This document shows, in pieces, positions 1-64,000 of a DNA stretch of 64,000 bases. The notes beneath the pieces were generated by a model, which did not search any database, was not told the DNA's origin, and was given only the letters and a program-made list of their open reading frames with translations. Source of the stretch: Sphingobium sp. MI1205 (GTDB lineage: Bacteria > Pseudomonadota > Alphaproteobacteria > Sphingomonadales > Sphingomonadaceae). The position numbers and the translations under genes are program-made. The first letter of the stretch is position 1; each line of letters begins with the position of its first letter. Where the stretch lies: positions 253,501 through 317,500 of the forward strand of contig NZ_CP005188.1 of assembly GCF_001563285.1 (NCBI RefSeq). Direction: 5' to 3'.

Positions 1-249
1 TGGCGGCCGGAGGATGTCCCTCTCGGCGGGTGAGGCGGGCAACTAGCAGCGGTTATGCACCTGGGCAAGGGAGAAATGGCCGTCGGCGCAAATTTCTTCA
101 TTCGCGGTCCCGCGCAGCGCTTGGGCGCATTTCGGCTTGGCGCGGCGGGTTGGGCTGCTAGTCTGCGGACTTCAACTTTTCCGGTGGTCCGGGATCATCT
201 TGGGCTGTGCGGCGTCATATGAACCGGGCCAGCAGCAGGAGGTAGAGCT

Positions 250-885
250 TTGACGTCCGATCATCTGACACGCCGTGGCCTGCTGCAGGGAAGCGCTGCT
301 GCGGCTGCGGCGCTTCCTTCGCTGGGCGAGGCGCGCGCCGCGCCGCACCGCCAGCCGCAATCGAGCAAGGGAGAGCCCATGGCTGCCGTGGAATTGACCG
401 TGAATGGACGGGATGTGCACCTGCAGATCGATACGCGGACGACGCTGCTGGACGCGCTGCGCGAGCATCTGCACCTGACCGGCACCAAGAAAGGCTGCGA
501 TCACGGCCAGTGCGGCGCCTGCACCGTCATTGTCGAAGGGCGGCGGATCAATAGCTGCCTGACGCTGGCCGTCATGCACGAAGGGGAATCGATCACCACC
601 ATCGAAGGTCTGGGCACGCCGGAAAAGCTGCATCCGATGCAGCGCGCCTTCATCACCCATGATGGCTATCAATGCGGCTATTGCACGCCCGGCCAGATCT
701 GTTCAGCGGTGGCCATGCTCGACGAACTGGGGGCTGGCATCCCAAGCCATGTGACCGACGATCTTGAGAAAGTCGATTTTTCGGACGCGGAACTGCGGGA
801 ACGGATGAGCGGCAATATCTGCCGCTGCGCCGCCTATCCCAACATCATCGCCGCCATCCGCGATGTCGCGGGGGAAAAGGCGTGA
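250..885 (+). CDS. paoA: Aldehyde oxidoreductase iron-sulfur subunit PaoA-like (Tat-exported)
   Basis: Small [2Fe-2S] subunit of a periplasmic molybdenum aldehyde oxidoreductase that passes electrons between the Moco and FAD subunits. An RRGLLQG Tat motif at residues 8-14 and an Ala-rich segment form the signal peptide. Cys83/88/91/103 are the plant-type ferredoxin ligands and Cys142/145/191/193 the second cluster. I chose the TTG start at 250 because an AGGAGG lies 7 nt upstream and because E. coli PaoA also carries a Tat leader; ATG 379 would remove it. At 211 aa it is slightly shorter than E. coli PaoA. Its stop overlaps the GTG of the next gene, so the three subunits are translationally coupled. 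Confidence 0.92.
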
Positions 886-1838
886 GACCGTTCAGCTATA
901 CCCGCGCCGCCAGCCCTGAAGAAGCGGCAAAGGCTGCGGCCGCCACGCCGGGCGCGCGCTTCATCGCTGGCGGCACCAACCTGCTCGACCTCATGAAGCT
1001 GCAGATCGAAACGCCTGCCCATCTGATCGACGTCAACCGCCTGGGCCTCGATCGCATTGAAAGGACGGCGGAAGGCGGGCTGAAGATAGGCGCGCTGGTG
1101 CGCAATACAGATCTCGCGGCCGACAGGACGGTGCGCCGCGACTATGCGGTGTTGAGCCGCGCGCTGCTCGCCGGGGCGTCGGGACAGCTGCGCAACAAGG
1201 CGACAACCGCGGGCAATCTGCTCCAGCGCACCCGCTGCCCCTATTTCTACGATACGCGCATGCCGTGCAACAAAAGGCGTCCGGGCAGCGGGTGCGGCGC
1301 GTTGCAGGGGATCAGCCGCAGCCTGGCGATCATCGGCACCAGTGACGCATGCATTGCTCAGCACCCATCCGACATGGCGGTGGCGATGCGGCTGCTGGAT
1401 GCGACGGTCGATACGGTGGGGGCTGACGGTGCGCGGCGATCCATCCCGATCGCCGACTTTCATCTGTTGCCCGGCGATACCCCCCATGTCGAACATGCGC
1501 TGAAGCCCGGCGAACTGATCACATCGGTCACCTTGCCCCGCCCGCTGGGCGGCGCGCATGTCTATCGCAAGGTCCGGGACCGGACCTCCTACGCCTTCGC
1601 GCTGGTGTCGGTGGCGGCGGTGTTCGGCAAGGATGGCGGGGCGCGCTTCGCCTTTGGCGGCCTTGCGCCCAAGCCGTGGCGGATCGCAGAGGCCGATGCG
1701 GCGGCATCCGCTGGCGCGGCGGCAGTAGCGGAAGCGGCGCTGGCGGGCGCACGGCCCACGGCGCAGAACGCCTTCAAACAGGGCCTGACCGCCCGGGCGC
1801 TCGCATCCATTTTCCGGCAGAAGGAGGCCCGGTCGTGA
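882..1838 (+). CDS. paoB: Aldehyde oxidoreductase FAD-binding subunit PaoB-like
   Basis: Medium subunit with a PCMH-type FAD fold (residues about 1-220, with an [13 protein letters not shown] flavin-binding loop near 28) and a CO-dehydrogenase flavoprotein C-terminal domain. Residues about 113-141 hold the four cysteines (RCPYF, PCNKR, GSGCG region) that bind the extra [4Fe-4S] cluster typical of PaoB rather than xanthine dehydrogenase. Its 318 aa equal E. coli PaoB as I recall it. GTG start overlapping the paoA stop; no signal peptide, so it presumably rides out with PaoA through Tat. Confidence 0.92.
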
Positions 1839-4051
1839 AGTTCGACACGCCTGCCACCAGCAATCCCATTGATCGCGGCCGCGTCGTCGGCCTTCCTCAT
1901 GATCGCATCGACGGGCCGGCGAAAGTCACCGGCACGGCGCCCTATGCCTATGAACGCCATGACGCAGCGCCCAATGCCGCCTATGGATGGATCGTCGGAT
2001 CGGCCATCGCCAAGGGGCGGATCGGGGCCATGGACCTGCGCGCGGCGGAAGCTGCGCCGGGCGTGCTCGCCATCATCACGCATCAGAATGCGGGGCAACT
2101 CGGCAAGGGCGACATGAACACCGCCAACCTGCTGGGCGGCCCGCAGATCGAACATTATGAGCAGGCCGTCGCGCTGGTGATCGCCGACACGCTTGAAAAT
2201 GCGCGCGACGCGGCGGGGCTGCTGCGCATCGACTATGTGCTGGAACAGGGCCGTTTCGACCTGGCGGCTGAACGCGGCAAGGCGGCCGTGCCGAAAGCGG
2301 GCTTCGGTGGCGACCCGGACAGCAAGGTAGGGGATTTCGATGGCGCATTCGCCAAGGCCGCCGTTCGGATCGACCGACATTACACCACGCCGGACCAGAG
2401 CCACGCGATGCTGGAGCCGCATGCTACCACAGCGGCATGGAATGGCGACAAGCTGACGCTTTGGACGTCCAACCAGATGGTCGCATGGGCTGTCGGGGAA
2501 ATGGCCAAGACGCTGAAGATCCCAGATGCCAATATCCGGGTCGTCGCGCCCTATATCGGCGGCGGCTTTGGCGCAAAGCTGTTCCTGCGGGCTGACGCGC
2601 TGCTCGCGGCGCTGGGCGCCCGTGCGGTGGGGCGGCCCGTCAAGGTTGCGATCGCCCGGCCTCAGATTCCCAATAACAGCACGCATCGTCCCGCGACCAT
2701 CCAGCGCATTCGCCTGGGCGCTAGCCGCGATGGCGTCATCGATGCGATTGGCCATGAATCCTGGTCGGGCGATTTGCCCGGCGGCGACCCTGAAATGGCG
2801 GCCCAGCAGACGCGGCTGCTGTATCGCGGCGCGAACCGGCTGATCTCGCACCGTCTGGCGACGCTCGACCTGCCCGAAGGCAATGCCATGCGCGCGCCGG
2901 GCGAAGCCGCGGGGATGCTCGCGCTGGAAATCGCGATGGATGAATTGGCGGAGGCTTGCGGGATAGATCCGGTCGAACTGCGCATCCGCAACGATGTGCA
3001 ATATGATCCGGAGGTCGGACCGGACCGGCCTTTTTCAAGCCGTAAATTCGTGGAATGCCTGCGCGAAGGGGCGCAGCGTTTCGGCTGGGACCGGCGCAAT
3101 GCCCGACCCGGTCAGATGCGTGAAGGCCGCTGGCTGGTCGGCATGGGCATGGCCGCCGCTTTTCGCGGCAATCTGGTCGTGGCATCCGGCGCGCGGGTGG
3201 GTGTTGATGCGCGGGGCCATGTGACGGTTGAAACCGACATGACCGACATCGGCACGGGCAGCTATACGATCATCGGCCAGACCGCTGCGGAAATGCTGGG
3301 CGTGCCGCTCGACGCCGTGACGGTTCGGCTGGGGGACAGCCGTTATCCCGTCTCGGCCGGTTCGGGCGGACAGTTCGGCGCCAACAGCTCGACCGCAGGC
3401 GTCTATGCCGCCTGCGTTGCGCTGCGCGCCAAACTTGCCGAAGCGGCCGGTTTCTCTTCCGACCAGGCGCTGTTCGAGGACGGGCTGGTGCGGCTTGGCA
3501 GCCAGTCGAAGAAACTGGGCGTGCTGGGGGGACGCGACGGTCTGTGGGCAGAGGACCTGATCGAATTTGGCGACCTTGCCCAACGCTATGCGCAGGCGAC
3601 GTTCGGCGCGCATTTCTGTGAGGTGGGGGTGGATATCGACACGGCGGAAGTGCGCATTCGCCGTATGGGCGGCGCATTCGCCGCCGGGCGCATCCTCAAT
3701 CCCAAATCGGCGCGCAGCCAGGTGATTGGCGCGATGACGATGGGCGTGGGCGCGGCATTGATGGAGGAATTGTCCGTCGATACCCGCTTCGGCTTCTTCG
3801 TCAATCATGACATGGCCGAATATATGGTGCCGGTGCATGCCGACATTCCCGAACAGGATGTGTTCTTCGTGGACGAGGTGGACGACAAAAGCTCGCCCAT
3901 GAAGGCCAAGGGCGTGGGTGAACTGGGCATTTGCGGCGTTGGAGCGGCGGTGGCCAACGCCATCTACAATGCCACCGGGGTAAGGATCAGGGACTATCCG
4001 ATCACCATCGACAAGATGCTGGCCAAGGCGGAGGGTTCGGCGCTCGCCTGA
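1835..4051 (+). CDS. paoC: Aldehyde oxidoreductase molybdopterin subunit PaoC-like
   Basis: Large catalytic subunit binding the molybdenum cofactor; oxidises aldehydes to carboxylic acids. The GTG at 1835 overlaps the paoB stop and follows AAGGAGG at 1821, giving 738 aa, close to E. coli PaoC. A longer open frame back to 1676 overlaps paoB and is not used. Family landmarks: the GGGFGAK Moco-binding loop (2560s) and [10 protein letters not shown] near the C-terminus, whose Glu is the expected catalytic base. The dedicated Moco-insertion chaperone PaoD is not found within the next 5 kb. Confidence 0.93.
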
Positions 4052-4121
4052 GGGCGGGGGTGTTCGTCCACGGCCGGTCATCTCATTGTCACTATGACAG
4101 GGGGCGACTAAGCGGGGGCGC

Positions 4122-6164
4122 ATGAAAAAATATGCGCCGCTATTATTTCCTGCCCTGCTGCCCTCGCTTGCAGCCGCCCAGCCTGCGCTGAATGACAGGA
4201 CAGAGGCGCGCATTGTCATCACCGGCGCGGGTTTGCCCCTGCCACCCGGCACGCCCGCCTATGGATCGGCGGTGATCGAGCGTGAGCGGATCGTAAACAG
4301 CGCGTCGGGACGACTGGAAAACATCCTTGGCGATGTCGCGGGCTTTCAGCAGTTCCGCCGGTCGGACAGCCGTTCCGCCAATCCTTCTGCGCAGGGAGCA
4401 ACTCTGCGGGCGCTGGGCGGCAACGCGTCCAGCCGGACGCTGGTGCTGCTGGACGGCGTGCCGATGGCCGATCCCTTCTTTGGCTATATCCCGTTCAGTG
4501 CGCTGGTGCCCGATCGCCTGTCGGGCATCCGCGTGACGCGCGGCGGCGGGGTAGGGGCCTTTGGCGCGGGCGCGGTGGCCGGAACCATCGAACTGGCCAG
4601 CGCCACGCGCGGTCAACTGCCGCTGGTCTCCGCCAGCGCCCTGTACGGCAGCCGCGACGCCAGCGAATTGTCCGCCAGCTTCTCCCCCGACCTTGGAAGC
4701 GGTTACGTCTCGCTGTCGGGTCGCTGGGACCGGGGCGACGGCTTTCACACGACGCCCGCCGATCAGCGCGTCGCCGCCACCGTGCCCGCCGCTTACGATG
4801 GCTGGTCGGCCAATCTGCGCGCCGTCGCGCCGCTATCCGCCGATGCGGAGTTGCAGTTCCGCGCCACCCTGTTCCGCGACGAACGCACGCTGCGTTTTCG
4901 CGGAGCCGACAGCATGAGCGAAGGGCAGGACGCCAGCATCCGTTATGTGTCGCGCGGGCGCTGGCAGGTGGATGCGCTTGCCTATCTGCAGGCGCGCAAC
5001 TTCACCAACATCGTGATTTCCTCCACCCCGCCTTCCCGCAAGTCGCTCGACCAGCGCGCCACGCCATCGACCGGCCTTGGTGGCAAGATCGAACTGCGCC
5101 CGCCGGTGGGTCAAGATCATGTGCTGCGGATCGGCGCGGACAGCCGGTTTGCCAGCGGCGACATGTTTGAAGATGCCTATAACGCCTCCATGCCCAGCAA
5201 TCCCGTTACGGCGCGCCGCCATGCCGGGGGCAAGCAGCTGACGACCGGGTTCTTCGTCGAGGATGACTGGACAATTGGCCGACTGGTGCTGACGGCGGGC
5301 GCAAGGGCCGACCGTTGGTCGATCAGCGACGGCTTTTTTCGCGCTAATGCCGCCGTCCTCACTGACGATCGCTTCCCTGACCGCAGCGGATGGGAATATT
5401 CCGGGCGGGCGGGGGCGCTCTATCGGATAGGCGACCGCGTTGCCCTGCGTGGGGCGGCCTATACCGGCTTCCGCCTGCCGACGCTCAATGAACTGTACCG
5501 GCCTTTCGTGATTGCGTCCCCCGCCTCAATGGTGACGACGAAGGCAAATCCGGCGCTGACCAATGAAAAGCTGCAAGGGGTCGAGGCGGGAATCGACCTT
5601 TCTCCCGCCCCCGGCATGACGCTGTCCGCGACCGCCTTTTACAACCGCCTGGACGGCGCGATCGGCAACGTGACGACCAGTTCATCGGTCGTGGGCGGAC
5701 GCAGGATTATCGTGCGTGAAAGGCAGAATATCGACCGGATCATCGCCAAGGGCATAGAACTGACCGCATCCGCCCGGGCCAGCGATTTCCAGTTGAGCGC
5801 ATCCTACGCCTACAGCCACAGCAGCGTCCGCGCGCCGGGTGAGGATTTCGACGGCCTCACGCCTGCCCAAAGTCCGCGACATGCCGCCAGCGCCACGCTG
5901 GCCTGGCAACCTGTCAACGGGCCGACGCTGTCCACGACGCTGCGCTATGTGTCACGGCAATTTGAAGATGACCTGCAAACCGATGTTCTGCCGGGCGCGT
6001 TGACGGTCGATGCGGTGGCGCGCATTCCGCTCGCGCGCGGCCTGACCTTTGTCACGCGCGGCGAAAATCTTTTCGATGAAGAAGTGGTGACGCGCAACGC
6101 GGGAGGCTCGATGGATCTCGGCACGCCGCGTACCCTGTGGGTCGGGTTGGCATTCGCGCACTGA
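4122..6164 (+). CDS. TonB-dependent outer-membrane receptor
   Basis: 680-aa receptor. A signal peptide (MKKYAPLLFPALLPSLAAAQ) is followed by a TonB-box-like stretch (residues about 28-36, EARIVITGA), a plug domain (about 45-150, including TLVLLDGVPMADP) and a beta-barrel ending in an aromatic-rich strand (WVGLAFAH, with a terminal His rather than Phe). It resembles the BtuB/YncD group in size, but no cobalamin riboswitch is visible in the 70 bp upstream and the ligand cannot be told. It lies 70 bp after paoC and 80 bp before a Crp/Fnr regulator, which suggests, without proof, a shared aldehyde or aromatic-substrate theme. Confidence 0.85.
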   Translation: MKKYAPLLFPALLPSLAAAQPALNDRTEARIVITGAGLPLPPGTPAYGSAVIERERIVNSASGRLENILGDVAGFQQFRRSDSRSANPSAQGATLRALGGNASSRTLVLLDGVPMADPFFGYIPFSALVPDRLSGIRVTRGGGVGAFGAGAVAGTIELASATRGQLPLVSASALYGSRDASELSASFSPDLGSGYVSLSGRWDRGDGFHTTPADQRVAATVPAAYDGWSANLRAVAPLSADAELQFRATLFRDERTLRFRGADSMSEGQDASIRYVSRGRWQVDALAYLQARNFTNIVISSTPPSRKSLDQRATPSTGLGGKIELRPPVGQDHVLRIGADSRFASGDMFEDAYNASMPSNPVTARRHAGGKQLTTGFFVEDDWTIGRLVLTAGARADRWSISDGFFRANAAVLTDDRFPDRSGWEYSGRAGALYRIGDRVALRGAAYTGFRLPTLNELYRPFVIASPASMVTTKANPALTNEKLQGVEAGIDLSPAPGMTLSATAFYNRLDGAIGNVTTSSSVVGGRRIIVRERQNIDRIIAKGIELTASARASDFQLSASYAYSHSSVRAPGEDFDGLTPAQSPRHAASATLAWQPVNGPTLSTTLRYVSRQFEDDLQTDVLPGALTVDAVARIPLARGLTFVTRGENLFDEEVVTRNAGGSMDLGTPRTLWVGLAFAH

Positions 6165-6245
6165 AAAAATCGCTTCTTGCTCCATTTTAAAGAGCGCGCA
6201 TGCGCCCTTTGCTACAGCGGCGGCGACCATCCGTCCTGAGGCTGT

Positions 6246-7007
6246 GTGCGCGTATTTTCCGACGACCCCCTTTCGCAGGCTCTCCCGCGAGCAAGATTGA
6301 CCGAATTTCGTTCGCCCAGCCCGGCGGAGCTGGAGATTTTCGCCAGCATGGCCGGGCCGGTGCAATCGGTGGCGCGCCATCGCACGATCCGGCGTGAAGG
6401 GGACCGCCCCCAATCGGTCTACATGCTGGTTGAAGGATGGGTGCTGAGCAGCATCACGCTCGCCGATGGCAGCCGCCAGATATTGAAGGTCCACCTGCCC
6501 GGCGATGTGCTCGGCGCGCCCAGCATCGCGCTGGATCGCGCGGCGGAGACGCTGACCGCGTTGACCACGACAAGGCTGCGGACAATCGGCCTTTCAGCAC
6601 TAGGCAGCCTGTTTACGCGCGCTCCGCATATGGCCGCGTTGCTGTTCCTCAGTGCGCAGCAGGAACGGGTGATCCTGATGGACCGGCTTTGCTCGATCGG
6701 CCGGACTTCGGCGGAATGCCGCCTGGCCGCCTTTCTCGTGCATCTCTACGATCGGCTGAAACTCATCACGCCTGACGTCGGCGCGCGGTTCGATCACCCA
6801 CTGACGCAGGAACAGATTGGCGATATCATCGGCCTCACGGCGGTCCATGTGAACCGGGTGTTTCGCGCGCTGGAGGACAGGAAGCTGATCCTGCGGGAAG
6901 GCCATGGCATCGAACTGCTCGACATGGCCGCCCTGCGCAAGCTCAGCGGCGTACCCGCAAGGACGCTGGCGCAGGATCTCAGCTGGCTGCCCAAACCGCT
7001 CGACTGA
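6246..7007 (+). CDS. Crp/Fnr-family transcriptional regulator
   Basis: 253 aa with an N-terminal cyclic-nucleotide-binding-type beta-roll (about 25-150, with EGWVLSSITLADGSRQIL and PGDVLG), a long dimerisation helix (about 150-170) and a C-terminal winged helix-turn-helix (about 185-230, TQEQIGDIIGLTAVHVNRVFRAL). There is no N-terminal cysteine cluster, so it is not an oxygen-sensing Fnr proper; the effector is unknown. GTG start. A near-perfect palindrome (AAAGAGCGC/GCGCCCTTT, 6189-6210) precedes it and could be an autoregulatory site or the end of the receptor transcript. Likely target: the upstream receptor and pao genes (inference). Confidence 0.85.
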   Translation: MRVFSDDPLSQALPRARLTEFRSPSPAELEIFASMAGPVQSVARHRTIRREGDRPQSVYMLVEGWVLSSITLADGSRQILKVHLPGDVLGAPSIALDRAAETLTALTTTRLRTIGLSALGSLFTRAPHMAALLFLSAQQERVILMDRLCSIGRTSAECRLAAFLVHLYDRLKLITPDVGARFDHPLTQEQIGDIIGLTAVHVNRVFRALEDRKLILREGHGIELLDMAALRKLSGVPARTLAQDLSWLPKPLD

Positions 7008-7053
7008 AGCGGCCCTTCGTCTTCATCTGTTGATCGGGAAGGGGGAGGGGAAA

Positions 7054-7128
<75 letters not shown>

Positions 7129-7240
7129 ACTTTCACCATCCACAGGGCCTTTCGGCTTGCGGAGCCGGGCCTATGGCCGCGCGCGTCCGCCTTGTCAAGG
7201 CGGGTTGCGGCGGGCGGCGCAATTTGGCTATGGCGCGGGC

Positions 7241-7390
7241 ATGACAAGCGGGCAGGACGATCGCAAGGCACGGTTGGCGCAGGCGCTGCGCGACAATCTG
7301 CGTCGCCGCAAGGCGCAAGCGCGCGAAGGTGTGGCCGACACAGCAATGCCTGCGAACGCGAAGCCCAAAGGCGAGGAAGAAGAAAGCTAG
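7241..7390 (+). CDS. Small highly charged hypothetical protein
   Basis: 49 aa beginning MTSGQDDRKARLAQALRDN. The N-terminal half is a basic helix (RDNLRRRKAQAR) and the C-terminus ends in a run of Glu. An in-frame ATG upstream (7157) overlaps the region just after the tRNA and is less likely. No recognised domain. Short basic/acidic proteins of this type are common in sphingomonad genomes, often as a single free-standing gene, as here between tRNA-Thr and a convergent peptidase. Confidence 0.55.
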   Translation: MTSGQDDRKARLAQALRDNLRRRKAQAREGVADTAMPANAKPKGEEEES

Positions 7391-7433
7391 AACGCGGCAA
7401 CCCGGCGGGTATTGCTGAACCCGCCCATGCCCC

Positions 7434-9215
7434 TCACAGCGGCGCGCAGGCCCTATTCAGCCACGCCAGGACCTCACCCTCCAGTTGCGGTCCCACGATC
7501 TCCACCACCTTCGCATGGTAGGCGTCGATCCACGCCCGTTCCTCGCCGGTCAGCAGCTCTGCCGCAATCGCATTGCGGTCGATCGGCGCAAAGGTCAGCG
7601 TTTCGAAACCCAGCATCTCCCGCTCAGCCCCCGGTATCTCGCGCGGCTCGACCAGCACCAGATTTTCGATGCGGATGCCATATGCGCCGGTCTTATAATA
7701 GCCCGGCTCGTTGGACAGGATCATGCCGGGTTGCAGCGGTTCGTCGCCGCCGCCAAAGGTCGCGATGCGCTGCGGCCCTTCATGCACGGACAGGAAACTG
7801 CCGACGCCATGACCGGTCCCATGGGCATAATCCAGCCCCTCGGCCCACAGGAACTGGCGCGCCAGCACATCAAGCTGGCTTCCCCGCGTGCCCGCCGGAA
7901 ATTGCGCTTGGGCCAGCGCGATATGCCCTTTGAGCACCAGCGTGAAGCGGCGCTTCATTTCCTCGGTCGGCGCGCCGATGGCGATGGTGCGGGTAACGTC
8001 CGTCGTGCCGTCGCGATACTGGCCGCCCGAATCGACCAGATAGAAGGAGCCCGGCTCGATCCGCCGGTTGGTCTTTTCCTCGACCCGGTAATGCACCACC
8101 GCGCCATTGGGGCCAGCGCCGCTGATCGTGTCGAATGACAGATCCTCCAGCAGGCCGGTATCCCTGCGGAACGCCTCCAGCCGGGCGGCGGCGGTCAATT
8201 CATCGACGCCGCCAGCAGGCGCTTCGACGGAGATCCAGTGCAGGAACCGGGACAGGGCGGCCCCATCGCGCGCCTGCGCCGCCTTGTGCCCGGCGATTTC
8301 GACCGGGTTTTTAATCGCCTTGGGCAGAACGGCGGGATCGCGCAGCGGCAGCACCTTCGCGCCGCCCGCCTCCAGCGCCTCGAAGATCGCCGCCACGGCG
8401 CGATCCGGGTCCGCCGCCACCGTCTTGCCCGCAAAGCCCTTCAACGCGGCGGCGAAATCGGCCCGCGGATGCACGCGGACGGCATTACCCAGATGCTGCA
8501 CTACTGTTTCGTCGATCTTTTCCGGTGCGACATACAGGTCTGCGGTCGCATCGGCATGAACGATCGCATAGGCCAGCGCGACCGGCGTGCGCGCGACATC
8601 CTTGCCCCGGATGTTGAAGGTCCAGGCGATGGAATCGAGCGCGGACAGCACCACCGCATCGGCCTTCCGCGCCGTCAGCCAATCGGCCATCGCCTGCCGC
8701 TTTTCCGCCGCGCTCTGCCCGGCATGGCGATCGTCATGCACCACCAGCCGCGCGTCGCTGGGCGCGGGCCGGTCGGGCCAGACCGCATCGACGGGATTGC
8801 TGTCCACCGCCACCAGATGCGCCCCGCGTTCCGCCAGCGCTTCGCCAGCCGCCTTCACCCATGCGCGGGTATGCAGCCAGGGATCATAGCCGATCCGCCC
8901 ACCTTGCGGCGCATGGGTTCCCAGCCACGCCGCAACCGACGTCTGCGGCACGCTTTCATAACGCCACCGGGCGGCATCGACCTGCTCGCGCACCTGCAAG
9001 GTGTAGCGTCCATCGACAAAGATCGCGGCCTCTTCCGGCAGAACCACCGCGCTGCCCGCCGACCCCTGAAAACCCGTCAGCCAGGCAAGGCGCTGGGCAT
9101 ATTCGCCGACATATTCGCTCATATGCTCGTCGGTCAGCGGCACGACGAACCCATCCAGTTGCACGCGCACCAGTTGGGCGCGCAGAGCCTTCAGACGGTC
9201 TTCATAGGTGGACAT
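7434..9215 (-). CDS. Aminopeptidase P family protein (M24B Xaa-Pro peptidase)
   Basis: 593-aa cytoplasmic metallopeptidase that removes an N-terminal residue preceding proline. It has the three-domain layout of the eukaryotic-like long aminopeptidase P: two creatinase-like N-terminal domains (about 1-300), then the M24 pita-bread domain. The metal ligands are readable: Asp in LVDSGGQ and in DGTTDVTR, His in GTGHGVGSF, Glu in LSNEPGYY and in RIENL. I start at ATG 9215 (MSTYEDRLKALRAQL) rather than 9266 because the family begins with this helix. Divergent from the S9 peptidase gene, 107 bp apart; both act on proline peptides. Confidence 0.93.
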   Translation of the reverse strand: MSTYEDRLKALRAQLVRVQLDGFVVPLTDEHMSEYVGEYAQRLAWLTGFQGSAGSAVVLPEEAAIFVDGRYTLQVREQVDAARWRYESVPQTSVAAWLGTHAPQGGRIGYDPWLHTRAWVKAAGEALAERGAHLVAVDSNPVDAVWPDRPAPSDARLVVHDDRHAGQSAAEKRQAMADWLTARKADAVVLSALDSIAWTFNIRGKDVARTPVALAYAIVHADATADLYVAPEKIDETVVQHLGNAVRVHPRADFAAALKGFAGKTVAADPDRAVAAIFEALEAGGAKVLPLRDPAVLPKAIKNPVEIAGHKAAQARDGAALSRFLHWISVEAPAGGVDELTAAARLEAFRRDTGLLEDLSFDTISGAGPNGAVVHYRVEEKTNRRIEPGSFYLVDSGGQYRDGTTDVTRTIAIGAPTEEMKRRFTLVLKGHIALAQAQFPAGTRGSQLDVLARQFLWAEGLDYAHGTGHGVGSFLSVHEGPQRIATFGGGDEPLQPGMILSNEPGYYKTGAYGIRIENLVLVEPREIPGAEREMLGFETLTFAPIDRNAIAAELLTGEERAWIDAYHAKVVEIVGPQLEGEVLAWLNRACAPL

Positions 9216-9322
9216 CGCAATTCCCTTGATCCAGAGCCCTTGCGCAAGGCGCTTCATCGCCAACATAAGCAGGCATATACGCTAATGCCAGCATGCCACC
9301 TGATCGAGAATCTGGACCCTGA

Positions 9323-11395
9323 ATGACAGTCAACACCACGCCTCCCTCCGCCGCCCGCCGTCCGCACAGCTTCACCCGCCACGGCATCACGGTGGACGAT
9401 CCATGGGCGTGGCTGCGCGATCCGGGCTATCCTGAGGTCAAGGACAAGGATGTCCTCGCCTATCTGGAGGCGGAAAACGCCTTTTTCGAAAGCGCGATGC
9501 AGCCGCACAAGGCGCTGACCGACGGCCTGTTCGCGGAAATGAAGGGCCGCATCAAGGAAGATGACAGCTCCGTCCCGCAAAAAGACGGCGACTATGTCTA
9601 TTGGCGCGCCTTCGAAACCGGCGCCCAATACCGCAAATGGTATCGCCGCCCGGTCGCCGCTCCAACGGACGGCAGCGCGGACCAACTGATCCTCGATGAA
9701 CCCGCGCTGGCGGAAGGGCATGACTATTTCCGGCTCGGCGCGCTTTCGGTCAGCCCCGATGGCCGCTATCTGGCCTATGCCATCGACAACAACGGCTCGG
9801 AACGGTTCGAAGCGCGGATCAAGGATCTGTTCACCGGCGAAATCCTGCCGGAGGTGATCCCCGACACGCTGTCATCGCTCGTCTGGACCAGCGACAGCAA
9901 GGGGCTGCTCTACGGCATCGCCAATGACCAATGGCGCACTGACAATGCGCGGCTGCACTGGCTGGGGCAGCCGGTGGAAAGCGACGTCGAGCTGTTCCAC
10001 GAAGATGATGAAGGCTTCCGCGTCTCGGTCGGCCTCACCTCGTCGGAAAAATGGATCGTGATCGCGACCGGCGATCATGTGACGACCGAAAGCTGGCTGC
10101 TGCCCGCCGATAATCCGCTCGCTGAGCCATTGCTGATTTCCGCGCGCAAGCCCGGCCGCGAATATGATGTCGATGAGCATGAAGGCACGCTCTACATCCG
10201 CACCAACGACATCCATCCCAATTTCCGGCTGGTGAAGGCGTCGCTCGCCGCGCCCGCCCAATGGGAGGAAGTGATTGCGGCGGACGCGCATTTCTACCTG
10301 ACCGATTTCACCCTGTTCAAGGGCTTCTACGTCACCGAAGGGCGGCAGGACGGCCTCGACCAGATCGAACTGCGCGATTATGCGACCCATTCGGCGAAGC
10401 GCCTGTCCTTCCCGGAGGCCAGCTATTCCGCGTCGCTCGACGACAATCCCGAATATGACGTGACGAAGCTGCGCATCGGCTATGAATCGATGGTCACGCC
10501 CGACACCATCTACGACTATCATCTGGCGACCGGCGAGATGGAGGTGCTCAAGGTCCAGGAAATCCCCTCGGGCTATGACGCGACCCGTTACGCCACCGAA
10601 CGGCTGATGGTGCCCGCGCGCGACGGCACGCAAATCCCCGTGTCGATCGTCTATCCAAAAGACCTGCCCCGCGACGGCAGCGCGCCGCTGCACCTCTATG
10701 GCTATGGCGCTTACGGCATTGCGATGGAGCCGGGCTTTTCGACTGGCCGCCTGTCCTTGCTGGATCGCGGCTTTGCCTTCGCCCTCGCCCATATTCGCGG
10801 CGGCGATGACCTTGGCCAGCAATGGTATCTCGATGGCAAGCTCGACAAGCGGGCCAACACATTCAACGATTTCGTCGATGTGGCGAAGGGCCTGATCGAG
10901 CGGGGCTATACATCGAAAGGCCGGATCAGCATTTCCGGCGGATCGGCGGGCGGCGAGCTGATGGGCGCGGTCATCAACAGCGATCCCGACCTGTGGGGCG
11001 CGGTGGTGGCGCATGTGCCCTTCGTCGACGTGCTTAACACCATGCTGGACGAAACGCTGCCGCTGACGCCGGGCGAATGGCCCGAATGGGGCAACCCGAT
11101 AGAGGACAAGGCGGCGTTCGAGACGATCCTCTCCTACGACCCCTACTGCAATGTGAAGGTGCAATCCTATCCGCCGCTGCTGGTGACGGCGGGGTTGAAT
11201 GATCCGCGCGTCACCTATTGGGAACCGGCGAAATGGGTGGCGAAGCTGCGTTCGGCCAAGACGGACGACAACATCCTGCTGCTCAAGACCAATATGGGCG
11301 CGGGCCATGGCGGCAAGTCGGGGCGCTTTGAAAGCCTGCACGAAACCGCCGAGGAATTTGCCTTCATCCTCTGGCAGATGGGCGTCGCGGACTGA
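9323..11395 (+). CDS. ptrB: S9A oligopeptidase B (prolyl-oligopeptidase family)
   Basis: 690-aa serine peptidase. An N-terminal seven-bladed beta-propeller (about 70-400) limits access to short peptides; the C-terminal alpha/beta hydrolase (about 410-690) carries the catalytic Ser in ISISGGSAGGELMG, the Asp in AGLNDPRV and the His in MGAGHGG. YGYGAYG and the acidic propeller residues fit oligopeptidase B, which cuts after Arg/Lys. No signal peptide, so cytoplasmic or loosely periplasmic. The stop TGA overlaps the ATG of the next gene. Confidence 0.92.
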   Translation: MTVNTTPPSAARRPHSFTRHGITVDDPWAWLRDPGYPEVKDKDVLAYLEAENAFFESAMQPHKALTDGLFAEMKGRIKEDDSSVPQKDGDYVYWRAFETGAQYRKWYRRPVAAPTDGSADQLILDEPALAEGHDYFRLGALSVSPDGRYLAYAIDNNGSERFEARIKDLFTGEILPEVIPDTLSSLVWTSDSKGLLYGIANDQWRTDNARLHWLGQPVESDVELFHEDDEGFRVSVGLTSSEKWIVIATGDHVTTESWLLPADNPLAEPLLISARKPGREYDVDEHEGTLYIRTNDIHPNFRLVKASLAAPAQWEEVIAADAHFYLTDFTLFKGFYVTEGRQDGLDQIELRDYATHSAKRLSFPEASYSASLDDNPEYDVTKLRIGYESMVTPDTIYDYHLATGEMEVLKVQEIPSGYDATRYATERLMVPARDGTQIPVSIVYPKDLPRDGSAPLHLYGYGAYGIAMEPGFSTGRLSLLDRGFAFALAHIRGGDDLGQQWYLDGKLDKRANTFNDFVDVAKGLIERGYTSKGRISISGGSAGGELMGAVINSDPDLWGAVVAHVPFVDVLNTMLDETLPLTPGEWPEWGNPIEDKAAFETILSYDPYCNVKVQSYPPLLVTAGLNDPRVTYWEPAKWVAKLRSAKTDDNILLLKTNMGAGHGGKSGRFESLHETAEEFAFILWQMGVAD

Positions 11396-11793
11396 TGTCC
11401 TCAACCTACACCACCCACATCACCGCAGGCCCCGAGCATATCGACATATTGGGCCATGTGAACAACGCGGTGTGGGTGCAGTGGATGGAGCAGGTCGCGA
11501 CCGAACATTGGACGCGTGACGCGGCGCCGGACCATCTGGACGCCTATCTGTGGGTCGTGACCCGGCATGAAATCGATTATCGCGGCAATGTGAAGCAGGG
11601 CGAAACCGTCACCGCGCGCACCTGGATACCCGAAGGTCCGCGCGGCGCGCGTTTCGACCGCCACATGGAATTCACCGGTCCCGATGGAAAGGTGAAGGTC
11701 GCGGCCAAATCCACCTGGGCGATCATCGACAAGGAAACGGGCCGCATCCTGCGCGTGCCGGCGGATGTCGCCGCGCGATTTCTGGCCGACTGA
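11395..11793 (+). CDS. Hotdog-fold acyl-CoA thioesterase (4HBT family)
   Basis: 132 aa. Single hotdog domain with the YbgC/4HBT signature near the N-terminus (residues about 14-27, HIDILGHVNNAVWVQWME), where the Asp acts on the thioester. Substrate unknown; small aromatic or fatty acyl-CoAs are usual. Its ATG overlaps the stop of ptrB by one base (ATGTCC after ACTGA), so it is coexpressed with the peptidase. Confidence 0.85.
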   Translation: MSSTYTTHITAGPEHIDILGHVNNAVWVQWMEQVATEHWTRDAAPDHLDAYLWVVTRHEIDYRGNVKQGETVTARTWIPEGPRGARFDRHMEFTGPDGKVKVAAKSTWAIIDKETGRILRVPADVAARFLAD

Positions 11794-11882
11794 CAGACAC
11801 TTGCCTCTCTCCTGAAACCGCGCATCCGGAACCTGGCCCTCAACAGCACGTTACCCGGCTCTCAACATTGACAGGAGAGCAT

Positions 11883-12368
11883 ATGCGTAAATTTGGCTTT
11901 TCCATGAGCGTCATCGCCGCTGCTTCCGCGCTGTTCATCGCCAGCGGTCCGGCGTTCGCCGGTGACGAAGAACGCGCGCTCAAGGCGATCGCACAAGCGC
12001 AGGGCAAGATCGACGCCGCCACCAAGCTGACGACCGGACAGGTTGATCCGGCTGTTCTCGCCCGGGCTCAGGCCTCGCTCCGCCTCGCGCAGGAAAAGCT
12101 AAAGAGCGGCAAGGAACAGGACGCCATCACCGCCGCCGTCGAAGCGCAGGGATTTGCCGACACCGCCATCGGCCAGAGCCAGGCGAGCGTCCAGGCCGGC
12201 GCACAGGTGCAGGCATCGACCGCCGCCGCCGCGCAGCAGGATGCCGCCGCCGCCAACCTGCGTGCTGACGCCGCCGCCCGCGCCGCCGCTTCCGCCGCAG
12301 CCGATGCGCGCGCCGCCCGCGCCTCGGTCGTCGAAAAGACGACGACCACCACCGTCACCAGCCGCTGA
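11883..12368 (+). CDS. Exported Ala-rich coiled-coil protein, hypothetical
   Basis: 161 aa. A Sec signal peptide (MRKFGFSMSVIAAASALFIA, cleavage likely after PAFA) is followed by an Ala/Gln/Lys helical region predicted to be coiled coil and a Ser/Thr-rich tail (VEKTTTTTVTSR). AGGAGA lies 7 nt upstream of ATG 11883. Composition recalls DUF4398-type periplasmic proteins, but I cannot assign a family. Probably an envelope structural or stress protein. Confidence 0.6.
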   Translation: MRKFGFSMSVIAAASALFIASGPAFAGDEERALKAIAQAQGKIDAATKLTTGQVDPAVLARAQASLRLAQEKLKSGKEQDAITAAVEAQGFADTAIGQSQASVQAGAQVQASTAAAAQQDAAAANLRADAAARAAASAAADARAARASVVEKTTTTTVTSR

Positions 12369-12405
12369 AAGGAAACGGGCGGCTCCCCTGGCAGGAGCCG
12401 CCCGG

Positions 12406-12681
12406 TCAGAAGATGCCGACCGCGCCTTGCGCCCAGACAATCATGACGAACAGCAGCAAGCCGCCGCCCAGCAGAACGCGCCATCTCGGGTCCTGAATGA
12501 AGCACGCCGCCAGTTGATAACCGCCGACCGCACCGATCAGCAGCCCGCCCGCTACCGCAAAGTCGAATCCGGTCCAGCGCACCTCATCCGTAAATTGCAT
12601 CGCGACGAGCGGAGCCAGCAGGATCAGCGCGATCACCGCCCATGGCGCCATCCGCCAGCTTCGCCTGCCCATGCTGTCCAT
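12406..12681 (-). CDS. Small three-TM inner-membrane protein
   Basis: 91 aa with three hydrophobic segments (APWAVIALILLAPLVAMQF, VAGGLLIGAVGGYQLAACF, LLGGGLLLFVMIVWAQGAV). It starts 10 bp after the stop of the ABC exporter gene on the same strand and so is in its operon. The longer frame back to 12,879 runs inside the exporter gene and is spurious. Function unknown; it may be an accessory of the exporter. Confidence 0.6.
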   Translation of the reverse strand: MDSMGRRSWRMAPWAVIALILLAPLVAMQFTDEVRWTGFDFAVAGGLLIGAVGGYQLAACFIQDPRWRVLLGGGLLLFVMIVWAQGAVGIF

Positions 12682-12691
12682 CACCTGTCCC

Positions 12692-14548
12692 TCAATGCAC
12701 CGACGTCGCCGGTTCAGCCCCATCATAGTCCAGAGCGTCAGGATCCGCGCCGCCCTCGGTCCGCTCCGACGCCTGACGCGTCCACATGACGGCATATAGC
12801 CCGTCCGCCTGAACAAGGTCCGAATGGCGTCCGCGCTCCACGATCCTGCCCTGATCCAGCACGATGATCTCGTCGGCATCCACCACGGTGGACAGGCGGT
12901 GCGCGACGACCAGCGTCGTCCGCTTGCGCGATATGTCGCGCAGCACGGTCTGGATCTCCGTCTCGGTGCGGCTGTCGAGCGCGCTGGTTGCCTCGTCCAG
13001 CACCAGCACCGGCGGGTCTTTCAGCAATGTCCGGGCGATCGCCACGCGCTGCTTCTCGCCGCCCGACAGCTTTAGCCCCCGTTCGCCCACGCGCGTGTCA
13101 TAGCCCTGCGGCAGGCGCATGATGAAATCATGGATGGATGCGGCGCGCGCGGCCTGCTCGATCTCGGCCTGGGTGGCGTCCGCCCGTCCATAGCCGATAT
13201 TATAGCCGACCGTGTCGTTGAACAGCACCATGTCCTGCGGCACGATCCCGATCGCTGCGCGCAGCGAGGCCTGGGTGACGCGCGCAATATCCTGCCCGTC
13301 GATCAGGATGCGCCCCGCCTGAATGTCGTAGAATCGGAACAGCGTCCGCGCGATGGTGGACTTGCCCGCGCCCGACGGCCCCACAATCGCCAACGTTTTG
13401 CCGGCGGGCACGGTGAAGCTCACATCATGCAAAATCTCGCGGTCGGGGTCATAGCCAAAGCGCACATGCTCGAAACGCACCTCGCCGCCATGCGCGTGAA
13501 GCAGGGGCGCGTCGGGGACGTCGCTGATCTCGGCTGGCGTATCGATCAGCTTGTACATCGCCTCCATGTCGATGACGCCTTGCCGGATCGTGCGATAGAC
13601 CATGCCCAGCAGGTCGAGCGGCCGGAACAGCTGGGCCAGCAGTGTATTCACCAGCACCACGTCGCCGGTGGTAAAGCTGCCCCGGCTCCATCCCCACACG
13701 GTATAGCCCATGGCCCCCGCCATCATCAGGTTGGTGATCAACGACTGGCCGACGTTCAGCCAGGCGAGACTGTTTTCCGATTTGACCGCCGCTTCGGCAT
13801 AGCGGCGCATCGCATTGCCATAGCGCGCGGCCTCGCGCTCCTCCGCGCCGAAATATTTGACCGTCTCGAAATTCAGCAGGCTGTCGACCGCATGGGCGAC
13901 GGCATTGGTGTCCATGTCCACCATGTCGCGCCGCAACTGGTTGCGCCATTCCGTGATGGTGCGCGTGAACCAGATATAGAGGCCCACCATCGCCAGCGTC
14001 GCCGCGACCAGCCCCGCGCCGAACTTCACGAAGAAGATGACGCACACCGCCGCCAGCTCCAGCACCGTTGGCGCGATGTTGAACAGCAGGAAATACAGCA
14101 TCGTGTCGATGCTCTTGGTGCCGCGCTCGACGATCTTGGTGACAGCCCCGGTCCGCCGGTCGAGATGGAAGCGCAGCGACAGGCGATGCAGATGGACAAA
14201 AACATCGTCCGACAATCGCCGCCCGGCTTCCTGCCCGACCCGCTCGAACACGGCGTTGCGCAGATTGTCGAACAGCACGCTGCCAAAGCGTGCGCCCGCA
14301 TAGGCGACGACCAGCGCGATGGCGAGGCCAGCGGCGGGCTCCAGCCCCGGCGCCATGCGATCGATCGCGCCCTTATAGGCGAATGGCATGGCCAGGCTGA
14401 TGACCTTGGCCATCACCACCAGCAGCATCGCAATCGCGACGCGCCGCCGCAGCGCGGGGGCGTCAGCAGGCCAGAGATAGGGAAGAAACCGCCTTAAAGT
14501 CGCCCAGACAGGCGGAAGGGGTGCGTCGTCGGGGGTGGATGGCGGCAT
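12692..14548 (-). CDS. Atm1-type ABC exporter (fused permease and ATPase)
   Basis: 618-aa half-transporter acting as a homodimer in the inner membrane. The N-terminal transmembrane domain (six helices, about 30-330) is of the Atm1/HMT1 class, which exports glutathione-linked or sulfur/metal species. The nucleotide-binding domain (about 365-600) shows Walker A GPSGAGKST, signature LSGGEKQR, Walker B VLVLDEATSALD and the H-loop VVAHRLST. The conserved TMD motif NLRNAVFERVGQEAGRRL fits Atm1. Followed closely by a small membrane protein gene. Expected role: Fe-S homeostasis or metal resistance. Confidence 0.88.
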   Translation of the reverse strand: MPPSTPDDAPLPPVWATLRRFLPYLWPADAPALRRRVAIAMLLVVMAKVISLAMPFAYKGAIDRMAPGLEPAAGLAIALVVAYAGARFGSVLFDNLRNAVFERVGQEAGRRLSDDVFVHLHRLSLRFHLDRRTGAVTKIVERGTKSIDTMLYFLLFNIAPTVLELAAVCVIFFVKFGAGLVAATLAMVGLYIWFTRTITEWRNQLRRDMVDMDTNAVAHAVDSLLNFETVKYFGAEEREAARYGNAMRRYAEAAVKSENSLAWLNVGQSLITNLMMAGAMGYTVWGWSRGSFTTGDVVLVNTLLAQLFRPLDLLGMVYRTIRQGVIDMEAMYKLIDTPAEISDVPDAPLLHAHGGEVRFEHVRFGYDPDREILHDVSFTVPAGKTLAIVGPSGAGKSTIARTLFRFYDIQAGRILIDGQDIARVTQASLRAAIGIVPQDMVLFNDTVGYNIGYGRADATQAEIEQAARAASIHDFIMRLPQGYDTRVGERGLKLSGGEKQRVAIARTLLKDPPVLVLDEATSALDSRTETEIQTVLRDISRKRTTLVVAHRLSTVVDADEIIVLDQGRIVERGRHSDLVQADGLYAVMWTRQASERTEGGADPDALDYDGAEPATSVH

Positions 14549-14584
14549 GCGCGCTATGTAGGCGAACGCCGCCGATCTTATAAG

Positions 14585-14606
14585 CCCCTCCCTTTCAAGG
14601 GAGGGG
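14585..14606. terminator. Palindrome downstream of dapD, possible terminator
   Basis: CCCCTCCCTT and AAGGGAGGGG form a 10-bp stem with a 2-nt centre (a 4-6 nt loop in practice), 14 bp past the dapD stop. On the minus strand it is followed by CTTATAAG rather than a clean U-run, so termination is likely but not certain. It is also a short relative of the palindromic repeat seen on both sides of the DUF559 gene. Confidence 0.4.
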
Positions 14607-14619
14607 GTAGGTCTTTTAC

Positions 14620-15459
14620 TCAGTCGCGCAGCAGATCATTGATCCCCGTCTTGGACCGCGTCTGCGCGTCCACGCGCTTCACGATGACGGCGCAATAGAG
14701 ACTCGGCCCCGGCGTGCCGTCGGGCAGCGGCTTGCCGGGCAGGTTGCCCGGTACGACGACCGAATAGGGCGGCACTTCGCCCATGAAGACCTCGCCCGTG
14801 GTGCGATCGACGATCTTGGTCGACTGGCCGATGAACACGCCCATCGACAGCACTGATCCCTTGCCGATGCGCACGCCCTCCACGACTTCGGACCGCGCGC
14901 CGATGAAACAGTCATCCTCGATGATGACCGGATCGGCCTGCAACGGCTCCAGCACGCCGCCAATGCCGACGCCGCCCGACAGGTGGACATTCTTGCCGAT
15001 CTGCGCGCAGCTGCCCACCGTCACCCAGGTATCGACCATCGTGCCTTCATCGACGAAAGCGCCTATGTTGACGAAGCTGGGCATCAGGATGACGTTCTTC
15101 GCGATATGCGACCCGGCGCGCGCGAAGCTGCCGGGGACGGCGCGGAAACCTGCGGCGCGGAAAGCCGCTTCGTCCCACCCGGCGAACTTGCTCGGCACCT
15201 TGTCCCACCAATGGCCCGCGCCCGGTCCATTGTCGATCATGACATTGTCGTTCAGGCGAAAGGACAGCAGCACCGCCTTCTTCGCCCACTGATTGACTTG
15301 CCAGCCCTCGCTGGTCGGCTCCGCAACGCGCAGTTCGCCCTTGTCCAGCATGGCCAGCGCCTTGTCCACGGCCTGGCGCACTTCGCCTTGGGTGGACACG
15401 CTCACATTGGCCCGGTCTTCCCAGGCGGCGTCGATGGTGGCGATCAGATCTTGGCTCAT
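14620..15459 (-). CDS. dapD: 2,3,4,5-tetrahydropyridine-2,6-dicarboxylate N-succinyltransferase
   Basis: Succinylates tetrahydrodipicolinate in the lysine/diaminopimelate pathway. 279 aa; an N-terminal helical domain, then a left-handed beta-helix of hexapeptide repeats (about 100-240, for instance [20 protein letters not shown]) that trimerises and binds succinyl-CoA. Start ATG 15459 gives [15 protein letters not shown], the standard N-terminus; the frame extending to 15666 runs into the upstream gene. Overlaps the upstream HAD gene by 4 nt (ATGA). Confidence 0.96.
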
Positions 15460-16127
15460 GGCTTTTCCCCAATGATGTCGGCCAGGAATGGCGTCAGATG
15501 GTCGGTTTCGAAATCGATAAAGTCTGGATGATGCTCGTGATTGCCCGCTTCGGAGCCGTTGTTCACCCAGATGGTGGCCATGCCGATCGCCTTGGCGGGC
15601 TTCAGGTTGCGCGCCATATCCTCGAAAAAGGCGGCGCGCGTGGGATCGACGCCATGCACGCGGCACAGTTCGGCATAGCCCGACGGATCGGGCTTGGGCA
15701 CATATTGGCAGGCATGGATGTCGTGGATCAGCTCGAACGCACGGCCAAGGCCCAGCTTGTCGAGCACGCGCTGCGCATAATCCGCGTCGCCATTGGTGAA
15801 GATCAGCCGCCGCCCCGGCAGCGCGGCGATATGGGCATTGAGCGCCTCATCAACCTCCAGCCGGTCCATCGAGATGTCATGGACATATTCAAGAAATTCG
15901 CGCGGTTCGATGTCATGATGGCGCATAAGGCCCGACAGCGTCGTGCCATGCTCCATAAAATAGCGCTTCTGCGTCTCGCGCGCGACCTCGGCATCGCAGC
16001 CCAGCAGCCCCTGGACGAACTCACCCATCTTGACGTCGATCAGTGCGAACAGGTCCGCCTTCGCCGGGTACAGCGTATTGTCCAGATCGAAGATCCAGCA
16101 ATCGACATGGGCAAGCTCAGCGCGCAT
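15456..16127 (-). CDS. HAD-family pyrimidine 5'-nucleotidase
   Basis: 223 aa. Haloacid-dehalogenase fold with motif I DLDNTL (Asp nucleophile, residues 14-19), motif II TNGD, and motif III/IV ending [13 protein letters not shown]. The wording matches the SDT1/PPM-type pyrimidine 5'-nucleotidases that dephosphorylate UMP/CMP. Operon partner of dapD through an ATGA overlap, a frequent pairing in sphingomonads with no evident metabolic link. Confidence 0.85.
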
Positions 16128-16194
16128 GGCCGCGCCCTAGTCCTGCAAGACGGGTAGGGCAAGAGCCAGGGGCCGCAACCGGGGACGTTGACGG

Positions 16195-17070
16195 TCAACA
16201 GCCCGGCGCGTCGCTATCCTCATAAAAAGCCTGCACCGCGGCCCAGGCTTCTTCCGCCGTTTCCACCCAGGTCAGCAGGTTCAGGTCCGAAGGCGAAATC
16301 ACGCCTTCATCGGCAAGCGCCTCGAAATCAACTACCCGGTTCCAGAACTCCCGCCCGAACAGCAGCACTGGAATGGGTTTCATCTTGCCCGTCTGGATCA
16401 GCGTCAGCAGCTCGAACATCTCGTCGAACGTGCCGAATCCGCCCGGAAAGACCGCCAGGGCGCGCGCGCGCAACAGAAAGTGCATCTTGCGCAGCGCGAA
16501 ATAGTGGAACTGGAAGCTCAATTCCGGCGTCACGAAGCGATTGGGCGCCTGTTCATGCGGCAGCACGATGTTCATGCCGATGGTCTGCGCGCCCACATCC
16601 GCCGCGCCGCGATTGGCCGCCTCCATGATCGACGGCCCACCGCCGGAGCAGACGACGAAATGGCGGCATCCCGACTCGGTCACCGGATATTGCGCCGAAA
16701 TCCGGGCCAGCTTGCGGGCCTCTTCATAATAGCGCGCCTTCTTGGCCAGATTCTCGGCGATCCGCCGCTGCTCGGGCGTGGTCGCGGCATCGATCCGCGC
16801 CTGCGCCTGCTCCGGTTCGGGAATGCGCGCCGATCCGTAAAAGACGAATGTGGATTCGATCCCCGCCTCATCCATCAACAGCTGCGGTTTCAGCAATTCC
16901 AGCTGAAAGCGCACTGGCCGCAGGTCTTCGCGCAGCAGGAACTCCGTGTCCTGAAAGGCGAGGCGGTAAGCCGTGCTGCTCGTTTGCGGGGTATCGACCG
17001 CCCTGCGGGCGTCGTCGGCTTCCTGCCGTGCCGGGCGGAATTTGCGTTCTTCGATTTCTTTTCTTGTCAT
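16195..17070 (-). CDS. LOG-family protein (cytokinin riboside 5'-monophosphate phosphoribohydrolase-like)
   Basis: 291 aa. Rossmann-like LOG/lysine-decarboxylase-like fold with GGGPSIMEAANRGA and the signature PGGFGTFDEMFE that holds the catalytic Arg/Glu. LOG enzymes cleave nucleoside monophosphates to base and ribose-5-phosphate. It carries an N-terminal extension (about 90 aa, beginning MTRKEIEERKFRPARQEADD) relative to the short type at 43,243. ATG 17070 is preferred; 17106 adds 12 residues without support. Confidence 0.8.
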   Translation of the reverse strand: MTRKEIEERKFRPARQEADDARRAVDTPQTSSTAYRLAFQDTEFLLREDLRPVRFQLELLKPQLLMDEAGIESTFVFYGSARIPEPEQAQARIDAATTPEQRRIAENLAKKARYYEEARKLARISAQYPVTESGCRHFVVCSGGGPSIMEAANRGAADVGAQTIGMNIVLPHEQAPNRFVTPELSFQFHYFALRKMHFLLRARALAVFPGGFGTFDEMFELLTLIQTGKMKPIPVLLFGREFWNRVVDFEALADEGVISPSDLNLLTWVETAEEAWAAVQAFYEDSDAPGC

Positions 17071-17112
17071 TACATCCAACTTAGGGCGGGACGCGTCAAA
17101 ACCCAAGGGTGC

Positions 17113-17808
17113 CTAGCGGCAAAAACCGCCAGACCCGCCCATGTCGAAATGAAAATGGTCGCGGTGCGCGTCATTATAGTCGGGGCTCAACACAGTGCGG
17201 AACCGCTTGCAGGCGCTGGCCCGGACGATCTCCAAAAATTGCCGGGTCGGCCGGTCGCCATTCCACCCCTGCTCGATCGTGATCCGCCGCCCGTCCGACA
17301 GGACGAATGCGGATACGTCCACCGCATTGCTGAGCGCATGTTCGGACAGCTTGCCGCTGCCCGCGATCGGCCGGCAATTATAGGTGCCGAACGTCTCGAT
17401 CCTTTCGATCTCCGCACCCAAAATCAGCCGCGCCGCAGGCTGCACCCCATATCGCGTCCATGCCGCGAAGTTGGCGGCCAGATTGCAGGTCATCGCCCCC
17501 AGATTGGTCGCGGGCACGCCGATGTCGATCAGCTTGACGCTGCCCCTCGCGCTGCATCCGCCGCCGAAATTCTGGTCGGGCAGGGGGGTGAAGAGGACGG
17601 ATTGCGATTGCAGCTTCACCAGGCACTGCCGCAATTCCATCGAGGGCTGGGCAAATGAACCCTTGTTTTTGATGGGCTTGGACGGGCGCTCCACCCGCCC
17701 GCGCGGCACCAGGTCGCCGCCACAGGACGCCAGCGCGAAACTCAGCGCCAGCAAACCCGCCTGACCCACGCCGCGTAAAGCCACTTTTCCCCAAGCCCGC
17801 TCGTTCAT
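17113..17808 (-). CDS. Extensin-like lipoprotein
   Basis: 231 aa. Lipoprotein signal ([11 protein letters not shown], lipobox ASC) then an extensin-like C-terminal domain (about 55-231) with the conserved features [14 protein letters not shown] and [11 protein letters not shown]. The latter His/Asp motifs resemble a LAS/M15-type zinc peptidase, so a cell-wall peptidase role is plausible. Start at ATG 17808; the longer frame overlaps the serC leader. Divergent from serC. Confidence 0.8.
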
Positions 17809-17894
17809 GATCAGCCATTTACCACGGCTTGCCGCTTTTTGGGTTAACGGCGGCAACGGTTCGTCGCATCCTGACATTCGGCTTGACTCTGGTC

Positions 17895-17968
17895 GAGCGA
17901 TCTTTAGAGCGGCCGCCGGGCCACGCGGTCCCAACGCCGCGCGTGCTCTCTGCAAGGAGAAGCATTAC
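17895..17968 (+). promoter_or_regulatory. Possible structured serC leader RNA
   Basis: The 74 nt before the serC ATG are GC-rich and can fold. AGAGC (17906) pairs with GCTCT (17945), GCGGC (17909) can alternatively pair with GCCGC (17936), and a GGG/CCC hairpin lies between. The 3' arm ends only 5 nt before the AAGGAGA Shine-Dalgarno. A serC RNA motif is known upstream of serC in Alphaproteobacteria; I cannot confirm a match to its consensus. Confidence 0.35.
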
Positions 17969-19132
17969 ATGACTGATGTTACTGCCGCCGACGCCACTCT
18001 TGCGCCCACCGCGGCCAAGCCCGCCACCAAGCCGGCGCGTCCCTTCTTTTCTTCCGGTCCCTGCGCCAAGCCTCCGGGCTGGAGCGCCGCTGCGCTCGCT
18101 ACGGATTCGCTGGGCCGCTCGCACCGTTCGAAAATCGGCAAGAACCGCCTCGCTTATTGCATCGACCTGATGCGCGAGCTGCTGAACCTGCCCGACACTC
18201 ACCGCATCGGCATCGTGCCCGGTTCGGATACCGGCGCTTTCGAAATGGCGATGTGGACGATGCTGGGCGCCCGCCCGGTGACGACGCTGGCCTGGGAAAG
18301 CTTCGGCGAAGGCTGGGTGACGGACGCCGCCAAGCAGCTGAAGCTCGACCCCACCGTCATTCGCGCCGACTATGGCCAGCTGCCCGACCTTTCCACCGTC
18401 GATTTCAGCAATGACGTCCTCTTCACCTGGAACGGCACGACCTCGGGCGTGCGGGTGCCGAACGCGGACTGGATCCCGGCGGATCGCGAAGGCCTGACCT
18501 TCGCCGACGCCACCAGCGCGGTGTTCGCTTATCCGATCGATTGGGCGAAGATCGACGTCGCCACCTTCTCCTGGCAGAAGGTGCTGGGCGGCGAGGGCGG
18601 TCATGGCGTTCTGATCCTCGGTCCCCGCGCCGTCGAACGCCTCGAAACCTACACACCCGCCTGGCCGCTGCCCAAGGTGTTTCGCCTCGTGTCGAAGGGC
18701 AAGCTCGCCGAGGGCGTGTTCAAGGGCGAGACGATCAACACGCCCTCCATGCTGGCTGTCGAAGACGCAATCTTCGCGCTGGAATGGGGCAAGTCGATCG
18801 GCGGTGCGCAGGGCCTCATCGCCCGCAGCAACGCCAACGCCGCCGCGCTCGACAAGCTGGTTCAGGAACGCGACTGGTTCGGCCATCTCGCCGCCGACCC
18901 TGCTTCGCGCTCGACCACCAGCGTCTGCCTGACGGTCGAAGGGGCGGACGAAGCCTTCATCAAGAGCTTCGCGGCCCTGCTGGAAAAGGAAGGCGCTGCC
19001 TTTGACGTCGCGGGTTATCGCGACGCTCCGGCTGGCCTGCGCATCTGGTGCGGCGCGACCGTGGACACGGCCGATATCGAAGCGCTGGGTCCGTGGCTCG
19101 ACTGGGCCTACGCCACCGCCAAGGCTGCCTGA
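17969..19132 (+). CDS. serC: Phosphoserine aminotransferase
   Basis: 387 aa, PLP-dependent; converts 3-phosphohydroxypyruvate and glutamate to phosphoserine and 2-oxoglutarate (also serves pyridoxal synthesis). It is of the alphaproteobacterial type, recognised from [14 protein letters not shown] near the N-terminus; the PLP lysine is in [14 protein letters not shown] (about residue 200). An AAGGAGA Shine-Dalgarno lies 7 nt before ATG 17969. It precedes serA by 120 bp, the two steps being consecutive in serine synthesis. Confidence 0.95.
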
Positions 19133-19152
19133 CAACCTTCTCCCACATTCCC

Positions 19153-19233
19153 CGTCATCCCAGCGAAGGCTGGGATCTCGGGCCTCTAGGTCGAATCTGG
19201 CCGCTCGAGATCCTGACTTTCGTCAGGATGACG
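19153..19233. repeat. Intergenic palindromic (BIME-like) repeat
   Basis: An 81-bp unit closed by CGTCATCC and GGATGACG. Inside are a hairpin CCCAGC-gaa-GGCTGGG and a second hairpin TCCTGAC-tttc-GTCAGGA. It fills the serC-serA gap and ends 20 bp before the serA start. Related units occur at 24,035 and 33,021. Confidence 0.75.
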
Positions 19234-19252
19234 AATTGAAAGGCAATTCCTC

Positions 19253-20833
19253 ATGCCCAAGGTACTTATTTCCGACAAGATGGACCCCCGGGCCGCCGCG
19301 ATCTTCCGCGACCGTGGCGTCGAGGTCGATGAAATCACCGGCAAGACCCCCGAAGAGCTGAAGGCCATCATCGGCCAATATGACGGCCTCGCCATCCGCA
19401 GTTCGACCAAGGTCACCAAGGAAATCCTGGACGCCGCCACCAACCTGAAGGTCATTGGCCGCGCCGGCATCGGCGTCGACAATGTCGATATTCCGGCAGC
19501 CTCGGCCAAGGGCGTGGTGGTGATGAACACCCCGTTCGGCAACTCCATCACCACCGCCGAACATGCCATCGCGCTGATGTTCGCGCTGGCCCGCCAGCTG
19601 CCCGAAGCCAACGCCCAGACCCAGCAGGGCCTGTGGCCCAAGAACGGCTTCATGGGCGTGGAAGTCACCGGCAAGACGCTGGGCCTGATCGGCGCGGGCA
19701 ATATCGGTTCGATCGTCGCCAGCCGCGCGCTCGGCCTGAAGATGAAGGTCGTCGCCTTCGATCCTTTCCTGACCCCGGAACGCGCCGTCGAAATGGGCGT
19801 GGAAAAGGCCGATCTCGACACGCTGCTGGCGAAGGCCGACTTCATCACGCTGCACACGCCGCTGACCGACCAGACCCGCAACATCCTGAGCCGTGAAAAC
19901 CTCGCCAAGACCAAGAAGGGCGTGCGCATCATCAACTGCGCGCGTGGCGGACTGGTCGATGAGGCCGCGCTCAAGGAAGCGATGGATTCGGGCCATGTCG
20001 CTGGCGCCGCGCTCGATGTGTTCGTGCAGGAACCGGCCAAGGAATCGCCCCTGTTCGGCACGCCCAACTTCATCTGCACTCCGCATCTGGGCGCATCGAC
20101 CGACGAAGCACAGGTGAACGTCGCGCTTCAGGTCGCCGAACAGCTCAGCGACTATCTGCTCGATGGTGGCATCACCAACGCGCTGAACGTGCCGTCCCTG
20201 TCGGCGGAGGAAGCGCCCAAGCTCAAGCCATACATGGCGCTGGCCGAAGAACTGGGCAGCCTGGTTGGGCAGCTTGAGGGCGACCATGTGCAGGGCGTCT
20301 CGGTCGAGGTTGAGGGCCATGCCGCCGAACTCAACCAGAAGCCGATCACCGCTGCGGTGCTCGCTGGCTTGATGCGCGTCTATTCGGACACGGTGAACAT
20401 GGTCAACGCGCCTTTCCTGGCAAAGGAACGCGGCCTTGACGTGCGCGAAGTGCGTCACGACCGCGAAGGCGACTATCAGACCCTCGTCCGCGTCACGGTA
20501 AAGACCGAGAGCGGCGACAAGTCGGTTGCCGGCACGCTGTTCGGCCATGGCAGCCCCCGTCTGGTCGAGCTGTTCGGCATCAAGGTCGAAGCCGATCTGG
20601 AAGGCCACATGCTCTACATCGTCAACCAGGACGCGCCCGGCTTCATTGGCCGCCTCGGCTCGACGCTGGGCGAGGCGAACGTCAACATCGGCACCTTCCA
20701 CCTTGGCCGCCGCAACCAGGGCGGTGAAGCCGTGCTGCTGCTCTCGGTCGATGGCGCCGTGAGCCAGGAAGTGCTGAACGACATCTGCAAGCTCGCAGGC
20801 GTCAAGACGGTAAAGCTGCTGCGCTTTGCGTAA
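19253..20833 (+). CDS. serA: D-3-phosphoglycerate dehydrogenase
   Basis: 526 aa; first committed step of serine synthesis, oxidising 3-phosphoglycerate with NAD+. Substrate-binding domain at both ends of the N-terminal part, NAD fold with LIGAGNIGSIVASRALG (about 145-161), catalytic Arg/Glu/His (the His in CTPHLGAST), then the allosteric-substrate-binding domain and a C-terminal ACT domain (about 453-526), the long form of the enzyme. Confidence 0.96.
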   Translation: MPKVLISDKMDPRAAAIFRDRGVEVDEITGKTPEELKAIIGQYDGLAIRSSTKVTKEILDAATNLKVIGRAGIGVDNVDIPAASAKGVVVMNTPFGNSITTAEHAIALMFALARQLPEANAQTQQGLWPKNGFMGVEVTGKTLGLIGAGNIGSIVASRALGLKMKVVAFDPFLTPERAVEMGVEKADLDTLLAKADFITLHTPLTDQTRNILSRENLAKTKKGVRIINCARGGLVDEAALKEAMDSGHVAGAALDVFVQEPAKESPLFGTPNFICTPHLGASTDEAQVNVALQVAEQLSDYLLDGGITNALNVPSLSAEEAPKLKPYMALAEELGSLVGQLEGDHVQGVSVEVEGHAAELNQKPITAAVLAGLMRVYSDTVNMVNAPFLAKERGLDVREVRHDREGDYQTLVRVTVKTESGDKSVAGTLFGHGSPRLVELFGIKVEADLEGHMLYIVNQDAPGFIGRLGSTLGEANVNIGTFHLGRRNQGGEAVLLLSVDGAVSQEVLNDICKLAGVKTVKLLRFA

Positions 20834-20843
20834 ACCCTAAAAG

Positions 20844-20880
20844 CCCTCTCCCCTCGGGGAGAGGGTTGGGAGAGGGGGGG
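20844..20880. repeat. Left copy of inverted palindromic repeat flanking DUF559 gene
   Basis: CCCTCTCCCCTCGGGGAGAG forms a hairpin, followed by GGTTGGGAGAGGGGGG. It is nearly the reverse complement of the sequence at 21,231-21,265. It lies 10 bp after serA and may also act as its terminator. Confidence 0.75.
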
Positions 20881-20887
20881 AGCATCC

Positions 20888-21277
20888 TTGCGCCTGGACC
20901 CGACGCTCAAGGAACGCGCGCGGCAAATGCGCGCCAACCCCACCCCCGCCGAACACAAACTCTGGCTAACCCTGCGCGCCAACTGCTTCGAAAACCAGCA
21001 ATTCACCCGCCAGACGGTCATTACGCCTTATATTGTCGATTTCGTATCGAAGGCCGCAAAGCTCATCATTGAAGTCGACGGGGATACACATTCCGCCAAA
21101 GATCGCTATGACGCGCGACGAACAGAATTTCTGGAATCGCTGGGGTATCGCGTGATCCGTTTTGGCAATCCCGATGTGACGGGGAATATTGAGGGCGTCC
21201 TGAGTGTGATTGCGCAGGCGTTGCGCGTTCCCCCTCTCCCCAGCCCTCTCCCCAAGGGGAGAGGGAGTAAAGGATGA
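20888..21277 (+). CDS. DUF559 endonuclease-domain protein
   Basis: 129 aa. DUF559 has a restriction-endonuclease-like fold related to Vsr: the core shows NPTPAEHKLWLTLR, IVDFVSKAAKLIIEVDGDTH (candidate D...ExD metal site) and GYRVIRFGNPDV. TTG start at 20888. The last residues (PLPSPLPKGRGSKG) are simply the translation of the right-hand repeat, a common oddity of this family. It interrupts the serA-hisZ-purA order. Biological role unknown. Confidence 0.8.
   Translation: MRLDPTLKERARQMRANPTPAEHKLWLTLRANCFENQQFTRQTVITPYIVDFVSKAAKLIIEVDGDTHSAKDRYDARRTEFLESLGYRVIRFGNPDVTGNIEGVLSVIAQALRVPPLPSPLPKGRGSKG
21231..21265. repeat. Right copy of inverted palindromic repeat flanking DUF559 gene
   Basis: CCCCTCTCCCCAGCCCTCTC followed by CCCAAGGGGAGAGGG. 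Read on the opposite strand it matches the left copy at 20,844 with only a few changes. It overlaps the DUF559 3' end and stops 8 bp before the hisZ start. Confidence 0.75.
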
Positions 21278-22404
21278 CCATGATCCCCCCCGGCCTCCTT
21301 CCTGAAGGGCTCTCCGACCGCCTGCCGCCGCAGGCCGAGGCCTCCGCGCGTCTGGCGCGGCGCGTGCTCGATACGGTCGCCGCGCATGGCTATGAACGCG
21401 TCATGCCGCCGCTCGCGGAGTTTGAGGATACGCTGGTCGGCCGCCTCAAATCCATGCGCGCGCAGGATCTCGTCCGCGCCGTCGATCCGGTGTCGCAGCG
21501 CAGCCTCGCGCTCCGTCCCGACATGACCGCGCAGGTGGGCCGCATCGCCGCCACTCGCCTCGCCAGCGCCACGCGTCCCCTGCGCCTGTCCTATGCAGGC
21601 CCCGTGATCCGCCTGCGCGCCAATCAGCTCCGGCCGGAACGGGAGCGTTTGCAGGTCGGCGCGGAACTGATCGGCAGCGACAGCACCGCCGCCGCCGTCG
21701 AAATCGTCAATGTCGCGATTGAGGCGTTGCAGGCCGCGGGCGTCACCGGCCTGACGATCGACTTCACGCTGCCTGACCTGATCGACAGCCTGGCCGCCGG
21801 TCCGCTTCCTCTGGAGCCATCGGAGATTGAGGCCGTCCGCGCCGAACTGGATGGCAAGGATGCCGGTGCGCTCGCCGCGATCAGCCCGGCTGCGGCGGCC
21901 TATCTCCCGCTGATGGAGGCCACCGGCCCCTTCCACCCCGCGATGGAAAAGCTGGAGGCCCTGAACGCCCAACTGGGCGGCGCGATCGACAGCCGAATCG
22001 CTGGCCTGCGCGCCATCGCCAAACCGATCGGATGGGACATCACGCTGACGCTCGATCCCACCGAGCGGCACGGCTTTGAATATCAGAACTGGTTCGGCTT
22101 CTCGATCTTCGCGGACGGTTTCATTGGTGAAATCGGCCGGGGGGGCAGCTACGCCATCACGCGCGCGGATGGTTCGGACGAACCGGCCATGGGCTTTTCC
22201 CTCTATCCCGACCCGCTGATCGACGCGGGCTTCGGCGCGGAAAGCCCCAGGCGCCTGTTTCTCCCGCTCCACCATGACGAAAGTCGCGCCGCGCAACTTC
22301 GCGGGGAAGGATGGCACACCGTCGCCGCGCTCACGCCCCAGGAAAATGGCGAGGCGTTGCGCTGCACGCACTGGCTGGACGGCGACACTCCACGCGCCTA
22401 CTAG
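21274..22404 (+). CDS. hisZ: ATP phosphoribosyltransferase regulatory subunit
   Basis: 376 aa. A class II aminoacyl-tRNA-synthetase-like domain that lost aminoacylation and pairs with short-form HisG for histidine feedback. Readable family blocks: LPEGLSDRLPPQA, MPPLAEFEDTLVGR, SLALRPDMTAQVGR, SYAGPVIR and RGGSYAITR. hisG is not in the window. Overlaps the DUF559 gene by 4 nt, so it may be translated through it; natively it would follow serA. Confidence 0.88.
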   Translation: MTMIPPGLLPEGLSDRLPPQAEASARLARRVLDTVAAHGYERVMPPLAEFEDTLVGRLKSMRAQDLVRAVDPVSQRSLALRPDMTAQVGRIAATRLASATRPLRLSYAGPVIRLRANQLRPERERLQVGAELIGSDSTAAAVEIVNVAIEALQAAGVTGLTIDFTLPDLIDSLAAGPLPLEPSEIEAVRAELDGKDAGALAAISPAAAAYLPLMEATGPFHPAMEKLEALNAQLGGAIDSRIAGLRAIAKPIGWDITLTLDPTERHGFEYQNWFGFSIFADGFIGEIGRGGSYAITRADGSDEPAMGFSLYPDPLIDAGFGAESPRRLFLPLHHDESRAAQLRGEGWHTVAALTPQENGEALRCTHWLDGDTPRAY

Positions 22405-22534
22405 ACTTGACGCACATGGAGCGCGCGGCTAACGCGCGCCCCGCATCGGGCGAATGCGCCCATTGATCCCACCGGCATGCCGAGTCCCGTCGAAGGGCAT
22501 GGCCGGTCCGCGCGGCGGGCGGAGGACTGTATCT

Positions 22535-23824
<1,290 letters not shown>

Positions 23825-23829
23825 TCGCG

Positions 23830-24012
23830 ATGGCAGGCGACCGCTTTGAGCGTCACAAGCAGCCCTGGACGGCGGATGAGCTGCAAAAGCTTCACTCGCT
23901 GGCGAAGAAGGGCATGGCGCTCAAGGCGATCGCCAAGGCGCTGACCCGCAGCGAGGAATCAGTGAAAGCCCGCGCCAAGCAGGACGGGCTTTCCATCGCC
24001 AAGCTGCGGTGA
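23830..24012 (+). CDS. Small helix-turn-helix (SANT/Myb-like) protein
   Basis: 60 aa: PWTADELQKLHSLAKKGMAL then KAIAKALTRSEESVKARAKQ. This reads as a three-helix DNA-binding-like fold with Trp and the turn AIAKALTRS, similar to small proteins found widely in Alphaproteobacteria. ATG lies 5 nt after the purA stop, so it is cotranscribed. Role unknown. Confidence 0.6.
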   Translation: MAGDRFERHKQPWTADELQKLHSLAKKGMALKAIAKALTRSEESVKARAKQDGLSIAKLR

Positions 24013-24034
24013 AAACGCGCTACCCCAAATAACG

Positions 24035-24060
24035 CGTCACCCCAGCGCAAGCTGGGGTCT
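24035..24060. repeat. Short palindromic intergenic repeat
   Basis: CGTCACCCCAGC-gcaa-GCTGGGGTCT: one arm-pair of the repeat family also seen at 19,153 and 33,021. It lies in the gap between the small HTH gene and the flavin reductase gene. Confidence 0.65.
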
Positions 24061-24123
24061 CCCCCCCAGATCGCACGTCCTCTCCCGTCATCTTGTAGTG
24101 GAGCCTGTCCTCTGGACGCCGGG

Positions 24124-24717
24124 ATGCAGCAATGCGACAAGAGCCGCATGGCACTAGACATCCTCATCCTCTACGGCTCCTATCGGCGTGGCCGCATGGG
24201 CATCCGCCTCGCCGACTATCTCGTCACCGGCTTCCAGGATCTTGGCCACAAGGCTGAACTGGTTGACGCGATGGCGGTCAATCTCCCCATGCTCGACCAG
24301 CGTTACAGCGATTATCCGCCCGGCGAAGCACCCACCGCCATGGCCGCATTGGCCGAACGTCTCACCGCCGCCGACGCCTTCGTCTTTGTCGCGGGCGAAT
24401 ATAATCGCGGGGTGCAGCCCGGCCTTAAAAATCTGGTCGATCATTATCTCAAGGAGTTCGACCGCCGCCCCGCCGGCATCGCCAGCTATTCAGCGGGCCG
24501 CTATGCCGGGGTGAACAGCCACGCCAGCTGGACAGTGACGCTTTCCGCCATGGGCATGACCGTCATTCCAGAGCGGCTGAGTGTCGGTCAGATCGGCCAG
24601 ACACTCGATGAACAGGGCAGGCCGCAGGGCGATGGCGGCGCAGCGCTCGATCGGGGCTTCGCGGGCTTTGCCAAAAACCTCATCTGGTGGGCGGAAGCGG
24701 CCAAGGCGGCGCGCTGA
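24124..24717 (+). CDS. NADPH-dependent FMN reductase family protein
   Basis: 197 aa (189 if the ATG at 24148 is used, giving MALDILILYGSYRRGRMG; this is at least as likely). Flavodoxin-like fold with phosphate-binding GSYRRGRMG and the family motif EYNRGVQPGLKNLVDHYL. Reduces flavins or quinones using NADPH; exact substrate unknown. No obvious operon partner. Confidence 0.8.
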   Translation: MQQCDKSRMALDILILYGSYRRGRMGIRLADYLVTGFQDLGHKAELVDAMAVNLPMLDQRYSDYPPGEAPTAMAALAERLTAADAFVFVAGEYNRGVQPGLKNLVDHYLKEFDRRPAGIASYSAGRYAGVNSHASWTVTLSAMGMTVIPERLSVGQIGQTLDEQGRPQGDGGAALDRGFAGFAKNLIWWAEAAKAAR

Positions 24718-24747
24718 TCCCCGCCGCATGGGAAGGGGCAGGGGGCG

Positions 24748-26040
24748 TCAAGCGGCCTCTTCCCACTCCTGATCCTCTCCCGCCGAAATCACCGTCGCAG
24801 CCACCAGATCGCCGGTGACGTTCAGCGTCGTGCGGCACATGTCCAGGAAGCGATCGACCCCCAGCACCAGTCCGATGCCTTCTGGCGGCACGCCGACCAT
24901 GCCCAGGATCATCGCGACCACCGGCAGCGATCCCGCCGGAACCCCGGCCGTGCCCACGCCGCCCAAAATGCACACCAGCATCACCGTGATCTGCTGCGCC
25001 CAATCCAACTCTATGCCGAAAAACTGCGCGAGGAAGAGGACGGTTATCCCCTCGAACATCGCGGTCCCATTCTGATTGGCGGTGGCCCCGATGGTCAGCA
25101 CGAATCGCGAAATGCGACGGGGCAGGTGCAGCCGCTCCTCGGCCACCATGATCGCCGTGGGCAGTGTGGCGTTTGACGACGCCGTGGCGAAGGCCATGAC
25201 CATCGCTTCCTGCGCGCTGGCGAAGAAACGCAGCGGCGATCGCCGCGCGATCAGGGCGAGCATCAGCGAATAGACGCCGAACATTTGCAGCCCCAGCGCC
25301 AGCAGCACCACGCCGGCATAGGCCGACAGCCGTTCCAGCAATTCCCACCCGAACTGCGCGGCAAGGTTGAACATGAAGCAGGCGATGGCGATCGGCGCGA
25401 TGCGGATGACCAGCCCCATCAGCCGCATGGTCACCTCGAACAGCCCTTCGACGGCCGTCAGCAGCACGCGCGTCCGTTCGTTGCGAACCAGCACCATGCC
25501 GATGCCAAAGAACAGCGCGAAGACCATGACGGCCAGAATGTCATTATTTGCCATCGCCCGGATGATGTTGTCCGGCACCATCGCCAGCAGCGCGTCCACG
25601 CCCCTGGGGGTCTCGCCGCCGCGCGCCAGAATCGCGCGCGCGCCCTCCCCCGCATGGTCCAGCATTGCGCGCGCCTGAGCCGGATCAACGCCCTCGCCGG
25701 GACGCAGCCAATTGACCAGCGCGAGACTGATGGCCACCGCGATGCCAGACACGATCAAGGTATAGGCCAGCGTTTTCAGGCCAACCCTTTGCAGCGATCG
25801 GATCTCGCCCATCTCGGCAATGCCGACGATCAGCGCCGAAACCAGCAGCGGGATCACCAGCATGAACAGCAGCCGCAGGAAAATCTGGCCCACCGGCTCG
25901 GTTACATAGGTGGTGGCGAAATCGACCCACGCCGCATCCCGTGCGCCTGCGTGGACGATAAGGCCCAGGATCAACCCGGCAAGAAAGCCGGCCAGCATCT
26001 GCCATTGCAGCGAGAATGCGGCCTTTTTCTTCCCTTCCAC
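24748..26040 (-). CDS. DAACS-family dicarboxylate/amino acid:cation symporter
   Basis: 430 aa. Glutamate-transporter fold with about eight TM helices and two re-entrant hairpins. HP1 serine-rich motif ASSNATLPTAIM and TM7 motif NQNGTAMFEG are readable, and the C-terminal TM8 block (GLVLGVDRFLDMCRTTLNVTGD) carries the substrate-binding Asp/Thr/Asn. Imports acidic amino acids or C4-dicarboxylates with H+ or Na+. A paralogue follows 120 bp upstream on the same strand. Confidence 0.88.
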   Translation of the reverse strand: MEGKKKAAFSLQWQMLAGFLAGLILGLIVHAGARDAAWVDFATTYVTEPVGQIFLRLLFMLVIPLLVSALIVGIAEMGEIRSLQRVGLKTLAYTLIVSGIAVAISLALVNWLRPGEGVDPAQARAMLDHAGEGARAILARGGETPRGVDALLAMVPDNIIRAMANNDILAVMVFALFFGIGMVLVRNERTRVLLTAVEGLFEVTMRLMGLVIRIAPIAIACFMFNLAAQFGWELLERLSAYAGVVLLALGLQMFGVYSLMLALIARRSPLRFFASAQEAMVMAFATASSNATLPTAIMVAEERLHLPRRISRFVLTIGATANQNGTAMFEGITVLFLAQFFGIELDWAQQITVMLVCILGGVGTAGVPAGSLPVVAMILGMVGVPPEGIGLVLGVDRFLDMCRTTLNVTGDLVAATVISAGEDQEWEEAA

Positions 26041-26159
26041 AGGCTGCTCCCCATGCCGTCCTGACAGGAGAACCGTTTAGCTGCCGTAATGTTTCAGGGT
26101 CAATGAATCCCGTCCATGAAGCGGGGGCATGGCGTCAGGCCACGGCGGCGAGGGGGGTG

Positions 26160-27491
26160 TCAGCCGTGCGGCTTGTCCTCCACCATGTCGCTTGCCAGTT
26201 CCAACCCGGCACGGCCATGCGCGGCCGTATGCGTCGGCGCCTTGGGATGCGGAACATAGTCAGGCTCCTCGACCTCCAGCATGCCTTCCCATTTGGTGAT
26301 GACGGACGTTGCGATGGCGTTGCCCAGCACGTTGGTCGCGGTGCGCCCCATGTCCATGAAATGATCGACGGCCAGGATGAACGCGATGCCTTCCACCGGC
26401 AGGTCGAACTGGCCCAGCGTCGCCGCGACGACGACCAGCGAGGCGCGGGGCACGGCGGCGATGCCCTTGCTGGTCACCATCAGCACCAGCAGGATGGTGA
26501 TCTGCGTCGCGATCGGCAGGTCGATGCCATAGGCCTGCGCGATGAAGATCGTCGCGAAGGTCGAATACATCATCGAACCGTCGAGGTTGAACGAATAGCC
26601 GAGCGGCAGCACGAAGCTGTAGATGCGCCGTGGCACGCCGAACCTGTCGAGTTGCTCCAGCATCTTGGGATAGGCCGCTTCGGACGATGCGGTGGAAAAG
26701 GCGATCAGCAACGGCTCGCGCACATATTTGAGCAGCTTGATCATCCGCCGCCCCAGGAAAACCGCTCCCGCGCAGCACAGCAATATCCACAGCGCGAACA
26801 GCGACAGGTAGAATTCGCCCACCAGCTCCCCGAAAGTCTTCAGCACGCCCAGCCCCTGGGTCGTGATTGCCGCCGCCAGCGCGCCGAACACGGCGAATGG
26901 CGCCACGCGCATGACATAGCCGGTGACCTGCAGCATCAGCTCGACCATCGCCTCGATCACCGTGACGATGGGCTTGCCCTTCTCGCCTATCGCCGTCAGC
27001 GCGACGCCCACGAACAGCGAGAATACCACGATCTGCAGGATGGAGTTTTCCGCCATCGCCCCGACCATGGAGGTGGGGAATACGTGCAGGACGAAATCCC
27101 TGAAATTCAGCGCTTCGGTATTCACGCCCGAATCCGCACCGCTGCGCACCAGGTTCAATCCCTCGCCGGGCGCGAAGAAATTGACGAACATCAGGCCCAG
27201 CGTCAGGGAAATCAGGCTGGCGATAATGAACCAGGCCAGCGCCCGCCCGCCGATCCGCCCCAGCGCCGCGCTGTCCCCCATATGCGCGATGCCCGCGACC
27301 AGCGTGGAAAAGACCAGCGGCGCGATGATCATCTTGATCAGATGCAGGAAGATGTCGGCCAGCAGGTGGAAATAACCCGCCACATCCTTCGCCAGCACCT
27401 TGTCACCGCCGACCCACAGATTGGCCGCGAAACCCGTAATCACCCCCAGCACCATGCCGGTCAGGATGAAAGCCGTCAGTCGATTTCGCAT
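26160..27491 (-). CDS. DAACS-family symporter, DctA-like
   Basis: 443 aa, same family as the preceding entry but with ASSEAAYPKML at HP1 and YSFNLDGSMMY at TM7, both closer to DctA C4-dicarboxylate carriers. Signal-free, N-terminus MRNRLTAFILTGMVLG. The two symporters are tandem but differ enough to be an old duplication or independent genes with different substrates. Confidence 0.87.
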   Translation of the reverse strand: MRNRLTAFILTGMVLGVITGFAANLWVGGDKVLAKDVAGYFHLLADIFLHLIKMIIAPLVFSTLVAGIAHMGDSAALGRIGGRALAWFIIASLISLTLGLMFVNFFAPGEGLNLVRSGADSGVNTEALNFRDFVLHVFPTSMVGAMAENSILQIVVFSLFVGVALTAIGEKGKPIVTVIEAMVELMLQVTGYVMRVAPFAVFGALAAAITTQGLGVLKTFGELVGEFYLSLFALWILLCCAGAVFLGRRMIKLLKYVREPLLIAFSTASSEAAYPKMLEQLDRFGVPRRIYSFVLPLGYSFNLDGSMMYSTFATIFIAQAYGIDLPIATQITILLVLMVTSKGIAAVPRASLVVVAATLGQFDLPVEGIAFILAVDHFMDMGRTATNVLGNAIATSVITKWEGMLEVEEPDYVPHPKAPTHTAAHGRAGLELASDMVEDKPHG

Positions 27492-27594
27492 GCAACCCCT
27501 CTAAGCCGTGCCCGGCGGGCACACCTAACAGGCGCCCGCGTGGCCGCCTATCCTGTTGAACGAACGAGCGTCCCGATTCCGCGCTGTGGAAAGC

Positions 27595-28170
27595 TCAGGG
27601 ATAAAGCATCCCCTCGCTCCATCCCTCGCCGTCACGTTCGAACAGCCGCCGTTCATGCAGCCGATGCTCGCGATCCTGCCAGAATTCGATCCGGTCCGGC
27701 ACCACGCGAAAGCCCGACCAGTGCGGCGGGCGCGGCACCGGGCCGCCTTCGAACCGGCTTACCGCATCGGCATAGCGCGCCATGAAAACATCGCGCGAGG
27801 GCAGGGGCCGGGACTGGTCGGACGCCCATGCGCCTAGCTGGCTGTCCCGGCTGCGGGTCGCGAAATAGGCATCGGCGGCGGCGTCATCGACGGTCGCCAC
27901 CGGCCCTTCGATCCGGATCTGCCGCCGCATGGATTTCCAGTGGAACAGCAGCGCCGCATGCGGATTGGCCAGCAGTTCGCCGGCCTTTCGCCCTTCGAAA
28001 TTGGTGTAGAAGACAAAGCCGTCCGGCCCATGTCCTTTCAGCAGCACCATCCGCACCGAAGGCCGCCCGCGCGCATCGGCGGTGGCCAACGCCATCGCGT
28101 TGCTGTCGTTGATCTCGCTCTGGCGCGCTTCGCCATACCATTGGTTGAACAGGGTGAATGGGTCGGTCAT
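27595..28170 (-). CDS. pdxH: Pyridoxine/pyridoxamine 5'-phosphate oxidase
   Basis: 191 aa. FMN-dependent oxidation to pyridoxal 5'-phosphate. Split-barrel fold with RPSVRMVLLKGHGPDGFVFY, a KSMRRQIRIEGPV segment and the C-terminal block RMHDR-like WQDREHRLHERRLFERDGE...LYP that closes the PLP site. Divergent from the J-domain gene, with the sigma32-type promoter in the gap. Confidence 0.95.
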   Translation of the reverse strand: MTDPFTLFNQWYGEARQSEINDSNAMALATADARGRPSVRMVLLKGHGPDGFVFYTNFEGRKAGELLANPHAALLFHWKSMRRQIRIEGPVATVDDAAADAYFATRSRDSQLGAWASDQSRPLPSRDVFMARYADAVSRFEGGPVPRPPHWSGFRVVPDRIEFWQDREHRLHERRLFERDGEGWSEGMLYP

Positions 28171-28216
28171 GCTGCTGGTCTAGGGGTGGAACAGGATCAT
28201 GTCGATGGTCACGCCG

Positions 28217-28247
28217 CTTGAAGGATCGTGACGCTTTCGCCACATAT
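28217..28247 (+). promoter_or_regulatory. Sigma32 (RpoH)-type heat-shock promoter
   Basis: CTTGAA at 28217-28222, a 17-nt spacer, then CCACATAT at 28240-28247, which matches 7 of 8 positions of the sigma32 -10 element CCCCATNT as known from E. coli. Expected transcript start about 8 nt later, some 35 nt before the J-domain gene ATG. Confidence 0.55.
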
Positions 28248-28288
28248 GGCGCAAATCGGTTTTCTTGAACAAGGATAGATATCGGGCA

Positions 28289-29215
28289 ATGGCGGATCCC
28301 TACTCCACTCTGGGCGTCGCACGCGGCGCAAGCGAGGCAGAGATCAAGTCGGCCTATCGCAAGCTGGCCAAGGAACTGCATCCTGACCGGAACCAGGACA
28401 ATCCCAAGGCGGCTGAGCGTTTTTCCGCGGTTTCCAGCGCCTATGACCTGCTGTCGGACAAGGACAAGCGCGCGCGGTTCGACCGCGGGGAAATCGACGG
28501 CGACGGCAATCCCACCGCCCCCTTCGGCTTCGGCGGCGGCGGTGGCGGCGGCTTTCGCGGGCGGCCGGGCGCGGGCGGCGGGTTTGATGATGGCGCCGAT
28601 TTCAGCGATATTTTCGAAGGGCTGTTCAGCGGCGGCGGCGGCGCACGGCGCGGCGCGGGCGGTTTCGGCGGCTTTGGCCGGGGCGCGCCGCCGCAAAAGG
28701 GCGCGAACGTCTCCTATCGCCTCGCGGTCGCCTTCGTCGATGCCGCCACCCTCGCGCCGCAGCGTATCACGCTCCAGGATGGCAAGACGATCGACCTCAA
28801 ACTCCCCGCCGGGGTCGAGAGCGGCACGCAGATGCGCTTGTCGGGCAAGGGGCAGTCCGGGCCAGCCGGGGCAGGGGACGCGATCGTCACCATCGAGGTG
28901 AAGCCGCATCCCTTCTTCGTCCGCGATGGCGACAATGTGCTGCTCGACCTGCCGATCACGCTCGACGAAGCGGTCAAGGGCGGCAAGGTCAAGGTGCCCA
29001 CGGTCGATGGCCCGGTGATGCTGGGCGTGCCCGCTGGCGCCACCAGCGGCAAGACGCTGCGGCTGCGGGGCAAGGGCTTCACCCACAAGGGCGGCGAGCG
29101 CGGCGACCAGCTGGTGCGCCTGCTGATCGACGTGCCGGGCGATGATCCGGCGATCAAGGCGCTGGTCGAAGACTGGCACGACAGCCGGGCGGTGCGCGCC
29201 CATCTGGGCGTCTAG
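28289..29215 (+). CDS. J-domain co-chaperone, CbpA/DnaJ type B
   Basis: 308 aa. J domain (1-68) with HPD in KELHPDRNQ, a long Gly/Phe-rich linker (about 78-140), then two DnaJ C-terminal substrate-binding domains. No CxxCxGxG zinc repeats, so it is a CbpA-like type B DnaJ that stimulates DnaK ATPase. ATG 28289 gives MADPYSTLGVARGASEAEIK. Preceded by a good sigma32-type promoter, and followed 26 bp later by the YihY gene. Confidence 0.88.
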   Translation: MADPYSTLGVARGASEAEIKSAYRKLAKELHPDRNQDNPKAAERFSAVSSAYDLLSDKDKRARFDRGEIDGDGNPTAPFGFGGGGGGGFRGRPGAGGGFDDGADFSDIFEGLFSGGGGARRGAGGFGGFGRGAPPQKGANVSYRLAVAFVDAATLAPQRITLQDGKTIDLKLPAGVESGTQMRLSGKGQSGPAGAGDAIVTIEVKPHPFFVRDGDNVLLDLPITLDEAVKGGKVKVPTVDGPVMLGVPAGATSGKTLRLRGKGFTHKGGERGDQLVRLLIDVPGDDPAIKALVEDWHDSRAVRAHLGV

Positions 29216-29241
29216 GATGTTGGCAAGGGCAAGGAGACCGC

Positions 29242-30213
29242 ATGCCTAGCCCTTCGCCCTATTCGCCCGAATCCCGGCGCAAGCGCGTCGCCCAGGACGC
29301 CCGCGCCCACATCCACCGCCATATCGCCAAGGTCCGCCCGGGCAGCCACGCCTTTGAAATCGTGAAGCGCGTCGCCGTCGGCACCTATAATGACGGCTTC
29401 ATCCATGCGGGAAACCTTGCCTACCTGTCGCTGATGACGCTTTTTCCCTTCTTCATCGTCGCGGCGGCGGTGGCGAGCATCTTTGGCCGGTCTGACGACG
29501 GCCTGGCCGCGGTCGGCGCTTTCCTGGCAACGGTGCCGCCCGGTGTCGCATCCGTCGTGAAACAGCCGATCATCGACGTCCTCAACGCCCGCACCGGCCC
29601 GCTGCTCTGGCTGGGCGGACTGGTGGGCCTGTGGACCGTGGGCAGCCTTATCGAAACGATCCGCGACATTCTGCGCCGCGCCTACGGGACAAAGAGCACG
29701 CGTCCCTTCTGGCACTATCGGCTCAACGCGATCGGCATCACCCTGATCAGCGTCTTTGCCGTCATGTTCGCCTTTTCCGTGCAGGTCGTCATCACCGGCA
29801 TCGACCAGTTCCTGCGCCAGATATTGCCCTTCGCGGATCAGGCGATCCAGATCGTCACGCTGACGCGCATCCTGCCGATGCTGATCCTGTGCGTCGCGCT
29901 CTACTATCTTTACGTGTCGCTGACCCCCAGCGCGTACAAGGACAATCGCTTCCCCAAATGGCCCGGCGCGGTGGCTACGTCGCTCTGGTGGTATGGCGTC
30001 ACGATGCTGCTGCCTCATACGCTGTCGCTGCTGGGCGGCTATGACCGCACCTATGGCAGCCTGGCGGGTGTCATGATCACGCTCATTTTTTTCTTCCTCG
30101 TTGGCTTGGGCGTGGTAATTGGCGCGGAACTCAACGCGGCGCTTGCTGAATTTCCCGAAGAGGAACAGGCGCCTGCTGGGGCGGATAGCAAAGGGAACGG
30201 GACAGTAGAATGA
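29242..30213 (+). CDS. YihY/virulence factor BrkB family membrane protein
   Basis: 323 aa, about six TM helices in the UPF0761/YihY region (about 55-300; for instance GNLAYLSLMTLFPFFIVAAA, LLWLGGLVGLWTVGSLIETI and GVMITLIFFFLVGLGVVIGAELNAAL). The old name ribonuclease BN is a misassignment for this family. Function is unsettled; envelope or transport roles are discussed. The stop overlaps the fabI start by 4 nt. Confidence 0.85.
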   Translation: MPSPSPYSPESRRKRVAQDARAHIHRHIAKVRPGSHAFEIVKRVAVGTYNDGFIHAGNLAYLSLMTLFPFFIVAAAVASIFGRSDDGLAAVGAFLATVPPGVASVVKQPIIDVLNARTGPLLWLGGLVGLWTVGSLIETIRDILRRAYGTKSTRPFWHYRLNAIGITLISVFAVMFAFSVQVVITGIDQFLRQILPFADQAIQIVTLTRILPMLILCVALYYLYVSLTPSAYKDNRFPKWPGAVATSLWWYGVTMLLPHTLSLLGGYDRTYGSLAGVMITLIFFFLVGLGVVIGAELNAALAEFPEEEQAPAGADSKGNGTVE

Positions 30214-31019
30214 CGGGCTTGATGGCGGGGAAGCGGGGGCTCATCATGGGGCTCGCAAATGACAAGTCGCTGGCATGGGGCATTTCAAAGGCCCTGCGCG
30301 CACAGGGCGCGGAGCTGGCCTTTTCCTATCAGGGTGAAGCGCTGGCGAAGCGCGTTCGGCCTTTGGCGGAGGAGCTTGGGTCGGATTTCCTGATCGATTG
30401 CGATGTGTCCGACATGGACAAGCTTGACGCCGCCTTTGACGAGGTGAAGGCGCGCTGGGGCAAGCTGGACTTCGTCGTTCACGCCATCGGCTTTTCCGAC
30501 AAGAACGAGCTGCGCGGCAAATATGTCGACACCAGCCTCGAAAATTTCCTGATGACCATGAACATCTCGGCCTACAGCTTCGTCGCCGTCGCCCGGCGCG
30601 CGCGCGCGTTGATGGCGGAGGGCGGCAGCCTGCTGACCCTGTCCTACTATGGCGCGGAAAAGGTGATCCCGCATTATAACGTCATGGGCGTCGCCAAGGC
30701 GGCGCTGGAAACCAGCGTCAAATATCTGGCGATGGACCTGGGGCCTGAAAATATCCGCGTCAACGCCATTTCCGCCGGTCCCATCAAGACGCTGGCCGCC
30801 AGCGGCATCGGCGATTTCCGCTACATCATGAAGTGGAACGAACTGAACAGCCCGCTGCGCCGCAACGTGACGATCGAGGATGTGGGCGGCGCTGGCCTCT
30901 ACCTCCTCTCCGATCTGGCGTCCGGCGTGACGGGTGAAGTCCATCATGTCGACGCGGGCTACAACGTCATCGGCATGAAGGCCGAGGACGCGCCCGACAT
31001 TGCGCTGGACAAAGGTTGA
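30210..31019 (+). CDS. fabI: Enoyl-[acyl-carrier-protein] reductase (NADH)
   Basis: 269 aa. Short-chain-dehydrogenase-like enzyme of type II fatty acid synthesis; target of triclosan and diazaborines. MGLANDKSLAWGIS is the FabI variant of the nucleotide-binding loop; the catalytic Tyr and Lys are in LSYYGAEKVIPHYNVMGVAKAALE. Same operon as YihY by ATGA overlap. Confidence 0.95.
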   Translation: MTGLMAGKRGLIMGLANDKSLAWGISKALRAQGAELAFSYQGEALAKRVRPLAEELGSDFLIDCDVSDMDKLDAAFDEVKARWGKLDFVVHAIGFSDKNELRGKYVDTSLENFLMTMNISAYSFVAVARRARALMAEGGSLLTLSYYGAEKVIPHYNVMGVAKAALETSVKYLAMDLGPENIRVNAISAGPIKTLAASGIGDFRYIMKWNELNSPLRRNVTIEDVGGAGLYLLSDLASGVTGEVHHVDAGYNVIGMKAEDAPDIALDKG

Positions 31020-31047
31020 GTTGAAAAACCCAGCTTGTTAGGTTATT

Positions 31048-31281
31048 GTGGTTACGGTTCACCGCGCGGCTGGCTTCCGCTTCATCATCTATGTCGATGA
31101 TCATGCGCCCGCTCACATCCATGCGGTGGGACCGGGTGAAGCAAAGATCGACATATCGGGTGCGGCGCCCCGGCTCGTATGGGCTCATGGGCTGACAAGG
31201 GCGGATGTCCGCCGCGTAATGGCGATTGTCGTTGAACAGCAGGCGATGCTTTTGTCGCGGTGGAGGGATATTCATGGTTGA
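31048..31281 (+). CDS. DUF4160 family protein
   Basis: 77 aa. DUF4160 signature: a short strand pair (FRFIIYVDDHAPAHIHAVGP) with D/H-rich residues, then GEAKIDIS and a C-terminal helix. GTG start 31048, 28 bp after fabI. It overlaps the next gene (DUF2442) by 8 nt. The DUF4160-DUF2442 pair recurs in bacteria and has been suggested to be a toxin-antitoxin-like module; function unproven. Confidence 0.72.
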   Translation: MVTVHRAAGFRFIIYVDDHAPAHIHAVGPGEAKIDISGAAPRLVWAHGLTRADVRRVMAIVVEQQAMLLSRWRDIHG

Positions 31282-31681
31282 GATCAGTGATGCCGCCATC
31301 GATGCGGCCCTGGAACGCGGCATGCTTGCTCGTGAACTGGAGCCACGCGCAGCCACCGCGCATTATGATGCAGCTTCCGACCGCGTGGTCGTGGACCTTA
31401 CCAATGGTTGCACCTTCGCTTTTCCGCCGCGGCTGGGCCAGGGGCTGGAAAACGCCACCGCCGATCAGATCGCGTCGGTGGAAGTCAGCCCTTCCGGTTA
31501 CGGGCTTCATTGGGAGCAACTGGATACCGATCTTTCCATCCCGGGTCTGATGGCTGGCCTGTTCGGTACGCGCGCCCATATGGCGCGCCTTGCCGGGCGA
31601 GCGCGTTCCCCTGCAAAGGCTGCGGCTGCGCGGGCAAATGGCGCCAAAGGCGGCCGACCCCGCAAGCAGGCAGGTATATGA
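31274..31681 (+). CDS. DUF2442 family protein
   Basis: 135 aa. The DUF2442 domain (about 25-90) is followed by a basic Ala/Lys tail ([25 protein letters not shown]) that looks nucleic-acid binding, often seen in the antitoxin-like partner. ATG 31274 gives [16 protein letters not shown]. The stop TGA overlaps the aroC ATG, so the pair is translationally coupled to an essential biosynthetic gene. Confidence 0.72.
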
Positions 31682-32751
31682 GCTTCAACACCTTCGGTCG
31701 CGTATTCCGCTTCTCCACCTGGGGCGAAAGCCATGGGCCTGCCATCGGAGCGGTGGTGGACGGCTGCCCTCCCGGCCTGCTCATCAGCGAAGCGGACATC
31801 CAGCCCTTCCTGGACAAGCGCAAACCCGGCACTTCCAAATTCACGACGCAACGCCGTGAACCCGATGAGGTGCGCATCCTCTCCGGCATCTTTGAAGGCC
31901 GCACGACCGGTACGCCGATCAGCCTGATGATCGAAAATACCGATCAGCGGTCGAAGGATTATTCGGACGTGGCCAATGCGTATCGCCCCGGCCATGCCGA
32001 CTATGCCTATGACGCCAAATATGGCTTTCGCGACTATCGCGGCGGGGGGCGTTCCTCGGCGCGCGAAACCGCCAGTCGCGTGGCGGCGGGTGCCGTCGCC
32101 CGGCTCGTCATCCCCGATGTCGATATCTTCGCCTATGTCAGCGAGATTGGCGGCGACGCTATCGACTATACCAATTTCGACGCGAGCGAGATCGACAACA
32201 ACCCCTTCTTCTGCCCTGATCCAGAGGCGGCCAGGCGCTGGGAACAACTGGTCGATGGCGCCCGCAAGGATGGTTCCTCGCTTGGCGCGGTCGTGGAATG
32301 CGTCGCCAGCGGCGTACCCGCCGGTTGGGGCGCGCCTCTCTACGCCAAGCTGGACAGCGAACTCGCCGCCGCGATGATGAGCATCAACGCGGTCAAGGGC
32401 GTCGAAATCGGCGACGGTTTCGCCGCCGCGCGCCTGCGTGGCGAAGAAAATGCCGATCCCATGCGGCCCGGCCCGGAAGGACCGGAATTTCTCGCCAATC
32501 ACGCGGGCGGCATCGCGGGCGGCATCTCCACTGGCCAGCCGATCAAGCTGCGCGTCGCGTTCAAGCCGACCAGTTCCATCCTGATTCCGGTGGAAACCGT
32601 GACGCGGGAGGGCGAAGCATCCGACATCATCACCAAGGGCCGCCACGATCCCTGCGTCGGCATTCGCGGCGTGCCGGTGGTGGAAGCGATGATGGCGCTC
32701 GTGCTGGCCGACCAAAAACTGCTCCATCGCGCCCAGTGCGGCGGCGACTAG
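31678..32751 (+). CDS. aroC: Chorismate synthase
   Basis: 357 aa. Last shikimate-pathway step, EPSP to chorismate, needs reduced FMN. Family motifs: [18 protein letters not shown] (N-terminus), [29 protein letters not shown] and the C-terminal [21 protein letters not shown] 31678 gives [20 protein letters not shown]; the frame running back to 31408 is inside DUF2442. Confidence 0.97.
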
Positions 32752-32780
32752 TATGTCCTAACAGGTCGAAACGGGCAGAT

Positions 32781-32887
32781 TCCCCGGCAGACGCTGGATT
32801 GGCGCGAGACGACTCGCGTGATCTGGGTTATTATCCTGCTCATTGATCGCCCGCGGGAGGGCGAGCGGCAGTGCGTAAGCCTGGGGA
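32781..32887 (+). ncRNA. Candidate structured RNA after aroC (three-way junction)
   Basis: Within the 465-bp non-coding gap between aroC and phzF. TCCCCGG (32781) pairs with the later CTGGGGA (ending 32887), ACGC (32791) with GCGT (32873), enclosing two perfect hairpins, CGCGAG-acga-CTCGCG (32803-32818) and TCGCCC-gcggga-GGGCGA (32847-32864). A strong terminator follows at 32,960. No match recalled to 6S, SRP, RNase P or tmRNA. It could be a free RNA or a 3' UTR; strand is set from the terminator. Confidence 0.4.
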
Positions 32888-32959
32888 GCGTCATTCCTCT
32901 TCGGCCTTTGGCCCAAAGCATGGATTGACGGTCAAAACGTCCCCTCAAGCCGCGAACAC

Positions 32960-32995
32960 GGGCCAGCCATGGAGACATGGCTGGCCCATTTTCTT
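32960..32995 (+). terminator. Rho-independent terminator
   Basis: 12-bp perfect stem GGGCCAGCCATG / CATGGCTGGCCC, GAGA tetraloop, then ATTTTCTT. It ends the transcript that begins at fabI/aroC or at the structured RNA. 208 nt separate it from the aroC stop, which is long for a plain gene-end terminator and supports a separate RNA. Confidence 0.85.
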
Positions 32996-33020
32996 AGGAG
33001 TAAGGACCACACCCAAATCC

Positions 33021-33118
33021 GTCGTCCCAGCGACCCGTTAGGGCGGCGAAGCCAACGCTGGGATCTCCCGCTACGTCGCGCCTTCCCCGGCGAAACTCCA
33101 GCCTGCGCTGGAATGACG
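33021..33118. repeat. Intergenic palindromic repeat
   Basis: Contains TCCCAGCG...CGCTGGGA around a GGGCGGCG core and CCAGC-ctgc-GCTGG before AATGACG. Another, more degraded unit of the repeat family seen at 19,153 and 24,035. The remaining 98 bp up to phzF contain nothing else recognisable. Confidence 0.65.
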
Positions 33119-33216
33119 GGGCGTTTACACGCTTGCCAGGGACCACTCCCGCCCAACCGGCCCTATCCCTCGCTACCCTGCACCGCCATCATGACGCCAT
33201 CACCCAAGGACAGCTC

Positions 33217-34005
33217 ATGACCGGTCTCCCCTTCACACAGGTCGATGCCTTCGCCGACGCGCCTTTCACCGGCAATCCTGCGGCGGTCATGCCGCTCGAC
33301 CGCTGGCTCGACGACGCCACGCTCCAGGCGATCGCGCAGGAAAATAACCTCTCTGAAACCGCCTTCACCGTGCCCACGCCGGACGATCCGGACGCCGACT
33401 ATGCGCTGCGCTGGTTCACCCCGGCCGTGGAGGTGAAGCTGTGCGGCCATGCCACGCTGGCGAGCGGGCATGTGCTGATGGGCAGCCGCACCGCGCTCCA
33501 ATTTCGCACGCGTCAGGCGGGCGTCCTGACGGTCAAGCGCGATGGCGACGGCTACGCCCTTTCGCTCCCCGCCTGGACGATGGAGCCGCGCCCGCTGCCC
33601 GATTTCGCAGCAGGCCTCGGCGGCGCGCCCGTCGAATCGCATTGGCGCGACGGCGGCTACAGCCTGTTCCTTTTTCCCGATGCCGCCGCCGTCCGTGCGC
33701 TACGCCCCGATTTCGCGGTGCTGCGCGCGCTGGGCAACATCATGCTGATCGCCACCGCACCGGGCGAGGACAGCGACATCATCAGCCGCGTGTTCGTGCC
33801 GGGCGGCGGCGTGGATGAAGACCCCGTCACCGGCTCGGCTCATTGCCTGCTCACGCCCTTCTGGGCGCAGCGCCTCGGCAAGACAAAGCTCAGCGCCGTT
33901 CAGGCGTCGGCGCGCGGCGGCCATATCGGGTGCAGGCTGGAAGGCGACCGAGTGATCCTCACCGGCGCCTGCCGCACCGTGATAGAAGGCCAGTTCATCC
34001 TCTAG
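33217..34005 (+). CDS. PhzF-family isomerase/epimerase
   Basis: 262 aa. Diaminopimelate-epimerase-like fold of the PhzF family: FTQVDAFADAPFTGNPAAVM at the N-terminus, the catalytic Glu in NNLSETAFTVP, LCGHATLASGHV, and the C-terminal GRGGHIGC-like block (ARGGHIGCRL). Substrate unknown; no phenazine genes nearby. ATG 33217. The TAG stop lies in the left arm of the inverted-repeat element that follows. Confidence 0.85.
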   Translation: MTGLPFTQVDAFADAPFTGNPAAVMPLDRWLDDATLQAIAQENNLSETAFTVPTPDDPDADYALRWFTPAVEVKLCGHATLASGHVLMGSRTALQFRTRQAGVLTVKRDGDGYALSLPAWTMEPRPLPDFAAGLGGAPVESHWRDGGYSLFLFPDAAAVRALRPDFAVLRALGNIMLIATAPGEDSDIISRVFVPGGGVDEDPVTGSAHCLLTPFWAQRLGKTKLSAVQASARGGHIGCRLEGDRVILTGACRTVIEGQFIL

Positions 34006-34150
34006 GCGGTATCGACATTCAGCCCTGGCGGCCTGCAAACGGCGATTTTCCGCGCTTCCGATGCTCACCTACTTTGAGTAGGCTGCGCTTCGGGTCACGA
34101 AAAAATCACCATTTTCGGCTCGCCCTCCTCTGAATGTCGATACCGCCTAG
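34002..34150. mobile_element. MITE-like element with 21-bp perfect terminal inverted repeats
   Basis: 149 bp. Left arm 34002-34022 begins CTAGGCGGTATCGACATTCA and is exactly the reverse complement of 34130-34150. Inside is a second hairpin (CCTACT-ttg-AGTAGG) with AAAAAATC and CGATTTTC stretches. The TAG stops of both convergent neighbours sit in the arms. No ORF. It could be a small non-autonomous mobile element or a bidirectional terminator derived from one. Confidence 0.6.
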
Positions 34151-35271
34151 GACGGAAACAGCCGCATCAGCTTCGCCAGCCCGCGCTTCACCGCCGCGCG
34201 CTGTTCCTTTTCCGGCGATATGCCGATGCGCACGACGGTCAGCCCCTGGCCGGGCGACACCAGAATATATTGCCCGCCATGACCGACGCAGCCGAACAGG
34301 CTTTGCGGTGCATCGCCCGGCATCAGCGCGCTTTCCTCGCCCTCGCGGTTCAGCCACAGATGCGCGCCATAGGCGGGGTTGCGGCGCGATGGCGTGCGCA
34401 TGAAGTCGACCCATTTTTCGGGCACGATCTGGTGTCCGTTCGGCCCGCGCCCATGGCGGCGCAGCAACTCGCCGAAACGCGCATAGTCGCGCGCCGTCAT
34501 ATGGATGAAACTGCCGCCGATCATCGTGCCCGCCGCGTCATATTCCGCCGTCAGGCTCGTGAGGCCCGCCGGGATCGCCAGCCGCCCGTCGATGAAGGTC
34601 TGCATCGCCTGCCGCCGCGCGTCGGGGCTGGCGCTGTTCGTCAGCATCCGCGCCATCAGGTCGGTCAGGATCAGCGTGCTGCCGGTGCTGTAGGAAAAGC
34701 GCGAGCCGGGCGCATGGGCCAGCGGCTTGGCTTCGGCAAAGGCGCTCATATTCTGCGCCCCGTCGGTGAATAGCATCCGTATGGTATCGGCCTGCGCCAG
34801 CGGTTCCTCATCCTCGACATGGTCCAGCCCTGACGTCATGGCGAGCAGTTGCCGCAAGGTGATCCGCCCGCGCGGATCGCCCGTCTGGCTCCACGCCGCG
34901 ACCGGCACCGGCGAATCGAGCGCCAGCCGCCCATCCGACACCATCAGCCCCACCAGCACCGCCGTCACGCTCTTGCCGATCGACCATCCCAGCAGCTTCG
35001 TGTCCGGCCCAAAGCCGGGCGCATAGCGTTCCGCGACGATCTCGCCCCGCCGCATGACGATGAGCGCGCGGGTTTCGCCCACATCCTCGTCGCCCTCGAA
35101 CAGCGGGTCGATCGCCGCGCGCAGATCGCCTGCGTCGACACCCACATCGTCCGCCACATGATAGCGCGGCTCCGGGTCGGCGGCGCGCACGGTGAGCGCT
35201 CCCACCGTCAACAGGGAGAAAATGGCGACCGCCGCGCCAATCTGCTTTACGCTTTTCCGCTCGAGCTTCAT
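34147..35271 (-). CDS. Serine hydrolase (class C beta-lactamase/PBP4* family)
   Basis: 374 aa. N-terminal signal anchor or signal peptide (IGAAVAIFSLLTVGALTVRAA). Catalytic SxxK is SIGK in LLGWSIGKSVTAVL; the Tyr motif is YSTG and the HGG box is VGHGGQY. Family members are peptidases, esterases or beta-lactam hydrolases; which one cannot be told. ATG 35271 gives MKLERKSVKQIGAAV. Its stop is inside the right arm of the preceding repeat element. Divergent from the small gene at 35,310. Confidence 0.82.
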   Translation of the reverse strand: MKLERKSVKQIGAAVAIFSLLTVGALTVRAADPEPRYHVADDVGVDAGDLRAAIDPLFEGDEDVGETRALIVMRRGEIVAERYAPGFGPDTKLLGWSIGKSVTAVLVGLMVSDGRLALDSPVPVAAWSQTGDPRGRITLRQLLAMTSGLDHVEDEEPLAQADTIRMLFTDGAQNMSAFAEAKPLAHAPGSRFSYSTGSTLILTDLMARMLTNSASPDARRQAMQTFIDGRLAIPAGLTSLTAEYDAAGTMIGGSFIHMTARDYARFGELLRRHGRGPNGHQIVPEKWVDFMRTPSRRNPAYGAHLWLNREGEESALMPGDAPQSLFGCVGHGGQYILVSPGQGLTVVRIGISPEKEQRAAVKRGLAKLMRLFPS

Positions 35272-35309
35272 AAGCCGCGCCCTTAGCACGGCTCATCGGA
35301 AAGGGGAGC

Positions 35310-35630
35310 ATGTCCGGCCGCCCGAAATGGATTTATGCTCTGGCAGCAGTCGCGGCGGCGCTTGCCCTGTTGCTCGCCTGGAACTGGAGTTCGCTGCGCG
35401 CGCGGGCAGCAGTGGGCGCGGGATTTGGCGCGCGCGTCATATGTTCCTGCCGCTATGTGGAGGGGCGCGCGATGGACAGCTGCAGGGGCGACAAGGAACC
35501 CGGCATGACGCTGGTGACGCTGTCGGATGATCCCGAATCGCGCAGCGTGGATGCCAGCGTCCCGCTGCTCGCGTCCCGCACCGCCCGCTATCGCCAGGGC
35601 TGGGGCTGCCTGCTCGACCCCATCGAGTAG
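35310..35630 (+). CDS. Hypothetical membrane-anchored protein with cysteine motif
   Basis: 106 aa. One N-terminal TM helix (IYALAAVAAALALLLAW) then a periplasmic part with ICSCRYVEGR, DSCRGDKEPG and a GWGCLLDP end; four Cys suggest disulfides. This sequence type is the small partner found next to such serine hydrolases in sphingomonads, as far as I recall, and the divergent arrangement here fits. Confidence 0.55.
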   Translation: MSGRPKWIYALAAVAAALALLLAWNWSSLRARAAVGAGFGARVICSCRYVEGRAMDSCRGDKEPGMTLVTLSDDPESRSVDASVPLLASRTARYRQGWGCLLDPIE

Positions 35631-35681
35631 CGCCGCACAGCCGGATATTGCCTCTCCCGCCACAGTCGCTACAGCCCCCTG

Positions 35682-37454
35682 ATGCGCCCCGACATCGCCA
35701 CGCTCCTGCACGACATTTTCGGCTTTCCGGCTTTCCGGGGCGTGCAGGAACAGGTGGTGGGCCGCGTCATGGCGGGTCAGCCGACCCTTGCCATCATGCC
35801 TACCGGTGCTGGCAAGTCGCTCTGCTACCAGCTTCCCGCCGTCGCGCTCGATGGCTGCTGCGTCGTCATCTCCCCCCTCATCGCCCTGATGCACGATCAG
35901 TTGCGCGCGGCACAGGCCGTTGGCATCCGCGCCGCCAGCCTGACCAGCGTCGATAGCGACTGGCGCGAAACGCAGGAACGGCTGCGCAATGGCGATCTCG
36001 ACCTGCTGTACGTCGCGCCGGAACGCGCCAGCGGCGAGGGTTTCCGCAACCTGCTGCGCACGACGAAGATCGCCCTGTTCGCCATAGACGAGGCGCATTG
36101 CGTGTCCGAATGGGGCCATGATTTCCGCCCCGATTACCGCTTGCTCCGCCCGCTGCTCGACGAATTTCCGGACGTCCCCCGCCTCGCGCTGACCGCCACC
36201 GCCGACGCCCACACGCGCGAGGATATTCTCGTCCAGCTGGGCATCCCGCGCGAAGGGCTGGTGATCGCGGGGTTCGACCGTCCCAATATCCGCTACGCCG
36301 TCCACCCGCGCGACGGCCTGCCGCGCCAGCTGTCGGACCTGATCGCCAGTCGTGAAGGCCCCGGCATCGTCTATGCGCCCACGCGCGCCGCCACCGAAAA
36401 GCTGGCTGAAACGCTGACCCGCACCGGCCGCCCGACCCGCGCCTATCATGCCGGACTGGCCCCCGCCGTGCGCGCCGCTAACCAGTCCGCCTTCATCGCC
36501 AGCGAGGATATGGTGATGGTCGCCACCATCGCTTTCGGCATGGGCATCGACAAGCCAGACGTCCGCTTCGTCGCCCACGCCGCCCTGCCCAAGTCGATCG
36601 AGGGCTATTATCAGGAATCGGGCCGCGCGGGCCGCGATGGCGAACCGGCTGAGGCGCATCTCTTCTGGGGCGCGGATGATTTCGCCCGTGCCCGCCAGCG
36701 TCTCACCGAGCTTGACCCCAGCCGGCAACAAGGCGAGCGCACCCGCATCACCGCCATGGGCGGCCTTGTCGAAACCGCCACCTGCCGCCGCGCCATATTG
36801 CTCCGCCACTTTGGCGAGAATCCGCCCGCAACCTGCGGCAATTGCGACAATTGCCTCAATCCGCCCGCCAGCATCGACGCCACCGAAACGGCCCGCAAGT
36901 TCCTGTCCGCGGTATATCGCACCGGCCAGAGCTTCGGTTCGGGTCATATCGAGCAAGTGCTGACCGGCGCCGTCACCGACCGCATCCGCGAACGGGGCCA
37001 CGACAAGATTTCCGTCTACGGCATCGTCTCGGGCGACGAAATATCGCTGCTGCGCCCTGTCTCGCGGGCGCTCATCGTGAAAGATGCTTTGCAAACTAAC
37101 GAACATGGCGGCCTTGAACTTGGGCCGAATGCCCGCCCGATCCTACGTGGCGAGGACGAAGTCAGCCTGCTGCTCGCCCCGCGCAAGGAACGTCGCCGCC
37201 GCAGCGCCCGCAACGGCAGCGCGGACAACCCGGTCGGCGATCCGCTGTTCGATGCCCTGCGCGCCTGCCGCCGCGAACTGGCGCAGGAGCAGGGCGTGCC
37301 TCCTTATGTGATCTTTCACGATTCAACCCTGCGCGAAATGGCCGAACAGCGCCCCACCAGCCTGGCTGAACTCGGCCACATCAGCGGCGTCGGACAGCGC
37401 AAGCTGGACGCCTATGGCGACGCTTTCCTTGCCGCCATCCGCCCCTTTCTTTGA
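35682..37454 (+). CDS. recQ: ATP-dependent DNA helicase RecQ
   Basis: 590 aa. 3'-5' helicase for recombination and fork repair. Walker A MPTGAGKSLCYQ (about 43-54), DEAH in IDEAHCVSEWGHDF, helicase motif VI QESGRAGRDGE, zinc-binding cysteines in the RQC region (TCRRAILLRHFGE and CGNCDNC), and a C-terminal HRDC domain (about 510-590). ATG start 35682. Confidence 0.95.
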   Translation: MRPDIATLLHDIFGFPAFRGVQEQVVGRVMAGQPTLAIMPTGAGKSLCYQLPAVALDGCCVVISPLIALMHDQLRAAQAVGIRAASLTSVDSDWRETQERLRNGDLDLLYVAPERASGEGFRNLLRTTKIALFAIDEAHCVSEWGHDFRPDYRLLRPLLDEFPDVPRLALTATADAHTREDILVQLGIPREGLVIAGFDRPNIRYAVHPRDGLPRQLSDLIASREGPGIVYAPTRAATEKLAETLTRTGRPTRAYHAGLAPAVRAANQSAFIASEDMVMVATIAFGMGIDKPDVRFVAHAALPKSIEGYYQESGRAGRDGEPAEAHLFWGADDFARARQRLTELDPSRQQGERTRITAMGGLVETATCRRAILLRHFGENPPATCGNCDNCLNPPASIDATETARKFLSAVYRTGQSFGSGHIEQVLTGAVTDRIRERGHDKISVYGIVSGDEISLLRPVSRALIVKDALQTNEHGGLELGPNARPILRGEDEVSLLLAPRKERRRRSARNGSADNPVGDPLFDALRACRRELAQEQGVPPYVIFHDSTLREMAEQRPTSLAELGHISGVGQRKLDAYGDAFLAAIRPFL

Positions 37455-37564
37455 GGGCGAAGATTTTTGGCGCGCCCTCTGCGCCTCCCCGCGCCAAAAA
37501 TCCCAAGCCCCTTGAATCAAGCCCCCCACAGGAGCATGGCTCCACGCAAGAAGGAGTCCCGCCC

Positions 37565-37993
37565 ATGTTTCGCCAACTCACCCCCAACCTCTACGTCTCC
37601 CCCCAGATCAGCGTCGATCAGGTGGACGAAGCCAAGGCGATGGGCGTGACCGTCATCATCAACAACCGCCCCGATGATGAGGAGCCGGGCCAGACCAATG
37701 GCGCAGAGATCGAAGCCGCCGCCAAGGCCGCCGGTATCGCCTATGCCGCGGTGCCGGTCGCCCATGGCGGCTTTGCTCCCTGGCAACTCGATGGCATGGC
37801 CGCCGCGCTTGGTCAGGCCGGGGAGGGCAAGGTTCTCGCCTATTGCCGCTCCGGCACGCGCAGCACGCTGCTGTGGGCGCTCACCCGCGCCCGCGCGGGC
37901 GATCATCCCGCAGCCCTGTCTGAAAAGGCGGAGGCGGCGGGCTATGACCTGACGCCGGTGCGTCAGATCATGGACGCGCTTTCCGCAGGTTAA
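37565..37993 (+). CDS. TIGR01244/DUF442-type sulfur transferase or phosphatase-like protein
   Basis: 142 aa, beta-lactamase-hydrolase-like (BLH, DUF442) domain with a CRSGTRS phosphatase-type P-loop (Cys in AYCRSGTRSTLLW). In other bacteria this domain is found with a rhodanese-like SQR partner in sulfide oxidation. Stop TAA overlaps the next gene by one base. ATG 37565; the longer frame crosses the gene gap. Confidence 0.78.
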   Translation: MFRQLTPNLYVSPQISVDQVDEAKAMGVTVIINNRPDDEEPGQTNGAEIEAAAKAAGIAYAAVPVAHGGFAPWQLDGMAAALGQAGEGKVLAYCRSGTRSTLLWALTRARAGDHPAALSEKAEAAGYDLTPVRQIMDALSAG

Positions 37994-39177
37994 TGACGTC
38001 TCAATCCGATCCTTTTGACGCCATCGTTCTGGGCGCTGGCGGCGCGGGCCTGATGTGCGCTGCGGTGGCGGGTCAGCGCGGCAAGCGCGTGCTCGTCATC
38101 GACCATGCCGACCAGCCGGGTAAGAAGATCCTGATTTCCGGCGGCGGTCGGTGCAACTTCACCAATATCCACTGCGCGCCGGATCGCTTCCTGTCGGCCA
38201 ATCCGCATTTTGCCAAGTCCGCCCTTGGCCGCTACACGCCCGCCGATTTCCTGGCGATGGTCGATCGGCATGGCATCGCCTGGCATGAAAAGACGCTGGG
38301 CCAGCTTTTTTGCGACCAGTCCGCGCGCCAGATCGTCGCCATGCTGCTTGCCGAGTGCGAGGCGGGCGGCGTCGCCATCCGCCTCAATCATGCCATCACC
38401 GCCGTAGCCCATGCCGATGGCCTGTTTACCGTCACCCATGGCGGCAGCGTCGCCACCGCCCCGGCGCTGGTCATCGCGACCGGCGGCCCGGCCATTCCAA
38501 AGATCGGCGCCACGGGTTTTGCCTATGATCTGGCGCGGCAGTTCGGCCTTAAGGTGGTCGAGCCGCGCCCCGCGCTCGTCCCGCTGACGCTGGGCGGCGA
38601 AGACCTGCTGTTCCGCTCCTTGTCGGGCGTTTCCACGCCTGTCATCGCCCGCCATGGCAAGACCGCCTTTCGCGAGGCGGCGCTGCTCACCCATCGCGGC
38701 CTGTCCGGTCCCGCGATCCTGCAAATATCCTCCTATTGGCGTCATGGCAGCGCCATCAGCCTCGACTTCCTGCCGGACGCGCCCGCTGGCTGGCTGGTAC
38801 AGGCGAAGGGCAGCAAGCCGCGTGCCTCTGTGACTTCGGTTCTGCGCGGATACTTGCCCGACCGTCTGGCCGATGCGCTCGCGGAACGCCTCGCGCTGCC
38901 GGGCGACCTCGGCAACATCCCGGATCGCAAACTGGAAGAGGCGCAGCGTCGCCTCGCCGCCTGGGATTTCACGCCCAACGGCACCGAAGGCTTCGCCAAG
39001 GCGGAAGTCACCATCGGCGGCATCTCCACCGCCGAACTATCCTCGCAAACGATGGAGGCGCGCCGCGTGCCGGGGCTTTATGCCGTTGGTGAGGCGGTCG
39101 ATGTCACCGGCTGGCTGGGCGGCTATAATTTCCAATGGGCCTGGGCCAGCGGCTGGGCAGCGGCGCAGGCGCTCTGA
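37993..39177 (+). CDS. FAD-dependent oxidoreductase, HI0933/YhiN family
   Basis: 394 aa. N-terminal FAD-binding GAGGAGLMCAAVAGQRG (about 13-29), KKILISGGGRCNFTN and near the C-terminus YAVGEAVDVTGWLGGYNFQWAWASG, all hallmark blocks of the HI0933 (YhiN) flavoproteins. Reaction unknown. Starts on the last base of the preceding gene's stop and so is coupled to it. Convergent with dmeF. Confidence 0.86.
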   Translation: MTSQSDPFDAIVLGAGGAGLMCAAVAGQRGKRVLVIDHADQPGKKILISGGGRCNFTNIHCAPDRFLSANPHFAKSALGRYTPADFLAMVDRHGIAWHEKTLGQLFCDQSARQIVAMLLAECEAGGVAIRLNHAITAVAHADGLFTVTHGGSVATAPALVIATGGPAIPKIGATGFAYDLARQFGLKVVEPRPALVPLTLGGEDLLFRSLSGVSTPVIARHGKTAFREAALLTHRGLSGPAILQISSYWRHGSAISLDFLPDAPAGWLVQAKGSKPRASVTSVLRGYLPDRLADALAERLALPGDLGNIPDRKLEEAQRRLAAWDFTPNGTEGFAKAEVTIGGISTAELSSQTMEARRVPGLYAVGEAVDVTGWLGGYNFQWAWASGWAAAQAL

Positions 39178-39190
39178 GCGCTGGCTGCGG

Positions 39191-40233
<1,043 letters not shown>

Positions 40234-40237
<4 letters not shown>

Positions 40238-40506
40238 TTCCCGTACCGCCGGATCAGCGCCAGCATTTCTTCCGCCGCCGCCTCGCGTTCGTCGTCGGTC
40301 AGGCCGGGGCGGGCGACATGATCGCGCATATGCTGCTCGATCAGCTCTTCCATCAAACTGCCGACCGCGCCGCGCACGGACGCGACCAGCTGCAACGTCT
40401 CCGAACAGCCCGCATTGCCCGACAATTGCCGCTCGACCGCGCCCACCTGTCCCGCAATGCGCCGCACCCGCGCCAGCAACTTTTCCCGATTTTCGACTAT
40501 ATGCAT
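40234..40506 (-). CDS. dmeR: Ni/Co-responsive CsoR/RcnR-family repressor, DmeR-like
   Basis: 90-aa four-helix-bundle regulator. His2, Cys34, His59 and His63 (one residue earlier than in E. coli RcnR) reproduce the H-C-H-H set used for Ni and Co, rather than the C-H-C of copper-sensing CsoR. Family block RVRRIAGQVGAVERQL then CSETLQLVASVRGAVGSLM and EEL. The start codon sits on a perfect operator. Represses dmeF until Co/Ni binds. Confidence 0.88.
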
Positions 40507-40526
40507 AGGATACCCCCCTATCCTAT
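40505..40526 (-). promoter_or_regulatory. Perfect DmeR-type operator overlapping the dmeR start codon
   Basis: ATAGGATA, six C, TATCCTAT: an uninterrupted inverted repeat around a C6/G6 tract, the same layout as the RcnR site (AT-rich arms around a G-tract). It overlaps the dmeR ATG by 2 nt, so the repressor would block early elongation or the leader as well as the promoter. Confidence 0.75.
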
Positions 40527-40613
40527 AGGCCGCTTTCCGTCAAATCCGTTTCAACTCACCATTTCATTCATTAATTCCCTTCCCGCCGCCGCCCCGCCTG
40601 CCTAACAGAAGGG

Positions 40614-41765
40614 ATGGCCAAAACCTTCGACTGTGACCTTGCGATCCTCGGTGGTGGCCTTGCCGGCACGCTCACCGCGCTCGCCTTCGCCCGCCTCCGC
40701 CCGGACGTCGACCTGCTGCTCATCGAGCGCGGCGCTGCTCTGGGCGGCAATCATATCTGGTCCTTCTTCGACAGCGACATCCGCCCCGCCGACCGCTGGT
40801 TGCTCGACCCCGCCGTCACCTTTCGCTGGCCGGAGGGTCACGAAGTGCGCTTCCCAGCCTATCGCCGCAGCATGGATACGCCCTATAACAGCATCGCCTC
40901 CACTCAACTCGATGCCTATGCGCAGCAGGTGCTGGGCAGCCACGTCATCCTCAACACTGACGTCGCCGGGATTGAACCAGACCGGGTCACCTTGTCGGAT
41001 GGTCGCGAGATCCGGGCCCGCGCTGTCCTCGACACGCGGGGTGGCGGCGACCTTTCGGCGCTGGATTGCGGCTGGCAGAAGTTCGTGGGCCAGGCGCTTC
41101 GCCTGCGCAACCCCCATGGCCTGGACCGCCCCGTCATCATGGACGCCAGCGTTCAGCAGATCGACGGCTACCGGTTCGTCTATCTGCTCCCTTTCGACGA
41201 CCGCACGATCTTTGTCGAAGATACCTATTACAGCAACAGTCCCGATCTCGACATCCCGGCGCTCGCCGATCGCATCGCCAGCTATGCCGACCAGCAAGGT
41301 TGGCAAGTGGAGGAGGTCGCCCATCAGGAAAGTGGCGTCCTTGCCGTAGTTCATGGCGGCGATTTCGACCGGTTCTGGCCTTCCGATGACAGGATCGCCC
41401 GTGCAGGGGTGCGCGCTGGATTATTTCATCCGATGACCGGCTATTCCCTCCCAGATGCTGTCGGCACGGCGCTTTGGTTTGCCGATCAGCCGCTCGATGG
41501 CCTGGCCGCTGCGACCCGCGACCGTGCAGCCGCGCATTGGCGCGCCGGCGGCTATTACCGCTTGCTGGGCAAGATGCTGTTTCGCGCCGCCGAGCCCAAC
41601 CAGCGATGGCGCGTGTTCGAGCGCTTTTACCGGCTCCACCCCGACCTCATAGGCCGCTTCTATGCCGGCCATTCCACATGGGCAGACCGCATCCGCATCT
41701 TGTGCGGACGTCCCCCCGTGCCCATAAGAAGCGCCATGCGCGCATTGTTAAGCCCCTCCGCCTGA
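40614..41765 (+). CDS. crtY: Lycopene beta-cyclase
   Basis: 383 aa. Forms the beta-ionone rings of beta-carotene from lycopene. N-terminal FAD fold with DLAILGGGLAGTLTALAF and the CrtY-type EASH-like motifs (GGNHIWSFFD, ADRWL). First gene of crtY-crtI-LOG-crtB; stop overlaps the crtI ATG. ATG 40614 is 108 bp after the divergent dmeR start codon. Confidence 0.9.
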   Translation: MAKTFDCDLAILGGGLAGTLTALAFARLRPDVDLLLIERGAALGGNHIWSFFDSDIRPADRWLLDPAVTFRWPEGHEVRFPAYRRSMDTPYNSIASTQLDAYAQQVLGSHVILNTDVAGIEPDRVTLSDGREIRARAVLDTRGGGDLSALDCGWQKFVGQALRLRNPHGLDRPVIMDASVQQIDGYRFVYLLPFDDRTIFVEDTYYSNSPDLDIPALADRIASYADQQGWQVEEVAHQESGVLAVVHGGDFDRFWPSDDRIARAGVRAGLFHPMTGYSLPDAVGTALWFADQPLDGLAAATRDRAAAHWRAGGYYRLLGKMLFRAAEPNQRWRVFERFYRLHPDLIGRFYAGHSTWADRIRILCGRPPVPIRSAMRALLSPSA

Positions 41766-43246
41766 TGAACCGTAAAGCGATCGTCATAGGGGCGGGCTTC
41801 GGCGGCCTCGCCCTTGCCATCCGCCTGCAATCGGCGGGCGTCGATACGACTCTTGTCGAAGCGCGTGACCGCCCCGGCGGGCGGGCCTATATGTGGGAAA
41901 GGGACGGTTTCACCTTCGACGCGGGGCCTACCGTAATTACCGACCCGGACTGCCTGGGCGAACTATGGCGCCTGTCGGGCCATGAGATGGCGGAAGATGT
42001 CGATCTCGTGCCGGTCACGCCCTTTTACCGCCTGAACTGGCGGGACGGCACGAATTTCGACTATTCCAACGACGAAAATTCCCTGCGCACCCAGATCGCG
42101 AAGCTTAATCCGCAGGATGTCGCCGGTTACCAGCGGTTCCTCGACTATTCGGCCGGCGTTTACGAGGAAGGCTATCGAAAGCTGGGATCGGTCGCGTTTC
42201 TCGACTTTGCCTCCATGATCCGGGCAGCCCCCGCGCTCGCCAAGTATCAGGCATGGCGGTCCGTTTATTCGATCGTCTCTTCCTATGTGAAGGATGAAAG
42301 GCTGCGCCAGGCCTTGTCCTTCCACACGCTGCTGGTCGGCGGCAATCCGATGCAGACCAGCGCCATCTATGCACTCATCCACAAGCTGGAAAAGGATGGC
42401 GGCGTCTGGTTCGCCAAGGGCGGCACCAACCGGCTAGTGCAGGGCATGGCCACCCATTTCGAAAGGCTCGGCGGCACATTGCGCCTTGCCGATCCCGTCG
42501 TGCGGATCGAGACTCACGGCGATCGCGCCGTAGCGGTGTCAACCGCCTCAGGCTGGCGCGGAGAGGCGGATGCGGTAGCGAGCAACGCCGACCTGATGCA
42601 CAGTTATCGCGACCTTGTCGGGCATCATCCGCGCGGACAGAGCCAGGCGGAAAAGCTCGCCCGCAAACGCTGGTCGCCCAGCCTGTTCGTCCTGCATTTC
42701 GGAATCAAGGGCAGCTGGCCCGGTATCCCGCATCATATGATCCTGTTCGGCCCTCGCTACGGCGGGCTACTGACCGACATTTATGATCATGGCGTGTTGC
42801 CGCAGGACTTTTCGCTCTACCTGCATCATCCGACCGTAACCGATCCGTCAATGGCGCCGGATGGACATTCGACCTTCTATGCCCTCGCGCCCGTCCCGCA
42901 CATGGGCAAGCTGCCGATCGATTGGGAACAGTTCGGCCCGGTTTATGCCGAACGCATTCTGGATGAAATTCAGCATCGGCTGATCCCCGACATTCGGTCG
43001 CGCATTGTCACACGTTTCCATTATGCACCGCCCGACTTCCGGCACGACCTGTCGGCTCATCTGGGCAGCGCCTTCAGCCTTGAGCCGCTGCTTACGCAGA
43101 GCGCCTGGTTCCGCGCCCATAACCGCGATGACGTGATCCCCAATCTCTATCTGGTGGGCGCAGGAACCCACCCTGGTGCAGGCATCCCCGGAGTAGTCGG
43201 TAGCGCCAAGGCGACGGCTGCGCTGATGCTTGAGGATCTGGCGTGA
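41765..43246 (+). CDS. crtI: Phytoene desaturase (phytoene to lycopene)
   Basis: 493 aa. Inserts double bonds to give lycopene. NAD/FAD fold IVIGAGFGGLALAIRLQSAG at residues 6-25, EARDRPGGRAYMWERDGFTFDAGPT, and the C-terminal signature NLYLVGAGTHPGAGIPGVVGSAKATA. The frame extending back to 41474 lies inside crtY and is false. Confidence 0.95.
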   Translation: MNRKAIVIGAGFGGLALAIRLQSAGVDTTLVEARDRPGGRAYMWERDGFTFDAGPTVITDPDCLGELWRLSGHEMAEDVDLVPVTPFYRLNWRDGTNFDYSNDENSLRTQIAKLNPQDVAGYQRFLDYSAGVYEEGYRKLGSVAFLDFASMIRAAPALAKYQAWRSVYSIVSSYVKDERLRQALSFHTLLVGGNPMQTSAIYALIHKLEKDGGVWFAKGGTNRLVQGMATHFERLGGTLRLADPVVRIETHGDRAVAVSTASGWRGEADAVASNADLMHSYRDLVGHHPRGQSQAEKLARKRWSPSLFVLHFGIKGSWPGIPHHMILFGPRYGGLLTDIYDHGVLPQDFSLYLHHPTVTDPSMAPDGHSTFYALAPVPHMGKLPIDWEQFGPVYAERILDEIQHRLIPDIRSRIVTRFHYAPPDFRHDLSAHLGSAFSLEPLLTQSAWFRAHNRDDVIPNLYLVGAGTHPGAGIPGVVGSAKATAALMLEDLA

Positions 43247-43824
43247 AACGTCTGGCCGTCTACTGCGGTTCAGCCATGCCTGCGGATCCCGTCTATGTCG
43301 AAGCTGCGCGGCATGTCGGCCGCACGCTCGCCGGGCGCGGCATCGGGGTCATCTATGGTGGTGGACGGCTTGGCCTGATGGGCGCCGTGGCCGATTCGGC
43401 GCTGGACGCAGGCGGCGAAGTGATCGGCGTCATCCCGGAAGCGCTGCTCAACGCGGAAGTGGCGCATCGTGGTTGCACCGAACTTCGCGTCGTGCAGACG
43501 ATGCACCAGCGCAAGGCGCTCTTCACCGACCTATCCGACGGTTTCGTGACGCTCCCAGGTGGTGTGGGCACCATGGACGAGTTGTGGGAAGCGATCAGCT
43601 GGGCGCAGCTCGGCTATCACGCAAAACCGGTCGGGTTGCTCAATGTTGCTGGCTTCTACGACCAACTCATCGCCTTCAATCAGCATATGATCGGGAGCGG
43701 CTTCATCCGCCGACAGCATGGCGGCATCCTGCTTCACGCCAATGAGATCGAACCGCTGCTCGACCAGATGGCCGCCTATCAGGCGCACGAGCCCATCTTC
43801 TCCATGACGCTCGACCGGCTCTGA
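43243..43824 (+). CDS. LOG-family TIGR00730 protein in the carotenoid operon
   Basis: 193 aa. LOG fold with YGGGRLGLMGAVADSAL and the catalytic PGGVGTMDELWEAISW; it is the short, canonical LOG type. Overlaps crtI by 4 nt and is 40 bp before crtB, so it is cotranscribed between two carotenoid genes. A cytokinin-like or nucleotide-hydrolase role is known for the family; no link to carotenoids is known to me. Confidence 0.85.
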   Translation: MKRLAVYCGSAMPADPVYVEAARHVGRTLAGRGIGVIYGGGRLGLMGAVADSALDAGGEVIGVIPEALLNAEVAHRGCTELRVVQTMHQRKALFTDLSDGFVTLPGGVGTMDELWEAISWAQLGYHAKPVGLLNVAGFYDQLIAFNQHMIGSGFIRRQHGGILLHANEIEPLLDQMAAYQAHEPIFSMTLDRL

Positions 43825-43864
43825 TCTTTTCCGCACCGGCTTGCGGGCGGCGGCGGGGGAGGGC

Positions 43865-44824
43865 ATGCCCCCCATTGTGACTAATCTGGACCGTCTCAAG
43901 CTCGTAGCCCACGCCCGCGACAGCATCGCGCGCGGCTCCAAATCCTTTGCTCTCGCCTCCAAGCTGTTCGACCGCCAGACCCGTGAGCGGGCATGGCTGC
44001 TCTACGCCTGGTGCCGCAAATGCGATGATATCGCCGATGGGCAGGATCATGGTGGCGCGATGCAGGGTGTCACCGACGGCCAGGCGCGACTATCCACCAT
44101 GCGCGTGCTGACCGATGCCGCGTTGCGCGGAGAGATGACCGGGGATCCCGCTTTCGACGGCTTTGGCCTTGTCATGCGCGAATGCCGCATCCCGGCCAGC
44201 TATGCCCATGACCTGATCGAAGGCTTCGCTCTTGACGCTCGCGAGTGGAGGCCACGTAGCCAAGCCGACATGCTGCGCTATTGCTACCATGTCGCGGGCG
44301 CCGTGGGTTGCATGATGGCCGTGTTGATGGGGGTGGATCCAGACGACCAGGCGACGTTGGACCGCGCGTGCGACCTTGGTCTGGCATTTCAATTGGCCAA
44401 CATCGCCCGGGACGTCAGCGAGGATGAAGCCGCTGACCGGTGTTACCTGCCCGAAGAATGGCTTGTCGAAATGGATATTCCTCCCGGTGAGCATATGAAG
44501 CCGTGGGCTCGCCCCAAGCTAGCGATTCTCGCCCGGCGCCTTGCGGATATGGCAGCCACTTATGAGCAAAGCGCTCGCCATGGCGCTGGTGCGCTGCCGC
44601 CTCGATCGGCATGGGCGGTTCTGGCGGCAGCGGGCATTTATGGCGATATAGCGCGCGAAGTCGCTCGGCGCGGTGAACATGCCTGGGATCACCGCGTTGT
44701 CACGCCCAAGGGCGACAAGCTTGGCTGGGTGGTTCGCGCAGGTATGCAGACTATAGGTCGCGCCCGCCGCTGGCCCGCTTCGGCGCCGCGCCCGTCCCAT
44801 ATCTGGACCCGACCGCAGCCCTGA
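43865..44824 (+). CDS. crtB: Phytoene synthase
   Basis: 319 aa. Condenses two geranylgeranyl diphosphates to phytoene. Substrate-binding Asp motifs: DDIAD (CRKCDDIAD) and the second region DVSEDEAADRCYLP, which keep the Mg-binding carboxylates. ATG 43865 gives MPPIVTNLDRLK. Last gene of the cluster; crtE (GGPP synthase) and crtZ/crtX are not in the window. Confidence 0.92.
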   Translation: MPPIVTNLDRLKLVAHARDSIARGSKSFALASKLFDRQTRERAWLLYAWCRKCDDIADGQDHGGAMQGVTDGQARLSTMRVLTDAALRGEMTGDPAFDGFGLVMRECRIPASYAHDLIEGFALDAREWRPRSQADMLRYCYHVAGAVGCMMAVLMGVDPDDQATLDRACDLGLAFQLANIARDVSEDEAADRCYLPEEWLVEMDIPPGEHMKPWARPKLAILARRLADMAATYEQSARHGAGALPPRSAWAVLAAAGIYGDIAREVARRGEHAWDHRVVTPKGDKLGWVVRAGMQTIGRARRWPASAPRPSHIWTRPQP

Positions 44825-44825
44825 C

Positions 44826-44857
44826 AAAAAAAAGGACCGATACTTTCGTACCGGTCC
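44826..44857 (-). terminator. Rho-independent terminator for glnK-amtB
   Basis: On the minus strand GGACCGGTAC-gaaa-GTATCGGTCC (one mismatch) is followed by eight T. It stands 69 bp after the amtB stop and immediately after crtB, on the opposite strand, so it could serve crtB in part. Confidence 0.85.
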
Positions 44858-44926
44858 CAGGCGTGTTCGCAGGAGGAACAAGGTGAGGCGGGCGGGCCGT
44901 TCGTTGCGGCCCGCCCTGCCGAAGTC

Positions 44927-46261
44927 TTAGATGTTGTAAGCGCGTTCGCCGTGCTCGCCGAGGTCGAGACCTTCCTGCTCGACTTCGCGGCTGACCCGAA
45001 GGCCAGTGACCGCCTTGGCGATGAAGATGGCGATGGTCGTGCCGATCGCAGCCCAGACGATGGTCGTCAGCGTGGCGAGCAACTGGGTCACGAGCTGGTC
45101 GCTCATCACGAAGTCCGCGCCGCCCGGACCACCGAGCGAGGGCGAGTAGACGATGCCCGTGCCGATGGCGCCAACCATGCCGCCGATGCCATGGATGCCG
45201 AACGCATCGAGCGAGTCGTCATAGCCGAGCTTCGGCTTGAGGACGGTCACGGCATAGAAGCAGATGATCGATGCAACCCCGCCGAGCACGATCGCGCCGA
45301 ACGGGCCCGAGTTGCCAGCGGCCGGAGTGACTGCGACCAGGCCGGCGATGATGCCCGAGCAGAAGCCCAGTGCCGAACCCTTGTGACCGTTGAGGCGCTC
45401 TGCGAGCATCCAGAACAGGCCAGCCGAAGCCGTGGCGACGAAGGTGTTGATCATCGCGAGGGCAGCCGAACCATTGGCTTCCAGGGCCGAACCGGCGTTG
45501 AAGCCAAACCAGCCGACCCACAGCAGGCCGGTGCCGACAGCCGTCAGCGTCAGCGAGTGCGGAGGCATCGGTTCCTTGGGATAACCCATGCGCTTGCCCA
45601 GGATGATGCAGGCCACCAGCGCCGAAACACCGGCGTTGATGTGCACCACGGTGCCGCCTGCAAAGTCCAGCGCGCCCATTTCGAAGAACAGGCCACCGGC
45701 CGCCCATACCATGTGCGCAATCGGGAAATAGACGATGGTGAGCCAGACGAGGGCGAAGACCATGACTGCCGAGAATTTGATGCGCTCGACCACCGAACCC
45801 AGCACCAGGGCCACCGTGATGGCGGCGAAGGTCATCTGGAAGGCGACGAACACATATTCAGGGATGACGACGCCGTCTGTAAAGGTGGCGGCGGTCGAGT
45901 CCGGCGTAATGCCCGCCAGGAAAGCCTTGGAGAAATCGGAGATGAAGCCGTTGCTGGGACCCGCGAAGGCCAGGCTGTAGCCGTAGATTACCCAGATCAG
46001 CATCGCGAAAGCCGCGGCAGCACCGATCTGCGTCATGACCGACAGCATGTTCTTGGTACGAACCAGACCGCCATAGAAAAGGGCGAGGCCCGGCAGGATC
46101 ATCGCCAGGACGAGGACCGTCGATGTCATCATCCAGGCGGTATCGCCCTTGTCCGGCGTCGGCGCGGCGGCTGCCGCATCCTGTGCCCATGCGGGCATCG
46201 CGGCGAAGATGGACAGGCCAGCAGCCCCCATCGCGCCGCAGAATTTATTGGAAAAGGTCAT
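44927..46261 (-). CDS. amtB: Ammonium transporter AmtB
   Basis: 444 aa. Signal-like N-terminus (MGAAGLSIFAAMPAWA) followed by eleven TM helices. Channel features readable: twin-His helices include HINAG (TVVHINAGVSALVAC) and DAFGIHGIGGMVGAIGTG. Passes NH3/NH4+ into the cell and is blocked by GlnK. ATG 46261; the longer frame enters the glnK gene. Same operon as glnK, 13 bp apart. Confidence 0.93.
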   Translation of the reverse strand: MTFSNKFCGAMGAAGLSIFAAMPAWAQDAAAAAPTPDKGDTAWMMTSTVLVLAMILPGLALFYGGLVRTKNMLSVMTQIGAAAAFAMLIWVIYGYSLAFAGPSNGFISDFSKAFLAGITPDSTAATFTDGVVIPEYVFVAFQMTFAAITVALVLGSVVERIKFSAVMVFALVWLTIVYFPIAHMVWAAGGLFFEMGALDFAGGTVVHINAGVSALVACIILGKRMGYPKEPMPPHSLTLTAVGTGLLWVGWFGFNAGSALEANGSAALAMINTFVATASAGLFWMLAERLNGHKGSALGFCSGIIAGLVAVTPAAGNSGPFGAIVLGGVASIICFYAVTVLKPKLGYDDSLDAFGIHGIGGMVGAIGTGIVYSPSLGGPGGADFVMSDQLVTQLLATLTTIVWAAIGTTIAIFIAKAVTGLRVSREVEQEGLDLGEHGERAYNI

Positions 46262-46274
46262 TATTCCCCCCTTC

Positions 46275-46613
46275 TTACAGCGCGGTTTCGCCGGTCTCGC
46301 CGGTGCGGATGCGCACGGCCTGACCAACATCGAGGACGAAGATCTTGCCATCGCCGATCGCGCCGGAGTTGGCCGCCTGTTGCGTCGCTTCGACTACGCG
46401 CGGAGCGAGATCATCATCGCAGACGACCTCGATCTTGATTTTCGGAACCATGTTCGTGGAATATTCGGCGCCCCGGTAGATTTCGGTTTGCCCCTTCTGG
46501 CGGCCGAAGCCTTTCACCTCGCTCACCGTCATCCCGGCGATACCCAGCGAGGAGAGTGCCTCGCGGACATCGTCAAGCTTGAACGGCTTGATGATAGCCA
46601 TGACAAGTTTCAT
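46275..46613 (-). CDS. glnK: Nitrogen regulatory protein PII (GlnK)
   Basis: 112 aa trimeric signal protein. Tyr51 in RGAEYS is the uridylylation site; T-loop KGFGRQKGQTEIYRGAEYS; C-terminal IRTGETGETAL. Binds 2-oxoglutarate/ATP/ADP and gates AmtB. ATG 46613 gives the family N-terminus MKLVMAIIKPFKLDDVREAL. Preceded by a sigma54 promoter. Confidence 0.94.
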   Translation of the reverse strand: MKLVMAIIKPFKLDDVREALSSLGIAGMTVSEVKGFGRQKGQTEIYRGAEYSTNMVPKIKIEVVCDDDLAPRVVEATQQAANSGAIGDGKIFVLDVGQAVRIRTGETGETAL

Positions 46614-46648
46614 GTCGCCCCCTGTTAATGGTGTGCGACAACACTCCA

Positions 46649-46663
46649 GCAAGGGCCGTGCCA
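46649..46663 (-). promoter_or_regulatory. Sigma54 promoter of glnK-amtB
   Basis: Minus strand TGGCAC-GGCCC-TTGC exactly matches the sigma54 -24/-12 consensus TGGCAC-N5-TTGC. Expected start about 12 nt downstream, 25 nt before the glnK ATG. NtrC activation is expected for this operon type; I did not identify NtrC sites. Confidence 0.85.
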
Positions 46664-46768
46664 ATTTGTTAAAAGCGCGTTATGGGGGCCTTCGTCCAAA
46701 GCCGCTCTCCTGGCGCCGCTAAAAAAATGGGCAGCACAAGAGCATTGCCTAAAAATTGGGCAGGGTGT

Positions 46769-47344
46769 CTACCCGTTGGCGCCTGTTTTCGCGGCCTGTT
46801 CTTCGCCGGGCGACGTTTTTCGGCCAAGGACGGCGTTGCGATGTGGAAAACGACCGAACCGCTCAATTACCGCATAACGTTTTTTGGCGAATTCCAGAGA
46901 GGAAGGGTCGCCCGCCGCTTCGAAAAGGCTGAGGGATAGTTTCTGGTCCTCCAGACCCTCGCTGTGCTGGAACGGCATATAAAAAAAGAGCCGACCCGCG
47001 CCGCCAATCTGTATGTCATAGCCATGTGCTATCGCTCCGCGTGCCACCGCTCTGGCGAGTTCATCGGTCGCAAAGGCTTGAGCCGTGTCACGAAACATGT
47101 TGCGGGGTAATTGATCGAATAGCAGAACAGCCGCCAGCGCGTCATCAGCGCGTTCAAGGAACGCCTCCGGAGCCAAACCTTTTTTGTCGTTCCACAAACC
47201 CTGAAAGCGAGCTGCACATTCCCGATCCAGGCCGGGGTCATGCGCCCACCACCCCTGCTCACCGACACGATTGAACCAAAAATCCAAAATCGCCGCAGCC
47301 CAGTCGGCGGTCACGGCGTCATGACTGTCCGTCAACATGTTCAT
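46769..47344 (-). CDS. DUF924 family protein
   Basis: 191 aa. DUF924 (all-helical TPR-like) block: ILDFWFNRVGEQGWW near the N-terminus, LLFDQLPRNMFRDTAQAFATDE and MPFQHSEGLEDQ. Function unknown. Start ATG 47344. About 55 bp upstream of tldD's stop, in the same direction. Confidence 0.82.
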   Translation of the reverse strand: MNMLTDSHDAVTADWAAAILDFWFNRVGEQGWWAHDPGLDRECAARFQGLWNDKKGLAPEAFLERADDALAAVLLFDQLPRNMFRDTAQAFATDELARAVARGAIAHGYDIQIGGAGRLFFYMPFQHSEGLEDQKLSLSLFEAAGDPSSLEFAKKRYAVIERFGRFPHRNAVLGRKTSPGEEQAAKTGANG

Positions 47345-47398
47345 ATTGAAAGAAGCAAATTGCGGAAATCTGGTTCCTCAACCCGTAGCGACGTCGCC

Positions 47399-48841
47399 TC
47401 AGGTCGCCGTACCACCGACGGTCAGTCCTTTCATCAACAGCGTCGGCTGTCCTACGCCCGCAGGCACGCTCTGCCCGCCCTTGCCGCACATGCCGATGCC
47501 TTCGTCGAGCGCCCAGTCGCTGCCGATGCCGGCGACTTTGGTCAGTGCTGTCGGTCCATCGCCGATCAACGTTGCGCCTTTTATGGGCTCGCCCAACTTC
47601 CCATTCTCAACCTTGTACGCTTCAGTGCAGGAAAAGACGAACTTTCCCGACACGATATCGACTTGGCCGCCGCCGAAGCTCTTGGCGAAGATGCCCGACT
47701 TCATGCGGGACAGCAGCTCTTGTGGATCGTCCTGCCCACCCTTGATGAAAGTGTTGGTCATGCGCGGCATGGGCGCGTGGGCATAGCTTTCGCGGCGGCC
47801 ATTCCCGGTCGGTTCGACGCCCATCAGCCGGGCGTTCAGGCGATCCTGCATATAACCTTTGAGTATTCCATCCTCGATCAGCACATTTTCCCGGGTAGGC
47901 GTACCTTCATCGTCGATCGATAGTGATCCCCGCCGATTGAGGATTGATCCGTCATCGACCACCGTAACGCCGGACGCGGCTACTCGTTCTCCGATCCGGC
48001 CGGAAAAGGCGCTGGTGCCCTTGCGGTTGAAGTCGCCTTCCAGCCCATGGCCGATAGCCTCATGCACCAGCACGCCGGGCCATCCGGGTCCCAGCAATAC
48101 AGTCATCTCTCCAGCGGGTGCGGCGACCGAACGCAGATTGACACGCGCCTGAGCCAGCGCCTCGTCGATTGCCTGGTTCCAGATCGCTGGATCCATCACC
48201 TGATCATACAGATAACGCCCGCCAATGCCGAACACGCCCGTCTCGCGGCGGCCGTTTTCTTCCAGGATGAGCGACACGTTGAGCCGCACCAGCGGGCGAA
48301 TGTCGGTCGCGATAAAACCGTCGGCTCGGACGATCTCGACGACGGACCAGCTTCCCGCCAAGCTCACCGACACCTGCGCAACGCGCGGATCACGCGTCCG
48401 TGCCGCGGCATCGATCGCCGCGCAGAGCGTTACCTTCTCGGCAAAAGGCACGATTTCCAGCGGATTTGCGTCTGTATAGAGGTGGCGGTTGGTATGCTGG
48501 GGCGGTGGTGCGGGCTGACCCTGTGCCGGATCGAGCAACGCCAGCGTTTCCGCAGCGCGACGGATCGCCGCCTCGCTTATATCATTGGCATGGGCGAAAC
48601 CGGTCATCTCGCCGGATACGCCGCGCAGGCCAAAGCCCGCATCGGTCGAATAGTCGGCGGTCTTCAGCCGCCCGTCATCAAAGCCGAAGCTCTCGCTCGC
48701 CCGATATTGCAGATAGAGTTCGCCGTCGTCGCAGCTGGCAAGTGCCTGTGCAGTCAGACGGCGAGCGCCATCAGGATCTAGAAGGTCAGGCCGGTAGAGA
48801 AGGCCGCGCGCATCGGTGAACTGAGAGGCAATATCGGTCAT
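47399..48841 (-). CDS. tldD: Metalloprotease TldD
   Basis: 480 aa. Partner of PmbA/TldE in peptide antibiotic maturation and antitoxin degradation. Metal-binding HExxxH in VLVHEAIGHGLEGDFNRKG (about residue 260). ATG 48841 gives MTDIASQFTDARGLLYRP. pmbA is not in the window. Confidence 0.93.
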   Translation of the reverse strand: MTDIASQFTDARGLLYRPDLLDPDGARRLTAQALASCDDGELYLQYRASESFGFDDGRLKTADYSTDAGFGLRGVSGEMTGFAHANDISEAAIRRAAETLALLDPAQGQPAPPPQHTNRHLYTDANPLEIVPFAEKVTLCAAIDAAARTRDPRVAQVSVSLAGSWSVVEIVRADGFIATDIRPLVRLNVSLILEENGRRETGVFGIGGRYLYDQVMDPAIWNQAIDEALAQARVNLRSVAAPAGEMTVLLGPGWPGVLVHEAIGHGLEGDFNRKGTSAFSGRIGERVAASGVTVVDDGSILNRRGSLSIDDEGTPTRENVLIEDGILKGYMQDRLNARLMGVEPTGNGRRESYAHAPMPRMTNTFIKGGQDDPQELLSRMKSGIFAKSFGGGQVDIVSGKFVFSCTEAYKVENGKLGEPIKGATLIGDGPTALTKVAGIGSDWALDEGIGMCGKGGQSVPAGVGQPTLLMKGLTVGGTAT

Positions 48842-48903
48842 GCCGCTCGATATAGGGGCGGCAATTCCGAAGCCCAATCAAAATCGCAACGCGTGCACCC
48901 GGA

Positions 48904-49131
48904 TCAGAGGCTTGCGCCGGACGCGATATCAGGCAGACCGGCAACCTCGGGCGTGTCCGCCGGGCCGCCGATCAGGACAAAGCGCCGGTCGCAATAGCCG
49001 CAATCGACATAGCCATGCTCGTCAATTTCCAGGAAGACACGCGGATGGCCCAAGGCTGCGGGGATGTCACCCGATCCATCGCAGGAGACGCGGGGCTTGG
49101 TGACACGAATAATTTCAGGCGGCTGAATCAT
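48904..49131 (-). CDS. Small zinc-finger domain protein (NDUFS6-like)
   Basis: 75 aa. VSCDGSGDIPAALGHPRVFLEID then VDCGYCDRRFVL: Cys-His-Cys-Cys spacing of the zinc-finger domain shared with the Complex I NDUFS6 C-terminus, common in Alphaproteobacteria as an uncharacterised protein. ATG 49131. Located just before tRNA-Val on the same strand. Confidence 0.78.
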   Translation of the reverse strand: MIQPPEIIRVTKPRVSCDGSGDIPAALGHPRVFLEIDEHGYVDCGYCDRRFVLIGGPADTPEVAGLPDIASGASL

Positions 49132-49176
49132 GATGGCTCGATTAGCAGCGGCGGCGTGACGCCGCAAGAAGGGTGG

Positions 49177-49252
49177 TGGTGGGCGATGACGGGCTCGAAC
49201 CGCCGACATTCTCGGTGTAAACGAGACGCTCTACCAACTGAGCTAATCGCCC
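49177..49252 (-). tRNA. tRNA-Val (anticodon UAC)
   Basis: 76 nt with encoded CCA. Acceptor GGGCGAT against ATCGCCC, D-loop with GCTC...GAGC, anticodon loop TTTACAC (UAC), T-arm with GTTCGAGC. It is the last clear chromosomal gene before the prophage. Its 3' end faces away from the prophage, opposite to the usual tRNA attachment orientation. Confidence 0.95.
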
Positions 49253-49405
49253 CCGTCCGGGTTTCCGGCGCTTCTAGGCAATTTGGCGGCCCGGTCAAGC
49301 GCACATTTGCGGAACGGAAGGGCAACGAAAGGAACAGCACGGACCTGAGGGTCCCGAACTATTCCCGAAGGACGATGCGAGAGGCAGCAGCCGCCGAATT
49401 GATAT

Positions 49406-50137
49406 TTAGCTTCGAGCGGTAAAGCCAAAGGCGTGACCTTGTGATCGCGCGGCGACGACCCGCTTGGCTTCTTCGGTGCTGCCGTAGAGCGTAACCGGGT
49501 CCACAGAGGCAGCCAGGAAAATGGTTTCGGGAACATCGCTCTCATTCATCAAACGTACGATCGCGGCGACCCGCTTATCGAAAGCCGCTTTCACGATCTG
49601 GCTAGCAGCAGGTATCAACCGCGCTAGTCGATCTATCGTGGGCCGATCGACTTGCACCCGGTTTGTATATCCGAGCGGTGCCCAGCCATCCTCGAACTTC
49701 TGAACAAGAAGATGATCTCGATGCCAGATCCTATCGCCGATCTGTTCCTCCGCATAGACATGAGCTATTGCGCGGTTTCGAGCGGCAGCGACAATGTCGT
49801 GATCAGCTTGCTGATCGCCCGTCAGCTTTTCGCGGACTTGTATTGACCCTCGTTCGCCTCGCTTCGCGCTTGTGACTGTGGCTCGCGCATAGAGCGATAT
49901 AGCGTTGAAGAGCAGGGCGCATTCGGTTGTTGATCTCGCCGTGCTGCCTAACCCCCTTGGGCTCTTCAATAGACCTTCCAGTGCCTCGATCGTGTGGGCG
50001 GCCTCGGCAAGATCGCTGTGGCAGGATTGCGCAATCAGCGCCATTCGGATCATCTCAGCCAGCTTTGCAAAACGCGGGTCGCCGTCCAGCTGGACAGCGA
50101 CACGGCGGAGATCGGCTATCGGCGGAATACCGGCCAT
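49406..50137 (-). CDS. Hypothetical protein with HEPN-type RNxxxxH motif (prophage cargo candidate)
   Basis: 243 aa. No family recognised, but residues 120-126 read RNRAIAH, the R-x(4-6)-H signature of HEPN RNases, in a helical context (LLFNAISLYARATVTSAKRG before, VYAEEQIGDRIWHRDHLLV after). ATG 50137 was chosen over 50203 because TAAGGTGA lies just upstream. Between tRNA-Val and a long inverted repeat, close to the phage cos site. If the HEPN call holds, it could be an abortive-infection effector; it might instead belong to the chromosome. Confidence 0.6.
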   Translation of the reverse strand: MAGIPPIADLRRVAVQLDGDPRFAKLAEMIRMALIAQSCHSDLAEAAHTIEALEGLLKSPRGLGSTARSTTECALLFNAISLYARATVTSAKRGERGSIQVREKLTGDQQADHDIVAAARNRAIAHVYAEEQIGDRIWHRDHLLVQKFEDGWAPLGYTNRVQVDRPTIDRLARLIPAASQIVKAAFDKRVAAIVRLMNESDVPETIFLAASVDPVTLYGSTEEAKRVVAARSQGHAFGFTARS

Positions 50138-50261
50138 AGTCACCTTAACCATTTGGAGCATCAGTCGCTCGCGGGCGCTCCATACCGCGCCTGTTCCGTG
50201 CATTCCAAATGCATGCGGAGCAAGGGTAAACGGCTATATGGCGGCATCGCAAATAGTAAGC

Positions 50262-50542
50262 CGGGAGGGGTCGGGAAAAAGGTAATCTCTATAACCACCG
50301 TGCAAATTCAACAGGTTACGAGTAACATCACCTATAATCTTTCTATAACCAGATTATACCTTCTAGGAGTGATTTTCAGGCCCAATAAAGTCCTTAGTTT
50401 TCAAAGGGATTATAGTTTTGCCCCCTGAGAGGTTGCAGAAGATTATAGGGAAAGGCCAACCCCAGAAACCGCAGAAATCCGTCACTTTTTAGCGGATGAT
50501 CGGCACAGATTGGCGAGATTACCTTTTTCCCGACCCCTCCCG
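50262..50542. repeat. Perfect 28-bp inverted repeat around an AT-rich core with GATTATA repeats
   Basis: Left arm 50262-50289 (starts CGGGAGGGGTCGGG, ends GGTAATCTC) is exactly the reverse complement of 50515-50542. The 225-bp core is notably AT-rich and contains GTTAC-GA-GTAAC (50315), TATAATCT-N10-AGATTATA (50333-50358) and two further GATTATAG at 50408 and 50441. It could be phage regulatory or attachment DNA, an origin-like region, or a fossil mobile element. Confidence 0.85.
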
Positions 50543-50604
50543 TTTGCAACGGCAGCGAACATCATTTTTCGGGAATGTCGCACCGGCCCGATTAGGGCGC
50601 TCTG

Positions 50605-50699
50605 GGTGCATCAAAACGCATCAGCACAGGCCGCCTCATGAGCAGCAACCGGCCAAGGATCTAGGCCGCTTTCCGGGGGGTGTCTATGGTGCATCAAAA
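50605..50699. repeat. 12-bp direct repeats next to cos
   Basis: GGTGCATCAAAA occurs at 50605-50616 and 50688-50699, an 83-bp period, the second 20 bp left of the cos core. Placement suggests terminase-subunit binding (cosB-like) or attachment arm sites. Short enough that chance is not excluded. Confidence 0.5.
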
Positions 50700-50718
50700 G
50701 GGACATGAAAAGCGCGCG

Positions 50719-50740
50719 GGCGAGGCGGGGGGAAAAGCGC
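50719..50740. other. Probable cos site of a P2-like phage
   Basis: GGCGAGGCGGGGGGAAAAGC then GC. P2 and 186 cohesive ends read GGCG[A/T]GGCGGGGAAAGCA as I recall; here two extra G and one extra A are the differences. Position between the cargo left end and the Q gene matches the P2 gene map. Terminase cleavage would define virion ends here. The 822-bp gap from 50,138 to 50,959 holds this site, the inverted repeat and a pair of 12-bp direct repeats. Confidence 0.7.
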
Positions 50741-50959
50741 GTTTTGAGGGGTGGCAGGGGGGCGGCCCCGGCGGGAGGCCCCTGGCTGCGGGCGCGCGGC
50801 GGCTCGGCGGCCTCACCTCCTCGATCAGGGGGCCAGACCGCCGTGGCATGATGCGCAAGAATGTTGCGCGCGCGTCGCCGGTCCACGATGGCCGCTTGCA
50901 AAATGCCATTGACCGACTCGGCTTGCGTTCTCCATATGTTCCATATCAGGAGACACGAC

Positions 50960-51133
50960 ATGCAACGCATTGACGACATTCGCGACGCAGTCGCGAAGGC
51001 GCTGGAGGAGCGCGGCTTTGATAACCGGAAGTTCTTGGGGGAGATCCGCGACGGGCAGCGGGACGATGGCCCCTATATGATCGGCGCGCTCGCTTGCGCC
51101 CAGCTGTGCCGCATGGAAGTGGCGGCGGAATGA
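50960..51133 (+). CDS. Small hypothetical phage protein
   Basis: 57 aa: MQRIDDIRDAVAKALEERGF then DNRKFLGEIRDGQRDDGPYM. An AGGAGA 8 nt before the ATG marks this start. Helical with no recognisable domain. Stop overlaps the region of the next GTG. First gene after cos, transcribed rightward, toward Q's 3' end. Confidence 0.5.
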   Translation: MQRIDDIRDAVAKALEERGFDNRKFLGEIRDGQRDDGPYMIGALACAQLCRMEVAAE

Positions 51134-51134
51134 T

Positions 51135-51458
51135 GTGGCGCGCTACGCCGATGGGCTGAAGGTTGCCACCTGCATATTCGAGGCGGCAGCATGGCACCGC
51201 ACGGTCAAGGTAAGCTGCCGCTGCGGGAATGTCGGCCTGTTCAACGGGCATGGCCTGTGGTGGAAATTCCAGCGCAAGGGCTGGACTGACGACTTCCGCG
51301 ATGCACGCCGCCGGTTCTACTGCCGATCATGCTCCCAGCGTGCGGGCCGCAAGGTCCGGCCATCGTGGATTGAAACCTGCGATGAGCCGCCGCGCATCCG
51401 CCTACCCTTGCCTGACGAACGGGAATGGAAAAGAGCGGTGAACCGATTTAGGGGCTGA
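51135..51458 (+). CDS. Zinc-ribbon hypothetical phage protein
   Basis: 107 aa, GTG start. Two Cys pairs, CRCGNVG and FYCRSCSQ, separated by about 30 residues, look like a zinc ribbon. The pattern differs from the P2 Ogr/Delta finger (CxxC-x22-CxxxxC), so I do not call it Ogr. Could be a DNA- or RNA-binding regulator. Translationally close to the preceding small gene. Confidence 0.5.
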   Translation: MARYADGLKVATCIFEAAAWHRTVKVSCRCGNVGLFNGHGLWWKFQRKGWTDDFRDARRRFYCRSCSQRAGRKVRPSWIETCDEPPRIRLPLPDEREWKRAVNRFRG

Positions 51459-51535
51459 CGCACGACGAGAAGTTCAATTCATTGCGGTTGCGAAACGCCG
51501 AATTGCCTCCCACATAGCTGCTTGGGAGGTACATC

Positions 51536-52435
51536 ATGTCGGTTATCAAGAGCTTCGCCGTCGGAAGCGGCGATATGTTTTACATCAAGCACAATAGTGC
51601 GAACTTCACGATCATTGATTGCGACCTATGTGAAGGAAACGCTGATCAGATCATCAAGGAGTTGAAGGAGCAATCCGCAGGAAAGGAAATCACGCGATTT
51701 ATCTGCACCCATCCAGATGAAGACCACTTTGGCGGCATCGAGCGATTGGACGATGCGATGCCGATTGTAAACTTCTACGTCGTAAAAAATCAGGCGGTTA
51801 AGGACGAGGACACGGTGTCCTTCCAGCGATACTGCCAATTGCGGGACGATCCGAAAAAGGCGTTCTACATCTATAAAGGATGCAAGCGCCGCTGGATGAA
51901 CTTGGAAGGCGACGGACGATCAAGCTCAGGGATTCAGGTCCTCTGGCCAGATACGTCAAACGCGCACTTCAAAGAAGCGCTTGCCGCATGTGAGGCGGGC
52001 GAACATTTCAACAATACATCAGCGGTTGTGCGTTACAGCCTTAACGGCGGAGCGAGCTTTCTGTGGCTTGGGGATCTCGAAACTGAGTTCATGGAAAATA
52101 TAGTCGATCACATCCAACTGGACAAAACCACGGTTGTTTTCGCAGCACATCATGGACGAGCTACCGGTAAGATCCCAAACAGTTGGCTCGAAAAGCTCGA
52201 TCCTCAAATCATTGTCATCGGGGAAGCGCCAAAGCGGCACTTGCATTATTACACCGGCTATCAAACTATCACGCAAAACACGGCGGGTAATATCACGTTT
52301 GATCTCGTCGGAGATCGCGTCCACATCTACGCCGATAACAAGAACGGATGCCCCGACAACCTAACGGATGAAGGGCAGACCAAATTCGACGGCTATGTGG
52401 GGTCGATTACCGTAGAGACAGAATACACGCTGTGA
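51536..52435 (+). CDS. ComEC/Rec2-like metallo-beta-lactamase-fold hydrolase (cargo)
   Basis: 299 aa. The metal motif His59-Pro-Asp61-Glu-Asp63-His64 (CTHPDEDHFGG) is the HxDxDH-type site of ComEC-like MBL proteins; further ligands are GDLE in FLWLGDLETEF and the His pair in FAAHHGRATG. No TM segment or signal, so it is a cytosolic stand-alone nuclease/hydrolase. Less GC-rich than the head genes. It ends 12 bp from the convergent membrane-protein gene. AGGAGG-like GGGAGG precedes ATG 51536. Not a known P2 structural gene; sits in the P2 cargo region between cos and Q. Confidence 0.75.
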   Translation: MSVIKSFAVGSGDMFYIKHNSANFTIIDCDLCEGNADQIIKELKEQSAGKEITRFICTHPDEDHFGGIERLDDAMPIVNFYVVKNQAVKDEDTVSFQRYCQLRDDPKKAFYIYKGCKRRWMNLEGDGRSSSGIQVLWPDTSNAHFKEALAACEAGEHFNNTSAVVRYSLNGGASFLWLGDLETEFMENIVDHIQLDKTTVVFAAHHGRATGKIPNSWLEKLDPQIIVIGEAPKRHLHYYTGYQTITQNTAGNITFDLVGDRVHIYADNKNGCPDNLTDEGQTKFDGYVGSITVETEYTL

Positions 52436-52447
52436 GTAGCAGAGCCA

Positions 52448-53239
52448 TCAAGGCACCTTATCCGCTGGCAGCGTGGCGTAGGTCCTGATGACATCGCTGG
52501 AATAAGCGGAATAAAATTTAAGGAATCTCCCGAACATTCCCACAGCTAACACGGCAGAGCCAGCCAAGATAAACGCTGTCTGGTTAGTGGGTGTCTGAAG
52601 TTGGCGGTAGGTAAGTGCACCTACCGCCACTAAGCTGACGAAACAGATATTTCTGCTCATCCCATACTGATTCATGAACGAGTTCAGGCGTCCGACGGTG
52701 TCGCTCACTCCACGCACAGGGTGGAATGCAGCCTGAAAAACCGTCTCACCGTCAAGCTGATCCTCAGCAACACCCAACTGCTTTGCCGCTCTTGCAAGTG
52801 CTCTTGCCCTTATCGGCTCCCGCAGCGGCGCATACTCGCGTGGTGCGAAACAGGCCGCAAGGCGGCGCTCAACCCAGTTCCGGTCCCGGAGGCCGAGCTG
52901 AATATCAGCCGGGATGGAGAGCAACCGGCGGGCTAACAAATGCTCAATCAAAGACGAGGATGGACCTGCAGTGATCTGGCCCGTCAGATAAGCTACCACG
53001 GTCCAGAACACCCCATCAATGATGTTCCAGTTAGTGCGATTGACGAGGACGCCCCCTGTTAAGGAATAATCAAGGGCGGCAATCAGGAGCATGCCCGAGG
53101 CTACAAAGGCGTAGAACTCATATTCAGCCAGAGGAAACCAGTCTTTCACTGAATAAGCCTTCTGATCAGAGCGGTAGATCACCGCCCGGTACCCTATCGT
53201 AACGAATGGTGAAAGAGGGACTGCGTTCCGCCCAGGCAT
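52448..53239 (-). CDS. Multi-pass membrane protein (cargo, cotranscribed with Q)
   Basis: 263 aa, about four TM helices: FYAFVASGMLLIAALDYSL, VFWTVVAYLTGQITAG, ICFVSLVAVGALTYRQL and AFILAGSAVLAVGMFGRFL, with a basic cytoplasmic loop (about 105-175). No family recognised. It starts only 8 bp past the Q stop on the same strand, so it is read with the late portal transcript; convergent with the MBL gene. A membrane effector or superinfection-exclusion protein is possible. Confidence 0.65.
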   Translation of the reverse strand: MPGRNAVPLSPFVTIGYRAVIYRSDQKAYSVKDWFPLAEYEFYAFVASGMLLIAALDYSLTGGVLVNRTNWNIIDGVFWTVVAYLTGQITAGPSSSLIEHLLARRLLSIPADIQLGLRDRNWVERRLAACFAPREYAPLREPIRARALARAAKQLGVAEDQLDGETVFQAAFHPVRGVSDTVGRLNSFMNQYGMSRNICFVSLVAVGALTYRQLQTPTNQTAFILAGSAVLAVGMFGRFLKFYSAYSSDVIRTYATLPADKVP

Positions 53240-53247
53240 CGGGCCCC

Positions 53248-54297
53248 TTACTGCGCCTTCACCCGCTCCAGAAATCGCACCGCCTCAAAACCCAGTTTAT
53301 CGTTGAGTTCGAGGAAGACGGACTGCAGAGGCTGGATCTCCAGTTCAAAGAAGCTGTCCAGCGCCTTGGCCGGATCGCCGAAGCCGCCCGCGTTGGCCGG
53401 GATGATGCCGAGCAACTGCGGCGGGACGCGATGCGCGGCCAGCACGTCATCGCGCGTCGTGTTTTTGATCCCCAGAAATTCGTCCTTCGCACCGACTTCG
53501 GCGATCGGGATGATCTTGATGCCGTTCTCTTTGCCGCTGGGCGAGTGGACGAACATGTTGCGGAAATTGCCCGGCCCCTTTGCTCGCTTCAACGCGTCGC
53601 GCATGGCAGCGACGTCGCCATTGGCAAAGTCGCCGGTGGCATAGAGGATATAGCCCGCGTGGCTCCCGTTCTCGAAATAGCGGCGGCGGAACAGCGTGGC
53701 ATTCTCATTGAGCAGCGCTGACTGCAGGGCCGACAGATATTCGGGCAGGCCATAGATTTCCTGATTGATGTCAGGCGCGAGCAGCTGATGCACCGTGCCC
53801 GGCACGAACTCGCTTTCGTTCCGATGACCCGGCACCCACCAGAAGCGGCCCGGCTCGATGCCGCGCCGCGTATATTTGGCGAGTGGATGTTCGAGCCGCA
53901 GCACGCCGCCCAGCTGGTTGCGGATCTCCTGCGCATAGGCGTTGCCCATCACCAGATAGTCCTGCACCATCCCGGCGAAGACCTTGCGCGACAGGAAAGG
54001 CGTGGGATCGAGGCTGGCCGCCAGCAAGTTCCGCTTGAGCATGATGGCGCTGCTATGGTGCGGCGACGCGCGGAATGCGCGGGCAAGCCCGTCCAGCGAA
54101 ATCGGCGGCTCATACCAGCGGCCATTGTCCCAGCATTCCAGCATGTCGAGCATGGTGGCCCGGCTCAGCACCGGCTCAGGATCCCCGAAGCTGAACGTCT
54201 CGATCGCGCCGCCCCGATTGTCATTGGCCGCGACGATCGCGCCCTCGGACGCTGCAGCCGACTCCCGGCGGTTCATACGGCGTGCACGCTTGCTCAT
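53248..54297 (-). CDS. P2 family portal protein (gpQ)
   Basis: 349 aa. Forms the ring at the head vertex through which DNA is packaged. Recognised from the P2 gpQ family: FSFGDPEPVLSRATMLD, CWDNGRWYEPPISLDGLARAFRA and the conserved MVQDYLVMGNAYAQEIRNQLG. Length near P2 gpQ (344). ATG 54297 overlaps the terminase stop (ATGA). P and Q leave the divergent P/O region leftward as in P2. Confidence 0.92.
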   Translation of the reverse strand: MSKRARRMNRRESAAASEGAIVAANDNRGGAIETFSFGDPEPVLSRATMLDMLECWDNGRWYEPPISLDGLARAFRASPHHSSAIMLKRNLLAASLDPTPFLSRKVFAGMVQDYLVMGNAYAQEIRNQLGGVLRLEHPLAKYTRRGIEPGRFWWVPGHRNESEFVPGTVHQLLAPDINQEIYGLPEYLSALQSALLNENATLFRRRYFENGSHAGYILYATGDFANGDVAAMRDALKRAKGPGNFRNMFVHSPSGKENGIKIIPIAEVGAKDEFLGIKNTTRDDVLAAHRVPPQLLGIIPANAGGFGDPAKALDSFFELEIQPLQSVFLELNDKLGFEAVRFLERVKAQ

Positions 54298-56147
54298 TCG
54301 ATGATCTCCATTGTGCCCTTGGGCGCTTCCTTGCCGTCGAGCGGTTCGTTCATGAGGATGTGCATGGTGGCCCAAGCCAGATCCGCGTGGCCGTCATTGC
54401 CCCCGCGCCCAGCCTTGAACGTGATATTCCGCCCGCTGGTGGTCAGCGTCTTCTTGATCGACACGAACGCGGACACGAGATCGAGCAGGCCGCTGTCGAA
54501 CGCGAGGCGGCCCCGGCGGATGACGTTCTGCGCCTTCATGATCATCTGCGCCTTGAGTTCGAGCGAATATTCGATCTTGGCGACGGCGCAGCCCGGCAGC
54601 GCGCCGGGCTTCGCCATGATCTGATAGACGCCCGCGCCGACGCCCTTGGCGTCGATGCCCAGATAGGTGCAGGTATAGCGGCTCAGGACCGCCTTGATGA
54701 ATTCCGCCTGCTGCTCGAAATCGAGGCCGCGTAGCTGGTGGCGCTCAAGGATCCTGAATTGCCCGCCTTCGACCAGCGGCGGCGCGGCGATGACCAGCGC
54801 GGCATTGTCGCCATTCTCGCTTTCCTGCGGATCATAGCCCGCCCAGACCGAACGCTTGCCGTAGGGCCGCGCCGCCTCCGGGTTGAAATCCTGCCATTCG
54901 ATCAGGCTGTCGCACCCGCAGGCGATCATGTCATTGAAGCGGAAGGCGGACTGGCTGTCGTCAACGAAGTCGCACATGAACAGATTGGCGAATTCGTCGG
55001 GCGCGTATTCATCCTCCAGCTCTTCAATGTCGAATAGGTCGCAGCCGCCCATCTCGGCGTCGCGGATGTTGACGATGTTCCGCCAGATCCGGTCCGGTCC
55101 GGCCATGCCGATCGCCAGCGCATCATGGCTGACATCGATCTTGATCTGATCTTCCTTCTTGCGCCGACGGTTGCGGCGGTCGCCGGTCCAATAGGGATAG
55201 GCCGGATGCGCGACGCTGGACGGCGTGGAGAAGTAGGTTTTCCGCCACTTCTTATGCGTCGCCATGCCAGAGGCGACCTTGTTCAATTCCTCGAACGAAT
55301 GGACCCAGAAGAATTCGTCAAAGTAGAAATTGCCGTGGCGGCCCTGCGCGGTGCGGAAATTGGTGCCAAGGAAATGCAGTTCTGCCGCCGCTTCCTCCGC
55401 TGGCCGCAGATCCGACGTGATCAGCATCGGGTCGCCGGTCAGCGCGACGCCGACCAGCTTGGCGAAGCTGACGATATAGGACCGGAACTGGTGTGCCTGG
55501 GCTTTCGATGCCGACAGGAATATCTGGTTGCGGCCCGTCTCGATCGCGTCGATCAGCGCCTCGAACGCGAAATAGTAGGTTGCGCCGATCTGGCGCGACT
55601 TGAGGATCATGCGCGTGCGCTGATCCTTCGCCTGCCACCAGCGATGCTGATAATCATAGAGGCCGTCGAGGAAGACGCGCTTGAGTTCTTCCGCCTGCTC
55701 GGCGGTGAAATGGTTCTTTTTCGGCTTCTTGCGCTCGCCCGCGTTGCGGTTGCCGACCTTCTCGTTGAGGTCGCCGCTATGGCCGCCGGGGGCCTCATAG
55801 CGGCGGACCTTGGCGAGGCTTTCGATCTGGCGCGACAGCGCGTCCATCTCGACATAGTCGCCGCCGGTCTTCTTTTCCTTGGCGATCAGGGTCAGCAGCT
55901 TGATTTCGATGCCATCCTCGATCTTGCGGATCGAGGGGGCATCATCCCAACGCTGCCGTTGCTTCCAAGATTCGATCGTCGCGCGCGCGATCGGCTTGCC
56001 CTTGTCGCCCACGACGCCATGCAGCGCGAATTCTTCCGCGATCTGCGTCACCCCATAGCCACGCCAGTAGAGGCTGCGGGCGTGACGGGGCGGATCGAAC
56101 TGCCAAAGGACAGCAGGCGCGCCGGGCTGGGGAGATTGAGCGGTCAT
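54294..56147 (-). CDS. P2 family terminase large subunit (gpP)
   Basis: 617 aa. N-terminal helix-turn-helix (GVTQIAEEFALHGV, about 35-55), ATPase core with LKSRQIGATYYFAFEAL (about 180-195) and a C-terminal RNaseH-like nuclease (GIDAKGVGAGVY). Cuts concatemers at cos and pumps DNA into the prohead. ATG 56147 gives MTAQSPQPGAPAVLWQFD; the frame back to 56291 crosses the late promoter dyad. Confidence 0.92.
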   Translation of the reverse strand: MTAQSPQPGAPAVLWQFDPPRHARSLYWRGYGVTQIAEEFALHGVVGDKGKPIARATIESWKQRQRWDDAPSIRKIEDGIEIKLLTLIAKEKKTGGDYVEMDALSRQIESLAKVRRYEAPGGHSGDLNEKVGNRNAGERKKPKKNHFTAEQAEELKRVFLDGLYDYQHRWWQAKDQRTRMILKSRQIGATYYFAFEALIDAIETGRNQIFLSASKAQAHQFRSYIVSFAKLVGVALTGDPMLITSDLRPAEEAAAELHFLGTNFRTAQGRHGNFYFDEFFWVHSFEELNKVASGMATHKKWRKTYFSTPSSVAHPAYPYWTGDRRNRRRKKEDQIKIDVSHDALAIGMAGPDRIWRNIVNIRDAEMGGCDLFDIEELEDEYAPDEFANLFMCDFVDDSQSAFRFNDMIACGCDSLIEWQDFNPEAARPYGKRSVWAGYDPQESENGDNAALVIAAPPLVEGGQFRILERHQLRGLDFEQQAEFIKAVLSRYTCTYLGIDAKGVGAGVYQIMAKPGALPGCAVAKIEYSLELKAQMIMKAQNVIRRGRLAFDSGLLDLVSAFVSIKKTLTTSGRNITFKAGRGGNDGHADLAWATMHILMNEPLDGKEAPKGTMEIIE

Positions 56148-56193
56148 CGCGGCGGACCATGCCCCGCGCCCAAGCCCCTGATCATTGGCATCT

Positions 56194-56217
56194 ATTTGGA
56201 TAGCCGCCTGTCCAAAT
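56194..56217. promoter_or_regulatory. 24-bp dyad, probable late-activator site between P and O
   Basis: ATTTGGA-N10-TCCAAAT with spacer TAGCCGCCTG. The same dyad, with 8 of 10 spacer bases identical, stands at 63,400 before the J operon. Placement between divergent P/Q and O-S units is where P2 uses Ogr/Delta (TGT-N12-ACA) sites. 47 bp from the P ATG and 94 bp from the O ATG. Confidence 0.7.
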
Positions 56218-56311
56218 GCAGGGCCTTGAGCCTGCCCCCGCGACGGCCCCTTTCTGCTGCCCATCAGGCCAGCGCCTGCGCGCCCAAGCAACCAAGGGAA
56301 CCGGATCGATC

Positions 56312-57115
56312 ATGGCAAAGAGCAAGTTTTTCCGCGTCGCAGTCGAAGGTGCGACCGTCGACGGCCGCGTTATTCAGCGCGAATGGCTGGAGCAGATGGC
56401 GGCCAGCTATGATCCGGCCACCTACACCGCGCGGATCAACTGCGAGCATATCGCCGGTTACAGCCCGGATCGCCCTTTCAACGCCTATGGCTCCGTCCTG
56501 TCGCTCAAGACCGAAGAAGTCGAACTGACCATCAACGGCGAGAAGAAGACGCTGCTGGCGCTCTATGCCGAGATCGACGCGAACGATCAGCTGGTCGAGA
56601 TCAACAAGGCCGGGCAGAAGCTGTTCACCAGCTGCGAAATCCACCCCGACTTCGCTGGCGAGGGAAAGGCTTATCTGGTCGGCCTCGCCGTCACGGACAT
56701 GCCCGCGTCGCTCGGCACCGAAGCCCTCAAATTCGCGGTCAAGTCGCGCTCGAACGTCTTTTCCAGCGCCCATGAAACCGCGCTTGAACTGGTTGCAGAC
56801 CCGGTGGATGGACAGACCCTCGGCGAAAGCATCGCGCGCGGCATCGCCAGCTTCTTCAAAAAGGAGAAGAAGGACGAAGCCGAAACGCCTCCGCCTCCGC
56901 CGCCCGCCAACGACAACAGCTTCGATGTTGCGGCTTTCGGCAAGGTCATCGGTGACCAGATCGCCGCCGCCGTGAAGCCCGCCAGCGATGCCGTCGCGGC
57001 ACTCGGCACCCGCTTCGATGCGCTGGAAGCCAAACTGAACAGCACCGAGCAGTCCCAGACCTTCAAGCGCTCGCCCGCCACCGGCGGCAGCGGCGGCGTC
57101 GTCACGGACTGCTGA
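56312..57115 (+). CDS. P2 family capsid scaffolding protease (gpO)
   Basis: 267 aa. N-terminal serine protease that processes the prohead, C-terminal scaffold helix. Catalytic triad can be read as Asp17, His46 and Ser107, close to the P2 numbering (19/48/107). C-terminal segment with AAVKPASDAVAALGTRFDALEAKL is the coiled-coil scaffold. ATG 56312 gives MAKSKFFRVAVEGATVDGR. Confidence 0.92.
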   Translation: MAKSKFFRVAVEGATVDGRVIQREWLEQMAASYDPATYTARINCEHIAGYSPDRPFNAYGSVLSLKTEEVELTINGEKKTLLALYAEIDANDQLVEINKAGQKLFTSCEIHPDFAGEGKAYLVGLAVTDMPASLGTEALKFAVKSRSNVFSSAHETALELVADPVDGQTLGESIARGIASFFKKEKKDEAETPPPPPPANDNSFDVAAFGKVIGDQIAAAVKPASDAVAALGTRFDALEAKLNSTEQSQTFKRSPATGGSGGVVTDC

Positions 57116-57171
57116 CCGCCTCGCTCATCTGAACAACCGCCCCGCCCCAAGTCCGTCAGGAGCCAACGCAC

Positions 57172-58254
57172 ATGCGTAACGAAACCCGCCTGCTCTTCAC
57201 CGCCTATGTCAGCCAGATCGCTCTGCTGAACAGCGTCGCCGACGCCACCGTCAAGTTCAGCGTCGCGCCCGTCGTGGAGCAGAAGCTGGAAGAGAAAATT
57301 CAGGAATCGAGCGAGTTCCTGAGCCAGATCAACATCGTCGGCGTGCCTGAACAGTCGGGCCAGAAGGTCGGCGTCACCGTCACGCGCCCGCTGGCGAGCC
57401 GCACCAACACCGCAGGCGGCACGCGCCGCACGCCCACCGATCCGACCGACACCACGGACGACGGCGGCTATTTCTGCAAGCAGACCAACTTCGACCATGC
57501 GATCAAATATGCGAAGCTGGACGCTTGGCGGCACAAGCCGGAATTCCAGACGCTGCTGCGCGACGTGATCCTGAAACAGCAGGGCCGCGACCGCATCATG
57601 ATCGGCTTCAACGGCACGTCCGCCGCCGCCGCCACCAACGTTGGCGAGAACCCGCTGCTGCAGGACGTCAACGAGGGCTGGCTGCACAAGATCCGCACCC
57701 ATGCCGAAGAGCGCGTGCTGGACGACGGCGCACTGTCCACCGATCCGACCAAGGCGATCTATGTCGCCGCCGGGGTCGAAGTGGTCGATGCCGACGCCAC
57801 CAACGTCGCCACCGCCGATGCCGATTTCGCAAACCTCGACGCGCTGGCCTTCGACGCGCTCGATCTGCTGGATCCGTGGCACCGCAGCGATACCGACCTT
57901 GTCGTCATCGTTGGCTGGAAGCTGGTGAAGGACAAATATGCCAATCTGCTCCAGGCAGCGGGCGATACCGCCACGGAACAGGAAGCGGCGCACCGCATCC
58001 TGACCCTGCCCAAGCAGCTGGCCGGCAAGCGTGCCGTCATCGTGCCCTTCTTCCCCGAAGACGCGATGCTCATCACCAGCCTCGATAACCTGTCGATCTA
58101 CTGGCAGGAGGAAACCCGCCGCCGCCAGATCAAGGACGAACCGGCGCTCGACCAGATCGAGAACTACGAGTCCGTCAATGAGGCTTACGTCGTGGAAGAC
58201 TATGGCCGCTGCGCCTTGGTCGAAAACGTCGTGATGGGCAAGAAGCCCGCCTGA
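57172..58254 (+). CDS. P2 family major capsid protein (gpN)
   Basis: 360 aa (P2 gpN 357). HK97-fold capsid subunit; N-terminus MRNETRLLFTAYVSQIALLN resembles the P2 family, followed by DGGYFCKQTNFDHAIKYAKLDAW and PVTPFFPEDAM-like PFFPEDAMLITSLDNLSIYW. Cleaved by gpO on maturation. 56 bp after gpO. Confidence 0.93.
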   Translation: MRNETRLLFTAYVSQIALLNSVADATVKFSVAPVVEQKLEEKIQESSEFLSQINIVGVPEQSGQKVGVTVTRPLASRTNTAGGTRRTPTDPTDTTDDGGYFCKQTNFDHAIKYAKLDAWRHKPEFQTLLRDVILKQQGRDRIMIGFNGTSAAAATNVGENPLLQDVNEGWLHKIRTHAEERVLDDGALSTDPTKAIYVAAGVEVVDADATNVATADADFANLDALAFDALDLLDPWHRSDTDLVVIVGWKLVKDKYANLLQAAGDTATEQEAAHRILTLPKQLAGKRAVIVPFFPEDAMLITSLDNLSIYWQEETRRRQIKDEPALDQIENYESVNEAYVVEDYGRCALVENVVMGKKPA

Positions 58255-58293
58255 TCCGGCCCCGCTAATCCCTCCATCTGACAGGACACGCAC

Positions 58294-59103
58294 ATGAGCC
58301 TCGCTCGCCGCCACAGGGACAGGATCCTTGCTGCCAAGACCGTTGCGTCCGCTCCCGAAGGTGGAGCGGATGCCACCCCCGCTGCCGACACTCTCCCGGT
58401 AGCGGGGGCGGTCAACGCCTCGCCCGCGCAACAGGCCGCCGCGCAGGTCGCGCTGCGCCTGACCCACGATCTGCGCACCCTCAAAGAAATCCGTTCGATC
58501 GACCGGAAGATCGAGGCGAAGCGGCAGATGCTCCCGGAATATCGGCCATGGGTGCAGGGTATCCTCGCCGCCGATGCAGGCGTTGGCACCGGCCTCGCCG
58601 CCGAAGTGGTGCCGACCTGCATGGTCTGGCTCATCGACGTCGGCGACTATGACAACGCGCTGAGCCTCGCTGAATTCGTGTTGCGCCACAACGTGCCCAT
58701 GCCCTCGCGCTATCAGCGCGACGCCGCCACGATCATCGTCGAGGAAATCGCCGACGCAGCTTTGAAGGCGCAGAACGCGGGCAATCGCTTCTCGCTTGAG
58801 ACGCTGGGCGAGGTTTTGGACCTGACGTTCGCCTGCGACATTCATGATGAAGTCCGAGCGAAGCTCATCAAGGCTGCTGGCAATGAGGAACTGGCCGCTG
58901 GTGAAGCCGCCGAGGCTACTGCCGCCGCTCCGTTTCTGGATCGGGCTCTGTCGGCCTTCAACGAAGCCCAGCGACTGAATGACCGTATCGGCGTCAAGGA
59001 CAAGATCAAGCGGGCGAACAAGCTGCTGGCGGCCATCACCGCCGCCGCGCCTGCCACGAACAACGAACAGGGCGGCCCAGACCAGAACGGTTCGGGCGCC
59101 TGA
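58294..59103 (+). CDS. P2 family terminase small subunit (gpM)
   Basis: 269 aa. Recognised by the P2 gpM family layout: an Ala/Pro-rich start, LRTLKEIRSIDRKIEAKRQM, YRPWVQGILAADAGVGTGLA, then VWLIDVGDYDNALSLAEFVLRH. Binds cos and directs gpP. ATG 58294. Followed by a 120-bp gap (59,104-59,223) holding a good GGAGG before the next gene. Confidence 0.9.
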   Translation: MSLARRHRDRILAAKTVASAPEGGADATPAADTLPVAGAVNASPAQQAAAQVALRLTHDLRTLKEIRSIDRKIEAKRQMLPEYRPWVQGILAADAGVGTGLAAEVVPTCMVWLIDVGDYDNALSLAEFVLRHNVPMPSRYQRDAATIIVEEIADAALKAQNAGNRFSLETLGEVLDLTFACDIHDEVRAKLIKAAGNEELAAGEAAEATAAAPFLDRALSAFNEAQRLNDRIGVKDKIKRANKLLAAITAAAPATNNEQGGPDQNGSGA

Positions 59104-59223
59104 CAGGCTCGCCCCCGGCGCTCAGGGGCGGATCGCGCGATGCGGGAGGCTTTCGAGCCGTAGGGCCGCACTCTGCCCCGATCCTCACCCCTGTAAGCCG
59201 GTGGGCCGAAATCGGAGGACATC

Positions 59224-59484
59224 ATGCCCTTTTTCAATCTGGCGCTGATTGCCGTTTTCGCCGTCTGCGCCGTGCTGTCGGCGATCTTCTGTTTTGAGCG
59301 GATCTGGTGTGTCGTCCGCAAGCCCCAGCTGATCGCGCCCTATCTGCCTGATCGCATCCGCATGTCCCCGGCCTACCGGATCGTGCTGCCGCTCTTCCTG
59401 ATCCTCGACGTCGGCGCGGCTACGGGCTGGGCCTTCGTCGTCTTCGCCAGCATGGCGTTCATCGCCCGATTGGGGATGGCATGA
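59224..59484 (+). CDS. Small two-TM phage membrane protein (not in P2)
   Basis: 86 aa with two TM helices (LALIAVFAVCAVLSAIFCF and IVLPLFLILDVGAATGWAFVV). AAATCGGAGGACATC supplies a strong ribosome site. Inserted between M and L, where P2 has nothing. Overlaps the L start by 4 nt, so it is coupled to head completion. Function unknown; could affect lysis or exclusion. Confidence 0.65.
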   Translation: MPFFNLALIAVFAVCAVLSAIFCFERIWCVVRKPQLIAPYLPDRIRMSPAYRIVLPLFLILDVGAATGWAFVVFASMAFIARLGMA

Positions 59485-59963
59485 CGTTCGTCGCCCGACC
59501 GCCCGCGTCCGAGATTGAGCAGCCGCCGGAAGAGGAAACTGCGGTCATCAACGACGGCTTCTTCCCCGACATTGATCCGGCGGCAGTCCGCGATGCCGCG
59601 AGGATCCCGACCAGCATCACGCCCGCGCGTCTGCGCGCCGCAATCATCGGTGCGGTCATGACGGCAGGAATCGACCTGCAGCAATTCGCCGCGGATTCCA
59701 TCGCCGCCGGGCACGCCACGCTTGCTGACGTGCCCGCGCCCCAGCTGGACGGGGCGAGCGTGCAGCTGTTCCGCTACCACCGCGCCGTCGCGCTCTATGC
59801 AAAAGCCGAACTGATCGAGCGGCATCCCGACTTCGACACCACGGCAGCGGGCGGGGCGGAAGGCAATGACGCTGCAACGGCGATCGGGAGCTTGCGCCGT
59901 GATGCGATGCACGCGGTGCGCGACATGCTGGGCCAGACCCGAACTGTGGTGGACCTCATCTGA
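59481..59963 (+). CDS. P2 family head completion/stabilisation protein (gpL)
   Basis: 160 aa (P2 gpL 169). VINDGFFPDIDPAAVRDAARI and YHRAVALYAKAELIERHPDFDTTAAG match the family wording. Seals filled heads and connects the tail. Starts inside the 3' end of the 2-TM gene, and its stop overlaps the X start. Confidence 0.88.
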   Translation: MTFVARPPASEIEQPPEEETAVINDGFFPDIDPAAVRDAARIPTSITPARLRAAIIGAVMTAGIDLQQFAADSIAAGHATLADVPAPQLDGASVQLFRYHRAVALYAKAELIERHPDFDTTAAGGAEGNDAATAIGSLRRDAMHAVRDMLGQTRTVVDLI

Positions 59964-60187
59964 TGGCGTCGGAGCAGCGCCTTGTTGCCCGGTCAGGGGA
60001 CAAGCTGGACCTGCTACTGTGGCGCGATGCCGGGCTTGGTCCTGCTGAGATTTCCCGCGTCTGTGACGCCAATCCGGGGCTGGCCGATCTTGGCCCCATC
60101 CTTCCGCTCGGCACCATCGTCATCGTGCCCGCAACCGCCGACGCCAACGCAACGCGCGTGCTTCCCCTCATTCAGCTTTGGGATTGA
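59963..60187 (+). CDS. P2 family tail protein (gpX), LysM-like
   Basis: 74 aa. LRCTHHHNLW-type LysM core appears as DKLDLLLWRDAGLGPAEISRVCDANPGLADLGPILPLGTIVIVPA. Small tail/baseplate assembly protein. ATG 59963 overlaps L's stop. Four bp before the holin gene. Confidence 0.88.
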   Translation: MASEQRLVARSGDKLDLLLWRDAGLGPAEISRVCDANPGLADLGPILPLGTIVIVPATADANATRVLPLIQLWD

Positions 60188-60190
60188 TCC

Positions 60191-60523
60191 ATGGACCTGC
60201 GCCACCTTCTGGAATCCGTCATCGAATTGATCGGCTCCCTCACGCCTTCGCTGATCGGTTCCGCCGTGGCGCAGGCGTGGAAGCCCGCCTTGCCGTTCCG
60301 CCAGCGCTTCCTCCAGTGGGTCGTTGGATCGACGGTCAGCTATTACGCGACCATCGCCATCATCGCTGTCACGGGCTGGAATCACTTCGCCGCGCAGTCG
60401 ATCGCATTCGCCATCGCCTTGCTCGCCTTCGACGCCACCCCGCGCATCGCAAGGGCGCTTGTCGACACGCTGACAAGCGTGCCGGGCCGCATCGCTGACC
60501 GCTTTCTGCCCAACAAGGACTGA
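60191..60523 (+). CDS. Phage holin, P2 gpY position
   Basis: 110 aa. Three hydrophobic stretches (VIELIGSLTPSLIGSAVA, VGSTVSYYATIAIIAVTG and AAQSIAFAIALLAFDATP) and a charged C-terminus, typical of phage holins. Permeabilises the inner membrane to release the endolysin. Follows X as in P2. Confidence 0.8.
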   Translation: MDLRHLLESVIELIGSLTPSLIGSAVAQAWKPALPFRQRFLQWVVGSTVSYYATIAIIAVTGWNHFAAQSIAFAIALLAFDATPRIARALVDTLTSVPGRIADRFLPNKD

Positions 60524-60526
60524 CCC

Positions 60527-60979
60527 ATGCAGCTGTCCCCCAACTTTAGGCTGGCCGAATTCACCGCGTCCGCGACAGCGACGGCTCGGGGCATCGCCAA
60601 CGTCCCCGGCGCGTGCCAGATCGCGGCGATGCAGCTGCTCTGCGCCAAAGTGCTGGAACCGCTGCGCGCGCATTTCGGCAAGCCTGTCCGCGTCACGTCG
60701 GGATTCCGCTCGATCAAGCTGTGCTTGGCGGTGGGATCATCGTCCAGCAGCCAGCACGCGCAGGGCGAGGCGGCCGATTTCGAGATCAGCGGCGTCGATA
60801 ATGTGACGGTCGCCACCTTCATCCGCGATCACATGGCCTTCGACCAGCTGATCCTTGAAAACTACACGCGCGGCCAGCCCAACAGTGGCTGGATCCACGT
60901 CAGCTATCGAGACGGGCGACTGCGCAAGGATGTGCTGACCTATTCGCGCCGGTCCTATTTCAAGGGGCTGCTCGCATGA
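60527..60979 (+). CDS. M15-family endolysin (D-Ala-D-Ala carboxypeptidase type)
   Basis: 150 aa. Peptidase M15 zinc motifs SxHxxGxAxD read as SQHAQGEAADFE, and the second His as WIHVSY. Cleaves peptide cross-links of peptidoglycan. P2's gpK occupies this slot but is of another lysozyme-like class, so the lysis module has been swapped. Stop overlaps the spanin gene. Confidence 0.85.
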   Translation: MQLSPNFRLAEFTASATATARGIANVPGACQIAAMQLLCAKVLEPLRAHFGKPVRVTSGFRSIKLCLAVGSSSSSQHAQGEAADFEISGVDNVTVATFIRDHMAFDQLILENYTRGQPNSGWIHVSYRDGRLRKDVLTYSRRSYFKGLLA

Positions 60980-61371
60980 TCGGGAAATCGCACCTCGCCA
61001 TGGCCGCCGCGCTCGCCGCCTGCACCGCAGGAATCGGCGGTTTCTTCTACGGCACGAGTGTCGGCGTCGCAAAGGAACAGGCGGCGCAGAAGCGCGCCGA
61101 TGATGCGCGGGAGGCCGAGCGCAAGAAGCTGCAGGGCAAGCTGGACGCCTCGTCCGAAGCTGCCCAGGCGAAAGAATATGCCCGGCAGGGCAGCGTTAGG
61201 GAAATCTACCATGAAAGCCAGAAAGTCATTGAGCATCCGGTTTATCGCAGCGTCTGCGTCGATGCTGATGGCGTCGGCCTGCTCGACCGCGCAGCCGCCA
61301 CGGCCAACAGCGAAGATCTCTGGGGCATTGCTGGCGACACCCGCCCCATTGCCGAAGGTCCAGCGGACTGA
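60976..61371 (+). CDS. Rz-like inner-membrane spanin
   Basis: 131 aa. N-terminal signal anchor (MIGKSHLAMAAALAACTAGI...), then a long charged coiled coil (QAAQKRADDAREAERKKLQG). P2 lysB equivalent by position. The Rz1 gene is nested inside its 3' half in another frame. Confidence 0.8.
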   Translation: MIGKSHLAMAAALAACTAGIGGFFYGTSVGVAKEQAAQKRADDAREAERKKLQGKLDASSEAAQAKEYARQGSVREIYHESQKVIEHPVYRSVCVDADGVGLLDRAAATANSEDLWGIAGDTRPIAEGPAD

Positions 61372-61501
61372 CGCGGGCGAGATGACCGGCGCGCAATGCC
61401 ATGGAAGCCTGACCAGCATCTATGACGTCGCGGGCCAGATCCGCACCACCCTGATCGAATTGCAGGCGCAGGCCCGCATGGCGAACGCACAGGCAGACTG
61501 A
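61211..61501 (+). CDS. Rz1-like outer-membrane spanin lipoprotein (nested)
   Basis: 96 aa in the +1 frame relative to Rz, starting inside Rz and ending 130 bp past it. Signal MKARKSLSIRFIAASASMLMASAC gives a lipobox ASAC; the proline-rich stretch after it (STAQPPRPTAK) is typical of Rz1. This is the P2 lysC position. ATG 61211 chosen for the lipoprotein signal; the frame opens further upstream without it. Confidence 0.78.
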   Translation: MKARKSLSIRFIAASASMLMASACSTAQPPRPTAKISGALLATPAPLPKVQRTDAGEMTGAQCHGSLTSIYDVAGQIRTTLIELQAQARMANAQAD

Positions 61502-61503
61502 CG

Positions 61504-62022
61504 ATGCGCAAGGCCGACAGCCTGCGGCAATGGCTCACCGCCTTTCTGCCGGATCTGAAAACCCATCCCGACCGCCTGCAGATCTATGTCGAGGGCGGGC
61601 AGATCAGCACGCGGCAGTCCCGCACGCTGTCATTCGCCTATGCCTATACGCTTAAGGTCGGCATCTGGGATTTCGCCGGTGACGCCGACACGATCATGGT
61701 GCCTATGCTGGCATGGATCGAGAAGGAGCAGCCCCAGCTGCTGCGCCGGTCCGATGCCCAGCCCTTTACCTTCGAGGCCGAACTGCTCGACAGCGAAGCG
61801 TCGGACATTCTGATCTCGATCGACCTGACTGAAACCGTCCTTGTCCTGCCCCGCGCCGATGGCAGCGGCTATGACGTCCAGCACCCGGCGGAACCGAATT
61901 TCTGCGATGCTTTTGACGGGGTGACAGCTTCCTTCCTGCAGGGCTTTGGCAACGCCGAACTGCTGGTTGAGACTGCCGATCCCGACGCTGATCTGACCCC
62001 AGCGATTCCGCCCGACGCATGA
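61504..62022 (+). CDS. P2 family tail completion protein (gpR)
   Basis: 172 aa (P2 gpR 155). LRQWLTAFLPDLKTHPDRLQIYVEGGQI is the family N-terminus. Required to finish the tail tube before head joining. Stop overlaps the S start. Confidence 0.86.
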   Translation: MRKADSLRQWLTAFLPDLKTHPDRLQIYVEGGQISTRQSRTLSFAYAYTLKVGIWDFAGDADTIMVPMLAWIEKEQPQLLRRSDAQPFTFEAELLDSEASDILISIDLTETVLVLPRADGSGYDVQHPAEPNFCDAFDGVTASFLQGFGNAELLVETADPDADLTPAIPPDA

Positions 62023-62690
62023 GCGAGGATCTTGCCGAGATCGAGCGCATTGCCGGGGCGCTGATCCGCAGCCTGTCATCAGGCCAGCGCCGCACCCTCA
62101 TGCGCCGCATGGCCCGCACCATGGCCCAGAGCCAGCGCGAGCGCATCGCCGCCCAGCGCCAGCCTGACGGCTCGAAATTCGAGGCGCGCAAGGAAAAGGC
62201 CCCGCCGGTGTCGGGCCGGGGGGCGACATGCTTTCTCTATCCATCCGGCGGCGGTGGCGAGCCGCGCAAGGTCATCATGAATTCGTTCGCCTGGACGACG
62301 GGGCGCATGATGACAGGCTTCGACATTGAGGCTGGCGGGATCCGCTCATTCGAGTTCGACAAGGTTGTGAAATGGCTCCCGATCCCCGAAGAGCATCGCA
62401 ACGCGGGGGGCAGCAGTCTTCGCCGCCGGGGCGGCCTGCGTCGCCGCGCCATGTTCCGGCGCTTGGCGAGTGGGCGATTCCTGCGCACCGGGGCGGATGA
62501 TCAGGGCTTCTGGGTCGGCTTTTCCGGCAAGGTGTCGCAGATCGCAGGCGTTCACCAGTATGGCCTGCGCGACAAGCCATCGTTGCGCGCCAAGGCCGTG
62601 CCCTATCCCAAGCGTGAACTGCTCGGCGCGACGGCGGCGGACCGTGAGCAGCTGCTAGACATGCTCTATACTCAGTTAGCAGAAGTGTAA
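62019..62690 (+). CDS. P2 family tail completion/virion morphogenesis protein (gpS)
   Basis: 223 aa, longer than P2 gpS (150). LAEIERIAGALIRSLSSGQR at the N-terminus, and YGLRDKPSLRAKAVPYPKRELLGATAADREQLLDMLYTQLAEV ending resembles the gpS family. The extra length is in the middle. Followed 6 bp later by the convergent cargo gene. Confidence 0.84.
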   Translation: MSEDLAEIERIAGALIRSLSSGQRRTLMRRMARTMAQSQRERIAAQRQPDGSKFEARKEKAPPVSGRGATCFLYPSGGGGEPRKVIMNSFAWTTGRMMTGFDIEAGGIRSFEFDKVVKWLPIPEEHRNAGGSSLRRRGGLRRRAMFRRLASGRFLRTGADDQGFWVGFSGKVSQIAGVHQYGLRDKPSLRAKAVPYPKRELLGATAADREQLLDMLYTQLAEV

Positions 62691-62696
62691 TGCGTC

Positions 62697-63341
62697 TCAG
62701 ATCGCCAAATGATCGCTCAGTGAGAGTTCTTGATGCATCGCATGCCAAGCTTGGAAACGAAGCTGGCTGATCTTGTTCCAGTGATCTTTCATCATTTGGG
62801 TGGCCGCCTTTAGGTCGCCCTTATGTCGCTGACCCATATCCTTCATATATTCCGTATCGGGTTGCGCGAGACATATCAAATCAACCATTTCGGCGAGCGG
62901 CTTGCTCGCGTTCTGTGAAAATACTCGCGATATTTCGTCACTCAATGAATACCATTCAGTGACTAAATCATCATCTATGTCCGCTCGATTATCCGATTGT
63001 CTGTCGGTAACTTCATACATGTTTAAGAATTCATCCAGCAGCTTCTTCCGCATGTGGTAAATATCGACGCGGAGTTGCCGTTCGGTCACTCTACGGGTGA
63101 ATGCAAACTGCTCCCGGCTCAGCTTCCACACCATATAGGCGAAGACCACTTGCCCGACTGCGCCAAAAGCGGTGAAGAAATCGGTGAATGGGTTGCCCTT
63201 TTTTGTCGCGGTGACAACGGCAAGCATGATCATCAGGATCATTATCGCCCAAAAAGCGAAGGCGAATGCCGGCGGAATGGCCGCCGCTAGTAGTTTCTCA
63301 TGCTTCCGGCTCCGCGGCCACTTTCCACAATCCCGTTTCAT
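62697..63341 (-). CDS. Two-TM membrane protein at the P2 Z/fun cargo position
   Basis: 214 aa. Two close TM helices near the N-terminus (FAFAFWAIMILMIMLAVV and FGAVGQVVFAYMVWKLS) then a cytoplasmic helical domain of about 130 residues with many Asp/Glu/Lys. No family recognised. AT-richer than the neighbouring late genes and in the opposite strand. P2 carries its Z/fun moron at this S-to-V place; related phages put antiviral genes here. ATG 63341. Confidence 0.68.
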   Translation of the reverse strand: MKRDCGKWPRSRKHEKLLAAAIPPAFAFAFWAIMILMIMLAVVTATKKGNPFTDFFTAFGAVGQVVFAYMVWKLSREQFAFTRRVTERQLRVDIYHMRKKLLDEFLNMYEVTDRQSDNRADIDDDLVTEWYSLSDEISRVFSQNASKPLAEMVDLICLAQPDTEYMKDMGQRHKGDLKAATQMMKDHWNKISQLRFQAWHAMHQELSLSDHLAI

Positions 63342-63399
63342 GAACTGCTATTGGCATGAGGCCGCAAGCAGGGGAAGCTGGCAGGTGGCCTGATGCAGC

Positions 63400-63423
63400 A
63401 TTTGGATAGTGGCCTGTCCAAAT
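63400..63423. promoter_or_regulatory. 24-bp dyad, second probable late-activator site
   Basis: ATTTGGA-N10-TCCAAAT, spacer TAGTGGCCTG. Downstream, TACTAT at 63,441 would put the dyad centre near -41.5 of a start about 63,453, typical for class II activators. It precedes the J gene by 36 bp and is the twin of the site at 56,194. Confidence 0.7.
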
Positions 63424-63459
63424 ACAGGGGCATAGCGCACTACTATCGCCTGCCCCGAC

Positions 63460-64000
63460 ATGGCCGACATGGCCGATGCTACCTTCACCGCTGTCGATCT
63501 GTCGCGCCTGCCCGCGCCCAGCATTATCGAGGCTCTCGATTTCGAGGCGATCTATGCTGATGCCGTCGCGCACATGCAGTCGATCATGCCGGGATTCGAG
63601 GCCCGCGACAGCGATCCAGCGTCGAAGCTGCTCCAGACCTTCGCCTATCTTGTCCAGCTGCACCGGCAGCGCGTCAATGACGCGGCTCGGGCTGTCATGC
63701 CCGCCTACGCCACCGGGGCCGATCTCGACAACATCGCCGCCCTGTTCGGCATTACCCGCTTCACCCTCGTTCCGGCTGACGAAGTGCTGGGCATCCCGGC
63801 GATTATGGAGAGCGATGCGGATTTCCGCCGCCGCATGGTGCTGGCGCCCGAGGGCTATTCGGTCGCCGGGCCAGAAGGTGCCTATGTCTTCCACGCGCTT
63901 TCAGCGGATGAGGACGTGCTGGACGCCAGCGCCATCAGCCCCGCTCCGGGGGAAGTGCTGGTGTCGGTTCTTTCGCGCACCGGATCGGGTGAAGCTTCGC
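63460..64000 (+). CDS. P2 family baseplate assembly protein J (gpJ), partial
   Basis: N-terminal 180 residues, open through the window end. VDLSRLPAPSIIEALDFEAIYADAV is the gpJ N-terminus, and LDNIAALFGITRFTLVPAD fits. Wedge protein of the baseplate. P2 has V and W just before J, but here J follows the cargo gene directly. ATG 63460 or 63469 are both possible. Confidence 0.9.
   Translation, partial: MADMADATFTAVDLSRLPAPSIIEALDFEAIYADAVAHMQSIMPGFEARDSDPASKLLQTFAYLVQLHRQRVNDAARAVMPAYATGADLDNIAALFGITRFTLVPADEVLGIPAIMESDADFRRRMVLAPEGYSVAGPEGAYVFHALSADEDVLDASAISPAPGEVLVSVLSRTGSGEAS

Follow-up and report, generated by a model that had tools for sequence, protein, structure and literature searches.

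What are a nuclease-like gene and a membrane-protein gene doing beside the portal gene of a P2-like prophage? The question arises in Sphingobium sp. MI1205, in a stretch of 64,000 nucleotides that was analyzed as a whole and is called the window here. Its prophage is defined as P2-like by Q, P, O, N, M, GPD, Ogr, a Toprim protein, and a tyrosine integrase, and the same prophage is also present as an IMG/VR contig.

The gene pair and its prophage setting

A preliminary description of this DNA had reported two convergent open reading frames (ORFs) at 51536..53239, ending 12 bp apart. Both ORFs are present at those coordinates, and the 12-bp separation is confirmed between their stop codons (52435/52448). 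The features of the region, in window positions, are as follows:

MBL-fold hydrolase gene: 51536..52435, + strand; 299 aa; PDC-M48B family; predicted soluble ComEC-like nuclease domain
HPDEDH codons: 51710..51727, + strand; residues 59-64; ComEC-type metal-binding motif (HxDxDH)
Four-TM protein gene: 52448..53149, - strand; 233 aa with the probable GTG start; ORF extends to 53239; weakly Csx27-like; NQYGMSRN before helix 3
Q, portal protein (ORF): 53248..54375, - strand; Phage_portal 1.2e-13; phrog_68 6.1e-139
P, terminase large subunit (ORF): 54294..56291, - strand; Terminase_6N 9.5e-55; Terminase_5 7.2e-12
O, capsid scaffold/protease: 56312..57115, + strand; Phage_GPO 1.1e-85
N, major capsid protein: 57172..58254, + strand; Phage_cap_P2 8.1e-131
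M, terminase small subunit: 58294..59103, + strand; Phage_term_smal 2.9e-44
attL core: 49215..49252, no strand; 38 bp identical to attR at C1:340620-340657; within the 5' half of tRNA-Val (49177-49252, - strand)
orf265: 49406..50203, - strand; between attL and the pair; unknown function

The integrated prophage runs from attL through orf265, small ORFs, the MBL gene, the four-TM gene, and Q, and further on through D, a gene that appears repressor-like by eye, ogr, the Toprim protein gene, and int to attR. The pair had been placed between the replication end and Q. That holds only for the circular phage, with attP in between; in the integrated prophage the pair lies between attL and Q, and the Toprim, ogr, and int genes are at the far end. 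The intact copy of tRNA-Val is now preceded by phage sequence, so this tRNA may depend on a phage promoter. The three small neighbors of the pair (orf265, orf54, and orf107) matched no named defense gene in PADLOC, the only hit being a weak one of orf265 to JetC (0.0083); orf265 had no match at E<=1 in Pfam, PHROG, or NCBIfam. Its GC content is lower, at 0.579, and it may be further cargo. Beyond the window, but still within this prophage, the tail region includes a gene for a TIR-domain protein (PF13676, 2.4e-12) whose strand is opposite to that of the tail genes (L034:4808-5581, corresponding to G000:C1:322108-322881); it is likely a second defense cargo.

The MBL protein is 299 aa long, and a scan for hydrophobic segments found none in it. 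It matches the PADLOC model PDC-M48B (PDLC04673) with an E value of 1.7e-140 across residues 1-294, in effect its full length, so that the profile search suggested earlier does place it in a family of defense candidates. It also matches Pfam Lactamase_B (6.3e-5) and, in part, the PADLOC models Avs1a, LmuA, and RTasMBL. Its scores against two NCBIfam models were below cut-off (36.3 bits against 220 for 6A-MBL NF058524, and 34.5 bits against 420 for Avs1a). The family returned 1353 database matches, of which the best 120 are listed. The HPDEDH motif described for residues 59-64 is indeed there, as H59-D61-D63-H64 within THPDEDH (58-64). In Foldseek, the predicted model (pLDDT 79) best matched the MBL domain of ComEC (9ic4, E 4.1e-9), and the catalytic motifs HxDxDH, N-x-x-S, D, and HHG align with those of ComEC structures 9ic4 and 30bt. 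Furthermore, H59, D61, D63, and H64 are invariant in two alignments (A2, 21 sequences; A4, 8 sequences), while one of the eight rows of A4 carries HHS instead of HHG. Judged by these residues, the protein keeps an intact ComEC-type active site, and we infer that it is a metal-dependent DNA nuclease. Segment 115-127, the lowest-confidence inner stretch of the model, contains the conserved residues R118, W120, and N122, with R128 just beyond. More speculatively, this segment could be a lid comparable to the insertions of HamM, a defense MBL described in the available text of PMC12799240 as a proenzyme DNase that becomes active once proteolysis has cut two insertions covering the active site.

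The membrane gene probably starts at GTG 53149, not at 53239, since AGAAGG stands eight bases before that codon and 31 of the 39 other rows in alignment A1 begin exactly at residue 31 of the ORF. With that start, the product would have 233 aa and Q would be about 100 bp away. The earlier claim of four transmembrane segments fits four hydrophobic segments in a 2+2 layout (residues 42-60, 73-91, 193-211, and 222-240) and a confident AlphaFold2 model made up of long helices (mean pLDDT 90). Foldseek returned no solved relative, and no structural likeness to a channel stood out; nor does the protein have a known ligand-binding domain. Its family is small, with 41 database matches. The match of the window protein to the Csx27 model is weak (E 0.024). 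Of 40 family members, that model matches 18 at E<=0.1 (the strongest at 1.2e-7, with those shown spanning most of the model) and leaves 22 without a match at this threshold; it also partially matches a flagellar-type export locus (8.5e-5, positions 9-94). Size and topology, at 233 aa and four segments, fit the Csx27 family (about 200 aa, four TM segments). These comparisons point to a small family with weak Csx27 similarity. The PDC-M48A models gave no reported match at E<=1 for the window protein, in a search whose filters remove most matches above 0.1. They matched one of 40 family members at E<=0.1 (0.0083), and the partner on a Blastomonas plasmid scored 0.014.

Is the pair cargo, or is it part of the phage proper? 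A Q of this kind (E<=1e-60) occurs in 25 of 298 host-family genomes, at 28 places counting the window. Of the 27 other places, we inspected 20 to about 5 kb downstream of Q, contig ends cutting two of these short, and the remaining 7 only to about 1.5 kb. The genes found there differ among related prophages (L088 has a D12 adenine methylase and L078 an AAA/TPR protein), in agreement with the idea that the Q side is a variable site. The check proposed earlier, whether the pair recurs beside Q in other P2-like prophages, came out negative for the host family, as neither gene was found at any of the 27 other places. Given this differing content and the 0/27 count, the Q flank looks like variable cargo space, with the pair private to the window prophage in our sample. 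Both genes are also rare: the MBL gene turned up in its own genome only, both among 397 host-family genomes (E<=1e-20) and among 337 genomes sampled from the class (E<=1e-40), and the membrane gene turned up in 4 of the 397 (E<=1e-5).

It could still be argued that these are conserved phage structural or replication genes, or else neutral passengers. They adjoin Q, and there are PHROG matches to consider: part of the MBL protein matches the "tail protein" family phrog_7043 (1.6e-14), and there are matches to two families annotated as unknown, namely, phrog_14556 for the MBL protein (1.2e-9) and phrog_12528 for the membrane protein (1.5e-7). However, the phrog_7043 match covers positions 767-837 of 1077, a small part of that family. 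Apart from this caveat, neither protein resembles P2 structural or replication genes in Pfam or PHROG, and the preliminary description had likewise held that neither is structural. The pair was not found at the 27 other Q places of the host family, and the active site of the MBL protein is conserved in distant plasmid and chromosome relatives. Base composition likewise sets the pair apart, and the impression that it is AT-richer than the head genes was correct (GC of 0.502 for the MBL gene and 0.546 for the membrane gene versus 0.617-0.651 for Q, P, O, N, and M). We therefore disfavor the structural or passenger reading and regard it as highly improbable.

Recurrence of the pairing

Viewed from the membrane family, all 12 non-redundant readable loci (window included) have a ComEC-like MBL gene no more than two genes away, a set that stands against 41 database proteins, the genomic context of most of which is invisible. 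Besides the window, these loci are as follows:

L025, Blastomonas plasmid: MBL then TM, 4-bp overlap, operon; MBL type PDLC04673, as in the window; same two families
L004, L005, L006, L007, and L010: TM then MBL, 1-4-bp overlap; MBL type PDLC04674
L024: 80-bp gap, membrane gene has an in-frame stop; MBL type PDLC04674
L031: convergent, 4-bp overlap; MBL type PDLC04676; restriction endonuclease nearby
L022: MBL then TM; divergent MBL (PDC-M48B 6.1e-11, no Pfam match at 0.001)
L030: TM convergent with E2-E1-JAB, then MBL; 6A-MBL family (NF058524 1.7e-127, NF058523 3.4e-161)
L002: MBL, E2-E1-JAB, TM; 6A-MBL family (56.5% and 45.6% identical to the L030 proteins)

The MBL belongs to the PDC-M48B subfamilies PDLC04673, PDLC04674, and PDLC04676 in nine of the 12 loci, is divergent in L022, and is of the 6A-MBL family in L030 and L002. 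Nine pairs are co-directional and three are convergent. In addition, among 72,556 plasmid records, the MBL gene was found in six (E<=1e-20), the membrane gene in six (E<=1e-5), and both in one, where they are adjacent with a 4-bp overlap. Partners are exchanged: compared with the window, L022 has a membrane protein that is 64.5% identical but an MBL with 25.5% identity, while in L025 the MBL is 73.6% identical and the membrane protein 41.5%. The suggestion that a soluble nuclease-like protein and a membrane protein form a recurrent pair is thus supported by all 12 readable loci, and the pairing is a true recurrent module, not a product of chance. On the narrower question of whether the window's own two genes co-occur elsewhere, the outcome is divided. 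They do so in the plasmid operon, with the same families, and at other loci, with the same membrane family and related MBLs, but not in other P2-like prophages. As a separate observation, a 4.4-kb stretch with MBL, E2-E1-JAB, and TM genes is identical in L002 and L003, which come from a Xanthobacteraceae MAG and a Sphingomonadales MAG, reflecting either recent transfer or a binning error.

The view from the MBL side comprises 11 non-redundant loci (the window, L012, L013, L014, L015, L025, L026, L027, L028, L029, and L032), with full-length relatives that are 43-74% identical. In eight of them, the protein encoded next to the MBL has four hydrophobic segments; this partner is a patatin in one (L013; PF01734, 2.2e-18), is an Abi_alpha protein in one (L012; PF14337, 2.5e-10), and was not recognized in one (L026). 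MBL relatives adjoin four-helix proteins in Actinobacteria and Firmicutes as well. The L015 partner both matches PDC-M48A (best 2.9e-53) and has four hydrophobic segments, which shows that PADLOC's A component can itself be a four-segment membrane protein.

This varying slot lends itself to a CBASS-like interpretation, in which the MBL would take the cyclase's place and make or remove a nucleotide-type signal, the four-TM protein, patatin, or Abi_alpha would be the killing effector, and E2-E1-JAB proteins would tune the response where present. Genes of the E2-E1-JAB type, or a JAB fragment, do adjoin the MBL in L014, L026, and L032. Yet no CD-NTase match was obtained among the window genes scanned, the membrane partner has no recognizable domain for binding a ligand, and in the available text of PMC12799240 the defense MBL is described as a DNase rather than as a signal enzyme. 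We consider this interpretation quite unlikely.

Some of these loci deserve description in their own right. L014:1930-8165, on a viral contig, has a 6A-type MBL and an E1-JAB-like gene (26-27% identical to those of L002 and L030 over the C-terminal half) beside, and divergent from, a four-TM and PDC-M48B-like MBL pair; the locus is two related modules side by side. L026 is Rhizobium leguminosarum plasmid pRLa11 (300186-315091), on which the MBL relative clusters with a patatin, a JAB-like fragment of 63 aa, and a number of other proteins that appear MBL-like by eye. On the temperate-phage contigs L012 and L013, the MBL and its Abi_alpha or patatin gene lie, again by eye, near terminase or head-like genes, and packaging-gene junctions may be repeated sites for MBL cargo.

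The surroundings of the relatives also bear on whether the pair has anything to do with immunity. Its likeness to ComEC and its location at the prophage edge would suit lysogenic conversion or a phage-helping role, such as DNA uptake, counter-defense, or lysogeny control. Relatives, however, are found on plasmids and on an E. coli island with no other phage genes in view. The E. coli form occurs in 5 of 5426 genomes, two of which were opened, and its island carries a 6A-type MBL (NF058524 1.2e-114), a ThiF E1 (7.3e-19 to the 6A cap2_3 model, below cut-off), a JAB protein, and a convergent four-segment gene. Moreover, the neighborhood of some relatives includes a restriction endonuclease (in L031), type I restriction genes (in L028), or E1/JAB genes (in L030 and L032), and PADLOC lists the family. 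A role outside immunity is, in our estimation, very unlikely.

Finally, all 41 members returned for the window's membrane family carry a short signature, YGxxRN, immediately ahead of their third hydrophobic segment. So do the best 120 of 619 matches that make up the listing for a second membrane family, and so do 16 of the 19 membrane proteins encoded in the loci studied; the exceptions are the partners in L015, L029, and L032. The rate in shuffled sequences is 0.001 per protein, and none of 23 MBLs has a looser form of the motif. These counts come from the same sequences in which the motif was first spotted, and the family members are not independent. A profile comparison of the two YGxxRN families placed the motif in register (E 0.0094, low probability), and common descent of the two families seems likely.

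Proposed function

We lean toward the view that the pair is a prophage-borne, two-gene immune module of the kind that joins PDC-M48 or Csx27-like proteins to a ComEC-type MBL, in a minimal membrane-nuclease form, and we hold this to be moderately probable. The four-TM protein would sit in the inner membrane and hold or gate the MBL. A signal from another infecting phage would then release or activate the pair, upon which DNA would be cut, the membrane permeabilized, or both, and the lysogen would thereby stop competing phages from multiplying. Because a patatin or Abi_alpha can replace the membrane protein beside the MBL, we think that the membrane protein more likely acts as an effector or a gate than as a passive anchor. 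In favor of the module are the full-length PDC-M48B match, the MBL neighbor in all 12 readable loci of the membrane family, the exchange of partners, the YGxxRN signature, and two precedents from the literature, namely, HamM as a DNase switched on by proteolysis and the depolarizing pore formed by Csx28. Against an immune module stand the weak Csx27 match, the finding of no named defense gene among the three small neighbors scanned, the lack of a solved relative of the membrane protein in Foldseek, the phrog_7043 match, the presence of the MBL in a single genome of 397, and the fact that neither gene was seen at the 27 other Q places.

The same components could instead block entry. Here, the four-TM protein would be a conduit or anchor where incoming DNA meets the MBL, which would degrade injected, conjugated, or transforming DNA, as a split ComEC reused for exclusion. 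The fold and residues of the MBL match the ComEC nuclease domain, and Csx27 itself has been predicted to be a channel for transport or degradation of single-stranded DNA, according to the available text of two reviews (PMC7642515 and PMC8209922). But the partner of MBL relatives can be a patatin (L013) or Abi_alpha (L012), which are not channels, and the structural search brought out no channel likeness, although this proves little. On balance, we find an entry block unlikely.

A wider and more speculative scheme would gather the YGxxRN four-TM proteins and MBL nucleases into one broad immune superfamily, which would take in PDC-M48, the Csx27 type, and an unrecognized third (membrane) component of 6A-MBL. 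It would have a CBASS-like build with a ComEC-type nuclease replacing the cyclase; the nuclease would sense or process phage nucleic acid and so open the membrane protein, E2-E1-JAB would be an optional control, and the window pair would be the minimal prophage form. We regard this scheme as doubtful.

Returning to the two-gene immune module, the pairing recurs in distant bacteria, where it is a suspected antiphage module. The window pair is the simplest form that we met, consisting of two short genes in a temperate phage without an adjoining E1 or trypsin-like protease, and this simplicity allows each component to be tested separately as well as in combination with the other. If the pair is protective, it would tie the Cas13b accessory family, E2-E1-JAB operons, and PDC-M48 candidates to one mechanism, and annotation tools could recognize partners that were missed by the PADLOC models used.

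Relation to known systems

The statement that no named system contains this pair needs correction. PADLOC-DB 2.0.0 lists PDC-M48, a phage defense candidate with models A and B, although no mention of it was found in the literature searched. The window resembles it in matching the B component at full length and in having an adjacent partner that also has 2+2 hydrophobic segments; it differs in that its genes are convergent and its membrane protein has no A-model match at E<=1. In addition, Makarova, Gao, Zhang, and Koonin (2019), as relayed in the available text of PMC8209922 and PMC7642515, assigned Csx27 to a family of membrane proteins that is associated with genes of natural competence and of the ubiquitin system. 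The window protein likewise has four TM segments in about 230 aa, with ComEC-like MBL neighbors and, in two family loci, E2-E1-JAB genes, but its own Csx27 match is only 0.024. Csx27 is a Cas13b accessory protein, on which the reviews, so far as their available text goes, disagree as to whether it represses or augments Cas13b. Csx28, another such accessory protein, is described as a depolarizing pore in the accessible portion of PMC12669027.

Systems built around an MBL offer further comparisons. In the accessible text of Iyer et al. 2006 (PMC1779556), an operon of E2-E1-JAB plus MBL is type 6a. This 6A-MBL system (NCBIfam NF058523/NF058524; row 6a of that paper) has an MBL-fold component in common with the window, and relatives of the window membrane protein adjoin its operon in L030 and L002. 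The window differs in that orf265, orf54, orf107, MBL, TM, Q, P, O, N, and M gave no E2, ThiF, or JAB match, and its MBL is below cut-off. The modules that combine an MBL with a trypsin-like protease in Hachiman, AVAST, Lamassu, and DRT, as outlined in the available part of PMC12799240, share a ComEC-like defense nuclease, which is where the partial Avs1a, LmuA, and RTasMBL matches belong. In the window the partner is a membrane protein instead, and ten window genes gave no trypsin-like match, O being the phage's own scaffold peptidase; for AVAST type 1 in particular, the window MBL is under the Avs1a cut-off. ComEC shares its MBL fold and catalytic motifs with the window protein, which lacks a channel domain in the same polypeptide.

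In the literature searched, as far as its available text extends, no experiment on the ComEC-MBL/membrane kind was found. Since the kind is already known from computation, what the window contributes is a new member of it, one that is set in a prophage and consists of two genes.
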